64,000 nucleotides of DNA from Protofrankia sp. CiT1. Its GTDB lineage: Bacteria; Actinomycetota; Actinomycetes; Frankiales; Frankiaceae. Below are positions 1-64,000 of this stretch, piece after piece (positions within the stretch are counted from its first letter, which is position 1; every line of letters begins with the position of its first letter). The position numbers and the translations under genes were made by a program. Where the stretch lies: assembly GCF_917627385.1 (NCBI RefSeq), contig NZ_CAKJTL010000050.1, forward strand, positions 1-64,000, written 5' to 3'. The notes beneath the pieces are model-generated. The model ran no database searches. It had not been told where the DNA came from and was given only the letters and a program-made list of their open reading frames with translations.

Positions 1-19
1 CCTGCCGTACGGTCGGGCG

Positions 20-1108
20 ATGAACGTGCCCGCCCCGCCACCCTCCTTGGACGCCATCCGCCGGGCACCCAAGGTGCTGCTGCATGACCATCTCGACGGC
101 GGGCTCCGTCCCGCGACCATCGTCGAGCTCGCCGACGCGGCCGGTTACGGCGCACTGCCGACCCTGGCGGTGGACAAGCTCGCGACCTGGTTTCGTGGCG
201 GCGCCCACAGCGGATCACTCGTGCGCTATCTGGAGACGTTCAGCCATACCGTCGGGGTCATGCAGACCGCGGACGCGCTCGCTCGGGTGGCTCGTGAGTG
301 CGCCGAAGACCTCGCCGCCGACGGCGTCGTCTACGCTGAGATCCGGTTTGCTCCGGAGCTGCACGTCGAGCGTGGGCTTGCGCTCGACGCGGTGATCGAG
401 GCGGTCCTGGACGGCCTGCGCGCCGGCTCGGAGGGGACCGGGCTGACGATCCGCGCGCTGGTCACCGCCATGCGCCACGCGGCGCGATCGCTGGAGATCG
501 CTGAAGCCGCGGTCCGATGGCGGGACCGGGGCGTCGTCGGTTTCGACATCGCCGGCGCGGAGGCCGGCTTCCCGCCCACCCGCCATCTGGATGCCTTCCA
601 GTACATGCAGCGGGCGAACGGGCACTACACGATCCACGCCGGTGAGGCGTTCGGGCTGCCCTCGATCTGGGAGGCGCTGCAGTGGTGCAACGCCGACCGC
701 CTCGGTCACGGTGTTCGGATCATGGACGATATCACCGTCAAGCCGGATGGCGACATAGCCCTCGGACGGCTTGCCAACTACGTCCGTGACGTCCGGGTGC
801 CGCTGGAGATGTGCCCTACGTCCAATGTCGACACGGGAGCGTGCGCGAGTATCGCCGAGCACCCCATCGGTCTGCTGCGCAGGCTCCACTTCCGGGTGAC
901 GGTCAACACCGACAACCGGTTGATGAGCGGGGTGACGCTGTCGAGCGAGTTCGCCAGGCTGGTCGACACCTTCGGCTACGGCTGGCCGGACCTGTCATGG
1001 CTGACGGTCAACGCGATGAAATCGGCCTTCATCCCCTTTGATCAGCGTCTCGCCATCATCAACAATGTGATCAAGCCCGGCTTCGAGCGGTTGTGCTCCG
1101 GTGGGTAG
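20..1108 (+). CDS. add: Adenosine deaminase
   Basis: Hydrolytic deamination of adenosine or deoxyadenosine to inosine in cytosolic purine salvage. The 362-residue length fits bacterial Add. Metal-binding HDHLDG lies at residues 22-27 (H22 and H24), HAGE at 206-209 supplies the third metal histidine and the catalytic glutamate, and NTDNRLMS near 296-303 replaces the usual DD pair with DN, a variant I know from actinobacterial members. ATG at 20 is the first in-frame start; the upstream gene, if any, lies outside the window. The stop overlaps the tag start by 8 bp, so the two are probably co-transcribed. upp and purine nucleoside phosphorylase follow nearby, forming a nucleoside-salvage neighbourhood. 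Confidence 0.95.
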
Positions 1109-1742
1109 CCGATCGGCTGATGCCGGTGCTGTGCCGGCCACAGCCGCTGCCACAGCCGCTGGGCGCCGCGGCCGTGTGCTTACCGGTGTCGCGGCCGGGC
1201 CGGACGGCTGTCCGCGCTGCCCCTGGGCGCTGTCCACGCCCGAGTACATCGCCTACCATGACGAGGAATGGGGGAAACCGGTCCACGACACCGTCGGTCT
1301 CTTTGAGCGCCTCAGCCTCGAAGCATTCCAGTCGGGCCTTTCCTGGCTGACCGTCCTGCGCAGGCGGGAGGCTTTCCGCAGGGCGTTCGCGGGATTTGAC
1401 CCGGCGGTTGTCGCCGCTTTCGGCCCGGCCGATGTCGAACGGCTGGCGGGGGACACAGGAATCATCCGCAACCGACGGAAGATTCTCGCGACGATTGCCA
1501 ATGCCAACGCGGTCCTGGCGTTGGGCATGCCATTAGGTGAACTGGTCTGGTCATTTCGTCCCGCGGTCGCGGCGGTACCGGTGGTGATCGCCGATCTGCC
1601 CACGTCCACGCCCGAGTCGGTAGCGCTGGCCAAGGCGCTGAAAGCCCGTGGCATCACCTTTGTCGGCCCGACGACAGGCTATGCCCTGATGCAGGCGTGT
1701 GGCCTGGTTAACGATCATCTTGCTGCCTGCGTGAACAGGTAG
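1101..1742 (+). CDS. tag: DNA-3-methyladenine glycosylase I
   Basis: Base-excision repair glycosylase that removes 3-methyladenine from alkylated DNA. The family signature is clear: CPRCPWA near residue 38 supplies the N-terminal zinc cysteine, YHDEEWG follows, then [15 protein letters not shown] and a HhH-like core. C-terminal [21 protein letters not shown] carries the remaining zinc ligands in its second half. The protein is 213 residues with an Ala/Arg-rich N-terminal extension of about 35 residues, so the true start could lie slightly downstream. I chose GTG at 1101 because it overlaps the end of add by 8 bp, the usual arrangement for translational coupling. It has no obvious functional link to the salvage genes beside it. 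Confidence 0.93.
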
Positions 1743-1862
1743 CGGACAGGCTGCTCCGGCGCTGGTACCAGCTGGGCCCGCGGACGTGGACCCGGATCAG
1801 GCCGGTTTCCGCTCGATCGTGTACCGCTGGCGGCTCAGTCCGTTCCGCTACCATAGCCGATC

Positions 1863-2390
1863 ATGTCGGACGTAGCGGTACTTGCGATTGTCAGCGTTGT
1901 CGTCACCGGCATAGGCGCTCCGGGAATCATGGCGTTGGCGGGCCGGCTGGAGTCGCGGCGGTCGCATCGGCTCGCCATCGGAAAGGAATGCCGTGACACA
2001 CTCGATTTCGCGGCTGAGCAGTTGACGAGATCCCAGCGGACCACCACGTATTGTATCAGCCTGTGGTCCCGGGGAATTATGGATAACGACGATGAGGCAA
2101 GGGACTATCTTCGGTGCCGCAATGAGGCGAACGAGGCGGCCCGCACGGCCTATGGACGGCTGTGCGTCAGGTTCGGCCCGGCCTCGGCCGTCGCGCGGCA
2201 CTTTGACGAGGCCATCGAGAGTATGCAGCGGCTGACAGACGTGCTGCGAGGCTATCGGGCCGGCGACACCTACGACGCCTGGGTGACCCAGGCCAGCACG
2301 GAGTCGGCGGAGCTGACCGCGGCGAACGAGAAGTTTCTCAGCGTGGCCAACAAGGCGATGTCAACCCGCAGACGCGGCCAGGGCACCTGA
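1863..2390 (+). CDS. Hypothetical protein with one N-terminal membrane helix
   Basis: A 175-residue protein I do not recognise. Residues 4-27 form a hydrophobic segment (VAVLAIVSVVVTGIGAPGIM) that is probably a single membrane anchor. The rest is charged, helical and cytoplasmic in character, with DTLDFAAEQL and ARHFDEAIESMQRL typical of amphipathic helices. This layout is common for small actinobacterial anchored proteins of unknown role. The ATG at 1863 is the only early start. The tail ends in a basic RRRGQG stretch, and the DNA just after the stop repeats short motifs of the form cacctga. No operon partner is evident; it stands between tag and a decayed deoC. Confidence 0.6.
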   Translation: MSDVAVLAIVSVVVTGIGAPGIMALAGRLESRRSHRLAIGKECRDTLDFAAEQLTRSQRTTTYCISLWSRGIMDNDDEARDYLRCRNEANEAARTAYGRLCVRFGPASAVARHFDEAIESMQRLTDVLRGYRAGDTYDAWVTQASTESAELTAANEKFLSVANKAMSTRRRGQGT

Positions 2391-2453
2391 AAAACTCGGC
2401 CAGGACACCTGAAAGCCGGGCTGGACACCTGACGGGCTGGGTCACGCGGGCGG

Positions 2454-2487
2454 CGGCTATTCGGAGACGGCGGCTATTCGGAGACGG
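2454..2487. repeat. Perfect 17-bp tandem duplication at the deoC remnant tail
   Basis: cggctattcggagacgg occurs twice in a row (2454-2470 and 2471-2487). On the minus strand it contains the last codons and the stop of the deoC remnant, so the terminal part of that gene was duplicated by slippage or repair. Confidence 0.9.
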
Positions 2488-2590
2488 CGGCGAGAACGTC
2501 CCGGGTGGCGGACATGCCGAGCCTGGTGGCGCCGGCCTCGACGAGCGCGAGTCCCTGGTCAGCGGTGCGGATGCCGCCGCTTGCCTTGAT
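2474..2590 (-). pseudogene. deoC: 3'-terminal remnant of deoxyribose-phosphate aldolase
   Basis: Read from 2590 down to the stop at 2476-2474, the minus strand encodes about 38 residues beginning [17 protein letters not shown] and ending [16 protein letters not shown]. The KASGGIRT loop, with the lysine and the phosphate-binding glycine turn, and the C-terminal helix are diagnostic of class I DeoC. Immediately upstream the frame becomes an unrelated repetitive DPADPADP stretch and then meets a stop, so the catalytic barrel is gone and no start exists. The remainder was probably deleted when the upp region was joined. DeoC would have catabolised deoxyribose 5-phosphate produced through the phosphorylase encoded next door, so the loss breaks that route unless another copy exists. 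Confidence 0.85.
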
Positions 2591-2736
2591 GCGGCAGCAG
2601 GGAACCAGGCGTGGATCCGCCGGATCCGCGGGATCCGGCTGGCCGGCTCGCTCCGGAGGGGATGCTGGTCATGCGTTCCATCATTGCGGGCGGATGCGAG
2701 CGGGGGCCATAGCACTGTGCGGGAGGTGAACGGATC

Positions 2737-3360
2737 GTGCGGGTCGACGTTGTCGAACATCCACTGGTGACGGCGCGGTTGACGGTGTTGCGTGACAGGA
2801 GCACCGAACCGCCGGTGTTCCGGGCGGCGCTGCGGGAACTCGCAACGATGTTGATCTACGAGGCCGCCCGGGAGCTGATGACCGTCGGGTACACGGTTGC
2901 CACCCCGCTCGCCTCCACCGGCGGTGGCACGCTTGCCACGGCGCCGATCGTCATACCGGTGCTGCGGGCGGGTCTGGGCATGCTGGAGGCCGCGCTCGGC
3001 CTGCTGCCCGAGGCGCAGACGGGGTTCATCGGTCTCGCCCGGGACGAGAAGACCTTCCAGCCGCATGCCTACCTGGAGTCGCTGCCGGAGAACCTGGCCG
3101 GATACCCGGTGCTGTTGCTGGACCCCATGCTCGCCACTGGCGGGTCAGCGCTGCACTGCCTGCGGCTGTTGGCCGACCGCGGCGCCACCGGCATGATTCT
3201 CGTCTGCGCGCTGGTGGCTCCCGAGGGCCTTGCCGCGCTGGACGCGAGCGGTCTCGACGCGCGGGTGGTGACCGCGAGCATCGATGAGCGGCTAAACGAC
3301 GACGCCTTCATCGTCCCCGGTCTCGGGGACGCTGGTGATCGTCAGTTCGGTGCGGTCTGA
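2737..3360 (+). CDS. upp: Uracil phosphoribosyltransferase
   Basis: Makes UMP from uracil and PRPP in pyrimidine salvage. The 207-residue length and full-length pattern fit Upp: HPLVTARLTVLRD at the N terminus, IPVLRAGLGMLEA in the core, GFIGLARDE, and the PRPP-binding loop LLLDPMLATGGSA. The C-terminal uracil-binding region carries GLGDAGDRQFGA in place of the usual YIVPGLGDAGDRxFGT. GTG at 2737 is supported by a gggaggtg ribosome-binding sequence 7-14 bases upstream. It starts beside the deoC remnant and faces the purine nucleoside phosphorylase gene tail to tail. The assignment is secure. Confidence 0.95.
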   Translation: MRVDVVEHPLVTARLTVLRDRSTEPPVFRAALRELATMLIYEAARELMTVGYTVATPLASTGGGTLATAPIVIPVLRAGLGMLEAALGLLPEAQTGFIGLARDEKTFQPHAYLESLPENLAGYPVLLLDPMLATGGSALHCLRLLADRGATGMILVCALVAPEGLAALDASGLDARVVTASIDERLNDDAFIVPGLGDAGDRQFGAV

Positions 3361-3477
3361 TCGGTATTCCGGCGAGGTCTGACCGGCATGGTGCGCATTG
3401 GCCGATATCAGCGGTGGCGTACAGGCCGAACCGGCGGACGAGCTCGTCGAGCCGGCCGAGCACGGTCGCCGGGCCGT

Positions 3478-4302
3478 TCAGAGCCTCGTGATGACCGCCG
3501 CGAGCAGGGAACCCACCCGCTCGGCGGCGGCGGTGCCGGCGGCCAGCACATCAAGATGGCTGAGCGGCCCGCCGGTCATCCCCGCGGCGAGGTTGGTCAC
3601 CAGGGACAGCGCCAGCACATCGGCGCCCTCAGCCCGTGCCGCGATCGTTTCGTGGACGGTCGACATGCCGACCAGGTCCGCGCCGAGCGTCCGTAGCATC
3701 CGGATCTCGGCCGGGGTCTCGAAATGCGGGCCGGGCAACCCGGCATACACCCCTTCGGTGAGCGTGGGGTCGACGGTACGGGCCAGGTCGCGCAAGTGCG
3801 GAGCGTAGGCGTCGGTGAGATCGACGAACCGGGGGCCAACCAGGGGGCTGCGTCCGGTGAGGTTGATGTGGTCGGCGATCAGTACGGGCTGGCCGACGCT
3901 GTAGTCCTCCCGGAGCCCGCCCGAGGCGTTTGTGAGCACGATCGTGCTCACGCCGGCCGCGCAGGCCGTCCGGACGCCATGGGTGGTTACGGACATGCCG
4001 TGGCCCTCGTAGGCGTGGATCCGCCCCAGGAAAAGCAGCAGGTGACGTCCGCCGAGGGTGACCGAACGGACCCGGCCACTGTGGCCGGGGGCCCGTGGCG
4101 GCGGGAAGCCACCGAGCTCGGTGACAGCTGTCTCGCCGGTCACGGTTCCGGCCGCGGCCAGCACGTCTGCCGCGGGCAGCCACCCGGAGCCGAGAACCAC
4201 GGCGACGTCATGACGCTTGATTCCAGTGATCTCCGCCAGGCGCGCGGCCGCGGCCGCGGCATCGGGCGGCCGTGTGTTCGGCACGGGGATGGTGGGGCAC
4301 AT
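3478..4302 (-). CDS. punA: Purine nucleoside phosphorylase (trimeric PNP family)
   Basis: Phosphorolysis of inosine, guanosine and deoxy forms to the base and (deoxy)ribose 1-phosphate. Family marks: VVLGSGW phosphate loop, [26 protein letters not shown], and the purine-binding [13 protein letters not shown] with VGMSTVHE. From the ATG at 4302 (MCPTIPVP) the protein is 274 residues, the normal size. A longer frame to 4368 adds 22 residues from AT-rich intergenic DNA and is unlikely. It converges on upp, and an AT-rich promoter-like region separates it from the divergent mutase gene. With add and upp it forms a nucleoside-salvage set; deoC, a natural partner, is decayed. Confidence 0.92.
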
Positions 4303-4535
4303 ACGCCGACTGTAGTCGTTGCGTATCGTCATGAAGAACTTTGAAAAATGTTTTTTGTCCGCTTTCATATGTATGTGGTACTAATAGTCTGATTCATTGC
4401 TATGAACGCTGTTCGCTATGATTTGCCGTGCTGAGTGAGGTGCCGCTCGGTGGGCTGATCGGTGTGCCGTGGGAGCGGCGCGCGTGGCGGCCGTGGGGCG
4501 CGCGCCTGGGGGCCGGCTTTCCATACCATCTGGCC
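4303..4535. promoter_or_regulatory. Divergent intergenic region, AT-rich by local standards
   Basis: The interval between the divergent phosphorylase and mutase genes holds a stretch at about 4310-4425 rich in A and T (for example gaaaaatgttttttg), in strong contrast to the flanking genes. It probably carries both promoters. No operator palindrome stands out. The mutase frame stays open upstream of 4536 to 4428, but those codons look non-coding. Confidence 0.5.
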
Positions 4536-6116
4536 ATGAGCGAGCGTCTGTCGGAGTCCGGTCAACCGATCAAGCCGGTATACGGCGCGTCTGATTTTTC
4601 TGGGGATCTACCGGCGCGTCTCGGCGCCCCCGGTGAGTACCCGTTCACGCGGGGTGTCTACCCGACCATGTATACCGGCAAGCCGTGGACGATGCGGCAG
4701 TATGCGGGCTTCGGCACCGCCAGGGAATCCAACGAGCGCTACCACTCGCTTGTCGCCGCCGGCACCGGCGGGCTTTCCGTCGCCTTCGATCTGCCCACCC
4801 AGATGGGCTTCGACTCCGACGAGCCGATCGCGCATGGCGAGGTCGGGAAGGTCGGTGTGGCGATCGACTCGATCGAGGACATGCGGGTGCTCTTCGCCGG
4901 TATCCCGCTGGACAAGGTCTCCACGTCCATGACGATCAACGCGCCCGCGTCGGTACTGCTGCTGCTGTACCAGCTCGTCGCCGAGGAGCAGGGCGTCCCC
5001 GGTTCGAAGATTACCGGGACAATCCAGAATGACGTCCTCAAGGAATACATAGCGCGCGGCACCTACATCTATCCGCCGGCACCGTCGTTGCGGCTGGTGT
5101 CGGATACCTTTGCCTACTGCCGCAACGAGATTCCCAAATGGAACACGATCTCGATTTCCGGTTACCACATGGCCGAGGCCGGGGCGACCCCCGCGCAGGA
5201 GATCGCGTTCACCCTCGCCGACGGCATCGCCTACGTCCGGGCGGCGATCGAGGCCGGGCTTGCGGTCGACGAGTTCGCCCCGCGGCTGTCGTTCTTCTTC
5301 GTCTCCCGCACGACCCTGCTGGAAGAGGTGGCGAAGTTCCGCGCCGCCCGGCGCATCTGGGCGGACGTGATGAAGAACACCTTCGGCGCGACCAGCCCCA
5401 AGTCGATGATGTTGCGGTTCCACACCCAGACCGCTGGCGTCCAGCTCACCGCGCAGCAGCCCGAGGTCAACCTCGTCCGGGTCGCGGTGCAGGGCCTCGC
5501 GGCCGTACTGGGCGGTACCCAGAGCCTGCACACGAACTCCTACGACGAGGCCATCGCCCTGCCCACGGTCAAGGCCGCGACGCTGGCGCTGCGCACCCAG
5601 CAGGTCCTCGCCTATGAGACGGACATCACCGCTACGGTCGACCCGTTCGCCGGCTCCTACGCGGTCGAGGCGCTGACCGACGAGGTCGAGAACGCCGCCC
5701 GTGAACTGATGGAGCAGGTCGAAAAGCGCGGGGGAGCGGTCGCCGCGATCGAGCAGGGCTACCAGAAGAGCGAGATCGAGAACTCCGCGTACGCGGTCAT
5801 GAAGGGCATCGAGGACGGCTCCCGCACCGTGGTCGGCGTCAACCGGTTCCGTGCCGAGCAGGAAGAACACTACGAGCCGCTGCGGGTGGATCCGGCGATC
5901 GAGGCAGACCAGTCCGCCCGGCTGGCCAGACTGCGTGCCGACCGCGACAACGCTGAGGTGACGCGCTGTCTGGACGCGCTGAAAGCCGCCGCGCAGGGGA
6001 CGGAAAACGTCCTTTACCCGCTCAAGGAGGCCCTGCGCGCTCGCGCCACCGTCGGAGAGGCCTGCCACGCCCTGCGGGCGGTCTGGGGGGTGTACCGCCC
6101 CGCCGACGCCTTCTAG
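4536..6116 (+). CDS. Methylmalonyl-CoA mutase large subunit, catalytic barrel only
   Basis: Adenosylcobalamin-dependent acyl-CoA carbon-skeleton rearrangement, linking propionyl-CoA to succinyl-CoA. From ATG 4536 (MSERLSES) it is 526 residues: the substrate-binding TIM barrel with [32 protein letters not shown], and [21 protein letters not shown]. The cobalamin-binding DxHxxG domain is absent, as in split-subunit enzymes, so a small B12-binding partner must be encoded elsewhere. By alignment from memory, the tyrosine in PTMY and the arginine in EYIAR match Tyr89 and Arg207 of methylmalonyl-CoA mutase; isobutyryl-CoA mutase has Phe and Gln there. That favours methylmalonyl-CoA. Upstream in-frame codons from 4428 look non-coding. 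The acyl-CoA carboxylase genes at 18.8-22.8 kb could supply its substrate. Confidence 0.88.
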
Positions 6117-6129
6117 CCCCGCCGGGCGC

Positions 6130-6213
6130 GGGGGAAACCCTGGCGGTGTTTCTCGTCGCCTTGCAGGCCCTCCGGGCATGCGGCGGCTCCTCGGCCTTGC
6201 CAGGTTTCCCCCC
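6130..6213. terminator. Hairpin-forming inverted repeat downstream of the mutase
   Basis: gggggaaaccctggc at 6130-6144 pairs, with one slipped base, with gccaggtttcccccc at 6199-6213, just past the mutase stop. A third copy of the left arm core, gggcgcgggggaaacc, appears near 6231-6246. There is no T-run, so this is a possible intrinsic terminator or decayed repeat. Confidence 0.45.
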
Positions 6214-6275
6214 GCATCCCGGCGGTTGTGGGCGCGGGGGAAACCCCGACGGCCGGGGGTCCGGGGCTCATCCCG

Positions 6276-6343
6276 GCGTCCTTGTGATACCTACAGGGCT
6301 GTTTGGTATCACAAGGACGCGCCAGTGGTAGGTAAGTATCACT
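6276..6343. repeat. 68-bp direct repeat, copy 1 (3' side of the Fic gene)
   Basis: Identical over 68 bp to 7542-7609. It contains a perfect 16-bp inverted repeat, gcgtccttgtgatacc and ggtatcacaaggacgc, around a 13-base loop, followed by ggtaggtaagtatcact. The Fic stop codon (6341-6339 on the minus strand) falls inside its last bases. Confidence 0.95.
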
Positions 6344-7520
6344 CGATCATCGTGGGCTGTGGGGACGAGGCCGGGCGACCATCGATCGCCTGGAGGATGC
6401 CGTTCGCGACGAACAGACGGTTGCGGGTACGGCCGGGCAGCTCCGTGAGGATTTCGGCTTCCACCAGTTTCGCGACGTTCAGGCTGGCGGAGCGGTGCGT
6501 CACGTCGAGGATGCGCCGAGCCCGGCTGACGGTCAGCGCCGGGATCTCGAACAGGGCGTCCACCAGTACCGCCAACAGCGCGGACGAGCGTGCGGTACCG
6601 ACCCGGGCGCGGTAGTCGTCCCGCAGAGCCTGCAGTGTGGCGGAACGCCATACCGCGTCCCGGGCCTGTTCGGCGACGCCCCGAAGGAAGAAGCCCACCC
6701 AGCCGGGCCAGTCTCCATGGGTGGAGACCCGCAGCAGGCGAGCATAGTACTCATCGCGCCGCGGTTCGATCCAGGCCGAGATGTCCAGCAGCGGGGTGTT
6801 CAGCAGCCCCCATTCGGCCAGCAGCAGGACGACGAGGAGCCTGCCGACGCGGCCGTTGCCGTCGAGAAACGGGTGGATCGCCTCGAACTGGTAGTGCGCG
6901 CAGGCAATTGTGATGAGCGGTGGCAGGCCGTCGTCGGCATGCAGATGTTTCTCGAACGCGTCCAGGCATTCCCACAACCGCTCGGGGGGCGGCGGGACGT
7001 AGGTTGCGTCGTCGAGGGTGCAACCGGGCGGCCCGATCCAGGTCTGACTTCGCCGAACGTCACCAGGAGTGGCGTAGTTGCCGTGGACGTCGCTCAGCAG
7101 GACGGCATGTGCCTCCCGTAGTAGCGACACGCTCAGGGGGAGCCGGCGGTTCGGGTCGAGGACGTGTTCGGCTGCTGCCACATAGTTGAACACCTCCCGG
7201 ACGTCGTTGTCCTCGTCGTGGGCTGGTCGGTCCGCCTCGAACAGGACCAGATCCGACACGGACGCCTGGGTGCCCTCGATCCGGCTGGACAGCACGGCTT
7301 CCCGGCGGATGAGGGCGCGGGCCAGCAGCCGTGGGTTCGGCAACGTCCGGCCGGCGCCGGCAAGTTCGCCCAGCGCGCGGTCGGCCTCGGAGAGCAGGCC
7401 GATCAGGGGCCGGTCGAAGGCGAGCGCGGGCGGCAACGGTGGTGGGAGGAAGGCGAGGTAGTCGCGTTCGGCCCGGACGATGTAGCCCGACTGCTCAGGA
7501 GCGAAGGAGCCGCGTCGCAC
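6339..7520 (-). CDS. Fic-family AMPylase-like protein with C-terminal winged helix
   Basis: Predicted to transfer AMP, or a related nucleotide group, to a target protein. The 393 residues contain an N-terminal Fic_N region, the active-site motif HPFLDGNGRVGR in the Fic core, and a C-terminal winged-helix segment (LTVSRARRILDVTHRSASLN). An SSRIEG sequence at about residues 78-83 matches the class II inhibitory motif (S/T)xxxE(G/N), so the enzyme probably carries its own autoinhibitory helix and needs no separate antitoxin. The winged helix suggests DNA binding or autoregulation. The gene lies exactly between two identical 68-bp repeats; copy 2 occupies the promoter position and copy 1 contains the stop codon. 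No toxin or antitoxin partner gene is visible. Confidence 0.9.
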   Translation of the reverse strand: MRRGSFAPEQSGYIVRAERDYLAFLPPPLPPALAFDRPLIGLLSEADRALGELAGAGRTLPNPRLLARALIRREAVLSSRIEGTQASVSDLVLFEADRPAHDEDNDVREVFNYVAAAEHVLDPNRRLPLSVSLLREAHAVLLSDVHGNYATPGDVRRSQTWIGPPGCTLDDATYVPPPPERLWECLDAFEKHLHADDGLPPLITIACAHYQFEAIHPFLDGNGRVGRLLVVLLLAEWGLLNTPLLDISAWIEPRRDEYYARLLRVSTHGDWPGWVGFFLRGVAEQARDAVWRSATLQALRDDYRARVGTARSSALLAVLVDALFEIPALTVSRARRILDVTHRSASLNVAKLVEAEILTELPGRTRNRLFVANGILQAIDGRPASSPQPTMIE

Positions 7521-7541
7521 TGGTACTCACCTACCGTCCCA

Positions 7542-7609
7542 GCGTCCTTGTGATACCTACAGGGCTGTTTGGTATCACAAGGACGCGCCAGTGGTAGGTA
7601 AGTATCACT
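7542..7609. repeat. 68-bp direct repeat, copy 2 (upstream of the Fic gene)
   Basis: Identical to 6276-6343 and 22 bp before the Fic start. Besides the internal 16-bp inverted repeat, the adjoining DNA at 7519-7536 holds a divergent version of the repeat's gtaggtaagtatcact end in the opposite orientation (gtaggtgagtaccagt on the minus strand). An operator for the Fic winged helix is possible. Confidence 0.95.
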
Positions 7610-7730
7610 GGCGCCGAGCTATGACCGGGCGGCCCCGCGCGGGACGCTCCGGTGCGCGGCATCGGGTCTCCGGGCGTGCGGAGAGCATGATTGCGCACCT
7701 TTCGACCGGTTCGGTGGGAGGCTGGCAGGC

Positions 7731-8129
7731 ATGCGTCTGAGACCGGTGCGGACGGTCGGGCCGCCGGCGGTTCCGCTGGAGCCGGGGGAGTTCACCGAGG
7801 TCGTGCTGCGCGGCCGGCTCACCGCCCCGTCCGGGCCGGGGGCGCTGACCGCGCGGGCCGAGCGGTTCATCGGCCACCGCCTGGGGACGTCCCGCTGGAT
7901 CCTGCTCACCACCCGGCGGTTGTTGGTTGTCGCGCCCTTCCCGGTCGAAGGCGACTACTTCGATGTCGCCTTCGACCGGCGGGTGCTCTCGGCGTCCCAG
8001 GGGCGTAAGCACGGAGAGCTGATCACGGTGGACCTGACGACCCCGGCCGGCCGGCAGGTGCTGCGGGTGCCGGCCAGCCTGCGCTCCGAGCTCTCCCGTT
8101 TCATCCGTGCCCTGCGCCGCCCTCGTTAG
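7731..8129 (+). CDS. Small PH-like domain protein of unknown function
   Basis: A 132-residue soluble protein with an alternating beta-strand pattern and one amphipathic C-terminal helix (ASLRSELSRFIRALRR). TSRWILLTTRRLLVVAPFP resembles the central strands of bacterial pleckstrin-homology or GRAM-like domains, in which a TxxRL turn is common. I cannot name a specific family. ATG at 7731 follows a weak purine-rich stretch. It precedes aspS in the same orientation with a gap of about 150 bp, so co-transcription is possible but not shown. Confidence 0.6.
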   Translation: MRLRPVRTVGPPAVPLEPGEFTEVVLRGRLTAPSGPGALTARAERFIGHRLGTSRWILLTTRRLLVVAPFPVEGDYFDVAFDRRVLSASQGRKHGELITVDLTTPAGRQVLRVPASLRSELSRFIRALRRPR

Positions 8130-8279
8130 GCCGGATCCGGATCGGGTGACGCCGGGCGCGCGGCAATATCCGATCGGTCACCGCGATCCCGGCCGGTAAG
8201 GTCGGTCGGGTCAGGCACGTCCCGCGATGTGGGGCGCGGGCCGAGGGAACGGGCCGAGGGAAGCGGGACGGACGGGTCG

Positions 8280-10019
8280 ATGAAGACGGCGATGCGGTCA
8301 CACCTGTGCGGTGCGCTGCGCACGGAGCACATCGGTGAGACGGTCACGGTGTGCGGCTGGGTGGCTCACCGCCGCCAGCACGGCCAGTCGTTGATGTTCG
8401 TCGACCTGCGGGATCACGCTGGCCAGGTGCAGTGCGTGGTGGACGGGTCCGTCGATGCCCGGTCGGAGTACGTCCTGCGCATCACTGGCACGGTGGCCGC
8501 CCGGCCTGAGGGGACGGTCAACCCGAACCTCGGTACCGGCGAGGTCGAGCTGCGCGACTGCGCGGTCACGGTGCTTGCTCCGGCGGCACCGCCGCCGTTC
8601 CCGATCGACGACCGTGCCGGCTCGGTCGACGAGTCGACCCGGCTCGCCTATCGTTATCTTGACCTGCGCCGTGAACGCATGCAGCGCAACCTGCGGACCC
8701 GTTCGGCGGTACTGGCCGCGCTGCGTTCCGCGCTGGCACCACGCGACTTCGTCGAGGTCGAGACGCCGTTGTTGATGCCGTCCACGCCAGAAGGCGCCCG
8801 GGAGTTCGTGGTGCCGTCCCGGCAGACGCCGGGGAGCTTCTACGCGCTGCCGCAGTCCCCGCAGCTGTTCAAGCAGCTGCTGATGGTCGGCGGCACCGAC
8901 CGGTACTTCCAGTTCGCCCGGTGCCTGCGCGACGAGGACCTGCGGGCCGACAGGCAGTACGAGTTCACCCAGCTTGACCTGGAGATGAGCTTCGTCGACC
9001 AGGATGACGTGCTGGAGGTGATCTCAGCCGCGGTGCTGGCCGCGACCGAGGCGGTCACCGGCGCCGCGCAGCCGCCGATCGAGCGGATCACCTGGCACGA
9101 CGCCATGGACCGGTTCGGGGTGGACAAACCCGATCTGCGTTTCGGCATGGAACTTGTGGAGCTGACCGGGATCTTCACGGCGAGCGGGTTCCAGGCGTTC
9201 GCCGGGGCACCCGCGGTGAAGGGCATCCGCGTACCCGGCGGTTCGGCCACGCACAACCGCAAGGCGTTGGAGGCCCTGACCGACCGGGCCAAGAAGCTCG
9301 GGGCCAAGGGCCTGGTGTGGATGCGGGTCGGCGCGGACGGGACGCTGGAGTCCCCGGTGGCGAAGTTCCTGTCCGCCGCCGAGCTCGCCGGGATCGTGAA
9401 GGCGACCGGCGGTGAGACCGGTGATCTTCTCCTGCTCGTCGCGGACGAGTGGGCGATGGTGTGTGAGGTGCTCGGCCAGCTGCGCAACGATCTCGGGCGC
9501 CCGGCCGTCGGCGAAGGCGGGTTCCGCTATGTCTGGGTCGTCGACTTCCCGCTGTTCGTGGGGATCGATGCGCAGACCGGACGTCCCAAGCCCGGCCATC
9601 ATCCGTTCACCCGCCCGCATCCCGATGATGTCGACAAGATCGAAACAGAGCCGCTGGCAGTGCGCAGCCGCGCCTACGACCTGGTCCTCAACGGCTGGGA
9701 GCTGGGCTCGGGCTCGATCCGGATCCATGAGCCCGAGCTGCAACAGCGGATTTTTGCCGCGCTCGGGATCTCCGCGGCCGAGGCTGACCGCCGCTTCGGC
9801 TTCTTCCTCACGCCGTTCTCCTTCGGCGCGCCGCCCCACGGCGGGTTCGCCGTGGGAATCGACCGGCTGGTGGCGATCCTGGCGGGTGAGGACAACATCC
9901 GCGAGGTCATCGCCTTCCCCAAGACCCAGTCCGGTCTTGATCCGATGACGGGTGCGCCCACCGAGATCGAGCCGCGCCAACTGCGTGAGCTGGGCATTCG
10001 GGTACTGCCCTCGGCGTAG
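8280..10019 (+). CDS. aspS: Aspartyl-tRNA synthetase, bacterial type
   Basis: Charges tRNA-Asp, and tRNA-Asn as well in organisms that use the amidotransferase route. From ATG 8280 (MKTAMRSHLCG) it has 579 residues in the expected order: N-terminal OB-fold anticodon domain, class II motif 2 with FQFARCLRDEDLRADRQ, the inserted GAD domain at about residues 285-410, and motif 3 GFAVGIDRLVAILAG. The bacteria-specific insert distinguishes it from archaeal non-insert enzymes. An in-frame GTG at 8229 would add 17 poorly coding residues and was not chosen. It is a housekeeping gene and looks intact. Confidence 0.96.
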   Translation: MKTAMRSHLCGALRTEHIGETVTVCGWVAHRRQHGQSLMFVDLRDHAGQVQCVVDGSVDARSEYVLRITGTVAARPEGTVNPNLGTGEVELRDCAVTVLAPAAPPPFPIDDRAGSVDESTRLAYRYLDLRRERMQRNLRTRSAVLAALRSALAPRDFVEVETPLLMPSTPEGAREFVVPSRQTPGSFYALPQSPQLFKQLLMVGGTDRYFQFARCLRDEDLRADRQYEFTQLDLEMSFVDQDDVLEVISAAVLAATEAVTGAAQPPIERITWHDAMDRFGVDKPDLRFGMELVELTGIFTASGFQAFAGAPAVKGIRVPGGSATHNRKALEALTDRAKKLGAKGLVWMRVGADGTLESPVAKFLSAAELAGIVKATGGETGDLLLLVADEWAMVCEVLGQLRNDLGRPAVGEGGFRYVWVVDFPLFVGIDAQTGRPKPGHHPFTRPHPDDVDKIETEPLAVRSRAYDLVLNGWELGSGSIRIHEPELQQRIFAALGISAAEADRRFGFFLTPFSFGAPPHGGFAVGIDRLVAILAGEDNIREVIAFPKTQSGLDPMTGAPTEIEPRQLRELGIRVLPSA

Positions 10020-10343
10020 GCGCGCCGCGCGCAAATTTTCGCGCAAATTATGCGCACGATTCATGGCGAAAGCCTCCGGGCCGTGGTGCTGGGACTTAGG
10101 GTTACTCGGTTAGCGCGTCCTGTTCCAGCGTCCCGCGGGTCTCCGGCAGCGCGAGAAGTGTGCACCGAGTTGATCTTTTTGCGTGCCTTGCCGGTAGTCT
10201 CGCGCGTTGGGCGTTGCGCGTTGCCCCGCGGGTATGACCGACGCATCCGTCTCAGTCACGGTGCCGGCTGGTGCAGGCCCGGCGGGCGGGGAGCGCGGTT
10301 CGGGGACGGGATGCGGCAGCCGGATGCAGCGGGAGGCCAGGGA
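10020..10343. other. Intergenic region with no gene seen
   Basis: The frame of the downstream ligase stays open through here, but the residues are Arg/Gly-rich without family similarity and a good ribosome-binding site supports the later start. The A/T-containing stretch near 10026-10060 repeats cgcgcaaatt twice and may belong to the promoter or to the aspS terminator. Confidence 0.4.
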
Positions 10344-11486
10344 ATGCGGATACCGTTCTCGTCGTCGCCGACGTCCAGTCTCGGCATCGAGTGGGAGTTG
10401 CAGCTGGTCGACCGCGACACCCGTCACCTTCGCGGGGCGGCGACCAGCATTCTCGACGAGTACCAGAACAAAATTGGCCGGGATGCCGAGCCACGGGCCA
10501 AGTACGAGCTGTTCGAGTCGACCATCGAGGTCGTTACCGGTATCTGTGACACGGTGTCCGAGGCCACCAGCGACCTCCTGGCAACCGTCTGTTTCCTGGA
10601 AGATCTGGCCGAATCGCGGGGGCTCGCGCTGACGTGCAGCGGGACCCATCCGCTCACCCACTATGACACGCAGCGGCTCAGTCCCGACCCCCGCTACTTC
10701 TCGCTGGTGGACCGTATGCAGTGGGTCGTGCGGCGTTTGCTGGTCTTCGGCGTGCATGTGCACGTCGGGGTCCGTTCACCGGAAAAGGCGATCCCCATCG
10801 TGAACGCGCTCGCCGCCTATATCCCGCACTTTCTCGCACTGTCCGCATCCTCACCGTTCTGGCTGGGCACGGACACGGGACTGGCATCGACGCGTTCGAA
10901 ATTGTTCGAGACCCTGCCCACAGCGGGTCTGCCGCAGCTGCTTTCCGACTGGGGGCAGTTCGAGCGGTTCATGGGCACGATGGCGTCGGCTGGCGCGGCC
11001 GAGAGCATCCGCGAGGTGTGGTGGGATGTCCGTCCCCACCCGAACTTCGGCACGGTGGAACTGCGTGTCTGTGACGGCTTGCCGACACTGCTGGAGGTCG
11101 GGGCGGTCGCCGCTCTGACGCAGTGTCTTGTCGACCGGATGAACGTTCAGCTCGACCGGGGCTACACGTTGCCGACACCACATCGATGGGTTGTCCAGGA
11201 GAACAAATGGCGGGCGGCCCGCTATGGCCTTGACGCCGAGATCATGGTGGATGAGCGAGGTACGACGCGCAGCGTCCGCGACGACCTCGTTGACCTGGTG
11301 GAGGATCTCCTGCCGGTGGCGCGCCGGCTGGCGTGTCCTGGCGAACTGGCTGACGTCCTGCACATTGTGGATGTCGGTTCGAGCAGCGAGCGACAGCGGA
11401 CGGCGGCGAGGCGGGCTGATGGGGATCTGACCGCCGTGGTGGATACCCTGCTTCAGGAGATGGAGTTTCGCCGGCCCGTGCCGTGA
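10344..11486 (+). CDS. GCS2-type carboxylate-amine ligase (YbdK family)
   Basis: ATP-dependent ligase of the glutamate-cysteine ligase type 2 superfamily; members join a carboxylate, commonly glutamate, to an amine such as cysteine. The 380 residues begin MRIPFSSSP and carry LGIEWELQLVD, the metal- and ATP-binding start of the family. FGVHVHVGV, SASSPFWLGTDTGLASTR and FGTVELRVCDG are also typical. ATG 10344 is preceded by gggagg at a 7-base spacing, so the longer in-frame extension from 10050 is rejected. Actinobacteria use relatives in ergothioneine or gamma-glutamyl amide synthesis; the substrate here cannot be read from sequence. A gamma-glutamylcyclotransferase-like gene lies 4 kb downstream, a loose thematic link only. 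Confidence 0.85.
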   Translation: MRIPFSSSPTSSLGIEWELQLVDRDTRHLRGAATSILDEYQNKIGRDAEPRAKYELFESTIEVVTGICDTVSEATSDLLATVCFLEDLAESRGLALTCSGTHPLTHYDTQRLSPDPRYFSLVDRMQWVVRRLLVFGVHVHVGVRSPEKAIPIVNALAAYIPHFLALSASSPFWLGTDTGLASTRSKLFETLPTAGLPQLLSDWGQFERFMGTMASAGAAESIREVWWDVRPHPNFGTVELRVCDGLPTLLEVGAVAALTQCLVDRMNVQLDRGYTLPTPHRWVVQENKWRAARYGLDAEIMVDERGTTRSVRDDLVDLVEDLLPVARRLACPGELADVLHIVDVGSSSERQRTAARRADGDLTAVVDTLLQEMEFRRPVP

Positions 11487-11613
11487 ATCCGGGCCGGCGC
11501 TGGTGGAGAGGTGGGGCCAGGCCCTTGCTGTACAGGAATATCCGCCCTGATCAGGTCTTTCGGGCGGGCGCACGATATGCGTGTGGGCAGTGGGCGCAGT
11601 CCGGGCGGCCGGC

Positions 11614-12888
11614 ATGACAGCGAGCGCGGCTGACGCGGTCGCCGCCTGGCTGAATCAGCATGAAGGCGAGCTTGTCGCGTTCAGGCGTGACCTTCATGCC
11701 CATCCGGAACTGGGTAGACAGGAACATCGGACAACTCGCGCGATCGCGGCTCGGCTGTCAGCTGCCGGGTTGACTCCGCACCTGCTGCCGGCTGGGACAG
11801 GCCTGTGGTGTGACATCGGCCCGGTCTGTCGGGATGCGGCGGCCACGGCCACGGCCACGGCCGACGCCGCGGGGACGGCCGCCAGCCTGGACCGGCCTGA
11901 CGTACCCATGGTCATGGTGCGTGCCGACATCGATGCGCTACCGCTGCTGGACGTGAAAGAGGTGCCCTACCGTTCGACCGTTCCCGGTGTCTGCCATGCC
12001 TGCGGCCACGACGTCCACACGGCTGTCGTGCTGGGGACGGGGCTGGCGCTCGCCGAGTTCGCCCGGGTCAGCCCGCTCACGGGAACGGTCCGGCTCGTGT
12101 TCCAGCCGGCCGAGGAGACCATGCCGGGCGGTGCGCTGGACGTGATCGACGCCGGTGTGCTCAAGCCGGTGTCCGCCGCCATGACGGTGCACTGCGACCC
12201 GTCCCTGGACGTCGGGAGCATCGGCCTGCGCGTTGGTCCTGTCACCTCGGCCGCCGACTCGGTCAGGATCACCCTCGGCGGCCCTGGCGGTCACACGTCA
12301 CGTCCGCAGAACACGGTTGACCTGATCTACGCGTTGTCCAGGCTGGCGGTGGAACTGCCCGCGGCGTTGTCCCGCCTGGTGGATCCACGCTCTTCACTGT
12401 CGCTGGTGTGGGGGCACATCGAGGCTGGCACTGTGGCCAACGCGATCCCGCGGGCGGGCAGTATCGCCGGGACGGTTCGCACGCTGTCCCGGGACACCTG
12501 GGAGGACGTGCCCACGCTCGTGCGCCGGCTCGCCGAACAGATCGTCGCCCCTTACGGGGCGAGCCTCGCCCTCGATTACCGGCGCGGGGTACCTCCGGTG
12601 GTGAACAGCGCCGAAATCATCGAGGTGTTCCGGACAGCGCTACAGCGCGTGCTTGCGCCAGGCGCGGAGATACCGATCATGCAGTCCCTCGGTGGTGAGG
12701 ACTTCGCCTGGTACCTCGACCATGTCCCCGGCGCGCTTGCTCGTCTTGGTACCCGTTCCCCCGGCGGGCACACCTACGACCTGCATCAGGGCACCTTCGA
12801 CGTGGACGAGGCCGCGATCGGGACGGGCGTCCGGTTCCTTGCCGCGTCCGCTCTGCGTGGGCTGGAGCGGGCCAGCGCGTCGTGCTGA
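11614..12888 (+). CDS. M20D-family metal-dependent amidohydrolase
   Basis: Predicted to hydrolyse N-acyl or amide bonds of amino-acid derivatives. It resembles hippurate hydrolase and IAA-amino-acid hydrolase enzymes. Metal-binding motifs appear in order: RRDLHAHPEL, VRADIDALPL, HACGHDVHTA, FQPAEETMPGGA and LGGEDFAWYL. From ATG 11614 it is 424 residues. A GTG at 11581 would add eleven residues and remains possible. An unusual Ala/Thr insert (ATATATADAAGT, about residues 80-91) separates the N-terminal lobe strands and comes from a ccacgg hexanucleotide run. No pathway partner adjoins it, so the physiological substrate is open. Confidence 0.88.
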   Translation: MTASAADAVAAWLNQHEGELVAFRRDLHAHPELGRQEHRTTRAIAARLSAAGLTPHLLPAGTGLWCDIGPVCRDAAATATATADAAGTAASLDRPDVPMVMVRADIDALPLLDVKEVPYRSTVPGVCHACGHDVHTAVVLGTGLALAEFARVSPLTGTVRLVFQPAEETMPGGALDVIDAGVLKPVSAAMTVHCDPSLDVGSIGLRVGPVTSAADSVRITLGGPGGHTSRPQNTVDLIYALSRLAVELPAALSRLVDPRSSLSLVWGHIEAGTVANAIPRAGSIAGTVRTLSRDTWEDVPTLVRRLAEQIVAPYGASLALDYRRGVPPVVNSAEIIEVFRTALQRVLAPGAEIPIMQSLGGEDFAWYLDHVPGALARLGTRSPGGHTYDLHQGTFDVDEAAIGTGVRFLAASALRGLERASASC

Positions 12889-12969
12889 CGAAACCAGCGT
12901 GCTGATCTACCAGAACAAGATCCCGGGCTGGGCCGCCCACCACGGTCAACCCAACCCGGGACACACGGT

Positions 12970-15129
12970 TTATCGGTTTATCGGGAACTCGGCCTGGCTG
13001 TGGGCTCGCGGCGGCGGAATGCTCGAGCTGCTGTGGGCGTGGGACTCCCGCACCCGCAGCAGCTTCGCTGTCCAGTCCGGCAGGTACCAGTTCCACGCGC
13101 CGAACAGCGACACCAGCGCCGGCACCAGCAGCATCCGGACAACGGTGGCGTCCAGCAGGATGCCGAAGCCGAGCGCGGTCGCGAACAGCTTGATGTCGGT
13201 CTGCGGTCCGCTTGACAGCGACAGGAACGACAGGAAGAGGATCAGCGCGGCCGACGTGACGAGCCGCCCGGTACGGCCGACCCCTTCGATGACGGCGGCG
13301 TCGGTGTTGCCGCGAGCGTCGTACTCCTCCCGGATGCGGGCGAGGATGAACACCTCGTAGTCCATGGACAGGCCGAACAGGAAGGCGAAGACCATCAGGG
13401 GCAGCCAGAAGGTGATGGAGCCGGTGGCCTTGATGCCGTAGACCGCCTCGGCGCCATAACCGTACTGCCAGAACAGCACCACCGCCCCGAACGTCGCCCC
13501 CAGGGAGATCAGGTTGAACAACACTGCCTTGAGCGGCAGCAGCAGCGAGCGGAAGGCACGTACCAGCAGGATGTAGGTGATTAGGACTATCAGGCCGAGC
13601 GCCAGCGGGAACGCCCCGTAGACAGCATGGATGTAGTCCAGCTGCAGGGCGCCTATCCCGGTCAGACCGATGAACCCGGGCACGTTGTCCAGGGCGGACC
13701 GCATCCGCCGGATCGGGTCGGTGCTGCTGCCGCCCGCGGTCTCGTTGTTCGGCACGGCGAGGACGATCGACGTGCCGGCCCGGTTCGACGCCGGGCCGGT
13801 CGGGGCCGTCGCGGTGGCCACGCCGTCCACCGCGCGCACGCGCCGCACCACGTCGGCAGCCGCCGACGTGTCGACCAGAATCTCGGCCGGGGTGAGGATG
13901 CCTGTCGGCGCACCGCCGTTCTCAAGGATCTTCAGTGCCTCGTAGGCGGGCCCGGTTTTCGTCAGCGACGAGGACTGCGCCGTGCCGATCTGGATCCCGA
14001 AGAACGGAATGATCAGGGCGGTAAGGATGGCGAGTCCGGCGCCGGCGGCGATCCAACGGTGGCGCACGACCAGCGATGCCCACCTGGTCCAGAACCGGCT
14101 CGCGGTGTTCTCGTGCCGGATCCGCGGCCAGTCGACGCGGGGGCCGATGCCACCGAGCAGGGCGGGCAGCAGCGTGGTGGTGACCGCCACGCTGACCAGC
14201 GGAATGAGCATTCCGCCGTAGCCGATGGAACGCAGGAAGGGCACCGGAATGACGACCAGGGCGACCAGGCCGATCGCGACGGTGAGGCCGCTGAACAGCA
14301 CGGCATGGCCCGCCGACTCCATCGAGGCCACGATCGCGTCGTGGTTCTCCCGGCCGTGGGCACGCTCCTCGCGCCACCGGGTGACGATCAGCAACGAGTA
14401 GTCGATGGCTACCCCGAGACCGATCAGGGAGACGAGGAACTGCACCAGGAACGACACGTCCGCGAAGAAGGTCAGCCCCAGCAGGATCAGGAAGGTCGAT
14501 GTGATCGCCACGGCCGCGACGAGCAGCGGTACCAGCGCGAGCATGGAGGCGAAGACGAACGCGAGAATCGCCAGGGCACCGACTCCGGCGAGCAGGGTCT
14601 CGACCAGTACCCCCGGCCCACCGCTGGAGCCGCCGTTGGTCTGGAGTTCCTCTATGCCGGTGACGGTCCCGGTCAGCGATGCCGGCGTGTGGGCGGCGAT
14701 TGACGTCTTCAGCTTGTCCAGGGTCGCGGACGCGAAGCTGGTCTGCGGTGGGTAGAAGACGTAGGCGAACTGGGCTCGCCCGTCGGCCGTGGTAAAGATG
14801 TTGTCGCCGGTCGTGGCCTTCCCGACGACCCGCACGTTGGGCACGTCGTGTTCGACCGCGGCGAATGTGCTCGCCGCCTGTTGGTCGTCGACCTTGTCGC
14901 CGGGCTTCGCGGCCAGCACCAGGATGTCCGGCGCTCCCTGACCCTCGGTGTGGTAGGTCGCGAGTATCTTCTGGGAGGTCTCGAAGCCGGGCTGGCCGGG
15001 CAGGGAGAAGTCGAAGGTCAGCCGTTTGGTGGTGGTGCCGGCTGTCGCGCCGCCGACCAGGAAGGCGATGATCCAGAAAAGGATCACAAGACGACGGTGC
15101 CGGAGGCACCAACGTGCGAGCGCCGACAT
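12970..15129 (-). CDS. MMPL-family RND-type transporter
   Basis: Proton-driven exporter of lipids or hydrophobic compounds across the inner membrane. The 719-residue protein has the duplicated RND plan: one N-terminal helix (LVILFWIIAFLVGGATAG), an extracytoplasmic domain, and a five-to-six-helix bundle with GVAIDYSLLIVTRWREE. The second half repeats this and contains FGLSMDYEVFILARIREEY, where the conserved GxxxDY motifs provide proton-relay aspartates. ATG 15129 begins MSALARWCLRHR. It diverges from a MarR-type regulator 96 bp away, the classic layout for a drug- or fatty-acid-responsive pump. The last residues (SHAHSSSSIPPPRAHS) are a flexible tail. Confidence 0.92.
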   Translation of the reverse strand: MSALARWCLRHRRLVILFWIIAFLVGGATAGTTTKRLTFDFSLPGQPGFETSQKILATYHTEGQGAPDILVLAAKPGDKVDDQQAASTFAAVEHDVPNVRVVGKATTGDNIFTTADGRAQFAYVFYPPQTSFASATLDKLKTSIAAHTPASLTGTVTGIEELQTNGGSSGGPGVLVETLLAGVGALAILAFVFASMLALVPLLVAAVAITSTFLILLGLTFFADVSFLVQFLVSLIGLGVAIDYSLLIVTRWREERAHGRENHDAIVASMESAGHAVLFSGLTVAIGLVALVVIPVPFLRSIGYGGMLIPLVSVAVTTTLLPALLGGIGPRVDWPRIRHENTASRFWTRWASLVVRHRWIAAGAGLAILTALIIPFFGIQIGTAQSSSLTKTGPAYEALKILENGGAPTGILTPAEILVDTSAAADVVRRVRAVDGVATATAPTGPASNRAGTSIVLAVPNNETAGGSSTDPIRRMRSALDNVPGFIGLTGIGALQLDYIHAVYGAFPLALGLIVLITYILLVRAFRSLLLPLKAVLFNLISLGATFGAVVLFWQYGYGAEAVYGIKATGSITFWLPLMVFAFLFGLSMDYEVFILARIREEYDARGNTDAAVIEGVGRTGRLVTSAALILFLSFLSLSSGPQTDIKLFATALGFGILLDATVVRMLLVPALVSLFGAWNWYLPDWTAKLLRVRESHAHSSSSIPPPRAHSQAEFPINR

Positions 15130-15225
15130 CGGGGTCTCCCCACTAGTTAAGGTGATCTGTGCTCACGCATGTTGACGCAGGTAACAGTACCACCAGTGAT
15201 TGTGAAACCAGTAACGGTTTGTCTC
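15130..15225. promoter_or_regulatory. Shared promoter/operator region between MMPL and MarR
   Basis: This 96-bp divergent spacer is AT-richer than its surroundings and has three GTAAC motifs (15181, 15211 and, just past the start, about 15230). A TTGACG hexamer at 15174 could be a -35 element. It is the natural binding site for the MarR product, though no perfect palindrome is present. Confidence 0.45.
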
Positions 15226-15750
15226 ATGGGTAACCAATATGTAGCTCACAGTAGTGAACCGGAGCGCCCTCTGCGCGAGCGTGTTTTTTATGCTTTTGTT
15301 CGTTTTGGGCCAGCCTGGGTGCGCTATCTTCAGGCCACTGTCGGTCTCGATGGTGTGAGTCCGGCTGGTGTGCGGCTGCTGTCGGCTTTGCGACACCATC
15401 CGCATCCGCCCATCATGCGTGATCTTGTTGATGATCTCGGAACGACAGCTCGGGCCATCACCGGGCTTGTCGACACCCTTGAGCACGAAGGCCTGGTCCG
15501 CCGCGCCCGCCATCCGCGGGATCGCCGGGCGACGCTCATCACCCTGACAAGCAAGGGTGAACGCGTCGTGGACAGGGTCGGTCGCGAACACGTCGAACGC
15601 GCTTCGACGCTGTTCGATGTGCTGTCCGCGCAAGATCAGGCCGACCTCGTGCGCATCCTCGGGCTGCTGAGCGACGAGCTGGCCGCGCGTGGGCAGACTG
15701 TCCAGCAGCAGGAACCGGCGTTGCGCTCCGCTCCGATCGACAACTCGTAG
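15226..15750 (+). CDS. MarR-family transcriptional regulator
   Basis: A 174-residue winged-helix repressor. PPIMRDLVDDLGTTARAITGLVDTLE is the helix-turn-helix region, followed by the wing sequence HPRDRRATLITLTSKGER, where DxR is the diagnostic MarR feature. ATG 15226 (MGNQYVAHS) fits the family length; an in-frame ATG at 15169 adds 19 hydrophobic residues that look untranslated. It is transcribed divergently from the MMPL exporter and most likely represses it, and itself, from the 96-bp spacer. The inducing ligand is unknown. Confidence 0.88.
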   Translation: MGNQYVAHSSEPERPLRERVFYAFVRFGPAWVRYLQATVGLDGVSPAGVRLLSALRHHPHPPIMRDLVDDLGTTARAITGLVDTLEHEGLVRRARHPRDRRATLITLTSKGERVVDRVGREHVERASTLFDVLSAQDQADLVRILGLLSDELAARGQTVQQQEPALRSAPIDNS

Positions 15751-15831
15751 GCGACGGGGCGAGCCCGGGGCCCCTCACGCCATCGCTCCCCAGCCTCGCT
15801 CCTTGCTCCACGCACTTGCCGCTGGGCGCTC

Positions 15832-16272
15832 TTACGCGGTTGGGCGCATGCGTAGCTGGGCGACGTAGTCGGCCGGAGCACCGGCTCGCTCCGCCGCGTC
15901 GGCCATGATCGATACGTACCGTTTGGACGGCAGCCCGCCTTCGTAGGCGTCCAGGACGTACGCCCAGGCAAGCGCGTCGCCGTCCAGGGTGGAAACGCGC
16001 ACGCGGATGCGGGTGTAGAGGCCGGCGTCGGCGCCCTCCCACACGTCGAGCTGCCGCAGATCACGCCGGTCGATGTCGTAGAGCATCACGTAGACATGGG
16101 AGCCGGGGGACTCGACGATAGTGGCGAGCGCGCCTTCCCAGCCGACGTCCTCGCCACCGAAGGTGAGTCTCCAGCCGTGTATCCAGCCGGTCCCGATGAC
16201 CGGAGCGTGTGGTGCACGTTCCTTCATCTGGGCCGGATCGAGGTTGCTGCCGTAGGCGGCGTACATGGTCAT
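15832..16272 (-). CDS. Gamma-glutamylcyclotransferase-like protein (AIG2/GGCT fold)
   Basis: The 146-residue protein starts MTMYAAYGSNLDPAQM, the YGSNL substrate-binding loop of the gamma-glutamylcyclotransferase superfamily. WEGALATIVESPGSHVYVML and RQLDVWEGADAGLYTRI follow; the glutamate in DxxEG-type segments is the expected general acid/base. Members release 5-oxoproline from gamma-glutamyl peptides or act on gamma-glutamylamines. A second in-frame ATG lies two codons in. It is isolated between the MarR gene (tail to tail) and the divergent lpdA, with no partner to define its substrate. Confidence 0.85.
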   Translation of the reverse strand: MTMYAAYGSNLDPAQMKERAPHAPVIGTGWIHGWRLTFGGEDVGWEGALATIVESPGSHVYVMLYDIDRRDLRQLDVWEGADAGLYTRIRVRVSTLDGDALAWAYVLDAYEGGLPSKRYVSIMADAAERAGAPADYVAQLRMRPTA

Positions 16273-16508
16273 GGCGTACGCCTCTCGCGGGCTCTTTCGT
16301 CGCGGCCATCGCGGCCGGGGTGACGGCGTATCTCAAGGATCTCCACTGGCGCCTACCGTACCCACGTTCTCCCCGACTGTGCTGACGCACCGGGCCGGCG
16401 GGTTACCTTTCCCTGATTGTACGAAAGTCGGTCCGATCCCAGTGGTACGGCGCGCGGCAGGAGGCAAGATAGCTGGTGGGAACGCCGCCCACGGAAGGGA
16501 GCGCGCAC

Positions 16509-17951
16509 GTGCCGCGAATTGTCATCCTTGGAGGGGGGCCCGGTGGGTATGAGGCGGCCCTTGTCGGAGCTGAGCTGGGGGCATTTGTCACACTCATCGA
16601 TGCGGATGGGATGGGCGGTGCCTGCGTCCTTACTGACTGTGTTCCATCGAAGGCCCTGATCGCCACATCGGCGGCGATGACGGCCCTGGCCGCGGCGCCC
16701 TCGCTCGGTGTCCGGCTGCGAGACGGCGGTTTCGTGCTGCCGGAAGCGGGCTGGGATGCCATGGCGGCACCCGGTTGTGAGCTGCCTGCCGGTGCTGGTG
16801 TGGACATCGAGCGGGTCTACGCCCGGGTACGGGGGCTTGCCCAGGCGCAGTCCCGTGACATCGAGACCCGACTGGAAAAAGAGGCCGTCCGGGTTGTGCG
16901 CGCCCGCGGGCGGCTGGTCGGTCCGCATGTCGTCGAGATCGATTCTGGTGAGGCGTTCTTCGGCGACATCATGTTGATCGCCACCGGTGCGTCGCCGCGG
17001 ATCGTGCCGACCGCGATACCTGACGGTGAGAGAATTCTCACCTGGCGCCATCTCTACGACCTCGACAGGCTGCCCGAACATCTGATCGTGGTCGGTTCCG
17101 GCGTCACCGGCGCCGAGTTCGCCAGCGCCTACCGGGCGCTCGGTGCGCAGGTGACACTCATCTCCTCCCGCGACCGGGTGCTGCCTGGGGAGGATCCCGA
17201 CGCGGCCCGGGTCCTGGAGGATGTGTTCGGGCGCAGGGGCGTCACGGTGCTGGGCTGCTCCCGGGCGTCGGCGACCCGCCGGGTCGCCGACGGTGTGGAG
17301 GTCGAGCTCGAGGACGGCAGGATCATCAGTGGCAGCCACGTCCTGATGGCCGTCGGTTCGGTGCCGCGCACATCGGAGATCGGTCTGACCGACGTCGGGA
17401 TACGCCTGAACACGACCGGCCATATCGAGGTCGACCGGATGTCGAGGACATCGGTGCCGGGGGTCTACGCCGCTGGTGACTGTACCGGGGTGCTGCCGCT
17501 GGCGTCCGTCGCCGCCATGCAGGGCAGGATCGCCATGTGGCACGCGCTCGGTGAGGCGGTCACCCCACTGCGGCTGGGTACCGTGTCGTCGAACATCTTC
17601 ACCGAGCCGGAGATCGCGACCGTCGGCATCTCCCAACGGATGATCGAGTCAGGCGCGGTCGCGGCGCATACGACGATCCTCCCGCTTGCCCGGAACCCGC
17701 GGGCGAAGATGGAGGCCGTCACGGACGGTTTCGTCAAGCTGTTCTGTCGGCCTGGCAGCGGCAGCGTTCTGGGTGGGGTTGTCGTAGCGCCCCGGGCGTC
17801 AGAACTGATCTTCCCGGTGTCGCTGGCGGTCGCCAACGGCCTGACCGTCGACCAGGTTGCCCACACGTTCGCGATCTACCCATCGGTCTCCGGGTCGTTG
17901 TCCGAAGCCGCGCGGATCGCCATGCCCCGGGACCTGTTCGCCAGTTTCTAG
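16509..17951 (+). CDS. lpdA: LpdA-type NAD(P)H-quinone/disulfide oxidoreductase
   Basis: FAD flavoprotein of the pyridine nucleotide-disulfide oxidoreductase family, closest in pattern to actinobacterial LpdA (Rv3303c type). N-terminal GGGPGGYEAA binds FAD, VVGSGVTGAEFASAY binds NAD(P), and VYAAGDCTG is the second FAD motif; a C-terminal dimerisation domain follows. The sequence GGACVLTDCVPSK keeps both cysteines (C39 and C44), whereas I recall the mycobacterial LpdA lacking the first, so disulfide chemistry may be retained. The canonical C-terminal HxxxxE catalytic pair of true lipoamide dehydrogenases is not evident. GTG 16509 (MPRIVILGG) is preceded by gaaggga; GTG 16476 is an alternative adding eleven residues. 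Confidence 0.85.
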   Translation: MPRIVILGGGPGGYEAALVGAELGAFVTLIDADGMGGACVLTDCVPSKALIATSAAMTALAAAPSLGVRLRDGGFVLPEAGWDAMAAPGCELPAGAGVDIERVYARVRGLAQAQSRDIETRLEKEAVRVVRARGRLVGPHVVEIDSGEAFFGDIMLIATGASPRIVPTAIPDGERILTWRHLYDLDRLPEHLIVVGSGVTGAEFASAYRALGAQVTLISSRDRVLPGEDPDAARVLEDVFGRRGVTVLGCSRASATRRVADGVEVELEDGRIISGSHVLMAVGSVPRTSEIGLTDVGIRLNTTGHIEVDRMSRTSVPGVYAAGDCTGVLPLASVAAMQGRIAMWHALGEAVTPLRLGTVSSNIFTEPEIATVGISQRMIESGAVAAHTTILPLARNPRAKMEAVTDGFVKLFCRPGSGSVLGGVVVAPRASELIFPVSLAVANGLTVDQVAHTFAIYPSVSGSLSEAARIAMPRDLFASF

Positions 17952-18084
17952 GGCTTGCTCGGTCGATCAACACGCATGACGGTCGACCGGGCGTGCCCTG
18001 GTGGCCCAAAGCCGCCGCGGTGACGCGGCCAGGAGCCGCCTGGACGCGGCTCACTGATCGAAAGCCCGATCTCAACACGCTCTA
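17952..18084. other. Intergenic region with a decayed repeat end
   Basis: The distal part, about 18045-18083 (ctgatcgaaagcccg followed by gatctcaacacgctct), closely matches the right half of the inverted-repeat element at 37576-37637. It is probably a remnant of that element abutting the MITE at 18085. No gene is seen. Confidence 0.5.
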
Positions 18085-18247
18085 AGAGCGCCCGGCAATA
18101 GGGGCGTGGATCAAGGAGCGGGGCTGGGGTGCGTGCATCGCGAGGCGGCGGAGAGAGCCACCCTGGTGTTGGGTGGCGACTGACGACAACGCGGCGAGGT
18201 GCGTGCCCTGGCCCCGCGACGCCGCGTCCCCTATTGCCGGGCGCTCT
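18085..18247. repeat. MITE-like element, 163 bp
   Basis: The left end agagcgcccggcaatagggg (18085-18104) is the exact reverse complement of the right end (18228-18247), a perfect 20-bp terminal inverted repeat. The interior carries the gacgacaacgc core and a cctggtgttgggtgg stretch shared with the elements at 24323, 32059 and 34315. The TAG stop of the adjacent DUF5313 gene lies at its right edge. It has no coding capacity. Confidence 0.88.
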
Positions 18248-18665
18248 AAAGGTCGATGCCGTCGTCTTCCTCGGGCGGGAGGACCGGTGCGAGACCGTGC
18301 TGGACGAGGCGCCGGTTGCGGAAGTGGCCAGCGGTGGCGAATCCGAGTCCCACCGTCGCGACGAGCAGGAAGATCGAGATGGTGAGCCGGACCTCCAGCC
18401 GCCCGGGTAGCAGCGCGAACATGATCGCGAATGGCAGCATAACCAACGGCGGGCGGGAAGCCTGCCGGACCCGCCACCGCGGACCTGTCAGATCGTGCGA
18501 CACCCATGGCGTGTACCGCGGGGGCAGCGTTCCGCCCACCAGGTAATACACCAGCCCGGCAAAGGGCGGTCGCTCGGGTGACACCGGCCGCTTGCCGCCT
18601 GGGTCCACCGACCCGTCCCCGGGAACCCGGCCCTCTTCCATGCCCGCTTCCATGCCTGCTGCCAC
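18246..18665 (-). CDS. DUF5313 small membrane protein
   Basis: A 139-residue protein matching the actinobacterial DUF5313 pattern. YYLVGGTLPPRYTPWVSHDLTGPRWRVR precedes two hydrophobic segments (PLVMLPFAIMFALLPG and ISIFLLVATVGLGFAT), then a short charged tail with EHR-like FRNRRLVQHGLAP. The function is unknown. The first 30 residues are Gly/Glu/Met-rich with several possible starts, so the N terminus is uncertain. The stop codon TAG is formed at the boundary of the MITE at 18085-18247, so the last residues (EEDDGIDL) may have been set by the insertion. Confidence 0.75.
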   Translation of the reverse strand: MAAGMEAGMEEGRVPGDGSVDPGGKRPVSPERPPFAGLVYYLVGGTLPPRYTPWVSHDLTGPRWRVRQASRPPLVMLPFAIMFALLPGRLEVRLTISIFLLVATVGLGFATAGHFRNRRLVQHGLAPVLPPEEDDGIDL

Positions 18666-18738
18666 ACTCGCCAGCCTACGGACAGGTTTCCCGGGAGTCT
18701 GTCAGCCGGCCGGGAAGCGGCCGGGATCAGTCCCTGGG

Positions 18739-18825
18739 GCGACCGGCAGCAGGGGGTGCGGCGTCGCGGGGCTGGGGCAGGTGCCCCAGCCCCTTTCCTT
18801 GATCCACACCCCTATTGTCGGTCGC
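18739..18825. repeat. Short MITE-like element with a strong internal hairpin
   Basis: Ends gcgaccggcagcaggggg and, reversed, gcgaccgacaataggggt are imperfect terminal inverted repeats of the same type as the 18085 element. The middle holds ggggctgggg and ccccagcccc around a 6-base loop. It overlaps the end of accA, whose TAG stop (18814-18812) is within the right end, and could double as a terminator. Confidence 0.8.
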
Positions 18826-20581
18826 TTGTGATCTCGCAGAGGACGGCGCCACTGGAGACGACGGCACCGACGGTCGCGGTGAGCCCGGCCACGGCACCCG
18901 CCCGATGCGCGGTGATCGGTTGTTCCATCTTCATCGCCTCCAGGACGACGATAAGATCACCGGCTTCGACGGTGTCGCCGTCACTGACAGCAATCTTGAC
19001 AATGGTGCCCTGCATGGGGCTGGTCAGTGCGTTCCCAGCAACGGCCTTCGTTGCTTTCGCGCCGGAGCGTCTCCGGGGCGGAGCCGCGCGACCGGCCGCC
19101 GGAGCGGCCGCCGATCCGAGGCCAGCGGGCAGGACAACCTCAAGACGCCGGCCGCCGACCTCCACCACCACCGACTCTCGCTCCACCGGCGCGGTTTCGG
19201 CGTCCGCGCCGCCGGTGAAGACCGGGATCGTGTTGTCGAACTCGGTCTCGATCCAGCGGTTGTGCACTCGGAACGGTTCGGTCGCGTCCCTCGGCGCGAA
19301 AGCCGGATCCCGTACGACAGCCCGGTGGAACGGCAGCACCGTGGCCATACCGTCGACGGCCATCTCGGCCAGCGCGCGGCGGGCGCGTTCCAGCGCCTCG
19401 GTCCGGCTCGCGCCAGTGACGATCAGCTTGGCGAGCAGCGAGTCGAAGGCGCCGCCGATAACGGTGCCGGACTCGACACCGGTGTCGACCCGCACACCCG
19501 GCCCGGTGGGCGCGACAAACCGGGTGACCGTGCCCGGGGCCGGCAGGAAGTTACGCCCGGGATCCTCGCCGTTGATACGGAACTCGATCGAGTGCCCCCG
19601 GGGGGCCGGGTCGGTCGGGTCGAGTGCCTCACCCTCGGCGATGCGGAACTGCGCGCGAACGAGGTCGATGCCGCTGGTCTCCTCGGTGACGGGATGCTCG
19701 ACCTGCAGGCGGGTGTTGACTTCGAGGAAGCTGATCATCCCGTCTCGGGCGACGAGGAACTCGACCGTGCCCGCGCCCACGTAGCCGGCCTCCCGGCAGA
19801 TGGCCCGAGAGGCCTGATAAAGCGACGTGCGCTGCTCCTCGGTGAGGAACGGCGCCGGGGCCTCCTCGACGAGTTTCTGGTAGCGCCGCTGCAACGAGCA
19901 GTCCCGGGTGCCGACGACGACGACTGTGCCGTGGGTGTCCGCGAGGATCTGGGTCTCGACGTGGCGGGGCTGGTCCAGGTAGCGCTCGACGAAGCACTCA
20001 CCCCGGCCGAACGCGGCGGTGGCCTCGCGGACCGCGCTTTCGAAGAGCTCAGGCAGCTCGTCGCTGTTCCACGCGACCTTGAGCCCACGCCCGCCACCGC
20101 CGAAGGCTGCCTTGATGGCGACCGGCAGCCCGTACTGATCCGCGAAGGCCAAGACCTCCTCGATGCCGCCAACGGGATCGGCGGTGCCGGGGGCGAGCGG
20201 GGCCCCCACGGCAAGGGCGATGTGCCGGGCCGCGGTCTTGTCACCCAAGCGCCGGATGGCCTCGGGCGGCGGCCCGATCCAGGTCATGCCCGCGGCGATG
20301 ACCGCCTCGGCGAAGTCGGCGTTCTCCGACAGGAAGCCGTAGCCGGGGTGGACGGCGTCGGCGCCACTTGCCCGGCAGAGATCGAGAATCTTGTCTATTC
20401 GAAGATAGGAGTCGCCCGGTGTGTTGCCCGAGAGGGCGTACGCTTCGTCCGCGATGCGGACATGGAGGGCATCGATATCGGGCTCGGCGTACACCGCGAC
20501 GCTTGCGTACCCGGCGTCCCGGCACGCGCGGATGACCCGGACAGCGATTTCTCCCCGGTTGGCGATGAGGATCTTACGCAC
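18812..20581 (-). CDS. accA: Acyl-CoA carboxylase alpha subunit (biotin carboxylase + BCCP)
   Basis: Carries out ATP-dependent carboxylation of biotin and bears the biotin for acetyl- or propionyl-CoA carboxylation. The 589 residues start [20 protein letters not shown]. Biotin carboxylase features follow: [18 protein letters not shown]-grasp glycine loop [13 protein letters not shown], and [17 protein letters not shown] with the active-site loop. The C-terminal biotinyl domain has EAMKMEQ with biotinylated lysine at about K551. This two-domain subunit is the actinobacterial AccA3 type. It lies downstream of accB and accE in the same orientation but is separated from accE by a MITE at 20679. 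The stop codon sits inside another MITE end. Confidence 0.95.
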
Positions 20582-20678
20582 GTTTCTCCCGTCCTCGTTC
20601 AGCGTGGCTGAGTCCTAATGTCCCGCGGAGGCCGGGGACCTCACATCTGTTGTCGGCAGTAGGCGTTCTTAATTCTTA

Positions 20679-20876
20679 GCGGCGCCGGCAACAGGACCTG
20701 GCCGGCTCGCGGCGTCCGGGCGGCGCCTCGCCTCATCGCTGCCCGTCCATTGCCGCGCGATGCATGGGTGCCCTGGCTCGTCGGTCGACGCGCGATACCT
20801 CCGGCGCATCTCTCCGCGGCTTCGCGATCCATCCACCCGGACGCCGCTGTCTGGCCGAACACCCTGCTGCCGGAAC
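20679..20876. repeat. MITE-like element, about 198 bp, between accE and accA
   Basis: Left end gcggcgccggcaacagg and right end cctgctgccggaac form imperfect terminal inverted repeats. Most of its length aligns by eye with the element at 33912, including cctcatcgctgccc / cgcgtcatcgctgccc and cgatccatccacccgg. It splits the carboxylase gene cluster. Confidence 0.78.
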
Positions 20877-20885
20877 CTCCGCGGG

Positions 20886-21134
20886 TTACCAGTCGGCTCG
20901 GGTGCGGACGCCCTGGACGAAACCGGTCTGCCGCCACGCGTCCGGGCCGGAACGTACGGTCTGGCGGAGCGCCGCGGCCCGGTCGGTCCAGCCCGACGGC
21001 GCCGTCGGGCCGGGCGGTGAGGCCGCCGCCCGCAGGCGGAGCACCGCGACCACCGCGGCAATCTCCTCGGCGGACGCGTTCGCCGACACCACCCGCAGAT
21101 ACGGACGGGTGTGGCTGTCGCCGCTGGTATCCAC
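20886..21134 (-). CDS. accE: Acyl-CoA carboxylase epsilon subunit
   Basis: A small (82-residue) accessory subunit that stabilises the alpha-beta carboxylase complex in actinobacteria. The N-terminal LRVVSANASAEEIAAVVAVL helix with its PEE/AEE turn and the C-terminal WTDRAAALRQ followed by GPDAWRQTGF are the family hallmarks. The linker between them (AASPPGPTAPSG) is disordered, as usual. GTG 21134 has aaagga 7 bases upstream. It starts 31 bp after the accB stop, so accB and accE form an operon; a MITE then intervenes before accA. Confidence 0.88.
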   Translation of the reverse strand: MDTSGDSHTRPYLRVVSANASAEEIAAVVAVLRLRAAASPPGPTAPSGWTDRAAALRQTVRSGPDAWRQTGFVQGVRTRADW

Positions 21135-21165
21135 CTGACGTTCCTTTCATGAAGGTGAGGCGCAC

Positions 21166-22773
<1,608 letters not shown>

Positions 22774-22918
22774 GCCGGGCAGCGTACGGCGGGTACGGCT
22801 CCGCGTGCTCGATTCGCGGGTGGGGGGCACAAACCAGTACCCGTGGCGGAACGTAACGGTAGTCAGCCCGCCAGGACAACGCTCCGGTAACAGGCCGGTC
22901 GGTGGCACCCTGGCTGGC

Positions 22919-23716
22919 ATGCGGACATCGAAGACACATCCGCGCCGGCTTCCATTGGACGCCGGCCTGGTAGCGGCGGCGCTCGCCGATGACGGCCTCG
23001 ACGTGCGGGTCGTCGGGGAGACCGGCTCGACCAACGCCGATCTTGTGGCGGCGGCGAAGACGGGCGCCTGTGAAGGGCGGGTGCTGGTCGCCGAGTCGCA
23101 GTGGGCCGGCCGTGGGCGTCTTGACCGGTCCTGGGTCTCGCCACCGGGCGCGGGACTCACCTTCTCGGTGCTGCTGCGGCCCATGGTGCCGGCCGCGGCC
23201 CTCGGCTGGCTGCCGTTGCTCACCGGCGCGTCGCTGGTTGGCGCGCTGCGCGGTTCCGCCGGTATCCCGGCCGTTCTCAAGTGGCCGAACGACGTGCTGG
23301 TGGACGGCGCGAAGGTAGCGGGAATCCTTGCCGAGGCCGTTCCCTGCCAACCGGCAACGACCGCGGTGGTCGTGGGGGTGGGCCTGAACGTCGATACGGC
23401 CGCCGATGAGCTGCCCCTCGGGGCGACCAGCGTAGCGCTCTGCCAGCGGCGGGCGTCGCGGCCGGCGACTGGCCGGGGTGAGTTGTTGATCGAGGTGCTG
23501 CGGGAACTCGCCGCGGGATACCGGGCCTGGCTCGCGGAACCGGATCGTGCCAGGGAGGCTTACCGCTCGGTGTGCGCGACGCTCGGTCAGCAGGTGCGGG
23601 TTGAGCTGCCCGACGGTGCTGTCGTGGTGGGCGCCGCCACAGCTGTGGATGCCCATGGCCGGCTTGTCGTGGACGACCGGGCCTTCGCCGCGGGGGACGT
23701 CGTCCATCTGCGGTGA
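22919..23716 (+). CDS. birA: Biotin-[acetyl-CoA-carboxylase] ligase, class I
   Basis: Attaches biotin to the AccA lysine through biotinyl-AMP. From ATG 22919 (MRTSKTHP) the protein is 265 residues. [25 protein letters not shown] (the GRGR biotinyl-AMP loop), [18 protein letters not shown] and VVGVGLNV are all present, and a C-terminal SH3-like domain ends [11 protein letters not shown]. There is no N-terminal helix-turn-helix, so unlike E. coli BirA it is not a repressor. The divergent arrangement with accB (145-bp spacer) puts the modifying enzyme beside its substrate's genes. An in-frame start at 22772 would run back to the accB start and is not credible. Confidence 0.94.
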
Positions 23717-23775
23717 CGCCGAGCCGATCGACCCTCAGGCGCCGCTGACGTGGTGACGGTGAGACGATCGGCCGC

Positions 23776-24324
23776 GTGGGATTTCCAGAGAGCATTCTGA
23801 CCAGCGATGAAGAGGTTGTCCTGCACCTTCATCCGCACTGGATCAGGCTTGCTGGGCCGGCCACCGCGTTCGTCGTGGTTCTGGGCCTGACGCTGTTCGG
23901 TGTGCTGGCGATACCGGCGGGTTCGTTCCAGCATGCGGCACAGTGGCTCGTGATCACGGCCGCGGCGGCCCTGCTCACTGTCACAAGCCTGCGTCCGTGG
24001 TTACAGTGGATCACGACAAGTTATGTTGTGACAACGGAACGTGTTGTCATCCGGACGGGCGTCTTTTCCCGCAACGGCCGTGACATCCCGCTTCAGCGGC
24101 TCAACGATGTCTCGTTCCACCACTCGTTCGCCGAACGCCTGCTGGGCTCCGGCACGCTGACCATCGAAAGCGCCGGTGAACGCGGTCAGGTCGTGCTGGC
24201 GAATCTGCCACGGGTCGAAGAGGTGCACGCAACCATCTACCGGCTGGTCGACGAGATCGACCTTCGGCGCCGAGGCCCCGTCAACACCGACATCGATGGT
24301 TACGGCCACGAGCGTAACCGTTAG
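23776..24324 (+). CDS. Membrane protein with bacterial PH domain (bPH2)
   Basis: A 182-residue protein. After LTSDEEVVLHLHPHWIRL come two membrane helices (ATAFVVVLGLTLFGVLAI and WLVITAAAALLTVTSL), then the bPH2 pattern TSYVVTTERVVIRTGVFSR followed by DIPLQRLNDVSFHHSF. It is related to YdbT/YdbS-type membrane PH proteins of unknown role. GTG 23776 begins MGFPESILTS. The gene follows birA closely. The stop TAG at 24322-24324 overlaps the first bases of a MITE's terminal repeat. Confidence 0.85.
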   Translation: MGFPESILTSDEEVVLHLHPHWIRLAGPATAFVVVLGLTLFGVLAIPAGSFQHAAQWLVITAAAALLTVTSLRPWLQWITTSYVVTTERVVIRTGVFSRNGRDIPLQRLNDVSFHHSFAERLLGSGTLTIESAGERGQVVLANLPRVEEVHATIYRLVDEIDLRRRGPVNTDIDGYGHERNR

Positions 24325-24486
24325 GGCGTGTCTGATGGATGTTGGTCGATGTGGGCGATGATCTAGAAAGTGGCCTGCAAGGCGGAGGAGGTCCGGATAG
24401 CGGTGTTCTATCCGGACCGACGACAACGCCGCAGGACGCCTTCTGGGCATTGATCCGCACGATCGAAGATCCATCAGACACGCCCT
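24323..24486. repeat. MITE-like element, 164 bp
   Basis: agggcgtgtctgatggat at 24323-24340 is the perfect reverse complement of 24469-24486. The interior has gacgacaacgc at 24419-24429, the core shared with the elements at 18085, 32059 and 34315, although the ends differ from theirs. It supplies the stop codon of the PH-domain gene. It has no coding capacity. Confidence 0.88.
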
Positions 24487-24551
24487 GGGCCACCCACCGG
24501 TTAGGCTGTTCGGCGGCCATCGGCTCGTCGCGGGTCACTACCGGCGGTGGT

Positions 24552-26531
24552 TCAGGCCAAGGGGTCGAACCGCTTCCACCACTGGTACAGGGATGCCGCG
24601 TCGGTGTCCGCGGCGGCGAAGCTGACGAGATCTGAGTCGTAGCTCCAGAACATCACAAACCGTCCACTGTGGTAGTAGCACAGGAGCGCACCGACGTCGA
24701 CGGTGGAACTGCTGTTCACTTGCCAGGTCCCGACGCTGGAACGGCCGTTCTCGCAGCTGCCCTCGTCGGTGATCTGGCCGGACCGGTAGTCGACGTCGCC
24801 GCGCAGTGATTTGGCGGTGTAGTAGTGGAACGCGATCACGGCTGTGCCGTTGCTCGCCACACACGTCAGCGATGCGTCGATGTCGGAGTCCTCGGCATCC
24901 GGATTCGCTTCGCAGTCCGTTATCTCAGCGGGATCGAGCAGCGCCCGCAGCCTGCGCTGGGCCACGGTCAGACCGTTGGTGGACCCGGTTGCCGACGGGG
25001 ACGGCGATGGCGATGGTGATGGTGATGGCGATGATGACGCCGACGAGGCGGGCCGCGGCGTGCCCGTCGGTCCGGCGGGGATCGCGGGCAGGGTCGTGCC
25101 CGCCGTCGGGCTGGGGTCGGGTTTGTCCGAACTGGCCACGGTCAGCGCGATCATCGGAATGCCGACGGCGAGGACCAGCAGCGTGACGATCGCTCCGATG
25201 ATGGCGGTCTGCCGCCGGCCTGACGGCTGCTGCCGCGGCGGTCCGCCCATCGTTCCCGGTGGTGGGTATGCGCCCGGTGGCGGGTATGTGTCTGAGCGCG
25301 GGAGCTCACCGAACGGGTAGCGGGCGGTCGGGGCATAGTCATCCCGGGCCCCGAAGGGGCGGGCACCGGCCGCACCCGCCTCGGGTTCCGCCGCGACGCG
25401 GGCGGCGTAGGGGATCGATCCGGGCCCAGCGGGCATCGCGGTCGCGGTCGCGGTCGCGGTCGCGGTCGCGGTGAGCAGAGCGCCCAGCGCTGTCGCGGCC
25501 TGGGGGTCGGCGGCGGGCCGGGGGCGGATGCCGGTCAGCTCCGTCACCAGCGCCGAAATCCGTGGGATGCGGGTCGATCCGCCGACAAGGAAGATCGCGC
25601 TGAGCTCGCCGGGCCGGATCCCCGCACGCTCGATTGTGCGGATCAGTTCGGTCACGGTCGCGCGTAGGTCACCCTCGATCGACGCTTCCAGCTCCGCCCG
25701 GGTGAGCTGGATGTCGCCGATGGATCCGCCGACCGCAATGGCACGGACGGTGGCGGTTGACAGTCCTTCCTTGGCTGCTATGACCTGTTGGCGTAGCTGG
25801 TTGTGCCGCTGGCGCCCGGATGGGCTCAGATCGGCCCACAGCTCGTCCCAGGCGGCCGAGTCGACCGTGCGCGCACGGTCCGCCAGCTGGCGAAGTAAGG
25901 CATCGTCGATGTCGTCACCGCCGAAGGCGGGATTGCCGCCGGGCTCGCCGCGGATCTCGAATCCGTTGGGTGTCGCGGTGAGAATCGTCGTCGCGAGGGT
26001 TGTGGCTCCAAGATCATATATCGCAACGGCCGTGCCCGCGCGGATGCTGTCAGGGGCGGCGTGATAGCGGGCCGCCGCGATCGGTTCCGGAAGCAGCATG
26101 ACGTCGGTGAGCCCCGCCCTGGTAGCGGCTGCCCGCAGGCTGTCGACCTCCGTGGCTGTCCATCGGGCCGGCGCGGTGAGAACCACCTGGCGGGGTGGCG
26201 GGCCCGGAGCGTGGCGGGCCGCTTCGTGCAGGACCTGGCGCAGGACGGCGGCGATCAGCTCGATCGTGGGGATGGTCACCTCACCGAGCTGGACCCGCTC
26301 GGTCGTTTCCAGCGCCTGTAACGGATGACGTTGCGCGCGGTCGGGATGGGTGGCCGCGACGTCCACCGCGGCGGTACCGGTCAGCAGCCGGCCGTCAAGA
26401 CTGAGGCTGACCACGGCCGGCATCGGCCCGCCCGGCCCGAGCCGCAGGGATTCCCCCCGGCCGTCCAGGCCGACGCAGGCGGACGTGTAACCGGTACCGA
26501 GGTCGACCGCGAGTGTCTGGCCGGTTGTCAT
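24552..26531 (-). CDS. Membrane-anchored Hsp70-like protein with extracytoplasmic domain
   Basis: A 659-residue protein. Residues 1-350 form an Hsp70/actin-type ATPase: VDLGTGYTSACVG phosphate-1, AIYDLGATTLATTIL phosphate-2, and IFLVGGSTRIPRISAL adenosine motif. There is no canonical substrate-binding domain. Instead come Thr/Ala and Pro/Gly-rich linkers, one membrane helix at about 444-466 (IIGAIVTLLVLAVGIPMIAL), a Pro-Ser repeat spacer, and a C-terminal domain of about 150 residues with four cysteines ending LYQWWKRFDPLA. That terminal domain resembles the outer sensor of some actinobacterial Ser/Thr kinases. The ATPase should be cytoplasmic and the sensor outside. The substrate is unknown. 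Two runs of simple-sequence DNA encode the linkers. Confidence 0.85.
   Translation of the reverse strand: MTTGQTLAVDLGTGYTSACVGLDGRGESLRLGPGGPMPAVVSLSLDGRLLTGTAAVDVAATHPDRAQRHPLQALETTERVQLGEVTIPTIELIAAVLRQVLHEAARHAPGPPPRQVVLTAPARWTATEVDSLRAAATRAGLTDVMLLPEPIAAARYHAAPDSIRAGTAVAIYDLGATTLATTILTATPNGFEIRGEPGGNPAFGGDDIDDALLRQLADRARTVDSAAWDELWADLSPSGRQRHNQLRQQVIAAKEGLSTATVRAIAVGGSIGDIQLTRAELEASIEGDLRATVTELIRTIERAGIRPGELSAIFLVGGSTRIPRISALVTELTGIRPRPAADPQAATALGALLTATATATATATAMPAGPGSIPYAARVAAEPEAGAAGARPFGARDDYAPTARYPFGELPRSDTYPPPGAYPPPGTMGGPPRQQPSGRRQTAIIGAIVTLLVLAVGIPMIALTVASSDKPDPSPTAGTTLPAIPAGPTGTPRPASSASSSPSPSPSPSPSPSATGSTNGLTVAQRRLRALLDPAEITDCEANPDAEDSDIDASLTCVASNGTAVIAFHYYTAKSLRGDVDYRSGQITDEGSCENGRSSVGTWQVNSSSTVDVGALLCYYHSGRFVMFWSYDSDLVSFAAADTDAASLYQWWKRFDPLA
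25436..25471. repeat. Hexanucleotide tandem repeat (tcgcgg x6) in coding DNA
   Basis: Six perfect copies of tcgcgg, reading as alternating Thr-Ala codons within the linker of the Hsp70-like protein. Being in multiples of six, copy-number change would alter linker length without frameshift. Confidence 0.92.
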
Positions 26532-26639
26532 GTCTCCCCCCGTTTGTCAGGCGTTCTCGCGCTTCCGCCCGCACGAGAAAAGCATTGTCGCGCGGCGCTG
26601 GGAACCAATTCGCCGCGGTGCTCCCAGCGCCGCCCGGAG

Positions 26640-27260
26640 TCAGCGCGTCGGCTGGTCCGCCAAGCCGTGGACGGCGTAGGGAACGATGAGGTCGTCGACG
26701 ATCCGTTCCATGAACGCGGCGTCGACGACCTCTCCGGAGAGCAGCACCCGCTGCAGAACGAGGGCGGGACCGAGCTCCATGAGCACCGTGTGGTCGACCT
26801 CCGCGCTGATTTCCCCGCGGACGATGCCGCGGTGCACGATGACATCGGACGCGGTTTTGCGCTGGGCGAGCAGCCCATTGCGAAGGGCTTCGCGCAGCTC
26901 GGAGTTACGGGGCATTTCAGACACCAGCTCGGCGATGATCCTGCCGCGGTCATCGCCGATGGCATCTCGGAACGAGGAGATGAAGGCCAGCATGTCCATG
27001 CGGAACGAACCGGTGTCGGGAATGGGCACGGACTGCTCGGTGATCGTCGTGATCGCGTCCATGACCAGGGCGACCTTGGAGGGCCAGCGGCGGTAGATGG
27101 TGGCTTTGCCGGCTTTCGCCCGGGTGGCCACCCTGTCCATGGTGACGCCGTCGTACCCAACTTCGGCGAGTAGCTGAAGGGTGGCGCGACGAATCGCGCC
27201 GTCCCGTGAATCGTCCCGAGGGCGGCCCCCGGAGCGGGACGAATCAAGCGTAGGCCGCAC
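26640..27260 (-). CDS. TetR-family transcriptional regulator
   Basis: A 206-residue repressor-type protein. The N-terminal helix-turn-helix reads AIRRATLQLLAEVGYDGVTMDRVA then KAGKATIYRRWPSKVALV, the classic TetR recognition helix. The C-terminal ligand domain resembles TetR_C_16/AcrR types. GTG 27260 (or 27263) is chosen because agggggac lies just upstream; the open frame to 27470 adds Arg/Ser-rich residues without similarity. It is followed by the Hsp70-like gene in the same orientation (108 bp), but no clear target operon is adjacent. Possible targets are GtrA or its own promoter. Confidence 0.88.
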   Translation of the reverse strand: MRPTLDSSRSGGRPRDDSRDGAIRRATLQLLAEVGYDGVTMDRVATRAKAGKATIYRRWPSKVALVMDAITTITEQSVPIPDTGSFRMDMLAFISSFRDAIGDDRGRIIAELVSEMPRNSELREALRNGLLAQRKTASDVIVHRGIVRGEISAEVDHTVLMELGPALVLQRVLLSGEVVDAAFMERIVDDLIVPYAVHGLADQPTR

Positions 27261-27467
27261 CACGGCGTCCCCCTGTGGCCTAGGTTTCCTGAGGTCTCGG
27301 GCGGCCCAAACTGAAACTATGCCGCCTTCGACCAGCCGGCTGCAAGCCGACACGTGCCATCCGGTGGCTTTCGACGCGCTCCGCCTGCCGTCACAAGCGG
27401 CGACGCCGACAAGAAGGAAACGCGCGGGCTTGTCCCAGAGCGTAGCGCATCCACGGCTGATGGGAAC

Positions 27468-27506
27468 CAATCGGTATCGGAACGCCGGGGTTCTGTTCCG
27501 ATACCG
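27468..27506. terminator. Perfect 14-bp inverted repeat downstream of GtrA
   Basis: atcggtatcggaac (27468-27481) pairs perfectly with gttccgataccgat (27493-27506) around an 11-base GC-rich loop. It lies 13 bp beyond the GtrA stop and upstream of tetR. It could terminate the gtrA transcript or be an operator for the TetR protein; no T-run follows. Confidence 0.6.
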
Positions 27507-27518
27507 ATGCGCCCCCGG

Positions 27519-28115
27519 CTATGCGTGGCCAGCGGGCTCGGGGACACCCTGCCGGCGCTGCGCCTCGGCCGCGGTATGCAGCGCCGCCTTCGGATCGTCG
27601 GGATGCAGGAAGACCCACCGTTTGTAGGCCCAGAACCGGAAGATGGTGCCGAGCCCGGTGCCGACCACGTTTCCGGCCAGGTTGAGCTCGAGCACACTGT
27701 GCAGGTTCAGTACGTAGTTGGCAAAGCCCAGACAGCCCAAGGCGATTGCCAGACCCATGGCGTTGAGGATGGCGAACAGTGTGTATTCGCGCTTGAGGCC
27801 CGTACGCGCCCGGTGCGTGAACGACCAGTTCCGGTTGCCGATGTAGGCGCAGGTCGCGGCCACGATGGTGGAGACGGTTTTCGCGCTGAGCGGACCCATG
27901 CCCACAAGCCCGTGGCACAGGTTGAACACGAGGACGTCGATGGCGTAGCAGACGACGCCGACGACTCCGAACTTCGCCAGCTCATGGCCGAGCACTTGCC
28001 AGCGTGATCGTTCCGCGCAGGCCTCCGCCGGTGCCGCGTTCACCTCAGATGCTTCGGGTGCTCTTGACCGGTTTGCGTCACCGGCTGAGTCTACCGACGG
28101 TCTCCCCTGGCTCAT
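27519..28115 (-). CDS. GtrA-family membrane protein
   Basis: A 198-residue protein with four predicted membrane helices, including FGVVGVVCYAIDVLVFNL, TVSTIVAATCAYIGNRNW and LNAMGLAIALGCLGFANYVL. The conserved ANYVLN and FRFWAYKRWVFL stretches define the GtrA family, which flips or transfers polyprenyl-phosphate sugars in surface glycan assembly. ATG 28115 begins an Ala/Ser-rich cytoplasmic leader of about 35 residues; internal starts cannot be excluded. It fits with the envelope polysaccharide genes from 29.4 kb onward. A perfect inverted repeat follows the stop. Confidence 0.88.
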   Translation of the reverse strand: MSQGRPSVDSAGDANRSRAPEASEVNAAPAEACAERSRWQVLGHELAKFGVVGVVCYAIDVLVFNLCHGLVGMGPLSAKTVSTIVAATCAYIGNRNWSFTHRARTGLKREYTLFAILNAMGLAIALGCLGFANYVLNLHSVLELNLAGNVVGTGLGTIFRFWAYKRWVFLHPDDPKAALHTAAEAQRRQGVPEPAGHA

Positions 28116-28788
28116 CCGCTACCCCCCTAGCTGTTTGGGCCGCCGGCCGCGCGAGCGAAATCATCATCGCGGGGCCGGCTGCCTTCCAGGTTCTCGACGC
28201 CGCCGGCGACCGGCAAGATTAAAATTCATCGTCATTGACTGGACCGGTTCTCGCTGATCTCCTCCTCGAGGACGCCGATCCCCTTCGATGCTTGCGTCAC
28301 AGCGCAATACCGGCGCGTGAGTAGGTCCACGGCCGCGCACGAAAGGCTAGTCGGGACGGCGATCTCGCTGACATGGGGGTGCGGCTGGCGACGGGCGTGC
28401 CGACGGTCCTGGCCAGGCGGGAACGCCGGGCGCGCGGTCGCCGGGTAGCCTGTCGGGCCGATCCCTCGCGGCAAGTATGCCCCCTGCTCCGGTTGGTGAC
28501 TCGACTGTCGGGCTGGTTGCCGTGATGTGCGTTTCGCTCCGTACGGTCAACGTGCGTTTGCGATTGCGATCTGTGTTGTTGGGCCGCGTACCGCTGGCGA
28601 AAGCGGCGTGGCCGCGTCATCCTTGTTGCGGCTGGCTGTGGTGACGACTTGCCACACAGCAGCTCGGCGGGTGCCTGGCCGGGCTGCTGTGTGGCGGCAC
28701 ACCGCGCTGGCGGGTTCCCGGCGACGCTGCCGTGCACGAACGAACCTGGTTCTGCTGTGTCCACCGCGCCGATGGAGGTTGCACCACG
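28116..28788. other. 670-bp intergenic region, no convincing gene
   Basis: Open frames here are Arg/Ala-rich and lack recognisable domains or good ribosome-binding sites. The region must contain the divergent promoters of gtrA and the carbonic anhydrase. A/T-containing patches lie near 28215-28250 (gattaaaattcatcg). The only strong structure seen is the hairpin at 28651-28695. Confidence 0.5.
28651..28695. promoter_or_regulatory. Inverted repeat upstream of the carbonic anhydrase
   Basis: gccacacagcagc (28651-28663) and gctgctgtgtggc (28683-28695) are perfect complements around a 19-base loop, about 95 bp before the carbonic anhydrase ATG. It is a candidate operator or leader hairpin; no regulator is known. 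Confidence 0.45.
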
Positions 28789-29367
28789 ATGACCATGGTC
28801 GACGGCCGAGGTTCAGTACGGGCCGAAGGCTCACACACTGCCACCGTTCCCCGCACGGCCACCGACTCCATGGTGGCGCGTGCCGCGAGCTTCGCGGCGG
28901 CCCGGCAGGCCGGCGACGCGCCGACGCGGGCGCGCCCAGCCGCGCCCGCCACCGGTGTGGCGGTCCTGGCCTGCATGGACGCCCGGCTGGACGTCCATGC
29001 GCTGCTGGGCCTCGCGGAAGGCGACGCGCATGTCCTGCGCAACGCCGGCGGTGTGGTCACCGACGATGTGATCCGTTCGCTGGCGGTCAGCCAGCACGAG
29101 CTCGGCACGACGGAGATCATTCTTTTGCAGCACACCCAGTGTGGGATGATGACCATCACGGATGACGGTTTTCGGGAAAAACTGTTCGAACACGTGGGGG
29201 TGCGGCCGGCGTGGCCTGTCCACGCCTTCACCGATCTTGAGGCGAGCATCCGGGTATCTGTCTCGCGTCTTCGCTCCAGTCCCTTCCTAAGCGCGTCCAC
29301 GTCAGTCCGGGGTTTTGTCTACGACGTGGCGAGCGGCACGTTGGGCGAAGTCACCACCTGGACATGA
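28789..29367 (+). CDS. Beta-carbonic anhydrase
   Basis: Zinc enzyme interconverting CO2 and bicarbonate, supplying carboxylases. From ATG 28789 it is 192 residues. Zinc ligands are visible in order: the Cys and the Asp-Arg dyad in ACMDARLD, and His and Cys in LLQHTQCGM. LRNAGGVVTDDVIRSL is the conserved dimer and active-site strand. ggagg lies 10 bases upstream of the ATG. The length and the short C-terminal region match the mycobacterial Rv1284-like (type II) subclass. Bicarbonate produced could support the biotin carboxylase encoded at 19-23 kb, an inference from context only. Confidence 0.92.
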   Translation: MTMVDGRGSVRAEGSHTATVPRTATDSMVARAASFAAARQAGDAPTRARPAAPATGVAVLACMDARLDVHALLGLAEGDAHVLRNAGGVVTDDVIRSLAVSQHELGTTEIILLQHTQCGMMTITDDGFREKLFEHVGVRPAWPVHAFTDLEASIRVSVSRLRSSPFLSASTSVRGFVYDVASGTLGEVTTWT

Positions 29368-29423
29368 GCGCCCGGACACCACGGGCCGAGACCGGCCGCG
29401 AGGCAGCCGGCCGCGGCTCGTCG

Positions 29424-30767
29424 TCAGGCGGGCCGGCCCAGCGCGTGGTAAGCCCAGCCGGCCGCGCGCCATGCGGCTGGGTCCAAGGCGTTGCGGCCGT
29501 CGACGACAATCCTGCTGGCGACCACCGGAGCGAGCACCGTGGGGTCGAGCTCACGGAACTCGCTCCACTCGGTGAGGTGCAGGAGGATGTCGGCGCCGGC
29601 CGCGGCAAGGACGGCGTTGTCCGCGTAGGTCAGCTGCGGGTGGGCCGCGCGGCAGTTGGGGATTGCCGCCGGGTCGTAGACGGTCACCACGGCACCGGCG
29701 CGGTGCAGCGCACCCGCGACGTCAAGGGCCGGCGAGTCACGGATGTCGTCGGAGTTGGGCTTGAACGCCGCGCCGAGGACGGCGATCTTTTTGCCAGCAA
29801 CCATCCCACCCAATAGCTGGATGGCCAGGCTCACGGTCCTGACGCGGCGGCGGGAGTTGACGGCGTCGACCTCCGCGAGGAAGCCGAGCGCTTGGCCGAC
29901 GCCGAGCTCATCGGCGCGGGCCTGGAAGGCGCGGATGTCCTTGGGCAGGCAGCCGCCACCGAAACCGAGGCCGGCGTGCAGGAACTGCCCGCCGATGCGG
30001 CTGTCGTAGGACATCGCGGTGGACATCGCGGTGACGTCCCCGCCAGTGGCCTCGCAGATCTCTGCCATGGCGTTGATGAAGGAGATCTTGGTTGCGAGGA
30101 ACGCGTTCGAAGCAAGCTTGACGAGTTCGGCCGTGGGGTAGTCGGTGACGACGACCGGCACCCCGGCGTTGATGAGCGTGGCGTAGACGCGCCGCAGGAG
30201 CGCTTCGGCGCGCTGGGCCTTGGCCGGCTCGGGACGCAGGCCGAAGACCAGACGGCTGGGCCGCAGCGTGTCGTCAATGGTGAAGCCCTCACGCAGGAAC
30301 TCCGGGTTCCACGCGAGCTCCACGCCGGGAGCCTCGGAGTCGAGCCGTCGCGCCAGCCGCATGGCCGTGCCGACAGGCACGGTGGATTTTCCGACGATGA
30401 GCGCCCCCGGCCGGATTCCCGACCGCAGGAGCCCGGTGAACGCGGCGTCGACGTGGCGCATGTCGGCGGTGTTCGCCCCAGGCAGCTGGGGAGTCCCGAC
30501 ACAGATGAAGTGGACGTCCGCGGTAGCCGCGGCATCCGCCACGGACGTGGTGAAACGCAGGCGGTGGGACTCCAGGTTCTTGCGGACGAGCGCCTCCAGG
30601 CCCGGTTCGAAGAACGGTGTCTCGCCAGCGGCGAGAGAGCTGATCCGGACCGGGTCCACATCAACGCCGACCACGTCGAATCCCAGTTCCGCCATACAGG
30701 CGGCATGGGTCGTGCCCAGGTAACCGGTACCGATGACACTCAGGCGCGGATCAGTCGGCTCGATCAT
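29424..30767 (-). CDS. ugd: UDP-glucose 6-dehydrogenase
   Basis: NAD-dependent double oxidation of UDP-glucose to UDP-glucuronate, a precursor of acidic surface polysaccharide. The 447 residues contain the Rossmann start SVIGTGYLGTTHAACMAELG, then STVPVGT, WNPEFLREGFTIDDTLRPSR, and the catalytic cysteine in GLGFGGGCLPKDI. A C-terminal UDP-binding domain follows with AVLGAAFKPNSDDIRDSPALDVA. ATG 30767 (MIEPTDPRL) is the clear start. It leads the envelope-sugar stretch with the LCP ligases and RmlA/RmlD further on. A GDP-mannose dehydrogenase role is less likely given the close Ugd motif spacing. Confidence 0.93.
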   Translation of the reverse strand: MIEPTDPRLSVIGTGYLGTTHAACMAELGFDVVGVDVDPVRISSLAAGETPFFEPGLEALVRKNLESHRLRFTTSVADAAATADVHFICVGTPQLPGANTADMRHVDAAFTGLLRSGIRPGALIVGKSTVPVGTAMRLARRLDSEAPGVELAWNPEFLREGFTIDDTLRPSRLVFGLRPEPAKAQRAEALLRRVYATLINAGVPVVVTDYPTAELVKLASNAFLATKISFINAMAEICEATGGDVTAMSTAMSYDSRIGGQFLHAGLGFGGGCLPKDIRAFQARADELGVGQALGFLAEVDAVNSRRRVRTVSLAIQLLGGMVAGKKIAVLGAAFKPNSDDIRDSPALDVAGALHRAGAVVTVYDPAAIPNCRAAHPQLTYADNAVLAAAGADILLHLTEWSEFRELDPTVLAPVVASRIVVDGRNALDPAAWRAAGWAYHALGRPA

Positions 30768-31126
30768 CGCGGTCAGGCCTCCAGGCGGTCATGGGCAGGG
30801 ACAGCTGCCGACGTTGCCGGTGTCACAGTCGGTGTCAGAGCCGGTGCCACGGTGACTGTCAAGCCGGAGAAGCGGTCGGGAACGCGGTTGCTGGGGGAGT
30901 TCCAGCGCCCGGGGGAGAAGGAGGTCGCGGGCCGGGCACCTTTCCCGTCTGTACCCGGTGTCCGGACGCGGTGAACTGGGACGCACGCGGATTGCCGGAG
31001 CCGCTAGACAACTCGTCCGGTATCGGTTCGGCCTTCCGCCGGGCCAGGAACCACCTGGACACGGCTGGCCACCCGCAGCCAGGATCGCGGGACAGGCTCC
31101 TGCCGGGCATCCGCCGCCGGATGGGC
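30768..31126. other. 359-bp intergenic region, no gene seen
   Basis: This lies between ugd and TIGR03089, both on the minus strand. The start holds imperfect repeats of the form cggtgtcac / cggtgccac (about 30817-30855). The ORFs are Cys/Arg-rich and unconvincing. It presumably carries the ugd promoter. Confidence 0.4.
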
Positions 31127-32044
31127 TCAGCGCGACGGCACGCTGAGCCGCCGGATGCCCGTGGGGGTGCTGGGCATCGGCCCGCAGACAGCCGTGACAC
31201 GCTCGGTGGTGATCCGGCGCTCAAGGAGGGCGTCGTCAAGGTTTCGACAGACGACCAGCGACGCTCCGGCGGCCAGGGGGCTCAGCAGCCCGGCGAGAAG
31301 CCCCTCGGGCGTCTCGTAACCCGCCGTCGTCAGAACACGGTCGCGTTCGGCCAGGCCCCAGGCCCGCGCGTAGTAGCTGGCCATCCGTACCAGGGCCCGC
31401 TGGTTCGCCGGTGGCCCCGGTGGCGTGAAACGGTCGCCGTGGGCGAGGATCTCCGCCGCGAAGTCGAGCGCCCCCGGCGCGGGCCGCAGGAGCCGGCCGC
31501 CCATCGGGCGCAGTGACAGCGCGACCACATCGGCCTCGTCGCCCGTTGCGAGTGGGGTATCGAGATCATTTTCGGCTGTGAAGATCGCCACCGGGGGGGT
31601 GTCGGTAGCTGGCTCCGGCCGGCCGATACTCACGCACGCGCCTGAGGACCACGCCGCGAGGAGTATCACCGCGGTCTGCCAGTGCGGTGGCAGCACGATG
31701 CGGATCGTGTCGCCCGGACCGATCCCGAGGGTGTCCACGAGCAGGTTCGCGGTTTTGGCAACCCAGTTGTCGACGGTGGTCGCGGACAGCTCGGTCCGCT
31801 CACCGGTGGCATCGTCGTAGAACGTCAGCAGCGGGCGTGCCGGGTCAGCGCGCAGCCTGCGGGCAAGCAGCGCGGCGAGGCCGTCGACGGCCCCGGTGCC
31901 GGTCGTGTTCGCCGGGCCGGTCGTGCCTGTGCCCATGTCGGTGTGGCTGAGCGCGTCCGGTGGCATGACGGCAAGCGGGGCATCCAGAACACGGCTCACA
32001 ACGCCGTCGAGCAGGCGTCCCAGCGGGGAGGTCGATGGTGTCAT
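31127..32044 (-). CDS. TIGR03089 family protein (short acyl-adenylate-like)
   Basis: A 305-residue protein matching TIGR03089, an actinobacterial family resembling the N-terminal part of AMP-binding acyl-CoA synthetases. LLTFYDDATGERTELSATTVDNWVAKTANLL resembles the entry region of such enzymes, and GPGDTIRIVLPPHWQTAVILLAAW follows. It is truncated relative to full synthetases and lacks their ATP-binding TSGTTG-type loop. Members are typically found beside LytR-type genes, as here; the function is unknown. ATG 32044 begins MTPSTSPLG. A MITE at 32059-32222 occupies its upstream region and may affect its promoter. Confidence 0.85.
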   Translation of the reverse strand: MTPSTSPLGRLLDGVVSRVLDAPLAVMPPDALSHTDMGTGTTGPANTTGTGAVDGLAALLARRLRADPARPLLTFYDDATGERTELSATTVDNWVAKTANLLVDTLGIGPGDTIRIVLPPHWQTAVILLAAWSSGACVSIGRPEPATDTPPVAIFTAENDLDTPLATGDEADVVALSLRPMGGRLLRPAPGALDFAAEILAHGDRFTPPGPPANQRALVRMASYYARAWGLAERDRVLTTAGYETPEGLLAGLLSPLAAGASLVVCRNLDDALLERRITTERVTAVCGPMPSTPTGIRRLSVPSR

Positions 32045-32058
32045 TGGACGTCCACGTT

Positions 32059-32222
32059 AGAGCACCCGAGAATAGAACTGTCCGGCTCGCGGCTCCCCGC
32101 GTCCCGCCCGGCCGCGTTGTCGTCAGTCGGCGCCCAGCACCAGGGCGCCTCCCTCCTCCGCCTTGCCGGATCGGGCGCGGATGAGCCGCTCACTGATCGA
32201 ACGACCTATCCTCGGGCACTCT
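32059..32222. repeat. MITE-like element, 164 bp, minus orientation
   Basis: agagcacccgagaatag and the reversed right end agagtgcccgaggatag are 17-bp imperfect terminal inverted repeats. Read on the minus strand, it shares the gacgacaacgcggccgg core and the gagccgcgagccgg end with the element at 34315. It sits between LCP1 and TIGR03089. Confidence 0.85.
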
Positions 32223-32255
32223 TAGTTGAGCCAGGATCCGCGGCGTGTACCGCGC

Positions 32256-33818
32256 TCACGGAGTGCAGGACGTGTCCGCCGGGGCGATCACGGGCGCCGG
32301 AGCCGGCGTGGCCGCGGCGCCCGGGGCAGCCGAGCCGGGGGCAGCCGAGCCGCCAGCGGCGGAGGGCGTCCGCGGGGGGATCGCGGGGGATCCCGCCGGT
32401 GTCGTCGGCGGGCCGGTCACGCCCGTGAACGAGGTGCCGAGTATCACGACAAGGCCGTTGCTGATCCTCGGGTCCGCGATGGTCTGTGACCCGGCGATCA
32501 GGCCTGACAGTGTGCGTGCCGCGTCCTCCTGCCCGGCTGGGTAGCGGATCTCCGTGCTGACCTGCCCCGCCGCGCCGGTGGTGGGTTTGAGCGATCCGGC
32601 GAACCCCATCGCGCCGAGCGTCGTGGTCGTCTGCGCGGCCAGGCCCGACCGCCCGGTCCTGTTGCGGACCTCGGCGATGGTCACCTGGCTTGGCGGCAGG
32701 GCCGGAGCGCCGGTGGTGGTGAGGGTGTCGTCGCCGGTTGCGGGCCGCAGCGGCGCGAGGACCCGCGCGAGCCCGGCCGGCTCATAGAACAGCACGTTGC
32801 CGTGGGGGGGAATCGTGCCCTGGTCGTCGCTGGCGCCCTCGGATCGCAGCGGCACGTGCGTGGGGATGGTGATGAATGTGAGCTTTCCGGCGCCGAGGTC
32901 GCTCAGCCGCTGGGCGATTTTGATCATGGCGCCGTTCTCGGTGAGGTCGTTGTCGACCTTGAGCGACCCGCCGACGGCGCCGATCAGCTGTGTGATCCTG
33001 ACGGGGTTGGTCAATACACCCGCGCTGGTCGCCTTGTCGAGGAGCTTGGACAGGAACTGCTGCTGGCGGGCGACGCGGTAGGTCTCGTCCGGCAGGGCAT
33101 GGCGGGTACGGACGAAAGCCAGGGCCTGATCGCCATTGAGATGGTTGATCCCGAATTTTCCGCGCCACTGGGAAAAGTTGTCGTGGAGGTTGGTCGTGCC
33201 GCCTCCGGGCAGTTGAGCGACGCACACGTCCACCCCGCCAACCGCGTCGGTCATGGTCTTGAATCCGGCCAGATCGATCGAGATGAAATGATCAATTTTG
33301 AGGCTGGTCAGTTTTTCCAGGGTGCGGGTGAGCCCCTCGATGCCGCCGTAGGACAGGACGTTGGTGAGTTTGTCCTTGCCGTCACGGGGGGTCTGGGTGA
33401 TGCCGGCGGCAACGGTGACGAGGGTGTCTCGGGGAAATGACACCAGGGTGACCGAACCGTCCGTGCCGAAATGGGCGATGATCGTGGTATCCGAGCGGAC
33501 TCCGTCGACCTGGCCGTACTCACCGTGGGTGCCTGCTCGGCTGTCGTCGCCGAGAAGCAGGATATTCATTTCGCCCGGTCGCTCGGCTGGCCGCTCGCCA
33601 CTGGGTGACCAGGTCACCCCGGTGACCGAATCGTTGAAGTAGCGGTATGCCGCCCACCCGACAGAGCTGACCGCGAGAACCACCAGGGACAACACGGCCG
33701 CCGCGCTGACGGACAGTGTCCGCAGCGGTGAGCGGCCTGGGCGGCGCCGCAGGTTCAGCGGACGCCGTGGGCTCAGCTCTGGCGGCAACGCCAGCCGGCG
33801 CATGGATCTGCCACTCAC
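32256..33818 (-). CDS. LytR-CpsA-Psr (LCP) family glycopolymer ligase 1
   Basis: Transfers polyprenyl-linked glycopolymers onto peptidoglycan outside the membrane. From GTG 33818 it has 520 residues: a short cytoplasmic Arg-rich start, one helix (VSAAAVLSLVVLAVSSVGWAA), then the LCP domain with MNILLLGDDSRAG, RSDTTIIAHF, LVSFPRDTLV, VDVCVAQLPGGG and the terminal NGDQALAFVRTRHALP. A LytR_C domain (TIAEVRNRTGRSGLA) and a Pro/Ala-rich tail ending in Cys follow. tcaaggagg lies 13 bases upstream of the GTG; ATG 33803 is an alternative. The open frame beyond 33818 runs toward a MITE and should not be called coding. A paralogue lies upstream. Confidence 0.92.
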   Translation of the reverse strand: MSGRSMRRLALPPELSPRRPLNLRRRPGRSPLRTLSVSAAAVLSLVVLAVSSVGWAAYRYFNDSVTGVTWSPSGERPAERPGEMNILLLGDDSRAGTHGEYGQVDGVRSDTTIIAHFGTDGSVTLVSFPRDTLVTVAAGITQTPRDGKDKLTNVLSYGGIEGLTRTLEKLTSLKIDHFISIDLAGFKTMTDAVGGVDVCVAQLPGGGTTNLHDNFSQWRGKFGINHLNGDQALAFVRTRHALPDETYRVARQQQFLSKLLDKATSAGVLTNPVRITQLIGAVGGSLKVDNDLTENGAMIKIAQRLSDLGAGKLTFITIPTHVPLRSEGASDDQGTIPPHGNVLFYEPAGLARVLAPLRPATGDDTLTTTGAPALPPSQVTIAEVRNRTGRSGLAAQTTTTLGAMGFAGSLKPTTGAAGQVSTEIRYPAGQEDAARTLSGLIAGSQTIADPRISNGLVVILGTSFTGVTGPPTTPAGSPAIPPRTPSAAGGSAAPGSAAPGAAATPAPAPVIAPADTSCTP

Positions 33819-33911
33819 CGGCTTTCTCGAGCCTCCTTGACCGGAGCGATCGCGCGGTGCCGGGTCGACGAGCGAACCCGCACTGTTCTTGATAGTGCGG
33901 CGCTTGATAAC

Positions 33912-34107
33912 GCGGCCGGCAACAGGGGGCGCGGTATCGCGGGGCCGGGGTGCGCACCTCGCGTCATCGCTGCCCATCCATCGCCGCGCGATGCGCGGGT
34001 GCCCCGGCTCGTTGGTCGACGCCCAGAACCAGGGCGCACCCCTCCTTCACTTTGCGATCCATCCACCCGGACGCCACTCCCTGATCGAACGCCCTGTTGC
34101 CGGGCGC
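33912..34107. repeat. MITE-like element, about 196 bp
   Basis: Left end gcggccggcaacaggg and the reversed right end gcgcccggcaacaggg are 16-bp terminal inverted repeats with one mismatch. The interior is similar to the element at 20679 and shares cgcccagaaccagggcgc with 32059 (one base different). It lies between the two LCP genes. Confidence 0.85.
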
Positions 34108-34314
34108 TTTTAACCCAGTCTGACGTTGCCATGAGACGCACGCCACCACACCACTGGGTGCACGAAACGACCAATGGTAACAGTGCGATTACTGAATATC
34201 GTCGCTATCGGTCGTCGGCTGGTGGCGCGCTTGCGGCTGGCACGGGCTGGCGGTCCCGACGGCTTCCGGACCTGTGTGGAGAACTGTGATCCGGATATCT
34301 CCGGCGACCACTGA

Positions 34315-34489
34315 GAGCGTGTTTGAGATCGTCCGGCAATAGGGGTGTGGGTCAAAGGGCGGGGCTGGGGTGCGTGCGTCGCGAGGCGGCGGAGGGAGCC
34401 ACCGGCGGTGTTGGGCGCCGACCGACGACAACGCGGCCGGGCGGGATGCGGGGAGCCGCGAGCCGGACAGTCCTATTCTCGGGCGCTCT
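34315..34489. repeat. MITE-like element, about 175 bp
   Basis: The right end (ctattctcgggcgctct, 34473-34489) matches the ends of the element at 32059, and the left part (ccggcaataggggtgtgg) matches the element at 18085. The first 16 bases (gagcgtgtttgagatc) instead resemble the element at 37576, so it looks chimeric. It contains gacgacaacgc, and the TAG stop of LCP2 is at its right edge. Confidence 0.83.
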
Positions 34490-36086
34490 AAAATGTGCAG
34501 CGGGTGGTCAGCTCGGTGGCGGTCAGCGCAGGCGCCGCGGGCGCCGCGGGCGCCGCGGGGGTCGGGCCCGCCGTTGGGACGCTGTTCCCGGTGCCTGTCC
34601 CGCCCGGTGCCGGGTTGTCTGCCGCCGTCTGGGCGGATGCCACCGCCCGTGCGTCGATGCCGTGGAAGTCGGCGCCGATCACCAGCGTGACGTGCCTGCC
34701 CGCGGACCGGTCCGCGCGCAGCTCCACTCCGGGGACGGCGATGCCCAGCGTACGTGCCGCCGCGAGCCCGGCCGGGCCGTAGCGCACCAGCGAGGTCGCC
34801 GTGTGCCTGCTCTCGGCACGTCCGACGGTCGCGACTCGGAACCCGGCCGCCGTGAGCTCTCTCGCTGTGCTGATCGCGAGCCCGCTGGTCGTGGTGCCGT
34901 TGAGGATGTCGACGGTGACCGATGCCGGTGGGAGGGCCACCGGCTCCGGCGGCGCGGGCGTACTCGGCGCTCCCGGGGTCTCAGCGGGGTTCGGTGCCGG
35001 GCCGCCGCGTCCACGCAGCGGGGCCAGGAACGCCGCGAGCTGCTCCGGGTCGTAGAGCTGGACAGAGCCGTAGCGCCGGAGCTCACCAGCGGCGTTCGCG
35101 CCATCGGCCTGGGCGGGCTCCCGGACAGGAATCGTCTCGAAAGTGATCGCGTCGGCGGACATGTCGCGCAGCCTGGTCGCGAGGTTGCGCAGGTCGCTCA
35201 TGCTGGTGTGGTCATCGACGGTCAGCGCTCCCGTCGCGGACGCGAGCAGGCTCTCCAGCTTCGCCGGATTGGCAAGCACGCCGCTGCTGGTCGCCTTCTG
35301 GAAGACGGTGCTGATGAACTGCTGCTGACGCCTGATCCGGTCGAAATCCCCGTCGGGCAGACCATAGCGCTGCCGGACGAAGGACAGGGCCTGCTCGCCG
35401 TTGAGATGGTTCTCGCCCACGACACCATGCCACTGGGACCACTCGTCGTGCAGGTTCGAGGTACTGCCATCCGGCAACGGCTGTACGCAGACGGTGACGC
35501 CGCCGATGGCGTCCGTCATGGCCTTGAATCCGGCGAGGTCGATCGACACGAAATGGTCGATTTTGATGTTGGTGAGGTTTTCGAGTGTCCTGATCAGCAA
35601 TGGCGGTCCGCCGATTGTGATCGCCGCGTTCAGCTTGTTACGCCCGTGTCCGGGAATAGTGACGAGTGTGTCCCGGGGAAATGACACCAATGTGGTTGTC
35701 CCGTTGGCGTCGAGGTGCGCAAGCATGGTCGTGTCGGAGCGCTGCCCGGAGATGATCTCTTCGCTCTGGTACTGGTTGCCGGTGCCCTCTCTGCTGTCGG
35801 ATCCGACCAGCAGGAAGTTCTCAGTCCCCGGGGCGGCCCGCGGCGGCCGGGCCTCGTCGTCGTCAAGGCCGAGGGTCACCCTGGTGATCTGAGCGTTGAG
35901 ATAGCGATAGGTGATGTAACCGGCGCTGCTCACCAGGAGAATTGACAGCGACACGACGCCCGCGAGGGCGAGGGCCAGTTTCTGGAGCAGGGAACGTTGC
36001 CGTGGGCTGTCGTCCGCCGCTGGCTGGTGGGTGGACGGCGGCGGACCGGCTGGTGGGCCCGCCTGGACGTCACGTGGAGCGGTCAC
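34488..36086 (-). CDS. LytR-CpsA-Psr (LCP) family glycopolymer ligase 2
   Basis: Paralogue of the gene at 32256. From GTG 36086 it has 532 residues: Pro-rich cytoplasmic start, one helix (LALALAGVVSLSILLVSSAGY), LCP domain with NFLLVGSDSREGTG, RSDTTMLAHL, TLVSFPRDTLVT, VSIDLAGFKAMTDAIGG and NGEQALSFVRQRYGLPDGD. A LytR_C domain (VDILNGTTTSGLA) follows. The final residues TTRCTF and the TAG stop abut a MITE. A ggaggtgcgg stretch favours GTG 36086; ATG 36185 would add 33 low-complexity residues and remains possible. Two different LCP ligases suggest two glycopolymers, or arabinogalactan-like and capsule-like substrates. Confidence 0.9.
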   Translation of the reverse strand: MTAPRDVQAGPPAGPPPSTHQPAADDSPRQRSLLQKLALALAGVVSLSILLVSSAGYITYRYLNAQITRVTLGLDDDEARPPRAAPGTENFLLVGSDSREGTGNQYQSEEIISGQRSDTTMLAHLDANGTTTLVSFPRDTLVTIPGHGRNKLNAAITIGGPPLLIRTLENLTNIKIDHFVSIDLAGFKAMTDAIGGVTVCVQPLPDGSTSNLHDEWSQWHGVVGENHLNGEQALSFVRQRYGLPDGDFDRIRRQQQFISTVFQKATSSGVLANPAKLESLLASATGALTVDDHTSMSDLRNLATRLRDMSADAITFETIPVREPAQADGANAAGELRRYGSVQLYDPEQLAAFLAPLRGRGGPAPNPAETPGAPSTPAPPEPVALPPASVTVDILNGTTTSGLAISTARELTAAGFRVATVGRAESRHTATSLVRYGPAGLAAARTLGIAVPGVELRADRSAGRHVTLVIGADFHGIDARAVASAQTAADNPAPGGTGTGNSVPTAGPTPAAPAAPAAPALTATELTTRCTF

Positions 36087-36461
36087 CGTGTCCGCACCTC
36101 CGCCCCCGCCGTGACCTGGTGCCGGTTCACGGTCATGTACGTCGTTCAGCTGTCGGTCGGTGCCGCCCGGCGAGCGCGGACGCATTCGCTGCCGCCGACC
36201 TCATGACGGGCGTCAGCCGTGCCGTGGCCATGCGTGGTCCTGGTCGCTTGAAGGTACCCGCCAGGCGCGTGACGCATGCGCGCAGTGGTGCCCCGCCATA
36301 TGGGCGAGCCATATGGCGGGGCGGCCAAAAGTAACCAAAGGCGGTGCGATCATGTCCCTTTTCATGCGTTCGGGGAGCTCGGCGGGAGCCGGCGGCCCGG
36401 CCATCCACGGTGGTTCGGCTGCCTTTCCGGCCGCCGCGGGGCGCACGGTAAGGTTCGGATC
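36087..36461. promoter_or_regulatory. Divergent spacer between LCP2 and rmlA with a palindromic hairpin
   Basis: About 375 bp without a convincing gene. At 36291-36321, ccccgccatatgg and ccatatggcgggg form a perfect 13-bp inverted repeat around gcgag. Each arm contains the self-palindrome ccatatgg, so the site offers two nested dyads. It lies about 140 bp before the rmlA ATG and is a candidate operator. Confidence 0.55.
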
Positions 36462-37535
36462 ATGAAAGCTCTTGTTCTCGCGGGTGGTTCTGGAACGCGG
36501 TTGCGCCCGATCACCCACACGTCAGCCAAGCAGCTCGTGCCGGTGGCCAACAAACCAGTCCTTTTCTACGGGCTGGAGGCGATCGCCGAGGCGGGTATCA
36601 CCGAAGTCGGGATCATCGTGGGAGATACCGCGGCGGAGATCGAGGCCGCTGTCGGTGATGGTTCCGCGCTGGGTATCAAAGTCACCTACATTCGTCAGGA
36701 GGCACCGCTGGGTCTTGCGCACGCCGTCCTCGTCGCGCGCGACTTTCTTGCGGACGAGCCGTTCGTGATGTATCTCGGTGACAACCTGATCATTGGTGGT
36801 ATCGCCGGGTTTGTGGCGGAGTTCAGGCGCAGCGGGCCGGATGCGCTGATTTTGCTGACCAAGGTCTCCAACCCGTCCGCGTTCGGTGTGGCGGAGCTCG
36901 GTCCCCAGGGCCGCGTGATCCGCCTCGTCGAGAAGCCGGTGGAGCCGCCGAGCGACCTAGCGCTCGTCGGGGTTTACCTCTTCGGGACGGCCGTCCACGA
37001 CGCGGTGCGGGCGATCAAGCCGTCCGGTCGAGGCGAGCTGGAGATCACCGAGGCGATTCAATGGTTGGTGGACCGGGGCCACGAGGTCGCGCCGCACCTG
37101 GTCGAGGGGTACTGGAAGGACACCGGGCGGCTTGACGACATGTTGGAAACCAACCGCCACCTGCTGGAGTCCCTTGAGCCGGATGTGCGCGGCATGGTCG
37201 ACGAGGACAGCACGATAGTGGGCCGGGTCGTGATCGAGGAGGGCGCGTCGCTGGTGCGGTCCACCGTGCGCGGACCGGCGATCATTGGCCGCGGCACCAC
37301 GCTTGTCGACTCCTACGTCGGTCCCTTTACCTCGATCTACTATTCGTGCGCGATCGAAAACACCGAGATCGAGTACTCGATCGTGCTGGAACGGGCGACG
37401 ATTCGTGGCATCGGGCGCATTGAGGACTCGCTGATCGGCCGGGATGTCGAAGTCGTTCCGTCGGATGCCCGTCCGCGGGCACACCGGCTCATGCTCGGCG
37501 ACCACTCCCGGGTCTCAGTCGCCCCGACATCATGA
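36462..37535 (+). CDS. rmlA: Glucose-1-phosphate thymidylyltransferase, long form
   Basis: Makes dTDP-glucose from glucose 1-phosphate and dTTP, the first step to dTDP-rhamnose and other deoxysugars. From ATG 36462 it has 357 residues: nucleotidyltransferase core KALVLAGGSGTRLRPITHT with K/Q-rich SAKQLVPVANKPV, MYLGDNLI, and EYS-type left-handed beta-helix repeats in the C-terminal 100 residues (ENTEIEYSIVLERATIRGIG). That extension marks the long RmlA/StrD-like subfamily, as opposed to the 290-residue RmlA. An in-frame ATG at 36276 lies in the spacer and is rejected. RmlD follows 220 bp downstream; RmlB and RmlC are not in the window. Confidence 0.92.
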   Translation: MKALVLAGGSGTRLRPITHTSAKQLVPVANKPVLFYGLEAIAEAGITEVGIIVGDTAAEIEAAVGDGSALGIKVTYIRQEAPLGLAHAVLVARDFLADEPFVMYLGDNLIIGGIAGFVAEFRRSGPDALILLTKVSNPSAFGVAELGPQGRVIRLVEKPVEPPSDLALVGVYLFGTAVHDAVRAIKPSGRGELEITEAIQWLVDRGHEVAPHLVEGYWKDTGRLDDMLETNRHLLESLEPDVRGMVDEDSTIVGRVVIEEGASLVRSTVRGPAIIGRGTTLVDSYVGPFTSIYYSCAIENTEIEYSIVLERATIRGIGRIEDSLIGRDVEVVPSDARPRAHRLMLGDHSRVSVAPTS

Positions 37536-37575
37536 TCGTAATATTTTGGCCAGCCATGATGTCCCGGCCGCACTG

Positions 37576-37637
37576 AGAGCGCGTGTGAGATCGTCATTCC
37601 GGCTCGCTGATCGAAAGCCCGATCTCACACCCGCTCT
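37576..37637. repeat. Inverted-repeat element between rmlA and rmlD
   Basis: agagcgcgtgtgagatcg (37576-37593) and cgatctcacacccgctct (37620-37637) pair over 18 bp with one mismatch around a 26-base centre. The same end sequence recurs near 18045-18083 and at the left end of the 34315 element. It can form a stable hairpin and may terminate rmlA transcription. Confidence 0.8.
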
Positions 37638-37758
37638 GAGAGGATCGCGTCCATGCCGGTTCATGCATAGCGGTTCGTTCATGCCGGGTGGGCGCGCGGG
37701 ATCGGGCGAGCATGCGGGCCGGCGGTGACCGGCCGGCGAGGTCTGCCACACTTGCCTG

Positions 37759-38649
37759 GTGCGTGTGATGGTGACGGGAGCCGGCGGTCAGCTCGGAGCG
37801 GATCTCTGCCGGTTACTGGAGGCCGATGAGCGGGTCCAGGCCTGGGCGGGTCTCACCCGTGGTGAGCTCGACATCACCGATGCGGCCCGGGTCCGGGCGG
37901 TCGTCGCGGACCAGGCTCGGCCCGCGAAGGTCCAGGGCGGTCTCGTGGTGATCAACGCGGCGGCCTGGACGGACGTCGACGGTGCCGAGGCCGACGAGGC
38001 GGGTGCTTATGCCGCCAACGCCGCCGCTCCGGCGCGGCTGGCGGTCGCCTGTGCCGAGGCCGGCGCGACCATGATGCATATCTCCACCGACTACGTCTTC
38101 GACGGCATGGCGGACAAGCCCTACGAGACCCATGACCCGGTCGCGCCGCGCTCGGCATACGGGCGGACCAAACTCGCCGGCGAGCAGGCCGTGCTGGAAC
38201 TGTGCCCAGCCGCCTACGTCGTGCGGACGGCATGGGTCTACGGCGCGTCCGGGCGTAACTTCGTCCGGACGATCGCGAAGCTCGCCCGTGAGCGCGACAC
38301 CCTGGCTGTGGTCGATGACCAGCGCGGGTCACCGACCTGGACGGTGGATCTCGCCGCGGGGCTGATCGAGCTTGCGGCATCCGGGGCCAGGCCGGGGATC
38401 TATCATTGCACCGGCGGCGGCGACACGACCTGGTACGGATTGGCTCGGGCGGTCGTCTCCGAACTCGGGCTGGACCCCGCGAAGGTCAGGCCGACGACGA
38501 CGGGCGCGTTCCCCCGGCCGGCTCCGCGCCCGTCCTACTCGGTGTTGTCGTCCTGCTCATGGACGGACGCGGGCTTGACGCCGCCGCGTCCGTGGCGGGT
38601 TGCGCTGGCCGCCGCGTTCGCCGAGTCCGGTGACGCCCTGCGCGGGTAG
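37759..38649 (+). CDS. rmlD: dTDP-4-dehydrorhamnose reductase
   Basis: NADPH-dependent last step of dTDP-L-rhamnose synthesis. The 296-residue short-chain dehydrogenase starts MRVMVTGAGGQLGADLC (nucleotide-binding GxxGQLG), then NAAAWTDVDGAE, STDYVFDG, and the catalytic YGRTKLAGE (Y and K). RTAWVYGASGRNFVRTI and DQRGSPTWTVDLA follow, all diagnostic of RmlD. GTG 37759 is the start. Together with rmlA it indicates rhamnose in the cell-envelope polymer built or exported by the locus at 46-60 kb, or in the linker joined by the LCP enzymes. Confidence 0.93.
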   Translation: MRVMVTGAGGQLGADLCRLLEADERVQAWAGLTRGELDITDAARVRAVVADQARPAKVQGGLVVINAAAWTDVDGAEADEAGAYAANAAAPARLAVACAEAGATMMHISTDYVFDGMADKPYETHDPVAPRSAYGRTKLAGEQAVLELCPAAYVVRTAWVYGASGRNFVRTIAKLARERDTLAVVDDQRGSPTWTVDLAAGLIELAASGARPGIYHCTGGGDTTWYGLARAVVSELGLDPAKVRPTTTGAFPRPAPRPSYSVLSSCSWTDAGLTPPRPWRVALAAAFAESGDALRG

Positions 38650-38727
38650 CCGGGCGTTTCACGGGCGTCGGCGGGCTCGGACAGGCGCGGGATCCGGTTC
38701 TTTGGTCCGGGACGCTACCGTTGGGGC

Positions 38728-40398
38728 GTGACCACCAAGACCAGCAGCTTGATCGCCCCCGCGGGGCAGGGCCGACCTGTCCTGGTCGCGGTGGCGTGGC
38801 CATATGCCAACGGCATGCCCCATCTGGGGCACATCGCCGGTGCCTACCTGCCGGCTGACATTTTCGCGCGCTATCACCGGATGGCGGGAAACCGGGTCCT
38901 CATGGTGTCCGGGAGCGACACCCACGGTACGCCGATCACTGTCCGTGCCGATGCTGACGGCGTGTCGCCGGCCGAGATCGTCAATCGTTACCATCCGGAG
39001 TTCCTGCGTATCTGGGATGATCTCGGGATCAGCTTCGACCTGTTCACGTCGACGATGACCGACAACCATCGTGAGGTTGTCCAGGAGGTGTTCACCCGGC
39101 TCCGCGAGGCGGGCTACATCACGCCGCGGGAGACCGTCCAGTTCTTCGATCCGCAGGCTGGTCGGTTCCTGCCGGATCGGTATGTGGTCGGCAGCTGCCC
39201 TTTCTGCGCCTACGGCGAGGCTCGTGGTGACCAGTGCGAGAACTGCGGCCGCACGCTTGACCCCGACATCCTGCTGGATCCGCGCAGCAAGATCACTGGT
39301 GCGCTCCCGGAGAAGCGGGCCACCACACACTTCTTCCTGCGGCTGTCGTCCCTTGCCGATGACCTGCTGGCGTGGCTGGAAACGCGCCAGGGCTGGCGCC
39401 GGCATGTCATGAACTGGTCGTTGCAGTTCGTCAAGGACGGTCTGCACGACCGGGCGATCACCCGGGATCTTGACTGGGGTGTGCCGCTGCCCACCGACGA
39501 GCTCGGTCCGGGCAAGCGCATCTATGTCTGGTTCGAGGCGGTCATCGGCTATCTGTCGGCGAGCCGGGAGTGGGCGGCCCGGACGGGCGACCCGCAGGCC
39601 TGGCGTGACTGGTGGCAGAATCCGGACGCGGTCAGTTACTACTTTGTCGGCAAGGACAACATTCCGTTCCACACGGTGATCTGGCCCGCGATGCTGATCG
39701 GCTACGGTGGGCTGGACCTGCCGACCGACGTCCCGGCAAACCAGTACGTGACGTTCGGTGGCGCGAAGGCGTCGAAGTCCGCCGGGATCGGGCGCGGGGT
39801 CCGCGAGTACCTCGATCGGCTCCAGCCGGACGCGCTGCGTTACTCGTTGGCGACGGTGCTGCCCGAACAGAACGACACCGAGATCACGGACGCGGACATC
39901 ATTCGGCGGATCAACGACGAGCTGATCGCGAACTGGGGCAATCTCGTCAACCGGGTGATGGCCCAGATCGGCAAGCGTTTCGACGGCCGGCTGCCGGCAG
40001 CCGGCGAGCTCGACGGCGTGCACGCCGAGCTGATCGCCTCGGTGGACGCGGGCCTGGCCCGCGTCGGCGAGCTGATCGAACGCGTGGAACTGAGGGCGGC
40101 GCTGCGGGCCGCCATGGACATCTCCGGCGAGGTGAACGCCTACCTCTACCGCGAGGAGCCGTGGAAGACGGTCAAGGTTGATCCAGACCGGGCCGGGCAC
40201 AGCCTGGCCGTGTCGATTCAGGCGATCTCCGGAATCACGACCGCGCTCGCGCCTTTCCTGCCGTTCACCTGCCTTCGGCTTGCGGAGGTGCTCGGCATCA
40301 GCCTGGACCGCTGGGAACGGCAACCGGTACCGGCTGGCACCACCCTGAGCTGGTCCGGTGCGCTGTTCACCAAGCTTGAGCCGGACGCCCTGAGCTGA
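38728..40398 (+). CDS. metG: Methionyl-tRNA synthetase
   Basis: Class I synthetase charging tRNA-Met. The 556 residues show the HIGH-type signature in PYANGMPHLGHIAGAY and a four-cysteine zinc knuckle (CPFCAYGEARGDQCENCG). YYFVGKDNIPFHTVIWP and the KMSKS loop as AKASKSAGIG follow, with an Ala where Met is usual. An alpha-helical anticodon domain follows; there is no C-terminal tRNA-binding EMAP-like domain. GTG 38728 (MTTKTSSL) is the start. It is read in the same direction as rmlD, 78 bp downstream, but is unrelated in function. It looks intact. Confidence 0.95.
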   Translation: MTTKTSSLIAPAGQGRPVLVAVAWPYANGMPHLGHIAGAYLPADIFARYHRMAGNRVLMVSGSDTHGTPITVRADADGVSPAEIVNRYHPEFLRIWDDLGISFDLFTSTMTDNHREVVQEVFTRLREAGYITPRETVQFFDPQAGRFLPDRYVVGSCPFCAYGEARGDQCENCGRTLDPDILLDPRSKITGALPEKRATTHFFLRLSSLADDLLAWLETRQGWRRHVMNWSLQFVKDGLHDRAITRDLDWGVPLPTDELGPGKRIYVWFEAVIGYLSASREWAARTGDPQAWRDWWQNPDAVSYYFVGKDNIPFHTVIWPAMLIGYGGLDLPTDVPANQYVTFGGAKASKSAGIGRGVREYLDRLQPDALRYSLATVLPEQNDTEITDADIIRRINDELIANWGNLVNRVMAQIGKRFDGRLPAAGELDGVHAELIASVDAGLARVGELIERVELRAALRAAMDISGEVNAYLYREEPWKTVKVDPDRAGHSLAVSIQAISGITTALAPFLPFTCLRLAEVLGISLDRWERQPVPAGTTLSWSGALFTKLEPDALS

Positions 40399-40905
40399 TC
40401 CGACCGCTGGCCGCTGCTGGCGGCAGCAGCGCATGCCACGCCGTCTCCCACCGGACCGGCGTGGCGCGCAGGCATGCGGTCCACGGGGGCCGGTCCGGTT
40501 CGCCGACGTTCGCGCTGCCCGTCGTCGGCGGCCTGGTGGCCGCATGATTGGGCGTATACGCGGAGGCTGTTCCGCGCCTGTTGTCCGCCTGCGCCGTGTG
40601 TGCCAGGTGGCTGGATCCGTTGACTGGCGGAAGGCGGTTCTTTCGGCCGTCCGCGGAGAGCGGAGGCGGTATTTCCCGGCCCGAGAACTGGCGCCTGGGC
40701 CTACCGGAACCGGCCGTACGTTCCTGTCTCCAGGCCAGTCGGTTCAGAATGTGTCGGATGACCGACACGTTCGACGACGAGCGACCGGTAATAGGGGTGC
40801 GGCGCATCCCAATCCCGTTTTTTGATCTACGCCCCTATATTGCCAGGCGCTCTACGCCGTCGGGGTTGTGTGACATGATGCTGATGCCCGTGATGCTGGG
40901 GGTGA
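40399..40905. other. 507-bp intergenic region holding a MITE, no gene seen
   Basis: The open frames are Arg/Gly-rich and not convincing. The region contains a small dyad gtgtcgg / ccgacac (about 40751-40768) and the short element at 40779-40852. It should also hold the promoter of the TIR-STAND-WD40 gene. Confidence 0.45.
40779..40852. repeat. Short MITE-like element, 74 bp
   Basis: gagcgaccggtaatagggg at the left and, reversed, gagcgcctggcaatatagg at the right are imperfect terminal inverted repeats of the 18085/18739 type. The centre contains a ttttttg run. It lies 54 bp upstream of the TIR-STAND gene. Confidence 0.75.
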
Positions 40906-43900
40906 GTGGTGGCGCAGGTATTCATCAGCCATGCCAGCGAAGACCGCGTTGTTGTGTCCCTGGTCGCCGGCTGGCTGCGGCAGGAGGGGCACGGGATATT
41001 CCTCAGTGGGGATCCCGAATGCGGGATGGCCACTGGTGATGCCTGGCAGTCGCGGCTGTTCGACGAACTGTTCCACGCCGATGCGCTCCTCGCGGTCGTG
41101 ACCCAGGAGTTTCGCGAGTCGGAGTGGTGCGCGGCGGAGATCGGGGCCGCGTTGGTGACCGGTTTGCGGATTCTGCCGCTGCTGGCCGAGCCGGCCGTGT
41201 CGAGCCCCCTGCTATCGAGCGCCATCACCCAACAGGCCGTGCTGGAGGACGGCGGGACGGCTGCCCGCGCGCGGCTGCTGGAAGCGTTACGCCGGATGGA
41301 TGGGGCCGGTGTCGCCACGTCGGCCGAGCAGGTGGTGTATCCGGGGCTGGCGGCATTCACCGCGGGGCAGGTGCGGATGTTCTTTGGCCGCACGGCGGAG
41401 AGCCGCCGGCTCGCCGGACGATTACGCGCGCCGGCTGATTCCGCGGGTGGGGGTTTGCTGCCCGTTGTCGGCCCCTCGGGGTGCGGGAAGTCGTCACTGG
41501 TCCGGGCCGGGCTGGCGCCGTTGCTGGATGCCGATCCGGACTGGCTGGTGCTGGCGCCGCTGGTGCCGGCGGCCAGCCCGAACACTGATCCGGGCGTGGA
41601 ACTGGTTCGGCTGTTGACGTCCGCCGGTCGCGCGCGTGGCCTGCTCTGGACGGCCAGCCAGGTCGCTGACACCGTCGACCGGCCAGGAGGCATCACCCGC
41701 CTGGTTGCCGATCTCCTCGCCGCGGGGTCGGCCCGTTATCTCCTGATTATTGTGGATCAGGCGGAAGAGCTCCTGACCCGTACCGCCGACACCGAATGCC
41801 GACGGTTCGTGACGGTGTTGCTGGAGGCCACCGGAGGGCCAGTACGCGCCGTGGCGACCGTCCGGTCGGACTATCTCGACCGGCTGATGAGTCTCGCGGA
41901 CGACATCGGCCTGCCCATCGGGGATCCGTTCCTGGTCACACCGCTGGAACCGGAGATGTTACAACAGGTCATCACCGGCCCGGCGCGCCGTGCCGGCATC
42001 ACCGTTGACGAGGACCTGTGCAGACGCTTGGTCGCCGACACCGGCAGCGGGGAGGCGCTTCCCCTGCTTGCCTTCGTCCTGGCTGAACTGGCTGAGGGGG
42101 TCAAGCGGGGCGGAGCCCTGTCCGGCGACCTGTACGACCGTCTCGGCGGTGTGCAAGGAGCTCTCGCTCGGCAGGCCGACGCGGCCCTGGCCGCGGCTAC
42201 CATCGCCACCGGACGTAGCGAGGCCGAGGTGCTGGCTGGCCTGGCGCGGCTGGTCACCGTCGATGCGAACGGTCAGGCCAGCCGCTGCCGCGCCTACCTT
42301 GACGAGCTGCCTGAGCAGGTCCGGACCGAGCTGAACGCGTTCGTCGAACGCCGGCTGCTCACCATCCACGCGGACGATACCCGCGGCGAGGCCAGCCGGC
42401 AGGCCATCGACCTTGCCCATGAGAAGATTCTCACCGCCTGGGCGCCCCTCGCCGATACCGTCGCCACCGCGACCGACCGACTGCGGCAGGCCGCGCAGGC
42501 ACGCGCCGCCGCCGAGGAATGGCGGCGGGAAGGAGAGCCCGCGAGCCACCTGTGGAGTCTCCCCCGGGCATCCGACGCCGAGGCCATGCTGGATACGCAC
42601 GAGATCACCGCGACCGTCCGCGCGTTTCTCGCCTCCAGCCGCCGCCAGGGCCGAAACCGCCGTCGGCGTGCTGGCGCGGTACTGGTCACGCTCATGCTTC
42701 TCGTCACCGTCGGCGGTCTCATCGCCACCTATCAGTGGATCGACGCCAGCAGGCAGCGGCACGAGGCGCTTCGCCAGCAGAAGCTCGCCGTTGCCCGTGC
42801 GCTCATCACCCAGGCCGACCAACTGCGCACCCGTGACCCGGTTACCGCGCTCCAGCTCAGCATCGAGGCGTACACCATCGATCCGGGGCTGCCGGAGGCC
42901 CGCGGCAGCCTGCTGTCAGCGCAGGCCGGCTACAGCGGTACAACGCTGGCACCGCCCGGAGGAACGGTGCACGGGCTCGCCTTCCGCGCTGGTGGTGCCA
43001 TGCTGGCCACGGCCGAGCACGACGGTGAGATCTGCCTGTGGGCCATGCCCGACCGGAAGATGATCAGATGCATCAGCGTGGCGGGAGGCGCTGTCTACGC
43101 GGTGGCTTTCAGCCCGGACGGGAACGTACTCGCGGGAGCCGGCCCCGACGGCATCTGGCTGTGGAACACCCAGACGTGGCAGCGCACCGCGACGCTTCAG
43201 GACGCGGTCGGCCCGAACGGCATCGCGTTCACCGCCGACAGCCACGCTCTTGTCGTCGCCGACTCCGCCGGTGTGAGTGTGTGGACCGTCTCCTCGGGAA
43301 AGCGGGAAAGGACGCTGTCCGGCTCGGCGCTGCTCAACGGTGTCGTTGCGGTCGCGCCGGACAACCGGAGCGTCGCGGCCGCGGGCTCGGACGGCACCGT
43401 GACCTTCTGGGATCTGCTGTCCGGCACGAGCGAGCGGGCTGCGGGCGACGCCGGATCGGTGCGGTCGATAGCTTATAGCCCTAATGGTGATCGTTTAGTG
43501 ACCGGGAGCGACACCGGGGTGGTAACGGTGTGGGACAGCGTGTCTCACACCCCGGTGGCCAAGGTCACCGAGTCTGACGGCGCTGTCCAGACGCTCGCGT
43601 TCAGCACGGACGGAAACAGGCTCGCCACCGGTGGGGGCGGTGCGTCGGTCCGGCTGTGGAATCTGGCTCCACTGACCCTGCTGACCGCGCTGACCGGACC
43701 TGTCGGCGACGTCCTGGCCGTGGCCTTCGGCCCTGACGGCCACACGCTCGCTGGAGCCGGAGCTGACAGCCTGGTAAGGCTGTGGACCGTCTCCGGGCCT
43801 GCGGACAGCGGCCTTCCGGAGGTCTTCGGCGCGGCCACGTTCGGGCCGGGCGGTGTCCTGGCCACGGCCGGCAGGGATCACATCCCGCTGCTGTGGGACA

Positions 43901-44895
43901 CGGCGGAGGGCGGCTCGGAGCCGGTGTTCCGTGCGGAGCTGCGGGGGACGCACAGCCCACCGGGGCACGGCCCCGGTACGGCCTTCGGGATGGCGTTCAA
44001 TGCGGCTGGCACGGTGCTGGCCGCGCCGACCTCCGGCGACACTGTGGGGAAGTGGGACCTGGGCCCGCCCGCCGGCGGTACCACCGGCCCGACCGATCCG
44101 ATGCCCGGCGTACCCATCCGCCCGGTGCGGGCCGTGGCCTTCAGCGGCACCGGAATCCTCGTGGTGCCCGCTGGGGCGAACGACGTCGGGGTGAACCGCG
44201 TCGTCATGGTGGACGCCGCGAGAAAGACGGTCGTCAAAGAGCTGAGATCCATGCACGCGGGGGCTGTCAACGCGGCCGCCGTCCATACCGGAGCGGATGG
44301 GCGGATGTCGGTGGCGACCGGCGGCGATGACGGTGTGATCGCCGTGTTGACAACGAAAGACGGAGCGTCGGCAGCGGGAGACAGCGCGTTGACAACGGAA
44401 GACAGCCAGCCACGTGTCTTCTACCCCAGGGGCGTCCAGGCGCCGGTCGAGGCGTTGGCGTTCACACCGGACGGGCGCACGCTCGCCAGCGGGAGTGATG
44501 ACGGCACCGTGGAGCTGTGGGACGTGCGTGCCCGCGTCCCTGTCGCGACCCTTCCCGGCACCAACAACCAGCCGATCGCCGCGTTATCGATCAACCGTGA
44601 CGGAACGCTGCTGGCTGCCGTGGGCGTCGATGGGCTCATCCATCTGTGGGACCTGCCCAGCCGGACCGCCGTCGCCACGCTGACCGGCCCCGTAGGAACC
44701 ATGGCGGTGGCTTTCCGGCCTGACGGTGACGGCCGCACGTTTGCCACCGCGGACCAGGACGGCACCCCCGTCCTGTGGGATACCGACCCGGCCCGGGTCC
44801 GGGCACGGCTGTGCGCCGGGCCGCTGCCCGCCATCGCCCCCGCGGACTGGTCGGTGATCGTTCCTGGTATGCCCTACCGGCAGGTATGCCGTTGA
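40906..44895 (+). CDS. TIR-STAND NTPase-transmembrane-double WD40 protein
   Basis: A 1329-residue multidomain protein. Residues 3-130 are a TIR domain (VFISHASEDR; SEWCAAEIG with E78 as the likely NADase glutamate). A STAND/AAA NTPase follows, with P-loop GPSGCGKS at 189-196 and Walker B IIVDQAEEL around D284. Next come a helical region, one membrane helix at about 589-611, and a coiled segment. From about residue 685 there are fourteen WD40-type blades, two of them degenerate, enough for two seven-bladed propellers. The tail has two cysteines (RLCAG and QVC). Topology predicts TIR and NTPase inside, propellers outside. GTG 40906 fits after a ggggg stretch. A lipoprotein gene follows after 18 bp. 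The likely role is signalling or conflict response; the ligand is unknown. Confidence 0.85.
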   Translation: MVAQVFISHASEDRVVVSLVAGWLRQEGHGIFLSGDPECGMATGDAWQSRLFDELFHADALLAVVTQEFRESEWCAAEIGAALVTGLRILPLLAEPAVSSPLLSSAITQQAVLEDGGTAARARLLEALRRMDGAGVATSAEQVVYPGLAAFTAGQVRMFFGRTAESRRLAGRLRAPADSAGGGLLPVVGPSGCGKSSLVRAGLAPLLDADPDWLVLAPLVPAASPNTDPGVELVRLLTSAGRARGLLWTASQVADTVDRPGGITRLVADLLAAGSARYLLIIVDQAEELLTRTADTECRRFVTVLLEATGGPVRAVATVRSDYLDRLMSLADDIGLPIGDPFLVTPLEPEMLQQVITGPARRAGITVDEDLCRRLVADTGSGEALPLLAFVLAELAEGVKRGGALSGDLYDRLGGVQGALARQADAALAAATIATGRSEAEVLAGLARLVTVDANGQASRCRAYLDELPEQVRTELNAFVERRLLTIHADDTRGEASRQAIDLAHEKILTAWAPLADTVATATDRLRQAAQARAAAEEWRREGEPASHLWSLPRASDAEAMLDTHEITATVRAFLASSRRQGRNRRRRAGAVLVTLMLLVTVGGLIATYQWIDASRQRHEALRQQKLAVARALITQADQLRTRDPVTALQLSIEAYTIDPGLPEARGSLLSAQAGYSGTTLAPPGGTVHGLAFRAGGAMLATAEHDGEICLWAMPDRKMIRCISVAGGAVYAVAFSPDGNVLAGAGPDGIWLWNTQTWQRTATLQDAVGPNGIAFTADSHALVVADSAGVSVWTVSSGKRERTLSGSALLNGVVAVAPDNRSVAAAGSDGTVTFWDLLSGTSERAAGDAGSVRSIAYSPNGDRLVTGSDTGVVTVWDSVSHTPVAKVTESDGAVQTLAFSTDGNRLATGGGGASVRLWNLAPLTLLTALTGPVGDVLAVAFGPDGHTLAGAGADSLVRLWTVSGPADSGLPEVFGAATFGPGGVLATAGRDHIPLLWDTAEGGSEPVFRAELRGTHSPPGHGPGTAFGMAFNAAGTVLAAPTSGDTVGKWDLGPPAGGTTGPTDPMPGVPIRPVRAVAFSGTGILVVPAGANDVGVNRVVMVDAARKTVVKELRSMHAGAVNAAAVHTGADGRMSVATGGDDGVIAVLTTKDGASAAGDSALTTEDSQPRVFYPRGVQAPVEALAFTPDGRTLASGSDDGTVELWDVRARVPVATLPGTNNQPIAALSINRDGTLLAAVGVDGLIHLWDLPSRTAVATLTGPVGTMAVAFRPDGDGRTFATADQDGTPVLWDTDPARVRARLCAGPLPAIAPADWSVIVPGMPYRQVCR

Positions 44896-44913
44896 TCATA
44901 GGAAGGGTGGCGT

Positions 44914-46197
44914 ATGTCGATCAGCATGAAGCGGTGCCGGCCGGCGCGTGCCCGGATATTGCTTGTGGCCGCGGCCGTCCTGCTCGCCGGATCGGCGTGC
45001 TCATCACGTAGCCCCCGGCCGGGTATGGATGGCGGTGGGCCCACGACGATCACCTGGTATGCGGGCTCGGTCGACCAGCACCAGAACGACTATCGCCGGA
45101 TTCTTGTCGACGCATTCGAGAACGCCTACCCGTCGATCAAAGTGAACATCGAATTCGGCACGGTGGACACCGACGTCAACCGAGCCGACCTGCTCCAGCG
45201 GCTGCGCGGGCTGGACGGTCCGGACGTCTACATGGGAGACGTCATCTGGCCGGCGGAGTTCGCTCACCAGAACATTGCCCGTAGCCTCGACGACATGTTC
45301 GACCGGGCGTTTTGGGAACGTATCGATCCCGGCCTGCTTGCGGCGGCCCGTTACCAGAACAAAATTTTCGCTGTGCCGCTCTTCCAGGACCAGGGACTGC
45401 TGTTCTACCGGAAGGATCTGGTGGCACCACCGACAACCTGGGAGGAGCTTGAAAAGGACGCCGACGCCCGGAACAAAAACATCACCCCCTATGGCTACCT
45501 CTGGCAGGGTGCCGCCTACGAGGGCCTCACCTGTGTCTGGACGGAGATGCTGGCCGATGCCGGGGGCAGCACACTGGACCCGGCCGGACCGCGCGCGGCC
45601 CTGAACTCCCCGCAGGCGCTACAGGCGCTGAGGTTCCTGCAGGACCTCATCCTGCGGGGGATCACGCCGTCGCAGGTGACGAGTTACCAGGAACCCGACA
45701 CCACCCAGCTCTTCGCGTCCGGCCAGGCAGTGTTTCTCCGCGGGTGGAGCTATGTGCTGGCCAGGCTGGGCTCCCTGAAGGACAAGGTGGGCGTGGCACC
45801 GCTGCCGACGTTCACCGGGCAGACCGGTCAGGGATTCTCCACCACCGGTGGCTGGAGCCTCTACGTCAACCCGCGCACCCGCAACCTCGACGCTGTCAAG
45901 ATTTTCATTCGCTGGCTGACCGACGTCCATGCGCAGCGCATTCTCCTCAATCTCTCCCAGATCCCCGTCAACCGGCAGGTACGCGACGAAGCACGCAACG
46001 CACCCCCGGAAACTCGTGATGACGCGGTAGTAGCCGGGCTGCAGGCCAGGGTTGTGTCCCGTCCCGCCGGCTGGCCCGCCTACCCCGCCATCAGCCAGGC
46101 GGTCTACTCCTCCGTCCAGAGCGTTCTCAGCCAGGGATCGGACCCGCGGGCGGCCCTGCTGGATGCCAGTACAAAGATCGATAATGCGCTCCGGTAG
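44914..46197 (+). CDS. Extracellular solute-binding lipoprotein (family 1, sugar type)
   Basis: A 427-residue ABC-type substrate-binding protein. The signal peptide RILLVAAAVLLAGSAC ends in a lipobox with lipidated Cys at about residue 29. The mature part has the two-lobe family 1 pattern: TITWYAGSVDQHQNDYRRILVDAFE, DVYMGDVIWPAEFA, FAVPLFQDQGLLFYRKDLV, and a C-terminal TTGGWSLYVNP. It resembles trehalose- or maltose-binding LpqY-like proteins. No permease or ATPase genes accompany it. It starts 18 bp after the TIR-STAND-WD40 stop with aggaaggg upstream of ATG 44914, so it is almost certainly co-transcribed with that gene. It may therefore act as an outer ligand sensor. Its 3' end overlaps the convergent gene by 71 bp. 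Confidence 0.88.
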   Translation: MSISMKRCRPARARILLVAAAVLLAGSACSSRSPRPGMDGGGPTTITWYAGSVDQHQNDYRRILVDAFENAYPSIKVNIEFGTVDTDVNRADLLQRLRGLDGPDVYMGDVIWPAEFAHQNIARSLDDMFDRAFWERIDPGLLAAARYQNKIFAVPLFQDQGLLFYRKDLVAPPTTWEELEKDADARNKNITPYGYLWQGAAYEGLTCVWTEMLADAGGSTLDPAGPRAALNSPQALQALRFLQDLILRGITPSQVTSYQEPDTTQLFASGQAVFLRGWSYVLARLGSLKDKVGVAPLPTFTGQTGQGFSTTGGWSLYVNPRTRNLDAVKIFIRWLTDVHAQRILLNLSQIPVNRQVRDEARNAPPETRDDAVVAGLQARVVSRPAGWPAYPAISQAVYSSVQSVLSQGSDPRAALLDASTKIDNALR

Positions 46198-48028
46198 TGC
46201 CGGGAACACCTGGCGGGCTCCGCGCGGCGGGCCCGGCCGCGGCCGGTGGGCAGCGGACGAAGCGGGTGATCTGGCCGGTCAGCGGCCAGGACCGCCGACC
46301 GGAGCCGTCCGGGCACCAACCGAGCCCGGCGAGTGTGCTGTCAAGGGCGCGGAGGCTGTCCGGGAAGACCAGGTTGTAGGTGACCAGGTACAGCGCACCG
46401 GCGTCCGGACGCGCGGCGAGGAAGGGAGGTATCGAGGCGGCCCAGCCCAGCGGGGGCAGGACCAGGGTGTTCATCTCGGTGACCGGCGTCGTCGGCGCGG
46501 TGGGCGCCGGATAACCGTCGTAGTACGACACGTAGTACTGCTGAGCCTTGTACCACTGCCGTTCATCCCATCGCCCGGGGATCACGATCTGGACGTCTCC
46601 CGGCCTGGCGGTCCGTTCGCCGGTGGCGACCAGCTCCCGCATGTCTCCCAGCAGCAGGGGGCTGTCCGCGCTGGCTCGGATCTGGCGGATCCGCTGGGCG
46701 CTCACCGCCGTGACGGCCAGGGTGGCGGTCATCGCCGTCGCCAGCAGGACGGCCGCGGCGGGGATCACCACCACCGACCGCCACCACCGCCGCGACCGGC
46801 ATGCCTGGCGGATGCGCGACCAGGCGAGGCTGATCAGGGCGGACGCGCCGATACCTGCGATCACGTACAGCAACGGCAGGATGAACAGGTTGGCCCGGAC
46901 GAATCCGATCGGCCACTGTCCCCGTGCCGCGGCCACCGCGATCAGCAGTAGCGCTCCGCCGAGGGTGACCAGCAGCGCCCGGCCGGCCCGGTCCCGCGCC
47001 GCGGCGTACACCCCGATCGTCCAGCACAGGAGCGCCCCCGCGACTACGCAGACATGCAGCCGGTGGTCGGGATCGGTAAGCAGCGGTGACCCTGTGAACG
47101 GCGAGCCGAACTGCCCGTCCGGACGGGTCATCGCCGCCGTGAACGCGTCGCGTGGTAACTCCCATCCGGCGCTCCGCAGCTGGGCGACTGCGTTGTCCCG
47201 GGTGATGAAGAAATTCCGCCAGTACGGATTCGTGGTCAGATAACTCTGCGGCAGGACGAACAGCGCGAGATGGAGGGATCCGACAACGCCGACCAGGGCT
47301 GATCCGACCACGCGAGCCGGGCGAAGGCGGTGGGCGCGCAGTGCCCGGCCGGCGTCCACCACGTCCACAAGAAGCAGGGGAACAAGGACGAACAGGGACG
47401 TGACGGTCATGACGACGCACCCCGCCATGCCCAGCTGCGCCCGCCACGGCGAACCGCCGGAGTCCGCGGCACGGCGCGCGTGCAGCCACAGGTACACCGC
47501 GGCCACCGCGCAGGTGGCCTCCGGCAGGTAGGACTTCAGCTGCATCCCGTAGACGAGCAGCCCGCCGTTGATCGTCAGAAGGCCGGCGACGATCGTGGCC
47601 GCGGGCCGTGACAACCACCAGCGGCCCAGGGCATAGGTGACCAGCGACAATGCGATCAGTGAGATGATCTGTGGTACCCGCAGGATCTTTTCGGTGTTTC
47701 CGCCGACGGCGACCGCCAGCTTCTCGACCGCGAGCCAGCCGAGTGACAGCGGCGCGTTGGCCGTCCTCAAGGTGTCGAACGAACCGGTACCGACACCGAT
47801 GTGATAGGCGCTGATGTGGTAGGCCCGCCATGCCTCGTCGTACCACAGCGGCCGGGCAAGCGTCGGCCACACCGCCACGACCACCGCCGCGTCCAGCCCG
47901 GCGAGCACGGCGAATGCCACAAGTGCCCCGGGGATCCCGGCCGTCGGCGGCGCACGGAAACCGTGATCGCGTCGCCTTCGGTCCGCCGGGTCGGTGGCAG
48001 GTTGCCGTAAGATCACCGTCACGTCCAC
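46127..48028 (-). CDS. GT39-like polytopic glycosyltransferase
   Basis: A 633-residue integral membrane protein with about ten or more helices. The first extracytoplasmic loop has PLWYDEAWRAYH, where the DE pair is typical of GT-C enzymes that use polyprenyl-phosphate sugars (ArnT/PMT-like). A C-terminal soluble domain contains IVIPGRWDERQWYKAQQYYVSYYDG. The sugar donor and acceptor cannot be read. GTG 48028 overlaps the end of the upstream ATPase gene by 10 bp, suggesting coupling. The last 23 codons overlap the convergent lipoprotein gene. It belongs with the polysaccharide locus. Confidence 0.83.
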   Translation of the reverse strand: MDVTVILRQPATDPADRRRRDHGFRAPPTAGIPGALVAFAVLAGLDAAVVVAVWPTLARPLWYDEAWRAYHISAYHIGVGTGSFDTLRTANAPLSLGWLAVEKLAVAVGGNTEKILRVPQIISLIALSLVTYALGRWWLSRPAATIVAGLLTINGGLLVYGMQLKSYLPEATCAVAAVYLWLHARRAADSGGSPWRAQLGMAGCVVMTVTSLFVLVPLLLVDVVDAGRALRAHRLRPARVVGSALVGVVGSLHLALFVLPQSYLTTNPYWRNFFITRDNAVAQLRSAGWELPRDAFTAAMTRPDGQFGSPFTGSPLLTDPDHRLHVCVVAGALLCWTIGVYAAARDRAGRALLVTLGGALLLIAVAAARGQWPIGFVRANLFILPLLYVIAGIGASALISLAWSRIRQACRSRRWWRSVVVIPAAAVLLATAMTATLAVTAVSAQRIRQIRASADSPLLLGDMRELVATGERTARPGDVQIVIPGRWDERQWYKAQQYYVSYYDGYPAPTAPTTPVTEMNTLVLPPLGWAASIPPFLAARPDAGALYLVTYNLVFPDSLRALDSTLAGLGWCPDGSGRRSWPLTGQITRFVRCPPAAAGPAARSPPGVPGTTGAHYRSLYWHPAGPPAGPIPG

Positions 48029-49383
48029 AGACGGTCGACCGGCAACACGGAAATCTGGTCGTCAGCGTGATAGCTGCGCTCGCCGAGGTAGAGGACGACG
48101 CCCCCGGCGAACCGTGACCCGAGTTTGTCCCGGAGCACCCGCAGGCCACGCAGGTCCTCGCCGGGCACCCGGGACCCGGCCTTGACTTCCACCGCCGCGA
48201 CACGTCCGTCGTCGGCCTCGATGACGAGGTCGACTTCCTGCCCGCTGCTCGTGCGGAAGTGCGCGGGTTCGACATATGTCTGTGACCAGCCCACCTGCTT
48301 GATGACTTCGTTCACGACGAACGTTTCCAGCAGGTGCCCGAACTCGGTGAGGGCCGCCGGGTCGCGGGCGACCAGCCGGCGTTCGGTGAGACCGAGCAGG
48401 TAGGCACCCAGCCCGGAGTCGACGAGGTGCACCTTGGGACTGGCCGTGACCCGGCTGTTGAGGGTTCGACCGAATGCCGGCAGCCGATGGACGAGGAACA
48501 CCGTTTCCAGAAGCTGGATGAAGTCCCCGACAAGATTTTGATCTTGTTTGACCGCCCGAGCGATGTCCGATGCCTTGAGTATCCCGCCGGTACGTGCCGC
48601 GAGCTGCCGCAGAATAAGCGGTAGCAGGCCACGCTGCCTGATTCTGCGGATTTCCAGGACGTCCCGTTCGATAACTGTCCGCACGTAGTCCCGGAACCAG
48701 CGGCTGCGGGCCGGGCCTTCTGGACGCCCCAGCACCAGCGGGAATCCCCCGGCCAGCACGCGCCGGGTCACGTCGTCCCGGGACAGCGCCGGCGAGCGGA
48801 TGGCGACCAGCGATTCCGGATCGTCCATCAGCTGGTCGACGAAGGTCGCGGGCTGCTGCTGGCGGCTGGGCAGGCCGTCGTCGAGCGAATAGCTGTCCGG
48901 CCGCTCCAGCTCTGCCTGCGCCAGCGGCCACAGGGTGGTGACATGGACGCGGCCCGCCAAGGACTGGGACAGCGTCGGCATCGTGAGATAACGGGTTGAC
49001 CCGGTGAGGACGAATCGTCCGGGCCGCAGATCGCGGTTCAGTTCCGCCTTGATTGCGTCCAGCAGCGCGGGGACGTGCTGGAACTCGTCGACGAGAACGG
49101 GGGACGGCGCCGCGGCGAAGAAGGTCGGGTCGGCGGTGACGGCCTGCCGCGTCGCGAGGTCATCAAGGTCGACGACCTCGCTCTGGTGATGTAGGGCGAG
49201 CCGCCGCAGCAGCGTGCTCTTGCCGACTGTGCGGGCACCGTTGATGACCAGGACGGGTTCGGAATCGATCAGCTCGAGCAGCACCGACAGGAGGTTGCGC
49301 CGGAAGGAGGACGAAGCCGGCGACGGGGGTCGTATCTCGCTGCCCCGGCCCGGCCCAGGGTCTTCGGTACTGGAGATCGACAT
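48019..49383 (-). CDS. AAA_14/DUF4143 ATP-binding protein
   Basis: A 454-residue ATPase with the AAA_14 core followed by DUF4143. Walker A is GARTVGKSTLL, Walker B VLVDEFQHVP, and sensor-like FVLTGSTRYL follows. A winged-helix segment precedes the C-terminal nuclease-like domain, where TSSGQEVDLVIEADDGRVAAVEVKAG carries the PD-(D/E)XK-type D, E and K. The family is widespread and poorly understood; proposed roles include defence or mobile-element control, but none is proven. ATG 49383 begins MSISSTEDP. Its promoter region contains 23-bp tandem repeats. It is coupled to the downstream glycosyltransferase by a 10-bp overlap, an odd pairing. Confidence 0.88.
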   Translation of the reverse strand: MSISSTEDPGPGRGSEIRPPSPASSSFRRNLLSVLLELIDSEPVLVINGARTVGKSTLLRRLALHHQSEVVDLDDLATRQAVTADPTFFAAAPSPVLVDEFQHVPALLDAIKAELNRDLRPGRFVLTGSTRYLTMPTLSQSLAGRVHVTTLWPLAQAELERPDSYSLDDGLPSRQQQPATFVDQLMDDPESLVAIRSPALSRDDVTRRVLAGGFPLVLGRPEGPARSRWFRDYVRTVIERDVLEIRRIRQRGLLPLILRQLAARTGGILKASDIARAVKQDQNLVGDFIQLLETVFLVHRLPAFGRTLNSRVTASPKVHLVDSGLGAYLLGLTERRLVARDPAALTEFGHLLETFVVNEVIKQVGWSQTYVEPAHFRTSSGQEVDLVIEADDGRVAAVEVKAGSRVPGEDLRGLRVLRDKLGSRFAGGVVLYLGERSYHADDQISVLPVDRLWT

Positions 49384-49413
49384 CTTCCCATGCTAGACCT
49401 CGGCGGCACTGAA

Positions 49414-49496
49414 GGCTAGGAATCGGCACCCTGCCAGGCTAGGAATCGGCACCCTGCCAGGCTAGGAATCGGCACCCTGCCAGGCTAGGAACCAGC
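49414..49496. repeat. 23-bp tandem direct repeats (3 full copies plus a partial)
   Basis: The unit ggctaggaatcggcaccct followed by gcca is repeated perfectly at 49414-49436, 49437-49459 and 49460-49482, then a degenerate partial copy (ggctaggaaccagc) runs to about 49496. It ends 31 bp from the AAA_14/DUF4143 start and lies between that gene and the stop of the next. There are no spacers, so it is not CRISPR; an iteron-like operator is plausible. Confidence 0.92.
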
Positions 49497-49521
49497 ATGT
49501 GTAGGCGCTGGTTAGCGGGCG

Positions 49522-50625
49522 TCAGGCGATCGAGCGGTAGACGGCGGCGGTACGTTCGGCCGTGCGTCGCCAGGTGAAGGTTCGGGCGTGCGCCCGTCCG
49601 GGCTCTGGGTCCATGTCGTCCTTGAGAACGCCGATCAGGGCGTCGGTGAACGCGTCGGCATCCATCGGTGGAGCCAGCCGCACGGTGTTGCCAGACATCG
49701 GTCCGACGACCTCCCGGACCGCCGGGATGTCAGCCGCGACCACCGGGGTCCCGGCCGCCAGCGCCTCCAACGGCGGCAGGCCGAACCCCTCGTAGAACGA
49801 GGGGAAGCACAGCGCGCTGGCCCCGGCGACCAGCCGGCGAAGCTCGTCGGTCCGGAGATAGCCGGCGTTGACGACCGTCCCGGCCGGCACTCGAGAAAGA
49901 TCAAGATCTGGTCCCCAGCCGGCGGGCCCGACCAGGACCAGCGGTGGGGCGTCACTGATTTCGGCGTGCAGGCCGCGGAGCGCCTCCAGCAGGGTGGGGA
50001 GGTTCTTGCGCGGTTCGCGTGTACCGACGAAAAGCAGGTACGTGGTGGGCAGGCCATGGGCCGCAAGCCAGCGGTCAGCCGGCGGCGACGCGCTGAACCA
50101 GGAGGCGTCCACGCCGAGCGGTGTCACGGTCACCAGCTCCGGATCCAGCCGGTAGGTGTCGATGGCCTCGGTCGCGATCGCCTGGCTGGGGGTGATGACG
50201 GCGGCGGCGCGGCGCAGGCTACGCGGAACCAGCTCGCGATAACGCGCGGAGGCCGTGGAGACCGTGCCGGTCAGCTTCAGATACGCCAGATCGTGGATGG
50301 TCAGCACGCCGCGGGCCCGCCGCGGTGGCGGCAGCACGAAGTTCGTAGCGTGTACCACGTCGGCCGCGCCGGTCATCCACTCCAGTTTCGGCAGTTCCCC
50401 GTGTGCCCACGCCTCGCGCACGATCCGGGCCGGAACCCGGCGCGCGGCCGGGCGTACACCTGGTGGCAGGGCGGAAGCGAAATTCTCCAGCCCGCGCCAG
50501 GTGAACGCTGTCGCTGCCACGTCCAGACCGGGCAGGCCGGGCAGTTCGGCGAGCAGGTGGGCCGTGTAGCGGCCGATCCCGGTGGGGGTGCCGAGTAACG
50601 GCGTGCCGTCCAGGATGACCCGCAT
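49522..50625 (-). CDS. Glycosyltransferase family 4 (GT-B)
   Basis: A 367-residue retaining GT-B glycosyltransferase. The N-terminal acceptor domain starts MRVILDGTPLLGTPTGIGRYT and has VVHATNFVLPP and ITPSQAIATEAIDTY. The C-terminal donor domain has LLFVGTREPRKNLPTLLEAL, and FPSFYEGFGLPPLEALAAGTPVVAAD with the EGFGLPPLE catalytic glutamates. It resembles mannosyl- or rhamnosyltransferases of WbaZ/WbdA type; the sugar is not determined. ATG 50625 shares its A with the upstream gene's TGA (TGATG), so the two are translationally coupled. It is the last gene of the coupled exporter-transferase operon. Confidence 0.92.
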   Translation of the reverse strand: MRVILDGTPLLGTPTGIGRYTAHLLAELPGLPGLDVAATAFTWRGLENFASALPPGVRPAARRVPARIVREAWAHGELPKLEWMTGAADVVHATNFVLPPPRRARGVLTIHDLAYLKLTGTVSTASARYRELVPRSLRRAAAVITPSQAIATEAIDTYRLDPELVTVTPLGVDASWFSASPPADRWLAAHGLPTTYLLFVGTREPRKNLPTLLEALRGLHAEISDAPPLVLVGPAGWGPDLDLSRVPAGTVVNAGYLRTDELRRLVAGASALCFPSFYEGFGLPPLEALAAGTPVVAADIPAVREVVGPMSGNTVRLAPPMDADAFTDALIGVLKDDMDPEPGRAHARTFTWRRTAERTAAVYRSIA

Positions 50626-52382
50626 CAGCCGCGATCCTTTCGGTCTCGGCTTTCCGGGTCGGGGGACAGGCTGGCTGGGCTGGCGCGGCGGGCGTAGAGC
50701 TGGTGCCGAGCGGCGATCTCGCGCCAGCGGTCGGTGAACGCCGCGTCCGAGAACTCCTGGGCGCGGGCCACGGCGCTCGCGGCCAGGCGAGCCCGCATGC
50801 CGTCCTCGGTGGCGAGGCGCCGGGTGAACGAGGCGAGCTGTTCGGGGGAGGTCCAGCGTAGGCCGTCGAGCCCATGCCGGACGATCTCGCGCTGGCCGGC
50901 CCGGTCGATCACCACTGGTACACAGCCTCCCGCCATCGCCTCGACCGTGGTCATCCCGAAATGCTCCGCCGTCCATGGCCTGCGGTCGGGGTCCTCGCCG
51001 TACCCGGTCGCGGACCAGAAGATCGAACAGGTGGACAGCAGGCGCTCGACCTCATGGCGCGGCGCATTCGGATGGATCTCGACCGGCAGGCCACGGGCGC
51101 TTTCACGAATTTTGTCCAGGTAGGGCAGCTGGGATTCCTCGCAGCCGCCGACGACGTGCATCCGCCAGCCCGGCAGCGCACCCGAACGGTACAGCCCGCC
51201 GAACCACTCGACCATTTCCAGCTGGCGTTTGGCGTGCCCGAGACCGGGCGCGAACAGGCGCCCCACCGTCAGTACCGCGCGTTCCCGGATCTCAGCCGGG
51301 ACGAGACGCTCCACCTGGATCGGCGGGTAGAGGATGGCCGCGTCACGATGCCACAGCCGGCGGATCCAGCTCCGGGTGTAGACCGAATTCGCCATCACGA
51401 CGTCGTATGAGTCGAGGTAGCCCAGATCGCGCGGATTGGCCAGCAGCCAGGGGAAACGCGACGCGAGCAGGGCCCGGGCACCGTCGCGTTGGTCGGTCAC
51501 GCGCGGCCGGCTGACCGCCACGCCGAGCTGGCGCAGGTCCCGGGAAGCGGGGATGCCCGGCGCGATGGTGCCCGGCGCGGGGATGCCCGCGGTGGTGGAA
51601 CCCGGCGTGAACGTGTCGCTGACCAGCGTCAGCTCGCTGCCGGCGGATGACGCGGGCAACGGCACCGCGACCGGCTTGAACGACTCGTCGATCTCCACGG
51701 AGGCGAGGAGCTCACCGTGGGCGTCCTGAACGCGCAGCCGTACCATGCCGGTCGCCCCGGGCCGGCCGATGTCAGCGCGCAGCTCCCGTTCGCCGCCGGC
51801 CGAAACCGCGAGGACCCCCGCGCCGTTCGTCCAGATCCACTGTCTGCGCCGCCCTCCTTCCGGAGGGTACCAGCCGGTACCGTATCCAACGGCTGGACGG
51901 ACGCCGCGCAGCAGCGGGCCACATACCCGGATGGCGGCCTTGCGCCATCCGGGCGCATCGTGATCGGCCGGTGTCGGGAAGAAGCACAGGTGTGCCGCAT
52001 GCCGCGAGCGCGGGATCAGCCGGCTCATGTACGAGCCGTTGACGAACAGGTCGTAGTCGGCGCTGAGCTCGGCTATGGCCTCGTCGCCCCGGTCGGGCAG
52101 CAGGCGGTAGCGGCAGCCGGACAGGTCGAGCCCAAGATGCTCGGCGATAGCTGTCAGGTCGACCTCAGCATGGCCGAGGATGTCCACCTGGGCACCCTCG
52201 GCGGCGAGCACCTGAGCGATCATCCCGTTGTGGCGTTCCCCGCCGCCCATCGAGTGCCAGAACCTGTTGTAGACGGCGGCCCGCAGCCCGCTGGCTGGTC
52301 CGGGCCGGCCGCTGTGGCCGGTGGTCGGGCTCCGTTCTTCCTGGGCACGCTGGTTGCGCTGCGTGGGCACTGGTGTGGTCAT
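50625..52382 (-). CDS. Glycosyltransferase family 4 with an inserted beta domain
   Basis: A 585-residue GT-B enzyme. The N-terminal Rossmann part begins LRAAVYNRFWHSMGGGERHNG. The donor domain has VLTVGRLFAPGLGHAKRQLEMVEWF and GEDPDRRPWTAEHFGMTTVEAMAGGCVPVV. Between them, at about residues 170-290, is a beta-rich insert starting YPPEGGRRRQWIWTNGAG. It looks like a small beta-sandwich and contains short PAPGTIAPGIPA-type repeats. Similar inserts in actinobacterial transferases may bind carbohydrate, but that is inference. Start and stop overlap both neighbours (ATGA and TGATG). The N-terminal 30 residues are disordered. Confidence 0.88.
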   Translation of the reverse strand: MTTPVPTQRNQRAQEERSPTTGHSGRPGPASGLRAAVYNRFWHSMGGGERHNGMIAQVLAAEGAQVDILGHAEVDLTAIAEHLGLDLSGCRYRLLPDRGDEAIAELSADYDLFVNGSYMSRLIPRSRHAAHLCFFPTPADHDAPGWRKAAIRVCGPLLRGVRPAVGYGTGWYPPEGGRRRQWIWTNGAGVLAVSAGGERELRADIGRPGATGMVRLRVQDAHGELLASVEIDESFKPVAVPLPASSAGSELTLVSDTFTPGSTTAGIPAPGTIAPGIPASRDLRQLGVAVSRPRVTDQRDGARALLASRFPWLLANPRDLGYLDSYDVVMANSVYTRSWIRRLWHRDAAILYPPIQVERLVPAEIRERAVLTVGRLFAPGLGHAKRQLEMVEWFGGLYRSGALPGWRMHVVGGCEESQLPYLDKIRESARGLPVEIHPNAPRHEVERLLSTCSIFWSATGYGEDPDRRPWTAEHFGMTTVEAMAGGCVPVVIDRAGQREIVRHGLDGLRWTSPEQLASFTRRLATEDGMRARLAASAVARAQEFSDAAFTDRWREIAARHQLYARRASPASLSPDPESRDRKDRG

Positions 52383-53842
52383 CGCGATGCCAGCCAGGTC
52401 TCCAGCTCGCGGTGGCCTACCGCCGCGGTGCGCGTGATCGCGCGCCGCCGGCCCAGCATCACCGGTAGCAGCCGCAGGTAGGACGCCATCACTGTCAGCC
52501 GCAGGATGGTCGGCCGCAGCGCGGGCCGGCTACGGGCGGCCCATGCCTGGCGGACCGCTCGGATGGCCATCGAGGCGGTTGTGAGCGGGTAGCGGCCGAC
52601 CGCGCCCACGGCGATCCGGGCGTTTGCGTTCTTGGTGAGCATCAGCAACCGGTTACGGTCGGTGTGGAAGACGAACAGCGGCGACCACTCCACGCTTGAC
52701 GCGGAGTGCACGTGCCGTACGACCGCGGCCGGGACATAGCGAATGGTGTGCCCGTGGGCGCGGATGCGCCAGGACAGATCGGTGTCCTCGTAGTAGAGGA
52801 AGAAGTCGTCATCGAACCAGCCGAGTTCCCGCCCGAGCTCCGTGCGGATGGCCATGCCGTTACCGCAGGCGGTGAACACCTCCTCGGCCTCGGCGAACTG
52901 TCCGCTGTCGATCTGCTGGTAGCCGCGGTCGGCACCGTAGCCGTCCCGCAGCACGATCCCGCCGACGTTGTTGATCACATCGACGCGGGTCACGTCACTG
53001 GGGACGGCCAGTTCCACGGTGGACGGTTCGGTGTCGGTGGCCAGGGTGGCGCTGCCGCCGTCCCAGCTCAGTGTGACCGGCTTGGGGGCCTCGCTGGACC
53101 AGGTGAAACCGAGGGTGACCGGGCCGCCCTCGGGCACCGGGACACAAAGCTCACCGTCGCCGCGGGTCCAGAAGAACGGCGCGGCCGCGCCGCCTTCCGC
53201 GCCGAAGGTCAGCTTCTCCCACAGGACCTCGCGCAGGACCTCCCGGCCGTTGACCGTCACCGACGAGATCCGGACACCGAGCGCGCGGGAGTCGTGCGGA
53301 CCCGGCGTGAAGGTCGCGGTCGACAGCCGCAGCCGGAGGAAGCGGGGGAGGAACACCACCTTGCCGGTGACCGCGCCGAGCTGTTCACCGCCGGCGGCCG
53401 TGAACGGGGCCAGCAGGTTGGCCAACCAGTCGGGTTCGGGGACGGCGTCGTTGTTGAGCAGGACGGCGTAGGGGGTTGTGATCATCCGGAGCGCGAGGTT
53501 GTTGCCACCGGCGAAGCCGAGGTTCACCTCGGACGGGACGAGCCGGACCGATGGGTAGCGCTCGGCCAGCAGGGTCCTGGAGGAGTCCCGCGAGGCGTTG
53601 TCGACCACCCAGGTCTCGAAGGCGAAGTCGGTCACCTGCTTGGCTGTCCCGTCCAGGCACGCGGGCAGCAGATGCGCGCCGTTCCAGTTGACGATCACAA
53701 CGGTCGCCAGCGGCCCGGCGCCGCCGTCCTGGGTGCCGCCGTTCTGGGTGCCGCTGTCCTGGGCGCTGACGGGCTGGAGGCGACGCGATCGTGCCCGGGG
53801 CGCGTCGCCAGCGCCAGCGGCCGCGGTCCCCGGGGCGCTCAT
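52379..53842 (-). CDS. Glycosyltransferase family 2 with an inserted beta domain
   Basis: A 487-residue GT-A enzyme resembling rhamnosyltransferases. ATVVIVNWNGAHLLPACLDG begins the nucleotide-binding fold, VLLNNDAVPEP is the DxD-like metal site, and FDDDFFLYYEDTDLSWRIRAHG is the acceptor and ED(x)DLxxR motif. A beta-rich insert at about residues 175-310 interrupts the fold between the DxD and ED motifs; I cannot assign it. The C-terminal region has amphipathic helices that may touch the membrane. Both ends overlap neighbouring genes by ATGA. dTDP-rhamnose from RmlA/RmlD is a plausible donor. Confidence 0.9.
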   Translation of the reverse strand: MSAPGTAAAGAGDAPRARSRRLQPVSAQDSGTQNGGTQDGGAGPLATVVIVNWNGAHLLPACLDGTAKQVTDFAFETWVVDNASRDSSRTLLAERYPSVRLVPSEVNLGFAGGNNLALRMITTPYAVLLNNDAVPEPDWLANLLAPFTAAGGEQLGAVTGKVVFLPRFLRLRLSTATFTPGPHDSRALGVRISSVTVNGREVLREVLWEKLTFGAEGGAAAPFFWTRGDGELCVPVPEGGPVTLGFTWSSEAPKPVTLSWDGGSATLATDTEPSTVELAVPSDVTRVDVINNVGGIVLRDGYGADRGYQQIDSGQFAEAEEVFTACGNGMAIRTELGRELGWFDDDFFLYYEDTDLSWRIRAHGHTIRYVPAAVVRHVHSASSVEWSPLFVFHTDRNRLLMLTKNANARIAVGAVGRYPLTTASMAIRAVRQAWAARSRPALRPTILRLTVMASYLRLLPVMLGRRRAITRTAAVGHRELETWLASR

Positions 53843-55122
53843 GGGCGGGCTCCCGTCTCGTAGTCGATTTTGAGCAGGCCACCGGCCTGCGATCCGTTGA
53901 TCCCGAACAGGTCCTCGAACCTCCGTCTGGTGAGCTCGGCCCCGGTCGCGGCGTCGGAGACGTGCACGCTGATCGCGAACGCGCCGAGCAGCTCAGGTAG
54001 CGCTGGCACGGTGAAGTCCACGGTCAGGGTGCCGGCGGCGCAGGGCACACCACCTGGCGGCGTCTCCATCAGCCAGACCGGCAGTTCATGCGGGCCGAGA
54101 GCATAGGTGTGCAGGTAGAGGCGCTCCGGCGCGTGCTCGGTGACGTCGAGGGCGATGCTGACGGTAAGCCTGTCGCCGGGGTTGAACTGGACCTGGGGCG
54201 GCCCGCCCGGGTCGCGGCTGAAGGTCACCGAGACGGGCCGCGCAACGGCGAACTCGTGCGGCACCGGGCCGTCCGAGGACAGGCTGCCGAGCCGCTGCCG
54301 CAGTAGCCGGGTGCCCACGGCCGGTGCGCCGTCAAAGATCATTGATCCGGATTCCAGGACCAGGATGCGGTCGCACATGCTCTCGATCAGATCCAGCGAG
54401 TGGGTGACGAACAAGATTGTGCGGCCCTCGGCCCGGAAAGCGTCGATCTTCGCCAGGCACTTCTTCTGGAACGCCTCGTCCCCGACCGCGAGCACCTCGT
54501 CGACGAGCAGGACGTCCGGGTCCACGTGGACGGCCACCGCGAACCCAAGCCGGACGTACTGGCCGGACGAGTAGTGCTTGACCTCATCATCGATCTTGTG
54601 GGGGAGCTCGGCGAAGTCGACGATCGAGTCGAACATCCGGTCGATCTCGCGGCGGGACAGGCCCAGCAGGGACGCGTTCAGGTAGACGTTGTCCCGGCCG
54701 GTGAGCTCGCCGTTGAAGCCAGCCCCGAGCTCCAGCAGGGAGGCGATCCTTCCAGTGACAGAGACATCGCCCTGGGTTGGGCGCAGGATTCCGGCCAGCA
54801 CCTTCAACAACGTGGACTTGCCGGAGCCGTTCGCCCCGGCCAGCCCCACGGTCTGGCCGCGCCCGATCTCCACGTCGATGTCGCGCAGCGCCCAGAAGTC
54901 GTCCCCATGGGTGCGCCCGCGGCGCACGAACAGCTCTTTCAGGCTGGTCGCCCGCCGGTGGTAGGAGACGAATTTCTTCCCCACGCCGGTCGCCTGGATC
55001 ACGACTGGGGTACTCACCCCCGCGTCGCCGACCGATGGCGTATCCGGCGGTGCGGGGGTCACGGCGATGTTCCCCGACGCCTCGATGACGGCCGGTTCAG
55101 CCGGTGACTGCTGCGCTGACAC
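53839..55122 (-). CDS. Polysaccharide ABC exporter ATP-binding protein (Wzt type)
   Basis: A 427-residue ATPase for glycan export. GLAGANGSGKSTLLKVLAGIL is Walker A, HYSSGQYVRLGFAVAVHV the signature, and DVLLVDEVLAVGDEAFQKK Walker B, closest to TagH/Wzt. Residues from about 280 form an added beta-sandwich (SVTFSRDPGGPPQVQFNPGDRLTVSIALDV) equivalent to the Wzt C-terminal domain, which in O9a-type systems recognises the modified glycan end. Its presence suggests that export depends on a terminal modification, perhaps made by the methyltransferase or HAD protein nearby. It lies 15 bp after the permease gene and overlaps the GT2 gene by ATGA. Confidence 0.93.
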   Translation of the reverse strand: MSAQQSPAEPAVIEASGNIAVTPAPPDTPSVGDAGVSTPVVIQATGVGKKFVSYHRRATSLKELFVRRGRTHGDDFWALRDIDVEIGRGQTVGLAGANGSGKSTLLKVLAGILRPTQGDVSVTGRIASLLELGAGFNGELTGRDNVYLNASLLGLSRREIDRMFDSIVDFAELPHKIDDEVKHYSSGQYVRLGFAVAVHVDPDVLLVDEVLAVGDEAFQKKCLAKIDAFRAEGRTILFVTHSLDLIESMCDRILVLESGSMIFDGAPAVGTRLLRQRLGSLSSDGPVPHEFAVARPVSVTFSRDPGGPPQVQFNPGDRLTVSIALDVTEHAPERLYLHTYALGPHELPVWLMETPPGGVPCAAGTLTVDFTVPALPELLGAFAISVHVSDAATGAELTRRRFEDLFGINGSQAGGLLKIDYETGARP

Positions 55123-55137
55123 GTCTGTCGCCCGTCT

Positions 55138-56073
55138 CTAGAGGTCTTCCGCGAAGTCGGCCTGCATCCTGCGGAACACGTGTATGCCCAACCAGAGCAG
55201 GCCCAGCGATATCACGCCCGCGATGGCAAGGTGCTCAAGGTAGAAGAGGTACCCGGGGTCGGCGAGGATGCCCTGCCCGGTGGCGGGGTTCACGGACGGC
55301 CCTTTGTAGATCGCTCGCTGGAAGGTCGCGACCACCGTCGCCATCGGATTGAGGAAGTAGATCCACGTCCACTCGCGCAGCAGCTTGTGGATCAGCCCGA
55401 CCGGATACACGATCGGGTTGAGCCAGAACCACGCGAGCAGCGCCACCTCCAGGAGATGCTCGGTATCGCGGTAGCGGACGTTGAGGCCCGACACGAGCAT
55501 GGACAGGCCGACAGTGAAGATCATTGCTATGGCGAACGCGGGCAGGAGCAGGAACAGCTGGAGGCCGACAAAGCTGTAGCCCAGCGCCGCGACCACCACG
55601 AAAAGCACGATCAGCTGGAGAACAAAGTGGACGAGGGCGAACCCGACGGCGGAAAGCGGCAGCACCGGCAGCGGAAACCGGACCTTCTTCACGAGGTTCG
55701 CGTTGAAGACCACGCTGCCGGATGCCGATGACACGCTCGCCGAGAAGGCGTTCCAGATCAGCAGGCCGGACATCAGGTACACCCCGAACCGGGGTACTCC
55801 GGCGCTCATGATGACCTGGAAGACAAGGGTGTAGACGGCCAGCAGCAGCAGCGGGTTCGCCAGTGACCAGGCAAAACCGAGTGTCGACCCCTTGTATTTG
55901 ACCTTGAGGTCCTTGCGGATCAGGTTGCGCAGCAGTTCCCAGCGGACCCGGGTCTGGGCCCGGCTGCGGCGCGCGAGCATCCGCGACTCTTGCCCGTCGC
56001 GCCCCCGGGTGCCGGGGCGCCGGCCGTCCCGCTGGGTCGCGGGTGCGGACCACTCGTCAACCAGGTTCGACAC
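55138..56073 (-). CDS. Polysaccharide ABC exporter permease (Wzm/TagG type)
   Basis: ABC-2 permease forming the membrane channel of the exporter. From GTG 56073 it is 311 residues with six predicted helices. RNLIRKDLKVKYKGSTLGFAWSLANPLLLL is the diagnostic N-terminal amphipathic segment and first helix. LAWFWLNPIVYP and FLNPMATVVATFQRAIY follow, and the C terminus FRRMQADFAEDL is typical of the family. ggaagg lies 7 bases upstream of the GTG; the open frame to 56265 is not supported. It is the first gene of the export and transferase operon and diverges from the HAD gene. Confidence 0.93.
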   Translation of the reverse strand: MSNLVDEWSAPATQRDGRRPGTRGRDGQESRMLARRSRAQTRVRWELLRNLIRKDLKVKYKGSTLGFAWSLANPLLLLAVYTLVFQVIMSAGVPRFGVYLMSGLLIWNAFSASVSSASGSVVFNANLVKKVRFPLPVLPLSAVGFALVHFVLQLIVLFVVVAALGYSFVGLQLFLLLPAFAIAMIFTVGLSMLVSGLNVRYRDTEHLLEVALLAWFWLNPIVYPVGLIHKLLREWTWIYFLNPMATVVATFQRAIYKGPSVNPATGQGILADPGYLFYLEHLAIAGVISLGLLWLGIHVFRRMQADFAEDL

Positions 56074-56354
56074 CGACAACCTTCCGTGAGCCGCGCCAAG
56101 ATGTGGCAAAATCGGTACTGATTCGCTGAAAACGACCTGCCGTACCGGCTGCGCGGGGTATAACCCGGCAGGGCATACGCAAGATATCTCGAAGCGAGGT
56201 ACTCGCGGGTAGGGCACTCCGGTGGCCACAGCCCCAGAGCCGATCCATAGTATCGGCCCGTTCATTCAGCTCTGGCCGGCCGCCGTCCGAGAAGCACCCG
56301 GGCACCAGCCGGCCCGTCGGAGGCGGCCGTGGTGGCTGCCGGTGGAGGACGCCC
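56074..56354. promoter_or_regulatory. Divergent spacer between the exporter operon and the HAD gene
   Basis: 281 bp that must carry both promoters. The part nearest the permease gene (about 56090-56200) is relatively AT-rich, for example aaaatcggtactgattc. No clear operator was seen. Confidence 0.4.
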
Positions 56355-58940
56355 GTGTTCACCGACGTCCGGATTCGTGAGGTCTGGTCCCAGCTGGAGT
56401 CCGGTGGGGCCGAGGTCCTCACCCTGGACGTGTTCGACACGTTGCTGTTCCGGCTGGTTCCCGAGCCCACCCATGCCTTCCTGCTGCTCGGGCGCTGTCT
56501 TGTCACGGCCGGCCTGCTGCCGCCGGCCGTGAGCGCGGGACAGTTCGCTCAGCTCCGGGTGCACGCGGAGACCCGTGCCCGCCAACACGCGCAGGCGGCG
56601 CGGGGCACGCTGGAGGCACGTCTCGACGAAATCTGGTCGGTGCTCATGCCCGCCATCCCCGGCAGCGGCGACGTTGACGACATGATCACCATGGAGGTCG
56701 ACCTCGAGCGTGACGTCTGCCGGGCCGACCTCGCCGTCGCCGAGCTCGCCGAGCTCGTCATCACCAAGCTCGGCCGGCCCGTGTACCTGGTCTCGGACAC
56801 CTATTTCTCCCCGGAGCAGCTCCGCCGGCTGCTCCGCCGGCCAGAACTCGCCGGGATCAGATTCACCCGGATCCTCACCTCCAGCGACGCTGGTGTGGGC
56901 AAGAGCGACGGCTTGTTCACCCATGTGCTGGCCGCCGCGGGCGTGGCGCCCTCCCGGGTCATCCACCTCGGTGACAACCCGGTGGCGGACGTCGAGGGCG
57001 CGCGGGAGCACGGCATCATCGCGGTGCACTACCCCAAGTACTCGGGCGAGCTGGCGGCGACGCTCACCCTGGAAGGGCTGCGCGGCGGACCAACCTCCGA
57101 CACCGCGATCGACCCGGTGGCCGGCGACTACGGTATGACCGCGCTTCGCGCCCGCACGCTGCACCGTGCCGACGCCGCCGCGGTTCCCCCGGGCCTGCGC
57201 CGGCACTGGGAGACCGGTGCGACCGTCTTCGGCCCGGTGTTCACCGGTTTCGGTGAGTGGGCCGCCCAGCGGGCGCGGGAGTACGGGGTCGACCGCGTCC
57301 ACTGCCTGATGCGCGAAGGGGCGTTCCTCGCCCGGGTGCTCGAAGAGCCGGCCGGTGACGTCGGCATCGAGGCGTCCACGCTGTGGGCCTCGCGCCACGT
57401 GTGCGCGCTGGCCAACGTCTACGAGGGCACCCCCGAGGAGCTGCGGGGGTTCCTGGCGCGCCGGCACCCGCCGAGCGTCGGCCAGCTGCTGCGCCAGCTC
57501 GGCGTGGGCCTGGAGGAAGTGGCGGGACTGTCCGCGCTGGCCAGCCGGCGCCTTGACGTCCCGGGCCTGCTCTCCGAAACGCTGGAGATCCTGTGCGGTG
57601 ACGAGCGGGTGCGTGGCGAGATCGTGCTCACCGCCAGCCGGCTGCGGGAGCGCTTCCTGCGCTACCTGGACTCCCATCTCGGCACGGCGGGCACGGTGGT
57701 CGTCGTCGATCTCGGCTGGGGCGGCACCATCCAGGCGCTGCTGCAACGACTGCTGCATGCCTGCGGCCGCGAGGTGGAGGTCGTGGGCCTCTACCTGGCG
57801 ACGAGTTCGGGCTCGCAGGCGCACCGTCTTGCCGGGCTGCGCCTGGAGGGCTATGTCGCCTCCGGCGGCGAACCCGACGCCCTGTTCAGCCAGGTGATGC
57901 GCAGTCCTGAGGTGCTCGAGCAGCTCTGCATGCCCGATACCGGCTCATTGATCGGTTTTGACGAGGACCACAACCCGCTGCTCGGCCCCGACCACACCAC
58001 CCGCACGCAGGTCGCGCAGCGGGTTGCCGTCCAGGACGGGGTACTCGCCTACCAGCGGGAGTGGTTGCGCTACCGCCGGTCGGAGACGCTGATGCCGTCC
58101 CTTCTCCAGGACGGGGCGCGGTCGGCGGCGCTGCGCACGCTCGCGCGGTTCGTGACCCGGCCTACCTCTCAGGAGGCGCTCGCGTTCGGCGTCTGGGCGC
58201 ACGATGACAACTTCGGTTCGGATGTGTCCGAGGGGCTGTTGCCCGCTGACCTGCTGCGCCGGATGCCGTATCTCACAGCCGCTGATCTTGAAAAGATCCC
58301 GATGCAGGAGCTCTACTGGCCGGCCGGGGTCGCGGCCGTGGCGAACCGGCCCCTTGCCGTTGTCAGTGGGCTGGCGGCGAATGCCGGGATCGACGCGGCG
58401 GAGGTCTCCCCGGAGGCTGCCGCGGGGCCCGTCGAGGTCTATGTCGACACCGGCAGCGACTTCGTCAACGGCCCGAAGGAGTCCGCGCTCACCCGGTCCG
58501 CTCGGGACGGGCTGTCGTGGGTGCGCCTGCGGGTCGACGGGGTCGGTGTCCGCCGGGTGCGCATCGACCCGGCCGGCCGGCGTGGTCTGATGCGGCTGGA
58601 CTGGCTGCGGCTGTCCTTCCACCTCAACAACCTGGCCGAGCCCCACCTGGTGACGATGACCTCGGTGGTCGGGGAAGAGCGGCTGCATCTGGTGGGGGCG
58701 CGGGTACTGCAGCCGAATCTGATCGAGGTCAACAGCGACGACCCGCAGCTCATCTACGTCATCGATCCGGTGTCACAGGCGCATCTCGCGGCAACATACG
58801 CCATCGATGTCGAGATGGCCTTCGGCTGGCTGGCAATCGGTTCCGGCCCGTTGACGCTCGCCCCCCGTTCGGCCGAGGCGACGCCGTTGCCGCGCCGGGC
58901 CGCGCGCCGGCTGCTGCGTGAACTCGACGGCCGTTTCTGA
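56355..58940 (+). CDS. Large HAD-family protein of a polysaccharide locus
   Basis: An 861-residue protein. The N-terminal third is a HAD hydrolase: motif I TLDVFDTLLFRL with the DxxDT pattern, motif II YLVSDTYFS, and motif IV VIHLGDNPVADVEGA. The middle (about residues 270-600) has WGGTIQALLQRLL and WLRYRRSE and is seen with such HAD proteins in glycan clusters. The last 200 residues are beta-rich (VEVYVDTGSDF; VRLRVDGVGVRRVRID). The role is unknown; phosphatase or glycan-modifying functions have been suggested for relatives, but I cannot support one. GTG 56355 opens MFTDVRIREVW. The methyltransferase gene follows 61 bp downstream. Confidence 0.82.
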   Translation: MFTDVRIREVWSQLESGGAEVLTLDVFDTLLFRLVPEPTHAFLLLGRCLVTAGLLPPAVSAGQFAQLRVHAETRARQHAQAARGTLEARLDEIWSVLMPAIPGSGDVDDMITMEVDLERDVCRADLAVAELAELVITKLGRPVYLVSDTYFSPEQLRRLLRRPELAGIRFTRILTSSDAGVGKSDGLFTHVLAAAGVAPSRVIHLGDNPVADVEGAREHGIIAVHYPKYSGELAATLTLEGLRGGPTSDTAIDPVAGDYGMTALRARTLHRADAAAVPPGLRRHWETGATVFGPVFTGFGEWAAQRAREYGVDRVHCLMREGAFLARVLEEPAGDVGIEASTLWASRHVCALANVYEGTPEELRGFLARRHPPSVGQLLRQLGVGLEEVAGLSALASRRLDVPGLLSETLEILCGDERVRGEIVLTASRLRERFLRYLDSHLGTAGTVVVVDLGWGGTIQALLQRLLHACGREVEVVGLYLATSSGSQAHRLAGLRLEGYVASGGEPDALFSQVMRSPEVLEQLCMPDTGSLIGFDEDHNPLLGPDHTTRTQVAQRVAVQDGVLAYQREWLRYRRSETLMPSLLQDGARSAALRTLARFVTRPTSQEALAFGVWAHDDNFGSDVSEGLLPADLLRRMPYLTAADLEKIPMQELYWPAGVAAVANRPLAVVSGLAANAGIDAAEVSPEAAAGPVEVYVDTGSDFVNGPKESALTRSARDGLSWVRLRVDGVGVRRVRIDPAGRRGLMRLDWLRLSFHLNNLAEPHLVTMTSVVGEERLHLVGARVLQPNLIEVNSDDPQLIYVIDPVSQAHLAATYAIDVEMAFGWLAIGSGPLTLAPRSAEATPLPRRAARRLLRELDGRF

Positions 58941-59001
58941 CCGCTCCCATCCTGATTCCGTATCAGGCTGAAGATACTGATGTGGGGTAAGACCGGTCGC
59001 C

Positions 59002-60420
59002 GTGGACGAACGGACGAGCGGACGAGTGGGCGAGGTCATTGTGGACGAGGTCACTGTGGACAAAGGCGCTGACGAAGGCACCGCGGACGACGGCGGCGCG
59101 GGTGCAGGCATTGCTGACGAAGGCAGCGCGGGCGAAGACACCGCGGGCGCGGCCGGATCGGGTGCTGGCCCGGTCGCCGACGCGTCGCCGTGGTTCGGTG
59201 GGCCGCGCGGGGATCAGCCCGTTCCCCGCGCTGGCGAACCCGGTGCCGCCGATGCCTCGGACGGCACCGTTGAAGCTGTCACCGAGCGGACGCTCCAACC
59301 GTTGCTGCTGCATTCCCTCGCCGAGCTCCGTGAGGTGTGGTTGCCGCTGGTGGAGGCTGTGCGGGCACGCAGCGTCGTTGAGATCGGTTCGGAAAGCGGT
59401 GTCACCAGCTCCCTGCTTGTGGACATGCTGCGACGTCACGGTGGTGGCCGGCTCCTGATCGTCGATCCCGATCCTCGTGGCCTCCCCGACTCGGGTGAGA
59501 CCGTCGAGGTCGTGACGGTACGCGGCTACAGCCCGCAGGCCCTTGACGGACTTCCGTTGGCCGATGCCTATCTGATCGACGGTGACCACAACTTCCCCAC
59601 GGTGTCCGCTGAGCTGCGCACTGTCGACGAGGCGGTCCGCGCCCACGGCGGCAGCCATTTTCCGCTGGTCATCCTGCATGATGTGGGCTGGCCCGCGGGC
59701 CGTCGTGACCAGTACTACGTGCCCAGCCGGATCCCGCGGCGTGACCGGCAGCCCTACTCGTGGGATCACGGCGTACGGCTGGACAGCGCGGAGGCCGTAC
59801 GTGGCGGTTTCCGCGGCGAAGGCGCGTTCGCCTGGGCGTTGACCGAAGGCGGTCCCCGCAACGGCGTCCGCACCGCGGTGGAGGATTTCATCGCGGATCG
59901 GCCTGAACTGCGTTTTCACCTGGTTTCACCGATCTTCGGCCTGGGCGTCGTGGTGGACCGGCGGGCGTCCTGGGCAGCCCGGGTGGAGGAGCTGCTGATT
60001 CCCTGGGTCCGCAACAGCCTGTTGACCCGGATGGAACGTAACCGTCTGGATCTTTATCTTTACGTGATCCGCATGCAGGACGAGATGACTGAGGCGGCCC
60101 GGCGCCGGCAGCGGGAGTGGGCGCGTTTCGACGCGACCCTGGCCGAGCACGCGGCGCGCGAGCTCAGCCTGCTCGATGCGCTGGCTCAGGCCGAACGCGC
60201 GCTGGAAGCCGAGCGCGGCGCGGCACAACAGCTGCGGGCGGCGCTGGGTGCCAGGAGCTCGCGGTCGTGGCCTCTCGCGCGCGTCGCAAGGCCCCACAGG
60301 CCGCCTGTTGACGAGCCGGCGCTGATACACGCGGCCCGTACGGCGGGCGCCGCGCTCAGGAGCAGGGTCGCTGATCCGCGACTGCGGGCTGCCAGGTTGC
60401 TGCTGCGTGGTTATCGGTAA
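59002..60420 (+). CDS. SAM-dependent methyltransferase with C-terminal coiled coil
   Basis: A 472-residue protein. The first 75 residues are acidic, Ala/Gly-rich and repetitive. The class I methyltransferase fold follows, with SVVEIGSESGVTSSLLVDML as the SAM loop and LLIVDPDPRG as the second acidic strand. AYLIDGDHNFPTVSAEL and VILHDVGWPAGRRD are typical of the Methyltransf_24/CmcI-like group. From about residue 345 the sequence is strongly heptad-like (DEMTEAARRRQREWARFDATLAEHA and later AEHA-ARELS) and ends with a basic stretch. Glycan-chain terminators such as WbdD have a similar enzyme-coiled-coil plan. GTG 59002. Its stop lies inside a perfect palindrome. Confidence 0.83.
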   Translation: MDERTSGRVGEVIVDEVTVDKGADEGTADDGGAGAGIADEGSAGEDTAGAAGSGAGPVADASPWFGGPRGDQPVPRAGEPGAADASDGTVEAVTERTLQPLLLHSLAELREVWLPLVEAVRARSVVEIGSESGVTSSLLVDMLRRHGGGRLLIVDPDPRGLPDSGETVEVVTVRGYSPQALDGLPLADAYLIDGDHNFPTVSAELRTVDEAVRAHGGSHFPLVILHDVGWPAGRRDQYYVPSRIPRRDRQPYSWDHGVRLDSAEAVRGGFRGEGAFAWALTEGGPRNGVRTAVEDFIADRPELRFHLVSPIFGLGVVVDRRASWAARVEELLIPWVRNSLLTRMERNRLDLYLYVIRMQDEMTEAARRRQREWARFDATLAEHAARELSLLDALAQAERALEAERGAAQQLRAALGARSSRSWPLARVARPHRPPVDEPALIHAARTAGAALRSRVADPRLRAARLLLRGYR

Positions 60421-60443
60421 CCGGTACCGGTTACCGATAACCA
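60408..60443. terminator. Perfect 36-bp palindrome between convergent genes
   Basis: tggttatcggtaaccggt is followed directly by its exact complement accggttaccgataacca, with no loop. The methyltransferase TAA stop is inside the left half. It separates that gene from the convergent kinase gene and may be a bidirectional terminator or a protein-binding site. Confidence 0.8.
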
Positions 60444-60486
60444 TTGGTGATTGATATCGAGAAACCTGGTTACCAGAGGTAGTTCC

Positions 60487-63051
60487 CTAGCACATTCCGG
60501 AGTAGGGCAGGTCAGGGATGTGCTCACGCCACTCGGCGGCGCTCAGGCGGTTGCCGCTGTCGGCGCAGGCTTGGGCGACGAGCGTGGCCGGGTCGATGTT
60601 CGCGATACGCGCGGTCCGGTCGTCGCTGAATGTGATCAACGTGTGGCCGTCGGGGCTGAGGACGACTCCCTGGACCCAGTCGGTCTGACCGCTGATCGTC
60701 CCTAGCGGCAGCGGATGATCAAAATCGGAGACGTCCCACAGGCGCGCGGTGGTGTCCCAGCCGGAGGTGACCAGTGTGTGGCCGTCGCGGCTGAACGCGG
60801 TGTCGTAGACCCAGGTGGGATCCGCTTTGATCGTTGTTCGGTTCGTCGGGGCCCGCGGATTGCGCACGTCCCATAGCCGGGCCGTGCCGTCGTAGCTCCC
60901 GGTCGCCAGGGTGTTCCCGTCCGGGCTGAAGGCGACCGACCACACGAAGTTGGTGTGGCCGTTGAGAGAGGCCAGCGGGACCGCCTGGGCGGGGTTGCTG
61001 ACGTCCCACAGGCGGGCGGTGTTGTCGGCGCTCGCGGTCGCCAGCAGCCGCCCGTCGGGGCTGAACGTGACGTCCTGTACCCAGCTCTGATGGCGGGCGA
61101 GCACCTGGAGCTGCCGTGGCCGGGCCCGGTTGGTCACGTCCCACAGACGGGCGGTGTTGTCGTCCCCGGCGGTCGCGAGCAGCCGCCCGTCCGGGCTGAA
61201 CGTGACGTCCCGGACATGCGCGTTGTGCCCGGTCAAGGTCGCCTGGGCCGCCGGATGGCTTGGATCGGTGACGTTCCACAGCCTGGCGGTGCCGTCGAAA
61301 CCGCCGGTGGCCAGGGTGCGGCCGTCCGGGCTGAACGCGACCGCCAGGACCCAGTCGGTGTGGCCGGTTATGACCGTGAGCAGGGCCGGTCGGGTCGGCC
61401 TGGTGATGTCCCAGAGCCGGACGGTCCGGTCCGCGCTCGCGGTCGCGAAGATGTTGCCGTCGGGGCTGAGCGCTCCGCCGAGGACGGATCCGGTGTGACC
61501 GGTCAGCGGCGTGGCATACCGTCCCGCGAACGATGTGATCAGGCTGGCCCGCGCCGCGGGAACTGGCGAGATGCGATATGCCGCAAGACTGAGCCGGGCG
61601 GCCAGCGCGGGGTCGACAGCGCGGGTCGCGTCGGCGTTCGCCGCGACTTTCCGTGCGACATCGGCCCGCCCCCGGACATCGGTCCTGGCTCCGCCGGAGG
61701 ACATCACCGCCGTGATCGTGATGGCGGCGGCGACCACCAGGATGATGGCGCTGGCGACCAGCGCCATCACCCTGGTGCGCGGAGCGTGCCAGCGGAGCTG
61801 GAGCCGGCGCCGATCGTCATCCGGGCCGGGCGGCCGGCGCATCGTGAGCCGGCCACCGGCGGTTCTGGTCGCCGCTGGTTTGGCTGGTACGGGTGCGGGT
61901 GGTTTGGCTGGTGCGGGTGCTGGTGCTGGTGGTGCGGGTGCTGGTGGTACGGGTGGTTTGGCTGGTGCCGGTGGTGCCGGTGGTGCCGGTGGTGCCGGTG
62001 GTGCTGGTACGGCTGGTGCCGGCACGGTTGCCTTGACCGTCGCTGGTGGTTTGGCTGGTACGGGTGCTGGTGTCGGTGGTTTGGCCGGTGCCGGTGGTTC
62101 CTTGGCCGCGCTGTCGTCCGGCAGCGTTGTCTGGAGCGGTGCTGGGGATGCTGGCGCGTTCCGTACGAACTGGGTGATCTGCGGGTCGGACTTGGCGACC
62201 GTACCCAGGTTGACCAGGCGAATCAGCAGCTCCTGGGCGTTCGGTCGCGCGTCGGGAGCCTTGTGCATCGCCGCTTTGACAACGTCGCGCAGCATGTCGG
62301 GCAGGCCGTCCAGGTTCGGCTCATGGTGGACGACCCGATAGAGCTGGGCGTCCGTCGAGCCTGCCCCGAAAGGGTACGACCCGGTTCCCGCGAAGGCGAC
62401 GAGCCCGCCCCAGGAGAAGATATCGGCGGCCGCGGTGACCGGCCCCCCGCTGGCCTGTTCCGGGGCCATGAAGGCCGGCGTGCCGACGACGCGCAGTTCC
62501 TTGCTGATGACTGTTTCCGCCTCCACGGCGCGGGCGATCCCGAAGTCGATGACCCGTGGCCCCAGCGGTGAGAGCAGGACGTTGGACGGTTTCAGATCCC
62601 GGTGGATCAGGCCGGCCGCGTGGATGGCGGTGAGGGCGGCGGCGACACTGACCGCGACCCGTTCGAGATCGGCCGACTGCAACGGACCGCCAGCGGCCAC
62701 GGCCTGCGTCAGGGTGGGACCGTCGATGTACTCGGTGACCAGGTAGGGCGCGGCGTCGCTGGGGTCCACCATGTCGAGAACCTCGGCCGTGCAGAACCGG
62801 GCGACCCATTGGGCGAGGGCGGCCTCCCGGCGGAACCGCGCCCGGAACTCGGGGATACGGGCGAATTCCGCTCGGATCACCTTGACCGCGACCAGCCGGT
62901 CATCCGGTCCGCGCCCCAGGTAGACCGTACCCATACCACCTTCGCCGAGGCGGCCCAGCAACACGTAGCGACCCAGGCTGGGCGGGTCGGCGGGAGTAAG
63001 CGGCGCGGACAGGTCCGCGGACCCGCGGGGTGGCGAGGATGACAGGGACAC
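60487..63051 (-). CDS. Ser/Thr protein kinase with extracytoplasmic WD40 propeller
   Basis: An 854-residue PknB-like kinase. Glycine loop GEGGMGTVYLG, catalytic lysine in VAVKVI, HRDLKPSN and DFGIARAV are intact, with GTPAFMAPEQ as the P+1 region. A long Pro/Ala linker (about residues 316-420, from 9-bp tandem DNA repeats) leads to one membrane helix at about 427-450 (VMALVASAIILVVAAAITI). Seven WD40 repeats follow (LWDITRP to the degenerate IANIDPA), and the tail carries two cysteines (QACAD and SGMC). The kinase is cytoplasmic and the propeller outside. The post-membrane AARLSLAAYRISP segment resembles the TIR-STAND protein at the same position. ATG 63051. Confidence 0.93.
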   Translation of the reverse strand: MSLSSSPPRGSADLSAPLTPADPPSLGRYVLLGRLGEGGMGTVYLGRGPDDRLVAVKVIRAEFARIPEFRARFRREAALAQWVARFCTAEVLDMVDPSDAAPYLVTEYIDGPTLTQAVAAGGPLQSADLERVAVSVAAALTAIHAAGLIHRDLKPSNVLLSPLGPRVIDFGIARAVEAETVISKELRVVGTPAFMAPEQASGGPVTAAADIFSWGGLVAFAGTGSYPFGAGSTDAQLYRVVHHEPNLDGLPDMLRDVVKAAMHKAPDARPNAQELLIRLVNLGTVAKSDPQITQFVRNAPASPAPLQTTLPDDSAAKEPPAPAKPPTPAPVPAKPPATVKATVPAPAVPAPPAPPAPPAPPAPAKPPVPPAPAPPAPAPAPAKPPAPVPAKPAATRTAGGRLTMRRPPGPDDDRRRLQLRWHAPRTRVMALVASAIILVVAAAITITAVMSSGGARTDVRGRADVARKVAANADATRAVDPALAARLSLAAYRISPVPAARASLITSFAGRYATPLTGHTGSVLGGALSPDGNIFATASADRTVRLWDITRPTRPALLTVITGHTDWVLAVAFSPDGRTLATGGFDGTARLWNVTDPSHPAAQATLTGHNAHVRDVTFSPDGRLLATAGDDNTARLWDVTNRARPRQLQVLARHQSWVQDVTFSPDGRLLATASADNTARLWDVSNPAQAVPLASLNGHTNFVWSVAFSPDGNTLATGSYDGTARLWDVRNPRAPTNRTTIKADPTWVYDTAFSRDGHTLVTSGWDTTARLWDVSDFDHPLPLGTISGQTDWVQGVVLSPDGHTLITFSDDRTARIANIDPATLVAQACADSGNRLSAAEWREHIPDLPYSGMC

Positions 63052-63127
63052 CCGTGCCCTCCTGGTAATAATCTTGCTATGCCCTGGCCTCGGACACTGC
63101 CTCTATCCGCAGCGTACGCGCACGTGT

Positions 63128-64000
63128 TTACCTTTTGGGTGGGCCCGCACCACCTTCGGCCTGTTTCAGGTCGTCATTCTGGCTTGCTGCCGCCGGGCTG
63201 GCGGGGCGGTCGTTGGCGGGGCGGGCACCGCGCGCTGGCAGGGGCCACCGGCTACCTGACCGCCCGAGCATCGTGACATTTCCTGACAACGACACGACCG
63301 GTGGCAGCTCAGGGCCCTGGCACTGCCGAACGGACGCGTTGAGCCGGCGGGTATCGATCAGCTCGATCCCGGCGGTGGAGAGCGTGTCCGGTCCGGCCGG
63401 CGGCAGTCCTGGCCCGGCCGGTGCTGCCACGGGGGCGAGGCTGCCCGTCCGTTCACGGCAGGCGCGTGCCAGCGCCGCCGCGGTCACGACCGTGAGGACG
63501 GCGGTCATCGCGAAGCAGACCGCCACCGCTACCGCCGGCCACGGTGACCAGGCGGCCATCGCCTGCCAGGCGTCAATGGCACCGCCCGCGCGCGGCCGCC
63601 AGAAGTAGTCGACGACCGCTTTGATCGACTCTGTCTGCATGCCGGCGGCGGCGGTCAGGAGCGCGAGCGGCATCCAGCGGGCAGAGCGGGGCCCGAAGGC
63701 GGCGCTTCCGGCGCCGACCAGCACGGCTACTCCGCTGATGCCCATGAACAGGTACCGGCCGGAGATCCCCGTGATATGTCCGGTGCGTGCCACATGAACG
63801 GCGGCCCCGGCTCCGACGACGACCAGCAGGGCAAAGGTCGGCCACAGCATGAACAGCAGGCTGCTCCGGTTCGTCCAGCCAGAAGCGCGGATCACGGCGC
63901 AGGCGGCGAGCCCGATCACGACACCCGAGGCGGCGAGTACCAGCGGCAACGGCAGCTCGACCTCGTACCATCCGATCGAGCCCCACCAGCGGCCCAGCAG
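63128..64000 (-). CDS. DUF2142-type membrane protein, C-terminal part (runs off the window)
   Basis: 290 codons are visible; the frame is open to the window edge, so the start is missing. The first visible residues, LLGRWWGSIGWYEVELPLP, resemble the WGxFGW-type motif of DUF2142, and GRYLFMGISGVAVLVGAG matches its conserved GRYLFP-type helix. About five membrane helices remain, and the last 90 residues form a soluble Pro/Ala-rich tail. DUF2142 members are proposed membrane glycosyltransferases of surface glycans, consistent with the adjacent locus. Its stop lies 76 bp from the kinase start, on the same strand. Confidence 0.75.
   Translation of the reverse strand: MLGRWWGSIGWYEVELPLPLVLAASGVVIGLAACAVIRASGWTNRSSLLFMLWPTFALLVVVGAGAAVHVARTGHITGISGRYLFMGISGVAVLVGAGSAAFGPRSARWMPLALLTAAAGMQTESIKAVVDYFWRPRAGGAIDAWQAMAAWSPWPAVAVAVCFAMTAVLTVVTAAALARACRERTGSLAPVAAPAGPGLPPAGPDTLSTAGIELIDTRRLNASVRQCQGPELPPVVSLSGNVTMLGRSGSRWPLPARGARPANDRPASPAAASQNDDLKQAEGGAGPPKR

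Follow-up and report, generated by a model that had tools for sequence, protein, structure and literature searches.

Several Fic proteins have been described that resemble the one considered here. In Yersinia pseudotuberculosis, the helix-turn-helix (HTH) of the Fic protein CccR exerts autorepression via an inverted repeat (PMC9755527). EcSofic is toxic when leaky, and a small antitoxin of 47 aa, AS1, is encoded downstream of it (PMC12249575). CbFic2 of Coxiella burnetii binds DNA; the protein was tested on random DNA, nonspecific binding is discussed and the authors state (in 2023) that DNA binding had not been demonstrated for SoFic (PMC10628234). In searches of one open-access library, judged mostly by listing entries, no description of SoFic operators or of operator-flanked Fic genes was recognised.

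The window, i.e. the whole stretch of 64,000 nucleotides that was analysed, carries a SoFic-like Fic gene between two identical 68-nt direct repeats. The repeat is quite probably the operator/promoter of this self-repressing gene, duplicated on its 3' side, and crossover between the two copies could delete the gene. We infer that Fic itself would bind the repeat and, by analogy with the proven Fic autorepressor CccR, that it would repress its own transcription. The window Fic resembles CccR as a predicted class II Fic with a C-terminal HTH, the promoter of the gene holding an inverted repeat in both cases (PMC9755527). The half-sites of CccR are AGATAATCAT separated by N26, whereas those of the window Fic are GTGATAC with N14/15; moreover, CccR is a secreted effector, unlike the window Fic, and the excerpted report makes no mention of a 3' operator copy such as the window Fic has (PMC9755527). 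With SoFic and EcSofic (PDB 3eqx, 3zcn), the window protein shares the Fic_N-Fic-CTD architecture, the inhibitory motif and the predicted fold (PMC12249575), at about 30% identity to SoFic. EcSofic has the antitoxin AS1, whereas no conserved counterpart was seen at the window Fic locus: a 52-aa open reading frame is present at 6113-6271, but there is no room for it in the congeneric genome G003, where about 30 nt separate the neighbouring mutase gene from the repeat. The EcSofic account, in the portion at hand, is silent on DNA binding by the CTD (PMC12249575). CbFic2 is likewise a class II Fic with a winged HTH and is among the fold matches (8cil); nonspecific binding is discussed for it in the sections available, whereas a specific, conserved operator is predicted for the window Fic (PMC10628234).

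A SoFic-like class II Fic protein

The Fic gene occupies 6339-7520 on the minus strand and encodes 393 aa from a GTG start. Pfam detects Fic_N (93.5 bits) and the Fic domain (69.8 bits), and the PADLOC SoFic model matches at 352.9 bits, a score given without the model's own cut-off. The NCBIfam SoFic equivalog NF046030 scores 173.7 bits against a curated cut-off of 550, and the protein is thus a relative of this equivalog and not a member. The AlphaFold2 model (mean pLDDT 89.8) was compared using Foldseek with known structures; the best fold matches are SoFic structures and a Mycobacterium marinum Fic, followed by 7xux and CbFic2; 3zec, 3zcn and 3eqx match at TM 0.76-0.79. The model places a C-terminal winged helix at residues 314-371 (6408-6581, minus strand), with a recognition helix at residues 342-354 (HRSASLNVAKLVE) that begins HRSASLN.

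The catalytic motif HPFLDGNGRVGR (residues 216-227; 6840-6875, minus strand), of the HPFxDGNGR type, falls in invariant alignment columns. The inhibitory motif SSRIEG (residues 78-83; 7272-7289, minus strand) has S78, S79, I81, E82 and G83 invariant in the alignment and fits [S/T]xxxE[G/N], which we take to be the definition of the class II motif. Catalytic and inhibitory motifs are both intact and, with the Fic_N and Fic domains, the modelled winged helix and the SoFic fold, they mark the protein as a SoFic-like AMPylator of class II whose C-terminal part is predicted to form a winged helix. The gene probably encodes an anti-phage enzyme with a presumed role in defence. A phage sequence collection returned no match; 152 plasmid records matched at E up to 1e-40.

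The repeat pair and its history in the genus

A recount agrees with the initial annotation on two identical 68-bp copies at a spacing of 1266 bp and on the perfect stem of 16 bp in both. R1 (6276-6343) and R2 (7542-7609) are in direct orientation, the inner inverted repeat of each is complementary at 16/16 positions around a loop of 13 nt, and an extended comparison (6271-6343 with 7537-7609) matches at 72/73 nt. R2 stands on the promoter side of Fic and holds three half-sites: A, GTGATAC (7602-7608, minus strand), at -88 from the start codon; B, GTGATAC (7572-7578, minus strand), at -58; and B' (7550-7556, plus strand), facing B, at -30. A degenerate fourth half-site, A' (7520-7526, plus strand), overlaps the first base of the GTG start and lies outside the duplicated part. 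R1, at the Fic 3' end, contains B' (6284-6290, plus strand), B (6306-6312, minus strand) and A (6336-6342, minus strand); this last half-site overlaps the Fic stop codon, TGA (6341-6339), which lies inside R1. The 68 nt thus comprise A, B and B' without A', and the 3' copy is therefore a partial operator. One copy had been placed at the promoter and the stop codon in the other: the former stands, and the latter is true of the window's species only, the stop lying outside the repeat in both other Fic-bearing genomes, G003 and G004 (read by eye).

Further copies were sought in the window's own genome (G000; 5.02 Mb, 191 contigs), as had been proposed, and full-length copies are confined to R1 and R2. 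Weaker minus-strand matches fall on R1/R2 themselves and are palindrome-derived. The dyad pattern likewise occurs in the 5.0-Mb genome at R1 and R2 only (backwards control, 0). Identity over 68 nt at a single locus is far beyond chance. An assembly artefact is disfavoured because two congeneric genomes have the same layout with diverged copies.

The left neighbour is a methylmalonyl-CoA mutase-like gene (4428-6116, plus strand) and the right neighbour a gene for a 132-aa protein (7731-8129, plus strand) that belongs to no Pfam/NCBIfam family and is conserved in all five genomes compared. Between the mutase gene and R1 lies a GC-rich element (6117-6275). Contigs C158 and C172 of G000 together hold four copies related to it (75-81%), and most of the element is missing in G003. 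Fic stands between operator copies at the same locus in three genomes of the genus, G000, G003 and G004, which makes the duplication older than the divergence of these species. In G004, a third, decayed copy adjoins the promoter copy, with two of its three half-sites altered. Over 66 columns, the copies within a genome are 98.5% identical in G000, 93.9% in G003 and 83.3% in G004, and orthologous copies between genomes are 84.8-92.4% alike. The copies of G000 and G003, not those of G004, appear to have been homogenised recently. The identity had been ascribed to recent duplication or constraint; recent duplication was abandoned since all three Fic-bearing genomes have both copies. Recombination between the copies could homogenise them, and could also delete the whole gene and leave one hybrid operator, because they are long, alike and in direct orientation.

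A strain with one copy and no Fic, which the initial annotation suggested looking for, was found in G002. This genome has no Fic ortholog, and a single repeat copy sits at the corresponding position, flanked by the mutase gene on one side and the 132-aa gene on the other; the mutase gene of G002 is 97.4% identical to that of its sister G004. The 20 informative columns of its copy read 11111113333333331333, where 1 and 3 denote likeness to the outer-left and outer-right copies of G004, and the lone 1 among the later columns is a site where the right copy of G004 has a change of its own. With columns taken as independent, 20 of 125,970 arrangements are equally good. The solo copy of G002 thus has the composition expected after one crossover between outer direct repeats, which lends support to the recombination-mediated loss proposed at the outset. 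The combination set against the initial annotation, i.e. many unrelated copies and no strain devoid of Fic, was not encountered. The Fic ortholog is missing from G001 as well; the repeat can be read there at its right end, and a stretch of N (L134 3027-3172) lies exactly where its left part is expected. The incompleteness of these genomes (88% complete for G002 and 81% for G001) counts against the preferred reading.

In G010, from the next genus, the gene that comes after the mutase gene is related to the 132-aa gene at 36% identity (matched at E 9e-5 and missed at a threshold of E 1e-5). This locus is devoid of Fic and of any half-site, and Fic therefore most likely arrived on the branch to the present genus. 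Within the genus, a FastTree species tree from one gene (supports 0.99, 0.92 and 0.89), with which the small neighbour gene agrees, has the topology ((G002,G004),G001),(G000,G003). Fic is present in both subclades, and parsimony on this single-gene tree counts two losses as equal to two gains. For G002, deletion is favoured over integration, a direction that is inferred from other evidence than the junction, which alone fits both. Two points favour loss: within the genus, Fic has diverged (83.6-85% DNA identity) in step with the genes on either side, and an operator lacking its gene would be an improbable state to start from. Programmed excision is unsupported.

Alternatively, the gene could shuttle: Fic would leave as a circle with one operator and integrate homologously at a solo operator, G002 being an empty receptor site. 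This is unlikely in our estimation, albeit the best placed of the alternatives. Had a circle integrated at a single repeat, the hybrid pattern would be the same as after excision, the hybrid solo copy thus fitting both, and parsimony is tied at two events either way. Long direct repeats also flank other SoFic-like genes, in 6/81 cases vs 1/1310 shifted windows and, in a second count, in 9/76 Fic windows vs 7/731 shifted windows. However, a per-locus recount gave 9/76 vs 5/85 (p 0.26), and 3/9 repeat-flanked loci also have repeats in the control windows. Besides, Fic protein identity of 82-85% within the genus fits vertical descent, the nearest Fic homolog outside the genus is at about 66%, no such circle was seen, and the flanking repeats at loci L107, L060 and L094 are devoid of operator. 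At five loci (L107, L094, L060, L138 and L071), SoFic-like genes lie between direct repeats of about 100-500 nt. Operator copies on the 3' side were also considered as a trait of the whole family, and dismissed: at L107, L060 and L094, which lie outside the genus, the flanking repeats end upstream of the operator.

The candidate operator in related Fic genes

The preferred reading, a duplicated operator of the Fic gene itself, draws on homologs from other bacteria. In unrelated bacteria, related Fic genes have the core dyad GTGATAC-N15-GTATCAC as well, and its distance to their start codons is near-constant. RTGNTAC and its inverse, with a 14- or 15-nt spacer, were found 5' of Fic in Jiangella, Amycolatopsis, Longispora, Nocardia and others (a Nocardia farcinica record has a matching dyad, by eye), and the dyad also accompanies this Fic subfamily in a Nitrospirae genome. 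Of 90 loci, the 86 with at least 43% identity were scored for perfect 7-nt dyads with a 14-nt gap, the other four being dropped: 26 loci have one upstream vs 3 downstream, and the shuffle mean is 0.9. The arms are often TTAT followed by five variable bases in this homolog set. A sigma-70 promoter scan gave 0 hits.

The upstream dyad was compared with the recognition helix in 80 of the 86 homologs, the other six having translations from the assumed start that were too short. A strict dyad (RTGNTAC-N13..16-GTANCAY) precedes 13/14 homologs with HR at positions 342-343 vs 1/66 without (Fisher 6e-13, uncorrected for kinship, which inflates the test because 3/14 HR homologs belong to this genus). 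Below 58% identity, the counts are 2/2 HR vs 1/65 non-HR homologs. Among the 14 HR homologs, the half-site pair begins, relative to the start codon, at -57/-58 and -30/-31 in 12, a half-site at 0 overlaps the start codon in 6 and all four half-sites (-88, -58, -30, 0) are present in 4. General covariation between half-site and recognition helix is weak. In a partial Mantel test, 7/2000 permutations did as well and another protein segment scored higher; a stricter version, using 41/80 homologs, gave 342/5000. General covariation was set aside on account of Mantel results that were weak or led by other segments, and the HR/GTGATAC association alone was used. Further points against the preferred reading are the unlike operator of CccR and the nonspecific DNA binding discussed for the relative CbFic2.

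In the proposed mechanism, the native operator would consist of the four half-sites around GTGATAC (A, B, B' and A' at -88, -58, -30 and 0), and the C-terminal winged helices of a Fic dimer would bind the B/B' dyad. Bound Fic would repress its own transcription, so that levels of a potentially toxic AMPylator stay low; the second operator copy, 3' of the gene, stems from an old duplication. Of the options raised by the initial annotation, duplicated operators for the Fic winged helix fared best, given the conserved dyad, its fixed placement and the winged-helix model. At L135, in another genus of the family, a 48%-identical Fic has tandem dyads of the ACTTGTCGG type 200 nt upstream, which suggests a different operator in that subfamily.

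The repeat might instead be the operator of another regulator, a reading that the weak Mantel results would suit and that we hold to be slightly less plausible still than the shuttling of the gene. The dyad accompanies Fic genes of this subfamily in unrelated actinobacteria as well as in a Nitrospirae genome, and in G000 it is confined to Fic; a separate regulator would therefore need to travel with Fic, having no other target. The perfect stem, together with one terminator-like match (plus strand, opposite to Fic), could also speak for an RNA element, the 16-bp hairpin acting as a terminator, attenuator or riboregulator of the fic mRNA. This is very improbable and was rejected on pair counts: several copies have lost outer pairs of the stem, covariation is not above that of shuffles, and homologs keep the half-sites and not the longer stem. 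Over seven copies (the decayed third copy of G004 being left out), 0/21 half-site columns vary vs 16/42 other columns (p 0.0006). As a structure, the hairpin lacks conservation among the aligned copies, and outside the half-sites it decays with no compensating changes. Least credible of all is mobilisation of Fic by a MITE pair or another repeat of transposon origin, which the direct repeats on both sides of a single gene, each with a hairpin inside, might suggest: it was ruled out by the restriction of copies in G000 to R1 and R2, no transposase-like ORF lies beside Fic between the repeats, and operator function would account for the sequence in homologs devoid of the 3' copy. The mobile or excisable cassette envisaged earlier, understood as a dedicated element, fails likewise, with neither a transposase nor an integrase between the repeats and no further copies elsewhere in the genome.

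The control of SoFic, an anti-phage toxin encoded by a single gene, is not settled, and a conserved operator of fixed placement suggests a testable role for the CTD in many phyla. The locus would illustrate, with a concrete example from nature, that a defence-type gene can be lost or gained when copies of its own operator cross over, and operator copies around Fic offer a simple route to lose or regain the gene. More broadly, and doubtfully, SoFic-type AMPylators may be widespread self-repressing toxins with a shared operator geometry (arms 14-15 nt apart), the operator doubling here as a recombination site and the gene being losable, perhaps regainable, as an operator-bounded cassette. If true, a costly defence made up of one gene would thereby have a genetic off-switch. 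On plasmid pVV8 of Thermus thermophilus HB8, a laboratory strain (L153 2339-3553), a SoFic-like gene lies between a helicase gene and a DUF1156 gene, in what is possibly a defence cluster.

Follow-up and report, generated by a model that had tools for sequence, protein, structure and literature searches.

Why is a solute-binding protein (SBP) that has no transporter genes beside it encoded directly behind a receptor-like TIR–STAND protein? The question is raised by two genes on the forward strand (positions 40906-46197) of a stretch of 64,000 nucleotides from Protofrankia sp. CiT1 (contig NZ_CAKJTL010000050.1), which is called the window here. An earlier note on this DNA had suggested that the binding protein may touch the receptor outside the cell and trigger a response inside, and the following analysis asks what the two proteins are, whether they belong together, and how they could work.

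Anatomy of the two proteins

The first gene (40906-44895, GTG start) encodes a protein of 1329 amino acids in which, according to the open reading frame and Pfam, a TIR domain, an nSTAND1 NTPase, a membrane helix and tandem WD40 propellers follow one another. The TIR_2 domain covers residues 5-107 (40918-41226; E 2.5e-16, 60.7 bits versus a cut-off of 28). The NTPase domain (residues 145-545, 41338-42540) belongs to the nSTAND1 family by its Pfam score (PF20703, E 4e-76, 257.5 bits versus a cut-off of 27.1) and by an intact Walker A motif, the P-loop GPSGCGKSS that can be read at residues 189-197 (41470-41496). It is followed by a single, strongly hydrophobic helix (residues 589-607, 42670-42726), and the 15 residues N-terminal of this helix include seven lysines or arginines and not one acidic residue. 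All five orthologs of the receptor have this helix too, again with a positive flank on the inner side. Because of the positive flank, the positive-inside rule predicts that the TIR domain and the NTPase are cytoplasmic and that the propellers are outside, a topology based on hydrophobicity and charge alone.

The two WD40 beta-propellers of the predicted outer region (42967-44790) are recognised by Pfam WD40 repeats, by a structure model and by fold matches in the PDB. The model, made with an alignment of six sequences, has 52 strands that correspond to about 13-14 blades, and a 14-bladed propeller, double seven-bladed propellers and Apaf-1 are among the structures in the PDB that match the outer region best. 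At a pTM of 0.53, propeller 1 is well predicted and propeller 2 weakly. The domains described in the earlier note are thus confirmed, and so is the one membrane helix, the reality of which had been named there as a point on which the proposal could fail. The proposed topology agrees with the flanks of the helix in the window and in the five orthologs, and of the fourteen blades counted in the note, about 13-14 are compatible with the modelled strands, but the second propeller is weakly modelled.

After a gap of 18 bp (44896-44913) with a Shine-Dalgarno-like AGGAAGGG at 44900-44907, the second gene (44914-46197) encodes an SBP of 427 amino acids. It is of the trehalose/maltose type, as found with Pfam (SBP_bac_1, E 8e-33) and by PDB profile matches, where a profile of the six SBPs that are paired with such receptors (see below) has its best hits with MalE3 (E 6e-68) and the trehalose/maltose-binding protein 1eu8 (E 3e-66). 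An aspartate, two tryptophans and an arginine, which we take to be sugar-contacting residues of the trehalose/maltose-binding protein, are kept at the aligned positions D109, W278, W314 and R383, and at the position of D159, another aspartate of the pocket, four of the six paired SBPs have an asparagine. The protein begins with a signal peptide and a lipobox-like LAGSAC ending in Cys29 (44914-45000).

Fold and signal peptide are those of an SBP of ABC transporters; adjacent permease genes are found neither in the window nor at the five orthologous pairs, and no ABC ATPase gene adjoins the SBP gene of the window. As the source genome contains 21 BPD permease domains elsewhere, the paired SBP may share a transporter that is encoded at another place. 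The six paired SBPs form one clade (97/97) in the SBP tree, and since its sister branches are ABC-type SBPs, the family probably goes back to the recruitment of an SBP that served transport. What the earlier note had said about the short gap and the lack of permease and ATPase genes holds. Its description of a sugar-type lipoprotein is correct for the sugar type and for the window, but a lipobox occurs only in two of the six SBPs (Cys29 of the window, and L058), whereas the N-terminus of the remaining four is of the twin-arginine export type and lacks a lipobox; judged from these N-termini, a lipid anchor is not general to the paired SBP family.

Conservation of the pair and exchange of its inner half

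A sample of 35 genomes of the same family as the window contains five further close orthologs of the SBP, spread over four other genera, and every one of them is encoded directly behind a TIR–nSTAND1–TM–WD40 gene, which makes six of six with the window. The genes overlap by ATGA in three orthologs and by GTGA in one, while the fifth has a gap of about 55 bp and the window that of 18 bp. In contrast, 22 other TIR/nSTAND1 loci were inspected, and no SBP could be detected near any of them; at some of these loci the contig stops shortly behind the gene. The six pairs are located at no fewer than five different chromosomal sites. At the syntenic site of the window, both genes are missing in four sister species, where metG and the downstream membrane-protein gene flank a different membrane-protein gene instead of the pair (three of these sites are bridged on both sides, and one is visible up to the contig end). 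This absence from the sister species is what could be brought forward for a chance adjacency in the source genome, but with six conserved pairs against none at the 22 control loci such an explanation is rejected, and its likelihood is negligible. The conserved adjacency that the earlier note had proposed to look for in other genomes is therefore real, and the anatomy and the pairing can be regarded as near certain.

The known pairs are few and come from six species of one bacterial family. Outside the family, no pair was found in samples of 395 genomes of the class and 397 of the phylum, where the strong SBP matches are parts of canonical ABC operons (L101, L102, L204), lie at a contig end that cuts off any transporter context (L100), or are in an unrelated neighbourhood (L205). 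A peptide-pattern scan of the contigs of the source genome detected only remote SBPs, and a plasmid search only generic SBPs with less than 60% identity. Other SBP loci may be mentioned here. At L063 (6201-6617, G009:C1), a truncated C-terminal part is what is left of a related SBP (about 43% identity); a transposase-like frame lies at a distance of about 0.5 kb, no receptor was found in the vicinity, and the locus is probably a decayed pair. Many genomes of one genus have a related SBP at a group of loci termed f18 (L103, L104 and others); on one side it adjoins a divergent ABC ATPase gene, and on the other the nearest permeases that were recognised are 3-5 kb distant.

The two halves of the receptor have different ancestries. 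The TIR–STAND part of the window protein has its nearest relatives among unpaired proteins, first of all a paralogue of the same genome on contig C127 (64% identity in the STAND domain), and shares only 37-46% identity with the paired orthologs, whereas for the propeller region the paired ortholog L058 is the best match by a wide margin (388 bits). In sliding-identity comparisons, the unpaired paralogue is closer than L058 in all 14 windows of residues 1-630, and L058 is closer in 15 of 16 windows of residues 631-1329. Together with the trees, this places the junction at about residues 625-640 (42778-42825), just outside the membrane. The STAND tree has the six paired heads in three separate places, with three changes of pairing forced by well-supported branches, and AU tests reject a single clade of paired heads (p = 7e-6) as well as a grouping of the window with L058 (p = 5e-6), so that a direct vertical inheritance of the whole receptor is rejected.

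On the outer side, the six propeller regions form one clade (100/100), in a tree of 17 rows that could change with wider sampling, as its proteins were found via their STAND domain. A search with the propellers of the window in the 35 family genomes found only one other protein at E<1e-40, which is the SBP-paired partner in L058. As the heads have three places in their tree and the propellers and the SBPs only one clade each, the simplest reading of these trees is that the outer propellers and the SBP are a functional unit that is inherited together, and that the inner TIR–STAND part is exchangeable. Since propellers and SBP are contiguous, DNA linkage alone could contribute to their co-inheritance: a single recombination event close to the helix would be enough to keep them side by side, even if the proteins never touch.

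A possible outside-in receptor and its alternatives

The co-inheritance across the head swap suggests that some extracellular cue is sensed by the pair, and it lends independent but indirect support to an action of the SBP on the propellers. A functional coupling of these two is, in our judgement, likely. What we infer in the following scheme is the contact itself, which ligand is bound, in which direction the regulation runs, that the STAND part oligomerises, that the output is an NADase activity, and the biological role. The exported SBP, lipid-anchored in the window, would sample a small ligand outside the membrane, which may most likely be an alpha-glucoside or a disaccharide such as trehalose. 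In one of its ligand states the SBP would act on the tandem propellers of its partner, and the signal would pass via the one membrane helix into the cytoplasm, where the nSTAND1 NTPase would oligomerise with nucleotide exchange and thereby gather TIR domains. The clustered TIRs could then form a composite site that cleaves NAD+, and as a consequence growth may be arrested or a nucleotide second messenger may be made. For such a two-component, outside-in NLR-like receptor, in which the SBP drives STAND/TIR assembly by acting on the propellers and NAD+ is probably cleaved, we estimate a probability of about 0.55.

The last step depends on the TIR domain. Many TIRs are known as adaptors, and adaptor and Toll-like-receptor TIRs are also among the sequence matches of this domain. 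The domain could thus serve as a scaffold that recruits another effector and have no NADase activity itself, but this is doubtful, as there is no companion effector gene in the cassette, the closest folds are NADase TIRs, and the candidate catalytic glutamate is invariant. This glutamate, E78 in a WCxxE motif (41137-41139), is identical throughout an alignment of 15 TIRs. Its aligned counterpart in NADase TIRs (AbTIR and relatives) is the glutamate of the WxxxE motif, which by alignment puts E78 on helix alpha-C, and the suggestion of the earlier note that E78 may be the NADase residue has gained from both alignments. The fold, assigned by Pfam and by a confident model (pLDDT 85.6), has its nearest solved counterparts in the TIRs of SARM1, of the antiphage NADase SpbK, and of SPARTA. 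In the case of SpbK, TIR clustering turns on the NADase activity (PMC12847820). An NADase output of the receptor is, as we judge it, somewhat favoured.

The SBP, for its part, could be an ordinary orphan sugar-binding protein that serves an ABC transporter encoded elsewhere and is a passenger with the receptor in a mobile segment. The nearest relatives outside the pair do adjoin permeases (L101, L102, L204), the 21 permease domains of the genome offer possible partners, and physical linkage by itself can preserve a neighbour. That all six members of the SBP clade are paired and without neighbouring permeases, that the linkage lasted through head swaps and five genomic sites, and that reading frames overlap in four of the pairs makes a passenger unlikely, however. 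It is likewise improbable that SBP and receptor cooperate with small-ligand binding being irrelevant, the SBP then acting as a structural co-receptor, an inhibitor, or a decoy for a phage or a contact-dependent toxin: the patchy presence and the empty sites are like those of defence genes, and the exchange at D159 would be in line with this, but the general fold and most pocket positions are conserved. We therefore prefer the ligand-dependent outside-in receptor. If this is true, an extracellular chemical cue is linked to a death- or arrest-type output, and as the binding-protein fold is known, the usual ligand screens for SBPs could identify the ligand.

Relation to known systems

In known STAND/NLR-type immune proteins, sensing is mostly intracellular. 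SBPs that report a ligand to a transmembrane receptor are known from LuxP–LuxQ, ChvE–VirA and MBP–Tar, but there the output is a kinase or chemotaxis signal and not a TIR–STAND module. Apaf-1 likewise has a STAND NTPase followed by two WD40 propellers, and it is among the best PDB matches of the propeller region, but it is cytosolic, has a CARD instead of the TIR domain, and senses cytochrome c directly. Conflict proteins of the nSTAND1-class STAND/NLR-like type with TIR effectors are enriched in multicellular prokaryotes (eLife 70394, PMC8195603; eLife 52696, PMC7159879); like the receptor described here, they have an N-terminal effector such as TIR, a central STAND NTPase and a C-terminal repeat sensor, but in the window this sensor is predicted outside the membrane and is paired with a separate exported SBP. 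A term search in PMC8195603 and PMC7159879 gave no TIR–STAND/SBP pair.

Parts of the arrangement are already known. The predicted conflict system EACC1 'System 4' has a TM and an extracellular periplasmic-binding-protein domain (PMC7159879), which is fused behind a caspase-type protein, whereas the SBP of the window is a separate gene behind TIR–STAND–WD40. A precedent for a functional interaction of propeller and SBP is AztD–AztC, where a periplasmic propeller-fold protein acts directly on an SBP (PMC6689063), but this is a zinc chaperone for an ABC transporter, with neither signalling nor a stable complex. Among catalogued defence systems, Thoeris (ThsB and ThsA) does not apply, with weak ThsB-like TIR matches (23 bits) and no ThsA in the cassette, and PADLOC and NCBIfam gave only weak matches at the TIR level for any other system. 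Like the author of the earlier note, who knew of no such pair, we did not find the combination, the outside-in topology or the swap at the membrane boundary described in a literature search with most subscription journals outside its reach.

The head swap indicates how such receptors can evolve, namely by combining the same outer sensing unit with different TIR–STAND heads. As a wider and more tentative idea, to which we give slightly less than even odds, the pair may represent modular NLR-like transmembrane STAND receptors with outside-in signalling, the extracytoplasmic propellers of which use a detachable sugar-binding SBP as co-receptor and the heads of which are swapped at the membrane boundary, and SBPs may have become sensors of TIR modules on more than one occasion.

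The source genome has a second orphan SBP of a separate clade (L021 4668-6485, G000:C171), which immediately follows a TIR frame that contains an in-frame stop codon. The two orthologs of this SBP (L064 5677-8929 and L065 2394-7694) are found behind TM–SBP_bac_11–VWA proteins, and in one of these two genomes an EAD1–TIR gene is located upstream of the TM–SBP_bac_11–VWA protein. As this second clade adjoins TIR and SBP-VWA genes, loci of the C171 type may be a second TIR/SBP sensor system, and they suggest that SBPs are used more widely as the outer sensors of TIR modules. In the window itself, an AAA_14/DUF4143 ATPase is encoded near the pair on the reverse strand (48019-49383), beside glycosyltransferase-like genes, and about 14 kb from the pair, also on the reverse strand, there is a Ser/Thr protein kinase that is fused to a WD40 propeller (60487-63051).
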